The position numbers and the translations under genes are program-made. Below are positions 1 through 10,082 of a stretch of 10,082 bases of DNA, in pieces. The stretch covers positions 1 through 10,082 of the forward strand of contig DMNR01000176.1 in the NCBI GenBank assembly GCA_003452655.1. The letters run 5' to 3'. The stretch is from Actinomycetota bacterium. Lineage in GTDB: Bacteria; Actinomycetota; Actinomycetes; S36-B12; UBA10799. Position 1 is the stretch's first letter; every line of letters begins with the position of its first letter. Under the pieces are notes generated by a model. It did not search any database. It worked only from the letters and a program-made list of their open reading frames with translations, and was not told the origin of the DNA.

Positions 1-767
1 AGGGCGCGCCCGAGTCCGAGCATCGATCCGCCGATGATTCCGCCGCGGCCGAAGGGCAAGACGACGGTGCGGATCATTCCCCAGCGGGTCGATCCCAGCG
101 CGAGCGCGGCTTCCTTCTCGCCAGGAGGAGCCTGCGAGAAGACCTCGCGCATGACTGAGGTTGTCACCGGCAACACCATGAGTGCGACGACGACGCCCGC
201 CATGAACGACGACTGCGTGAACTGCTCACCCTCGACAGCGAAGATCGGAATCCAGCCGAAGAAGCTGGAGATCCACTCCGCGAGTGGCACCAGCTTCTCC
301 TGCAGGAAGAACAGTCCCCAAAGTCCGTAGATCAAACTCGGAATTGCAGCGAGGAGATCAACCAGCGACGTCAGTGGCTTACGCAATCGCATCGGTGCGT
401 ATTCGGTCAGCGCCAAGGCGGCAAGGATGCTCATTGGAACCGCGATCAGCATTGCGATGAACGCGATAACGATCGTCCAGTAGAGGACCGCAGCAATGCC
501 AAAGACGGGCGGGTTCTGCTCGGGATGCCAGGCAGTGTTGGTCAGAAAGCCGAAACCCTGAGAGCTCAGGGCTGGCCATGCGCGGATCAGCAGGAACGTG
601 CCGATCAGCACAAGCAGGACGAGCGTGATGATCCCTGCGCCGCTGGCCGTCCCGCGGTAGAACCGGTCGGGCTTCGTGTAGCTGGAGCCAATCACCCGTG
701 GGGTATCGGAGTCGCTCGCCTCCTGACCTGCAGGTGGGCGATCTCGCAGATCCAACCCATCGGACAT
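1..767 (-). CDS. pstC: Phosphate ABC transporter permease PstC (3' end outside window)
   Basis: This is one of the two membrane permeases of the high-affinity Pst phosphate importer, which works with PstA, the ATPase PstB and a PstS binding protein. The visible 255 residues begin with a cytoplasmic tail of about 42 residues, then a membrane helix (44-63) and further helices near 92-120, 131-155 and 186-203. The PstC signature IPSLIYGLWG lies at 142-151. The ABC permease coupling (EAA) loop starts at E217-E219 (EKEAALALGSTRW) and continues to the window edge with the usual GRGGIIGGSMLGLGRA. Family members are usually 300-340 residues, so roughly 50-80 residues are off the left edge. The ATG at 765-767 has a clear AAGGAG ribosome site a few bases upstream. 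pstA and pstB would be expected beyond position 1. No pstS precedes it on the same strand, which is the normal order; the PstS-like genes lie on the opposite strand. Confidence 0.95.
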   Translation of the reverse strand, partial: MSDGLDLRDRPPAGQEASDSDTPRVIGSSYTKPDRFYRGTASGAGIITLVLLVLIGTFLLIRAWPALSSQGFGFLTNTAWHPEQNPPVFGIAAVLYWTIVIAFIAMLIAVPMSILAALALTEYAPMRLRKPLTSLVDLLAAIPSLIYGLWGLFFLQEKLVPLAEWISSFFGWIPIFAVEGEQFTQSSFMAGVVVALMVLPVTTSVMREVFSQAPPGEKEAALALGSTRWGMIRTVVLPFGRGGIIGGSMLGLGRA

Positions 768-851
768 GGTGCTTCTCCTTGTTGCGCACCACCGTCACGG
801 CACGCCTCGACTGCTGACCGCCGAAGCATCACCCGACAAAAGAAACCTTTG

Positions 852-891
852 GTTATGCAATAGACAAACGCAGCTACACGAGTTGGTGAAC
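852..891 (-). promoter_or_regulatory. Candidate PHO box and -10 for pstC
   Basis: On the minus strand the sequence GTTCACCAACT (891 down to 881) matches the GTTCACC core of the actinobacterial PhoP direct-repeat unit. It is followed at about 22-base phase by GTTTGTC (869 down to 863) and then by a -10-like CATAAC (857 down to 852). This places a possible activator site where a -35 would sit, about 120 bases upstream of the pstC start. The match is to a remembered consensus and only one unit is good, so this is a candidate only. Confidence 0.35.
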
Positions 892-929
892 AGCAAAAGT
901 TGTCCACGCTCAAGGGTTGACCCGACCGG

Positions 930-2813
930 GTGTCGCGGGTGAACGTCATCGACGTGAATGCACTAAAGGCGCCGAATGCTAGGACTAAAGCCGGAGTTGC
1001 CTGCCTCGTAGTTGCCCTGTTGGCCGTCTTGACCGCAGGTCTGTCGTTGACGTCGGCTGCGGTCGCCCGGGCATCCGGCACGCCCACCGTTGCTGTCGAT
1101 CCAGGCGCCGGACTCGTTGACGGTCAGATCCTGACGGTGGCCTGGAGTGGGTTCACGCCGGGTGCGAGTGTGATCCTTCGGCAGTGCGCGAAGGCACCTA
1201 AGAGCGCGACCGAATGTTCCAAGCTGCTGCAAAGCGAACCCACGGATTCAGATGGTGCGGGTAATGCGACCTTCACTGTCGTTGCGACAAACGGTGGTGA
1301 CCGCCGACTAACGGGAGCACCCAAGGTCACGTGTGACTTCACGACGAGCTGCGAGCTCTTCGTTCTTCCTGATGAATCCCCCGATGCGTTGAATACCGGC
1401 GCCGCAGCAGGGCTTTCGTTTGCCAAGCCGGCCACTGCCTGCCCGACGCCGGGTCCACAGGCATTCGGCGCCGAAGGAACCGATGCGGCCGCGCGAGCGA
1501 TCACTGCTTGGCAGCCGATTCTGTGCGACAAGCCAACGCTGACCGCAGTGGACTTCGTACCGAAGAACGATCCGAGCGGTCGGCAAGACTTTTTGTGCGG
1601 GCTGCGCGATGTCGCAATCACCCAGTCCGGAGCGGTCGCTGGTGAAACGTGTAACGGCAGCGGCGAAGGTCGGGCTGATCCGGTGGTCGCACCGATTTCG
1701 GCTTCTGCCCTTGGGTTCGTATACAACCTGCGTGATCAGCGGACCGGCAAGCGGATCTTGGACCTTAAGCTGTCGCCTGCGTTGTTGGCGCAGATCTTTA
1801 CCGGCCAGATTCTGCGCTGGAACGATCCACGTATCGCGGCGCTCAACCCGGGTTACACCCTGCCGACAAAACTGCGAGTGGTCGGTCGAGCCGATGCCAG
1901 TGAACTCAACAAGCAACTGACGACCTTTTTCTGGACCCGCGCCAAAGCGGCCTACGAAAACGGCGGCCCGGCGTTTGCCGACGGACCCACCGATACCTTC
2001 CCGTCGATCGCCGCTGTCGATCTGCGGACTGGTGGTCCAGCAGTGGGCTCAGCGGTGGCGGCCCCGGCCGAGAATGATCCTCGCGACGACGCGTCGTACG
2101 GCTACATCGGAGTGCTTGATACGAGCGCTGCGGCATTCTGGGGACTTCCGTCGGTCGCGGTCCAGTCGGCCGACGAGACCCGGTTTGTTGCCCCAACGCC
2201 TGAAGCCGTGAGCAAAGGCGTTGCCGCGTTGAAGGACAGCGCGGCAACGGGTGCAGCAGTGTTGTCGACGGCAGATCCGGCGGCCTATCCGCTGCCCGTC
2301 ATCACCAGTGCGCTGCTGCCCACCGACAAGGCGACCGCAGATCAGGTGGAGGCAATCCGGCGATTTGTGAACTACGCGGTTGGGGCCGGTCAAGATCCAG
2401 CCGTGCTGCCGCGCGGATACGTGCCGCTGCCCGCGGAGCTGGTGGCCAAGTCAACTGCTGCCGCGAAGACGCTTACTGCCGCTCCGAAGAAGTCCGCGAC
2501 GACAACGCCCCCCAAGGCCGATGCCTCGACACCTCCCTTGTCCGCTGCTGCCAGCACGGTTGGGTCCGCGGGATCGGCATCAGGGGTTTCCGGGAGTCCT
2601 GCAGGAGGGCTAGATGCCAGCGGTGCAGCACCGGGGACGGCTGCCGTTGCAGCGGGCCAACCGAACGTCGTCACGAGTGTCTTTGCCCGTACCGGCCTCA
2701 CAGGCGCGGGCGCCTCACCACTTGTGTTGCCGGCGCTGTTGGCGCTGGCGTTAGTGGCCGGATTCGTCGGTCAGCGGCTGTTGCGATCACCGGAAGATTC
2801 AGGAACCTCATGA
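930..2813 (+). CDS. Surface-anchored neocarzinostatin/PstS-like fusion with FARTG sorting-like tail
   Basis: This is a predicted exported 627-residue protein. Residues 1-49 form a signal peptide (hydrophobic 22-45, cut near ARA-SG). Residues 52-165 resemble neocarzinostatin-type domains (GLVDGQ, SGFTPGA, RQCA) with two cysteine pairs, C86/C96 and C135/C141, at the family spacing. Residues about 176-515 follow PstS: LSPALLAQIFTGQILRWNDP (281-300), AALNPG, and the end segment VITSALLP...LPRGYVPLP. A Ala/Thr/Pro/Ser stalk (about 515-580) leads to FARTG (585-589), a hydrophobic helix (597-614) and a basic tail (QRLLRS), the layout of a sortase substrate. Phosphate-contact positions look changed: the RxDGSGT loop reads RADASEL (320-326). 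The start is uncertain: GTG 930 has AAGGG about 13 bases upstream, and GTG 939 or 954 are also possible. The gene is coupled by a 4-base overlap to the sortase homologue. True phosphate binding is doubtful. Confidence 0.85.
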   Translation: MSRVNVIDVNALKAPNARTKAGVACLVVALLAVLTAGLSLTSAAVARASGTPTVAVDPGAGLVDGQILTVAWSGFTPGASVILRQCAKAPKSATECSKLLQSEPTDSDGAGNATFTVVATNGGDRRLTGAPKVTCDFTTSCELFVLPDESPDALNTGAAAGLSFAKPATACPTPGPQAFGAEGTDAAARAITAWQPILCDKPTLTAVDFVPKNDPSGRQDFLCGLRDVAITQSGAVAGETCNGSGEGRADPVVAPISASALGFVYNLRDQRTGKRILDLKLSPALLAQIFTGQILRWNDPRIAALNPGYTLPTKLRVVGRADASELNKQLTTFFWTRAKAAYENGGPAFADGPTDTFPSIAAVDLRTGGPAVGSAVAAPAENDPRDDASYGYIGVLDTSAAAFWGLPSVAVQSADETRFVAPTPEAVSKGVAALKDSAATGAAVLSTADPAAYPLPVITSALLPTDKATADQVEAIRRFVNYAVGAGQDPAVLPRGYVPLPAELVAKSTAAAKTLTAAPKKSATTTPPKADASTPPLSAAASTVGSAGSASGVSGSPAGGLDASGAAPGTAAVAAGQPNVVTSVFARTGLTGAGASPLVLPALLALALVAGFVGQRLLRSPEDSGTS

Positions 2814-3748
2814 TGAAGAAGTTGTCCTCGTCCGCCGCCACCGCCGTTCGCTGGGTGAATGAATCGATCCGCGCCCTCGTCGCCGCGATACATCGTTGGT
2901 TCACTCGCACACCACCGGGCAAGCGAATGGGTGTGCTCGGTGCGGCCATTGCAGTAGCAGCGGTCGTCGGGTTCTTGGTCGCCGAAACTGCGGTTGGCGC
3001 GATCTTGCAGACACGTTCGCAAACGATGCTCGCCAACGAGTTCTCCGGCACCCTTTCGAAGGCGGCGGGCGCCTCAGGGTCGAGCGATTTGTCTCCGCTG
3101 CCCGTTGATCCCCCGAAGACGGGCGAGGCGGTGGCCATCATCAAGATCCCGTCGATCGGCCTTGAACAGGTTGTCGTTGAAGGTCAGGACACCGAGTCGC
3201 TGCAACACGGGCCGGGACACGTGCCCGGAACGTCCCTGCCCGGCCAGCCCGGCAACGCAGCGGTCGTCGGTCGGCGCACCACCTTTGGTGCTCCGTTTCG
3301 CAACCTCAGCGCCCTTGCGGCAGGCGAGGAGATCAACGTGACGACCGTTGAAGGTTCTGCCACATACAAAGTCACCGATGTTAGTTGGCGGTCGAAGGGC
3401 ATGTTCGAACCTGCGAAGGAGTCCACATTGACGCTGGTCACTTCAGGTCCGCGTTTGCTGGCAACACAGGATCTGGTCGCCCGCGCCCAACTGGTCGGAC
3501 TGCCATTGCCACCAACTCCGCAAAATCCACGCACCTACGAGAGCCCGCGCTCCGGTGATACGGGAATGTGGGCGCAGGTTCTCGTGTGGTTCGTGATCAT
3601 CGCGCTGGTTGCCGCGGCCGCGTTCTACACGTTGAGGCGGCGCTGGGTTCCACCGACAGTCGTGTGGATCTTGAGTGCGCCGGTGGTTCTTGCGAGCCTG
3701 GTGTTAGCGCTTCGGGCCCTCGATACATTTCTGCCCGCAACTCTGTGA
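2810..3748 (+). CDS. Catalytically degenerate sortase-family membrane protein (pseudo-sortase)
   Basis: The central domain (about 104-231) is a clear class E/F-like sortase: AVAIIKIPSIGLEQVVVEG, HGPGHVPGT, LPGQPGNAAVVG, RTTFGAPFRNL and TLVTS...LVARAQLV. Sortases join surface proteins to the cell wall using His, Cys and Arg. Here GHRTT is GRRTT (Arg155, codon CGG at 3272-3274), TLxTC is TLVTS (Ser212, TCA at 3443-3445), and the Arg that follows nine residues after the Cys is Asp221 (GAT at 3470-3472). Transpeptidation therefore looks impossible. Topology: cytoplasmic basic tail 1-39, helix 41-66, extracytoplasmic domain, then two C-terminal helices (254-274 and 283-302) separated by LRRRW. The ORF is intact, arguing against simple decay. 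The start could be ATG 2810 or, with better spacing from AGGA at 2801-2804, ATG 2813. The overlap with the preceding gene implies joint translation and a shared role. Confidence 0.92.
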   Translation: MMKKLSSSAATAVRWVNESIRALVAAIHRWFTRTPPGKRMGVLGAAIAVAAVVGFLVAETAVGAILQTRSQTMLANEFSGTLSKAAGASGSSDLSPLPVDPPKTGEAVAIIKIPSIGLEQVVVEGQDTESLQHGPGHVPGTSLPGQPGNAAVVGRRTTFGAPFRNLSALAAGEEINVTTVEGSATYKVTDVSWRSKGMFEPAKESTLTLVTSGPRLLATQDLVARAQLVGLPLPPTPQNPRTYESPRSGDTGMWAQVLVWFVIIALVAAAAFYTLRRRWVPPTVVWILSAPVVLASLVLALRALDTFLPATL

Positions 3749-3761
3749 CGTCCGTTTGGGC

Positions 3762-3799
3762 TAGTGCGTCGCCAATCGTTAACCGACGGTTCGCACTAC
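3762..3799 (+). promoter_or_regulatory. Inverted repeat overlapping PHO-box-like direct repeats upstream of second PstS-like gene
   Basis: A perfect 7-base inverted repeat, TAGTGCG (3762-3768) and CGCACTA (3792-3798), encloses a 23-base spacer. Within and across it lie two adjacent 11-base units, GTTAACCGACG (3778-3788) and GTTCGCACTAC (3789-3799), in the phase expected for PhoP direct repeats (GTTCACC-type). This sits about 95-130 bases before the GTG of the next gene and just after the pseudo-sortase stop. It could be an operator giving the next gene its own promoter, or a weak hairpin. There is no T-tract. Confidence 0.35.
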
Positions 3800-3891
3800 G
3801 CACCTTTAGTCCTTGCCCGCAGGTCTCTTTGCACTGATTTCGTGCATCACGTCGGACGGATCGTTCGATTTAGATTGAGAGGGGCACACAC

Positions 3892-5652
3892 GTGCAGGAA
3901 ACACGAAGTAGAGGCATCCGCCTCTGTGCAGCGGCGGGGGCATTGGCCGTTGCAGCTGTGGCACTTGCGACACCAGCGATGGCAAGTCCGGCAGTTGATG
4001 GCAAGGCCACCACGCTGGTCGGCTCAGGTTCGGACACGACGCATGCCGTCATGCAGCGACTCGATGCCGTCTACTCCGGGGCCCCCGGCTGCGTGGTGTT
4101 GGCACCGACGGGTACACCACAACCGCTGACCGGGGATTGCTACTCCGATACTCCTGTCGGCACCATTCCGGTTAACCCAGACCACGATGGGGTCGCCCAG
4201 AGCTACCCCCTTGGGTCGGGAACTGGAATCAACCAACTCTGCCAGCAGGGATTAGCGAACGTAGCGAGCATTGATTTTGCCCGCTCCTCGCGAGGCCCGA
4301 AGACTGGTGACTGTGATGGTCTGCAATTCACCGCGTTTGCGCGCGATGGAATTTCGTGGCATCACTTCACCAAAGTGGGCGGAGCGAACACCCCGTCGAA
4401 TGCGGTCACGAATCTGACGCAGGATCAACTGCGCAAGATCTTCGTGACCGGTGAGATCAACAACTGGTCGCAGGTTGGTGGCACGAGTGCCCCGATCGTT
4501 GTGTATGCGGCCCAGGCGGGGTCAGGCACCCGGACGACATTCGACGGGTTTGTCGGCGGTAGCTCAAGCAGCCAGATCCCAGCCGGGAATCAGGCGACTC
4601 GAGTCATCACCGAGAACAATGCACAACAGATCGTGGACAACGGCGAAGCTGCCAACGCGATCTTCTACGAATCGTACGGCCGCTACCAGCAGGCAACTCC
4701 GGGCAACTCAACCGGAACTGCAGGTGCAGCGGATTCACTCGGAAGCATCGATGGGATCGCTGTCACTTCGACAACGGTTGGTGATTCGACGTTCCCGTTC
4801 GGCCGCAGCCTGTACAACGTCTTGCGGTACCCCTCTGAGGCAACCAAGCGTTACCTCGATCCTGTCGACGGGTTCCTTTGCCGGACCGACATCGACAACG
4901 TGGTGAGCTCGATTACCGGTCGCAAATTGCGCTCGGAAATCAACTCAGCCATCGCTGCCGAGGGATTCGTTCCGCTGGCCAAGGGCACGGTAGGTGGCGG
5001 CCGCACCGGTCAGAGCTACTGCCGGTTGTCGATGCCCAAGCCCGACGTGACCTCAGCCTCGGTTGGGTTCACGGTTAACGCAACCGACTACGCCAGCTCA
5101 AGCGTGCGGGTCACCTTCTCCGAGCAGGTCGTGGGTGTCAGCGGCTCGTCGTTGGCCATCACTACCAGCGGTGGAGCACCAGTCGCTTCATCCGTGAGCT
5201 GCATCAACGCAGCAGGAGCTTCGGTTGCGTGTGGATCAGGTCCCGTTCTGATCGCTGATGTCTCGAACAGTGCAGCGTTGGCTCCTGGCACTAGCTATCG
5301 GGTGAACGCAAGCGACGCAATCACGGACCGTGCCGGCAACCCCATCGCTGGTTCGTCTTCAGCAGATTGGGTCGCAACAGGAGTTGTGCCAACCAACGTC
5401 AAGCGGGCGCAGATCCTGGGTGTTGGCTTGGTGAAGTCGCTCAAGGTTAAGAGGTCAGCTGTCCTGCCAGGTAGTTCTAACCAAGGTGTTGGCGTCAGCT
5501 GGCGCAGCACAACCTCGTCGGTCTGCAAGGTGAAGGGCAACCGAGTTGTCGCAGGTAAGAAGAAGGGCACCTGCAAGCTCGTTGCGTCCGCACCTGAAAC
5601 CGCAGAGGTATTCGGAGCAGCAGCGACCTTCAAGATCAAGGTCAAGCGCTAG
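3892..5652 (+). CDS. Secreted PstS-like substrate-binding protein with Ig-like and Lys-rich C-terminal domains
   Basis: This is a 586-residue exported protein with a Sec signal peptide (1-32, cut near AMA-SP). Its periplasmic-binding-protein domain (about 38-380) carries loops typical of PstS-like proteins: GSGSDTT (44-50), GSGTGINQL (108-116), ASIDFARSSR (125-134), LTQDQLRKIFVTGEINNW (175-192) and AGSGTRTTF (209-217). Unlike its upstream neighbour it keeps an SGT loop. Residues 385-497 look like a bacterial Ig-like (Big_5/SbsA-type) domain (VRVTFSEQV, LAPGTSYRVNASDAITDRAGNPI). Residues 505-586 form a beta-rich basic domain (KGNRVVAGKKKGTCKLVASA) seen at the ends of actinobacterial surface proteins. 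There is no lipobox and no membrane anchor, so it may be released or held to the wall by the C-terminal domains. The GTG start has GAGAGGGG (3877-3884) seven bases upstream. Phosphate is the likely ligand from context, but this is inferred. Confidence 0.88.
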   Translation: MQETRSRGIRLCAAAGALAVAAVALATPAMASPAVDGKATTLVGSGSDTTHAVMQRLDAVYSGAPGCVVLAPTGTPQPLTGDCYSDTPVGTIPVNPDHDGVAQSYPLGSGTGINQLCQQGLANVASIDFARSSRGPKTGDCDGLQFTAFARDGISWHHFTKVGGANTPSNAVTNLTQDQLRKIFVTGEINNWSQVGGTSAPIVVYAAQAGSGTRTTFDGFVGGSSSSQIPAGNQATRVITENNAQQIVDNGEAANAIFYESYGRYQQATPGNSTGTAGAADSLGSIDGIAVTSTTVGDSTFPFGRSLYNVLRYPSEATKRYLDPVDGFLCRTDIDNVVSSITGRKLRSEINSAIAAEGFVPLAKGTVGGGRTGQSYCRLSMPKPDVTSASVGFTVNATDYASSSVRVTFSEQVVGVSGSSLAITTSGGAPVASSVSCINAAGASVACGSGPVLIADVSNSAALAPGTSYRVNASDAITDRAGNPIAGSSSADWVATGVVPTNVKRAQILGVGLVKSLKVKRSAVLPGSSNQGVGVSWRSTTSSVCKVKGNRVVAGKKKGTCKLVASAPETAEVFGAAATFKIKVKR

Positions 5653-5664
5653 TCCGAGATAGAT

Positions 5665-5714
5665 CTTGACGGGTGGTCCTGGTCGGCTGTTCTCCACCAG
5701 GGCTGCCCGTCAAG
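5665..5714. terminator. Bidirectional hairpin terminator between convergent genes
   Basis: CTTGACGGG (5665-5673) pairs perfectly with CCCGTCAAG (5706-5714), and an inner stem CCTGGT (5678-5683) pairs with ACCAGG (5696-5701). The hairpin lies between the stop of the PstS-like gene and the end of the converging EEP gene. Neither side has a long T-tract, so its strength is uncertain, but its position fits a shared transcription end. Confidence 0.7.
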
Positions 5715-5734
5715 CCTTTGCCGCTGTCGGTCGG

Positions 5735-6751
5735 CTACTGACCGGGGATTGTCACGATCGAGCGAATCGGATTGTGATCAGAAACGAACGGCGTGCGGTA
5801 CAGCTTGACCTTCTTCACCTTGGATCCCACGCGCTTCTTCTTAACGACTATCCGAACCATCGTCTCGGCGTACTGAACACCGATGCTTCCGCTGACGTAG
5901 ATCTGGTCCGGCCGGTAGCCGCCCTTGGGTGGATTCCGGGCAAGTCGGTTGAAGCTATTGAAGTTTGCATTGGCTCGGGCCGTGGCGCGATCAAATACCT
6001 CACCGAACCCATTTGCCTGCAGGACTTGCCGAGGTGCGTCGTACACGTACTTGGCACCACGGTTGGAGTTCATGTCACCGCCGATGATCACTGGCAGGGC
6101 GGATTTGTTGATCTCAGCGATCCGGATCGCCATCTTGCGTGCTTGCACGCTGCGCCAGTCGCTCGCCGCGCGTCCGTCACCGTTCGCCAGGTGCACGCTC
6201 ACGAATAGGAAGTGAGCACCAGAAGAGCGGTGATAGAAATCTTGGTACAGCGCGAATCGTTGAGGTCCCGATGGTGTCGGCAGGGGGACTGTGCCTTGAG
6301 TTTGGCCCGCGTAGAGGCTGTCGGGTCGGTAGAAGATCAGGCCACCGGTCATGTTGATCCCGCGCGCGTCTCCGAGCAGTGAGTACGTGTAGGTGGGGCG
6401 CAGGCGCGCAGTGAGTTGGTCACGCATGGCGGTGTCCGCCTCTTGAATTCCGACGACCTCGAATGCCCCCCGGCGGATCTCGGCAGCGATCCGATCCAGG
6501 CGACCGCGGCTGTTCCCGAGGCTGGAACTTCCGTTGTGAACGTTGAAGGTGCCAACCATCATCGATGTACTTGATGAACGTGGTTGGGGCGCCGGTGTTG
6601 TCGCTTCTGCGCTGTGGACCCCGGCGATTCCAGTGGCGACGACCAATGTTGCCGACGTCATCAGTGCGCAGGCAGCAACCATCCTGCGTCGGGCAGGCGC
6701 TGCCGTCGACGCGTTGCCCGCAGGCTGCAGGTCGTGGTTGCGATTGCTCAT
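5735..6751 (-). CDS. Secreted endonuclease/exonuclease/phosphatase (EEP) family enzyme
   Basis: This is a 338-residue exported metal-dependent phosphoesterase of the DNase I/exonuclease III/sphingomyelinase fold. The N-region (1-23) ends in RRR, followed by a hydrophobic stretch (24-45) and a site near HSAEA; the length and arginines allow a Tat signal, although the motif is imperfect. All EEP signatures are visible: GTFNVHN with Asn70, GIQEAD with Glu104, SVHLAN with His187, GGDMNSN with Asp226 and Asn228, PDQIYV with Asp282, and VSDHNP with Asp325 and His326. An active enzyme is therefore expected. Substrate (DNA, RNA, phospholipid or another phosphodiester) cannot be told from sequence. 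A Lys-rich hairpin insertion (303-317) precedes the last motif. The ATG has GGAG (minus-strand complement of 6757-6760) five bases upstream. It lies beside the phosphate genes, so extracellular phosphate release is an attractive but inferred role; I saw no convincing PHO box upstream. Confidence 0.93.
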   Translation of the reverse strand: MSNRNHDLQPAGNASTAAPARRRMVAACALMTSATLVVATGIAGVHSAEATTPAPQPRSSSTSMMVGTFNVHNGSSSLGNSRGRLDRIAAEIRRGAFEVVGIQEADTAMRDQLTARLRPTYTYSLLGDARGINMTGGLIFYRPDSLYAGQTQGTVPLPTPSGPQRFALYQDFYHRSSGAHFLFVSVHLANGDGRAASDWRSVQARKMAIRIAEINKSALPVIIGGDMNSNRGAKYVYDAPRQVLQANGFGEVFDRATARANANFNSFNRLARNPPKGGYRPDQIYVSGSIGVQYAETMVRIVVKKKRVGSKVKKVKLYRTPFVSDHNPIRSIVTIPGQ

Positions 6752-6938
6752 GCCAACTCCGGAGGAAGGGGCGTCCTAGTTCGAGTATCGGTGCAATTTC
6801 AGGAATGCTTGAAGATGAAACCCAGATGGGCTACTCGTATCAAAGCACCACAGCTCTGATGAAGCACCTGCTCTCGCAGGGGTCAGTCACGCAGCGGAAT
6901 CACCCCACTTCTTTAGGCCAGGGGGCGCTGCGCCAGCT

Positions 6939-6956
6939 CGCTGTCCCGAGACAGCG
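6939..6956. repeat. Second hairpin next to the HU terminator
   Basis: CGCTGTC (6939-6945) and GACAGCG (6950-6956) form a perfect 7-base stem with a CCGA tetraloop. It overlaps the foot of the HU terminator by two bases, so the two stems would compete or stack in the minus-strand transcript. It lies within a 256-base gap that has no other gene-like feature. Confidence 0.6.
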
Positions 6957-6994
6957 AAAGACCCCGGCGAGATAATCTCTACCGGGGTCTTTCG
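6955..6994 (-). terminator. Rho-independent-type terminator of the HU gene
   Basis: CGAAAGACCCCGG (6955-6967) and CCGGGGTCTTTCG (6982-6994) form a perfect 13-base stem, 13 bases past the HU stop codon. The 14-base loop contains a further small GAGA/TCTC stem. On the minus strand the stem ends in TCTTTCG, a short T-run. It can also fold on the plus strand. Confidence 0.85.
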
Positions 6995-7007
6995 GTGCTT
7001 GTGAGGA

Positions 7008-7283
7008 CTACTTGTTGACGGTGTCCTTCAATGCGGTTGCTGGCTTGAATGCAGCGGCGGTGCGTGCCTTGATTTCGACAGGCTCACCGGTCTGCGGGTT
7101 GCGGCCAGTGCGGGCGGGACGATCCGAAAGTGCGAACGTTCCGAAACCGGACAGGGCAACCTTGCGGTCCTTCTTCAGACCTTCGACGATCGACTCGGTA
7201 ACGGCGCTGAGTGCAGCAGAAGCTTCCTTCGTCGAGACGTCAAGCTTTTCGGCAATCGAGGCCACGAGCTCAGAGTGAATCAT
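7008..7283 (-). CDS. HU-family DNA-binding protein
   Basis: This is a 91-residue histone-like nucleoid protein that binds and bends DNA as a dimer in the cytoplasm. The N-terminal helical dimer part (1-42, SELVASIAEKLDVSTKEASAAL) is followed by the core GFGTF (46-50) and the DNA-binding beta arm with RPARTGRNPQTGEPVEI (55-71), including the proline (Pro63) that inserts between base pairs. The length equals that of the short HU form; the long Lys/Ala-rich C-terminal tail of mycobacterial HupB is absent. The ATG has AGGG (7290-7293, minus strand) six bases upstream. It is a single-gene unit, with a strong terminator downstream and a 154-base gap before the preceding MFS gene. Confidence 0.97.
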   Translation of the reverse strand: MIHSELVASIAEKLDVSTKEASAALSAVTESIVEGLKKDRKVALSGFGTFALSDRPARTGRNPQTGEPVEIKARTAAAFKPATALKDTVNK

Positions 7284-7437
7284 TGGTATCCCTACTCATA
7301 GACAGTAACTATGCGGTTAGAACGTAACAGCGACCCCGCCACCGTCCGGCGAATGGCCCCCTCGTTTCGCGTAGATCCTTGGTTTTGTTGGGTTCCGGGG
7401 TCTGGGCGGGTCTCGGCCCAAAGCGCGACCTTCGTGC

Positions 7438-8649
7438 TCAGCCGAGCCGTCGGCCGACGGCAAGTAGACCAACGGCGGCGAGGGCGGACACGATTCCGGC
7501 GATCATCATTGGGGTGGTTCCCAGCCCACTGCCAGAGGTCCAGGCGAGCCCGGCCCAGACGCCGGCGAGCAAGATCGCGCCACCGGTTAGACCCTGCATC
7601 AAACCCTGGGCATGACCCCGCTGTTCGGGCGGGCACAGGCTCGAGATCCAGGCCTTCCCAACTCCATCGGTTATTCCCGCGAATCCTCCGTAGACCAAGA
7701 GCAGCAGGACCGAGACCCATCCGGTGTCGGCGATGGCGAGACCGATGTAGCCGATCGCGAAGCAGATCAATCCGAGCGCATACACGCGTGCTCGCGGCCA
7801 GCGGTCAGATAGCGCGCCTGCGGGGAACGCAATCGCCGCGTTTGCCAGGTTGAACAGTGCGTAGGTGGCGACTACCGACATGGTCGAGAAGCCTTGTTCG
7901 TTGAGGTGAAGCAGCAGCAACGCGTCGGGGAAGTTCACCAGAGCGATGACTGCAAGAAGGCCCGCGATAAGGCGTACTCGTGGTGGCAGCGGTGGTGCTT
8001 TGGGTCGCGCAGTGGTGGTCAATTGCTCGGAGTTGGCGGGCCCGGCGGGAGGCTGCAGTTTGGGTCGACGCTTCTCGACCGCGAGTGGAACGAGCGCGAC
8101 GCTGATTAGCGCGGGAATCACAGCAACCCAGAGCGCGACCTGGATGTTTCCCGAAGCGGCAGCGAGTACAGCTAGACCGACCAGCGGCCCAATTACGGCA
8201 CCCAATGTGTCGGCCGCTCGGTGGAAGCCGAAGACCTTGCCCATTGAGGTTGTGGCGACACCATCGGCCAGCAGCGCATCGCGGGGTGCTCCCCGGATCC
8301 CCTTGCCGACGCGGTCAACGACGCGCCCGGCCAGCACACCCGGCCAGACGGTCGCCGCCGCGATGATGATCTTCCCTACGGCTGCAAGTCCGTAGCCGGT
8401 TGCGACGGCCGGCTTGCGTCCAACCCGATCAGAAGTTCGGCCGGAGATGTACTTGATCAACGCCGCCACACCCTCGGCGATGCCTTCCACGATTCCCACC
8501 ACGGCCGCAGGTGCGCCGAGAGTTGTTGTCAGCAGAATTGGCAGCAAGGGGTAGAGCATCTCGCTAGCCGCGTCCTGCGCGAGTGAAACCGCGGACAGGA
8601 CCTTGACGTTGCGAGTCAGCCAGGGTTTGGCCTCGGAGGCTTCGCTCAC
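7438..8649 (-). CDS. Major facilitator superfamily transporter, probable exporter
   Basis: This 403-residue inner-membrane protein has the usual twelve-helix layout: six helices before and six after a cytoplasmic loop at about 190-224 that is rich in Pro, Lys and Arg. MFS motif A is present between helices 2 and 3 (GRTSDRVGRKP, 70-80), with a second copy in the C-terminal half (GALSDRWPRAR, 278-288). The segment GRVVDRVGKGIRGAPRDALLAD (108-129 region) and the opening LAQDAASEMLYPLLP are characteristic of one bacterial subgroup of exporters with unassigned substrates. The GTG start has AGG about eight bases upstream and lies 22 bases after the stop of the upstream membrane-protein gene, so the two are probably co-transcribed. 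A weak 5-base hairpin (7403-7420) follows the stop without a T-tract. The substrate is unknown. Confidence 0.92.
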   Translation of the reverse strand: MSEASEAKPWLTRNVKVLSAVSLAQDAASEMLYPLLPILLTTTLGAPAAVVGIVEGIAEGVAALIKYISGRTSDRVGRKPAVATGYGLAAVGKIIIAAATVWPGVLAGRVVDRVGKGIRGAPRDALLADGVATTSMGKVFGFHRAADTLGAVIGPLVGLAVLAAASGNIQVALWVAVIPALISVALVPLAVEKRRPKLQPPAGPANSEQLTTTARPKAPPLPPRVRLIAGLLAVIALVNFPDALLLLHLNEQGFSTMSVVATYALFNLANAAIAFPAGALSDRWPRARVYALGLICFAIGYIGLAIADTGWVSVLLLLVYGGFAGITDGVGKAWISSLCPPEQRGHAQGLMQGLTGGAILLAGVWAGLAWTSGSGLGTTPMMIAGIVSALAAVGLLAVGRRLG

Positions 8650-8671
8650 GCGGGCAGCCTATGCGTTCAGG

Positions 8672-9343
8672 TCAAAGGGTGCCGAGGGCTTGGGTCAGCA
8701 CGATGTAGATCATGCATAGGGAGAAGAGCGCCTGAGTGAGCATCCATAACTTCGCCCAGTGACGCAGCGGCGAGACATCGGCGGGACCCAAGGCCATGGC
8801 CGTGTAGAAGGACAGCGCCAGGTAGTCAACGAATTGGGGATACCAGAACTCACCTTCCGGTTGTTCGCGGTCTTGTTCAGGGAACGCAAACGAAGGCCGT
8901 ACCGCGGTGCTGCCTTGGGCACGGGCAGCCGGTCCCCCGCAGTCTAAATACCAGTACCAAAGCCCGAAAGTGATGTTGATGGTGAACCACAGAACGACGG
9001 CAACACGAAGCAGTTCGAGCGCGACGATGGCTTCAGGGTCGCCGAGGACGACCAAGATCACTCGAAGCGCCGTGGCGAGTGCAACTAGTGTGATGACGGC
9101 GATCAATATCCCGGACAGCACGCGAGCCCAACGCCGCTCATGGTCGAGGCCTCTGGGATCTGCAATAACCAAGATGAGGAGCAATACGAGGATCAGCGCC
9201 GGGTAGAGCAGGTGGCCGACTTCGGTGACCTGATAGACGGTTGGCATTAGGAGGTTCATCGCGGCTACGGCAATGACTGCGATCGCCATTGGAAGGCGGG
9301 ATTCACCCACCCGTGGTGCACCGTGACCCTCACGTCGCAGCAC
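8672..9343 (-). CDS. Membrane protein with ion-channel-like pore segment
   Basis: This 223-residue membrane protein is of unassigned function. Helices fall at about 19-35, 45-62, 75-101, 107-133 and 195-221. Before the last helix the segment FVDYLALSFYTAMALGPADV (172-191) resembles the pore helix and filter region of two-helix potassium channels, but the TxGYG filter is missing (MALGPAD instead). Similar hypothetical actinobacterial proteins carry LSFTTATAFSPTDTMPL at this place. I place the start at GTG 9341-9343 because GGGAG (9352-9356, minus strand) lies eight bases upstream; an in-frame GTG at 9350-9352 would overlap that site and add three residues. It probably forms an operon with the MFS gene downstream. 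Ion conduction is speculation. Confidence 0.8.
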   Translation of the reverse strand: MLRREGHGAPRVGESRLPMAIAVIAVAAMNLLMPTVYQVTEVGHLLYPALILVLLLILVIADPRGLDHERRWARVLSGILIAVITLVALATALRVILVVLGDPEAIVALELLRVAVVLWFTINITFGLWYWYLDCGGPAARAQGSTAVRPSFAFPEQDREQPEGEFWYPQFVDYLALSFYTAMALGPADVSPLRHWAKLWMLTQALFSLCMIYIVLTQALGTL

Positions 9344-9351
9344 TACGCACA

Positions 9352-9356
9352 CTCCC
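9352..9356 (-). promoter_or_regulatory. Ribosome binding site that decides the start of the channel-like gene
   Basis: GGGAG on the minus strand is followed by eight bases and then GTG at 9343-9341. The longer reading frame starts with a GTG that shares a base with this site, so the shorter start is favoured. Confidence 0.6.
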
Positions 9357-9469
9357 GATCTGACCCTGTATACCTGTGCGAATCATGCCGCATGCCGAAC
9401 ATGAATTAGCGGAATCACGGATCTAGTCCGACCGCGTAGATGCAGCGGTGCGCTGGGGTGGCGGCGCTC

Positions 9470-9997
9470 TCAGTGCGGTTTGAGGAGTAACTGAAGACAA
9501 ATCACCACAAAGCCGATGAGGAAGCCTGCCAGCGCCGCGCCGATCAACCTCCATCCCCGATAGCCCGACCGTCGGCCGGCGATCCAGCCCCAGAATCCAA
9601 GCGAAATGACTCCGAAATACAACATGATGATGATCGACGTCGCAATTGATGCTTTGAATAGGCCGATGAGCACGAAGAACACGGCAAGGGGAGGGAGGCC
9701 GACGAGAAGAAACTGAGCAGACTGGCCGCCCATGTGGCGCCAGTCCATGGCCGATGGCGCATGGCCCGCGCGAATTTGGAATTCCAGTACCTCGGCAAAT
9801 AGGTGGGCAAGCACTAGTGCCAGCATCGGCCCCACAACCACCAGTACGACGCCGAATACGCGAGACAGATCCGTCCAGCCCTCAAAGACGGCGAGCACCG
9901 ACATCAAGGTCACAGTTCCGTAGACCCAGATTCGAACGTTGATCGTCATCGGTCCCATGCGGATCGGACGAACCGTCGTGCCTTGCTCAGTAGCCAT
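9470..9997 (-). CDS. Small five-helix integral membrane protein, unknown function
   Basis: This 175-residue membrane protein has hydrophobic helices near 24-38, 46-66, 93-113, 118-140 and 148-172. It opens with WVYGTVTLMSVLA and has a conserved-looking LVLAHLFAEVLEFQ (61-74) and GRRSGYRGWRLIGAAL (141-156). I recall similar unnamed actinobacterial membrane proteins with YGT...LAHxYA and a C-terminal GxRGxRL segment, but no function. I chose ATG 9995-9997 over a TTG at 10022-10024 that would add nine residues, because the extra residues include a Cys-Cys-Trp run unlike an N-terminus and have no ribosome site. The ATG itself has only a weak GCTGG upstream. It is separated from the channel-like gene by 126 bases with no clear terminator, so co-transcription is uncertain. 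Confidence 0.75.
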   Translation of the reverse strand: MATEQGTTVRPIRMGPMTINVRIWVYGTVTLMSVLAVFEGWTDLSRVFGVVLVVVGPMLALVLAHLFAEVLEFQIRAGHAPSAMDWRHMGGQSAQFLLVGLPPLAVFFVLIGLFKASIATSIIIMLYFGVISLGFWGWIAGRRSGYRGWRLIGAALAGFLIGFVVICLQLLLKPH

Positions 9998-10082
9998 CCA
10001 GCAACAGTATTCGACGCCCAGCAACCACGTTGGCCCGACGAACAGCTTAACGTCAGCGTCCGGCCGACCCTCAAGATCAAAA

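What the first reader, a model, noticed from the sequence alone, without database searches (positions are those of the whole stretch)
2810..3748. Sortase homologue with all three catalytic residues replaced
The fold signature is strongly conserved (GPGHVPGT, PGQPGN, RTTFGAPFRNL, TLVT), yet His is Arg155, Cys is Ser212 and the catalytic Arg is Asp221. The ORF is intact and the flanking motifs are preserved, which suggests selection for a non-catalytic role such as binding, holding or presenting a substrate tail. It also has two C-terminal helices after the domain. I do not know of a described family of this kind.
Basis: partly seen in the sequence, partly recalled or inferred. Interest (0 to 1): 0.85.

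Follow-up and report, generated by a model that had tools for sequence, protein, structure and literature searches.

The report
Dead sortase in phosphate-uptake operon
Many actinobacteria carry a protein shaped like the enzyme that staples proteins to the cell wall but without its catalytic residues; it is conserved beside a second phosphate-type uptake system, where it probably holds the phosphate-catching proteins in place.

Summary

Dead sortases lie with a Pst-type (phosphate) ABC transporter and three PstS-like binding proteins, two usually anchored by a C-terminal helix, one unanchored: 34 of 36 dead loci of the genome scan had such neighbours, 0 of 45 active ones. The gene overlaps by 4 bases a PstS-fold partner built like a sortase substrate without LPXTG.

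Best reading: a non-catalytic docking subunit of a second Pst system, perhaps a frozen sortase-substrate pair. Tail binding is inferred, not shown. Ten searches of one open library found no description. The C-terminal helices are not special: half of the active relatives have two.

The parts
2810..3748 (+). Dead sortase (pseudo-sortase), 312 aa: N-terminal helix region, sortase domain, two C-terminal helices
3119..3502 (+). Sortase domain, residues 104-231
3272..3274 (+). Arg155 at the catalytic His position
3443..3445 (+). Ser212 at the catalytic Cys position
3470..3472 (+). Asp221 at the catalytic Arg position
3566..3730 (+). Two predicted C-terminal helices, residues 253-307
930..2813 (+). 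PARTNER: neocarzinostatin-type domain, PstS-fold domain, low-confidence linker, C-terminal TM helix; its stop overlaps the start of the dead sortase by 4 bases (2810-2813, ATGA)
3892..5652 (+). PBP2: PstS-like protein with a signal peptide, no lipobox by a simple pattern, no C-terminal TM, Ig-like domain (Big_5)
3..767 (-). pstC-like permease gene, divergent, cut by the contig end

Best explanation
The protein is a non-catalytic, membrane-embedded sortase-fold subunit of a second Pst-type (phosphate) ABC import system of Actinomycetota. Shown by sequence: the catalytic triad is lost across a clade, the fold and its conserved motifs are kept under purifying selection, and the gene lies in a recurring operon with pstC, pstA, pstB and three PstS-like proteins. 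Inferred: its extracytoplasmic domain binds, without cutting, the linker or juxtamembrane tail of the TM-anchored PstS-like proteins, first of all its coupled PARTNER, whose layout (signal, domain, linker, TM, short tail) is that of a sortase substrate without LPXTG. It would thereby keep the binding proteins assembled at the permease, in place of the lipid anchor of an ordinary Gram-positive PstS: a frozen sortase-substrate pair turned into a structural part of an importer.
Against: No test of binding, complex formation or phosphate. In SrtE1 the substrate backbone is contacted by Tyr229 and Arg329; both positions are changed here (V138, D221), so the groove need not bind a peptide in the old way. 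No one juxtamembrane motif is common to all PARTNER tails. The window genome shows no pstA, pstB of this system or PBP1: the contig ends in pstC, the assembly is 70.7% complete, and a search with one PBP1 found only the canonical PstS and PARTNER. L041 (Herbihabitans) has the dead sortase with only a weak PARTNER match, and its genome holds one pstB over the family cut-off, on contig C1. Genomes without a dead sortase can have a second pstB of similar score, so that score class is no mark of the system. PARTNER and PBP2 seeds came from dead loci, which favours finding them there.
Confidence: 0.55

Rival explanations
1. A still active enzyme with a serine nucleophile: Ser212 replaces Cys and Arg155 stands in for His.
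For: Ser is the commonest residue at 212, 78 of 97.
Against: 212 is Ala, Thr, Gly or Val in 19 of 97; His155 is absent in 95 of 97; the catalytic Arg position is R in 6 of 97. Ala, Gly or Val members sit in the same gene context (L014, L019-L023).
Confidence: 0.05
2. The old active site is an anion site: the conserved Arg/Lys155 pocket binds phosphate or an anionic wall polymer and takes part in ligand transfer to the permease.
For: R or K at 155 in 95 of 97; phosphate-type operon.
Against: An Arg can as well bind a backbone or an acidic side chain of a protein partner; no ligand evidence; three PstS-like proteins in the operon already supply phosphate-type binding folds.
Confidence: 0.12
3. 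A sensor or regulator: the dead sortase and PARTNER read phosphate or wall state and pass it on, or compete with the active sortases of the cell.
For: Membrane topology with a helix hairpin; PHO-box-like repeats in some relatives' intergenic regions. The window genome holds two further sortase-family matches.
Against: No signalling gene was a constant neighbour in the stretches examined (which labelled only genes resembling my seeds or scanned with Pfam); the tie to PstS-like and pst genes would be unexplained by competition with sortases.
Confidence: 0.15
4. A decaying gene kept by chance.
For: All three catalytic residues are gone.
Against: dN/dS 0.04 and 0.008 for the closest pair and 0.10-0.40 for 28 Amycolatopsis pairs; found in distant families of the phylum with the same neighbours.
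Confidence: 0.02

Closest known systems
Class E sortases (SrtE1 of Streptomyces coelicolor, 5cuw; S. avermitilis 5go5; Thermobifida fusca 9iok)
   Different: No Cys, His or catalytic Arg; V138 where 41 of 64 active rows have the class E Tyr; class E model score 87.8 against a cut-off of 160; Pst operon in place of other neighbours.
Canonical PstSCAB phosphate transporter with lipoprotein PstS
   Same: PstC, PstA, PstB and PstS-like binding proteins.
   Different: Three PstS-like proteins, two usually held by a C-terminal TM and one unanchored, plus a dead sortase; several relatives also have a canonical pst on another contig (G011, G016, G027, G035, G055).
Divergent sortases co-transcribed with a substrate (SCO3737/SCO3738, as discussed in PMC5882110, passages only)
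   Same: A sortase-family gene next to a membrane protein gene proposed as its substrate.
   Different: That pair is described as having a putative sortase function; no Pst link and no loss of the triad is told in the passages seen. Its sequence was not examined here.
Pseudoenzymes in general (PMC10211241, search listing only)
   Same: Fold kept, catalytic residues lost, selection retained.
   Different: No sortase pseudoenzyme family turned up in searches.

Membership tests
Sortase superfamily (homology) | Profile match above the curated cut-off | tested here: met
   PF04203 77.2 bits against 26.6; TIGR01076 45.0 against 39.35
Sortase superfamily (homology) | Sortase beta-barrel fold | tested here: met
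Sortase enzyme | Catalytic Cys | tested here: not met
   Ser212; 0 of 97 in the clade
Sortase enzyme | Catalytic His | tested here: not met
   Arg155; 2 of 97 in the clade have His
Sortase enzyme | Catalytic Arg | tested here: not met
   Asp221; 6 of 97 in the clade have Arg
Sortase enzyme | Transpeptidase activity | not testable with these tools
   Needs a biochemical assay
Class E sortase | NCBIfam NF033747 above cut-off | tested here: not met
   87.8 bits against 160
Class E sortase | Tyr in the beta3/beta4 loop (Tyr229 of SrtE1) | tested here: not met
   Val138 by motif alignment; Tyr in 0 of 97 dead and 41 of 64 active rows. The genome scan pattern held the letters HV, which favours V
Class E sortase | LAXTG-type sorting signal in a linked substrate | tested here: not met
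   None found by pattern in the window PARTNER tail; a loose pattern hits 9 of 80 PARTNER-profile matches
Pst-type phosphate ABC system | PstC, PstA and PstB genes linked | tested here: met
   pstC in the window; pstA and pstB in relatives, not seen for this system in the window genome
Pst-type phosphate ABC system | PstS-like binding protein | tested here: met
   PARTNER fold match to PstS-1 1pc3, TM 0.80 by target; PBP2 PBP_like_2 1e-15
Pst-type phosphate ABC system | PstS lipid-anchored as in Gram-positive bacteria | tested here: not met
   No lipobox match for PBP2 in the window and a weak off-place one in PARTNER's signal helix
Pst-type phosphate ABC system | Phosphate binding and transport | not testable with these tools
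   Needs an assay
Pseudoenzyme | Loss of catalytic residues with purifying selection across a clade | tested here: met

The most novel reading that the evidence does not exclude
A phylum-wide mode of building an ABC importer: a sortase frozen in its substrate-bound state clamps TM-anchored binding proteins without cutting them and, with a free binding protein and the permease, forms a multi-receptor phosphate-capture complex that does without lipoprotein anchoring. The sortase fold is then a structural subunit of a transporter.
Probability: 0.3. Interest if true: 0.9.

Novelty: new variant of a known kind. Interest (0 to 1): 0.77.

Why it matters
Sortases are treated as enzymes, and members of this clade carry names such as 'class E sortase' or 'sortase A', so sortase counts in actinobacteria may be inflated. 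A conserved dead sortase tied to a Pst-type operon would give the fold a non-catalytic role, show how binding proteins can be held without a lipid anchor, and offer a natural trapped enzyme-substrate pair for structural work. Cultured Amycolatopsis species carry it, so it can be tested.

Tried and rejected
Serine nucleophile: rejected because 212 is Ala, Thr, Gly or Val in 19 of 97 clade rows.

C-terminal helices as a special feature: rejected; 29 of 60 active rows have two and 6 have one. Four of the 64 active rows were dropped because the domain end was not located.

Sorting motif in PARTNER: a loose 5-mer pattern in the last 90 residues hits 9 of 80 profile matches and is no constant feature. 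Juxtamembrane motif: [ST][VIL]F in 10 of 44 tails against a shuffled mean of 1.1, maximum 5 in 500 shuffles; a looser four-letter pattern in 17 of 44 against a mean of 5.6, maximum 12 in 200. Both were chosen after looking at the tails, and at least one of the 44 rows (L077) is a long ORF that ends in the sortase itself, so this is a lead only.

PHO box: 13 regions scored. L114, L120, L129 13 of 14 letters and L059 12 of 14, 0 of 300 shuffles as high; L118, L127, L047, L039, L048 11 of 14, 0.02-0.04 of shuffles as high; window, L122, L044, L061 9 of 14, no signal. The unit sequence is recalled; the review passages give two 11-nt direct repeats but not the letters.

Loci without pst genes in the first stretch: L065 and L080 (both 14 kb or more) and L038 (10.4 kb) were cut by the 8 kb flank; wider stretches show pstC-pstA-pstB-PBP1-PBP2 upstream. 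In the genomes of L083 and L098 the pst genes lie on other contigs that end just after or in PBP1 (L170, L171); a join is not shown. L069 was not followed up. L041 lacks them.

Search in the window genome with one PBP1 found only the canonical PstS and PARTNER. A check of the window genome's other sortases for intact His and Cys printed nothing, so nothing is claimed.

Papers: 10 searches. None listed a dead sortase family or a Pst-linked sortase by title or abstract start; one search listed 15 of 56 papers. Passages seen: PMC13251363, PMC5148588 (and part 1 of 2 of one section), PMC5882110, PMC7866108. All others: listing only.

Full report

2. A clade. The homologue search gave 129 proteins, 120 listed; A1 holds 45 rows that I chose from these. 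With ORFs from fetched loci, 225 rows had enough of the domain, 216 were distinct and 165 stayed after thinning at 85% identity (copies of the window, L001 and L004, were dropped). On a tree built without the three trait columns (quick method, 125 columns, many forks unresolved) the 92 Arg155 rows and five others form one side of a branch, 97 rows, SH-aLRT 89; the 64 rows with His and Cys lie outside. Four more rows outside (P0031, P0094, P0121, L024) were left out of the counts; in the first alignment P0094 and P0121 do carry the Cys, so their reading is an alignment shift. In the 97: 155 is R 92, K 3, H 2; 212 is S 78, A 12, T 4, G 2, V 1; 221 is A 61, D 8, L 6, R 6, others 16; His137 is 97 of 97. 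Two members (P0069, P0087) keep His and Arg with Ala for Cys, which hints that Cys went first (inference).

3. Selection. Against the 92% identical L034 dN/dS is 0.04 (dS 1.1), and 0.008 in the domain (one residue change in 128 codons, dS 0.86). Against L035 it is 0.17 with dS 2.8, near saturation. The 28 pairs among eight Amycolatopsis genes lie between 0.10 and 0.40.

4. The operon, named genomes. The genome scan kept the best 80 of 121 related stretches; they hold 81 sortase genes, 36 dead and 45 with His and Cys. PARTNER, PBP2 or pst genes were found in the fetched stretch for 34 of 36 dead and 0 of 45 active genes (Fisher p 8e-21; with one Amycolatopsis kept 20 of 22, p 4e-15; relatedness of the others is not corrected for). 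PARTNER and PBP2 seeds came from dead loci, and so did the pst seeds, but Pst proteins are general: pstB 20 of 36 against 0 of 45, pstC or pstA 21 of 36 against 0 of 45. Weak pstB matches near active genes are at the level of unrelated ABC ATPases. Dead genes without a mark: L070 (gene at the contig start) and L041 (Herbihabitans; weak PARTNER match only). In stretches of at least 14 kb, 19 of 24 dead and 0 of 23 active loci had pst genes; of the five dead ones without, L065 and L080 have them just beyond the flank, L083's are on another contig (L170), L069 was not followed up, and L041 lacks them.

5. Co-occurrence in 99 related genomes. A match of 137 bits or more to A1 marks the dead sortase in 21; the next score, 95 bits, is a His-bearing gene. 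A match of 107 bits or more to the alignment of upstream neighbours (A2) marks PARTNER in 23; PBP1 proteins can reach 126 bits, so at the low end this is a PARTNER-or-PBP1 mark. The 21 are all among the 23; the other 76 have neither. In the two extra genomes (G043, G047) the match lies near a contig end, and G047 shows a short fragment resembling the N-terminal part of the dead sortase at the edge (inference).

6. Layout. Of 16 regions fetched, two are canonical pst regions for comparison (L123, L124) and 14 hold dead sortases. In 10 of 14 the seven genes pstC, pstA, pstB, PBP1, PARTNER, dead sortase and PBP2 lie together (PBP1 of L115, pstC of L117 from L172; several PBP1 labels rest on weak matches and place). 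L121 and L127 are cut by contig ends; L125 lacks a label for pstC and L126 for the sortase itself, which is L017. Two main orders: divergent (pstC-pstA-pstB-PBP1 one way, PARTNER-sortase-PBP2 the other, as in the window as far as it goes) and one strand (pstB-pstC-pstA-PBP1-PARTNER-sortase-PBP2). L117/L172 (sortase before pstB) and L168 (sortase before PARTNER) differ. In the window PARTNER's stop and the sortase start overlap as ATGA; a start codon overlapping a TGA stands within 180 nt of the ORF start in 28 of 36 named dead genes (which does not check the upstream frame; gaps of -4 are printed for many, whose output was cut).

7. Independent draw. In 296 genomes spread over the phylum the best 30 loci were classified: 9 dead, the window among them, and 21 with His (19 with His and Cys in one ORF, L147 split over two ORFs, L161 reading H-T-R). 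Eight of the 9 have PARTNER, PBP or strong pst matches within about 1.5 kb; the ninth (L141, at a contig edge) shows PARTNER, PBP1, pstA and pstC in the wider L167. Of the 21, none has PARTNER, and pstB matches are only 1e-12 to 1e-14. Hits below the top 30 were not classified, so 9 of 296 is a lower bound.

8. The neighbours. PARTNER's model (pLDDT 80, pTM 0.72) has a PstS fold (PstS-1 1pc3 TM 0.80 by target, PhoX 5i84 0.85) and a neocarzinostatin-type part (2mcm), a low-confidence linker (524-596) and a C-terminal helix. Of 29 genes directly upstream of dead sortases (A2), NCBIfam's PstS model TIGR00975 matches 17 and the enediyne chromoprotein model 11. Four PBP1 scanned match PBP_like_2 at 9e-25 to 2e-37. 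By simple patterns: C-terminal hydrophobic helix in 11 of 12 PARTNER, 11 of 13 PBP1 and 0 of 15 PBP2; lipobox pattern in 0 of 13 PBP1 and 3 of 15 PBP2 (L064 convincing, L039 and L120 doubtful); both canonical PstS have one.

9. Reading. That the dead sortase is a conserved part of a second Pst-type system is shown by sequence and context. That it clamps PARTNER or PBP1 tails and so stands in for lipid anchoring is my inference from gene coupling, the substrate-like anatomy of PARTNER and the retained groove motifs. Against it stand the changed Tyr and Arg contacts and the lack of a tail motif common to all.

10. Novelty. Ten searches of one open library listed no such family; papers outside it were not searched. 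I call it a new variant of a known kind: a pseudoenzyme clade among sortases, in a variant Pst operon.

Noticed in passing
window 5735-6751 (-): Exported-looking protein of the endonuclease/exonuclease/phosphatase family (Exo_endo_phos 1.5e-13) next to the operon; could release phosphate (inference).
   Followed up: no
window 7008-7283 (-), 7438-8649 (-), 8672-9352 (-): HU-type DNA-binding protein, MFS transporter, and a weak DUF1345 match below its cut-off.
   Followed up: no
Intergenic pstC/PARTNER regions of L114 (10235-10445), L120 (3800-3869), L129 (5499-5701), L059 (5675-5745): PHO-box-like double repeats, 12-13 of 14 letters, 0 of 300 shuffles as high; not in the window (unit recalled).
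   Followed up: partly
C-terminal tails of PARTNER proteins: Clade-wise juxtamembrane motifs: SVFA/SIFA (window and kin), PEF (Microthrix group), IPLF/IPKF (Amycolatopsis) (post hoc).
   Followed up: partly
L115 16953-18938, L116 2740-4653, L119 4241-6094, L128 1502-3448: A secreted 617-661 aa protein follows PBP2 in one family; L115's copy has Ig-like Big_3_5.
   Followed up: no
P0069, P0087: Clade members with His and Arg kept and Ala for Cys, possible early branch of the loss; gene context not seen.
   Followed up: no
L091, L103, L058, L079: Record titles (Bifidobacterium breve, Acidobacteria, Thermoanaerobacterales) look at odds with the actinobacterial neighbours of these MAG contigs in the tree; possible mislabelling or misbinning.
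   Followed up: no
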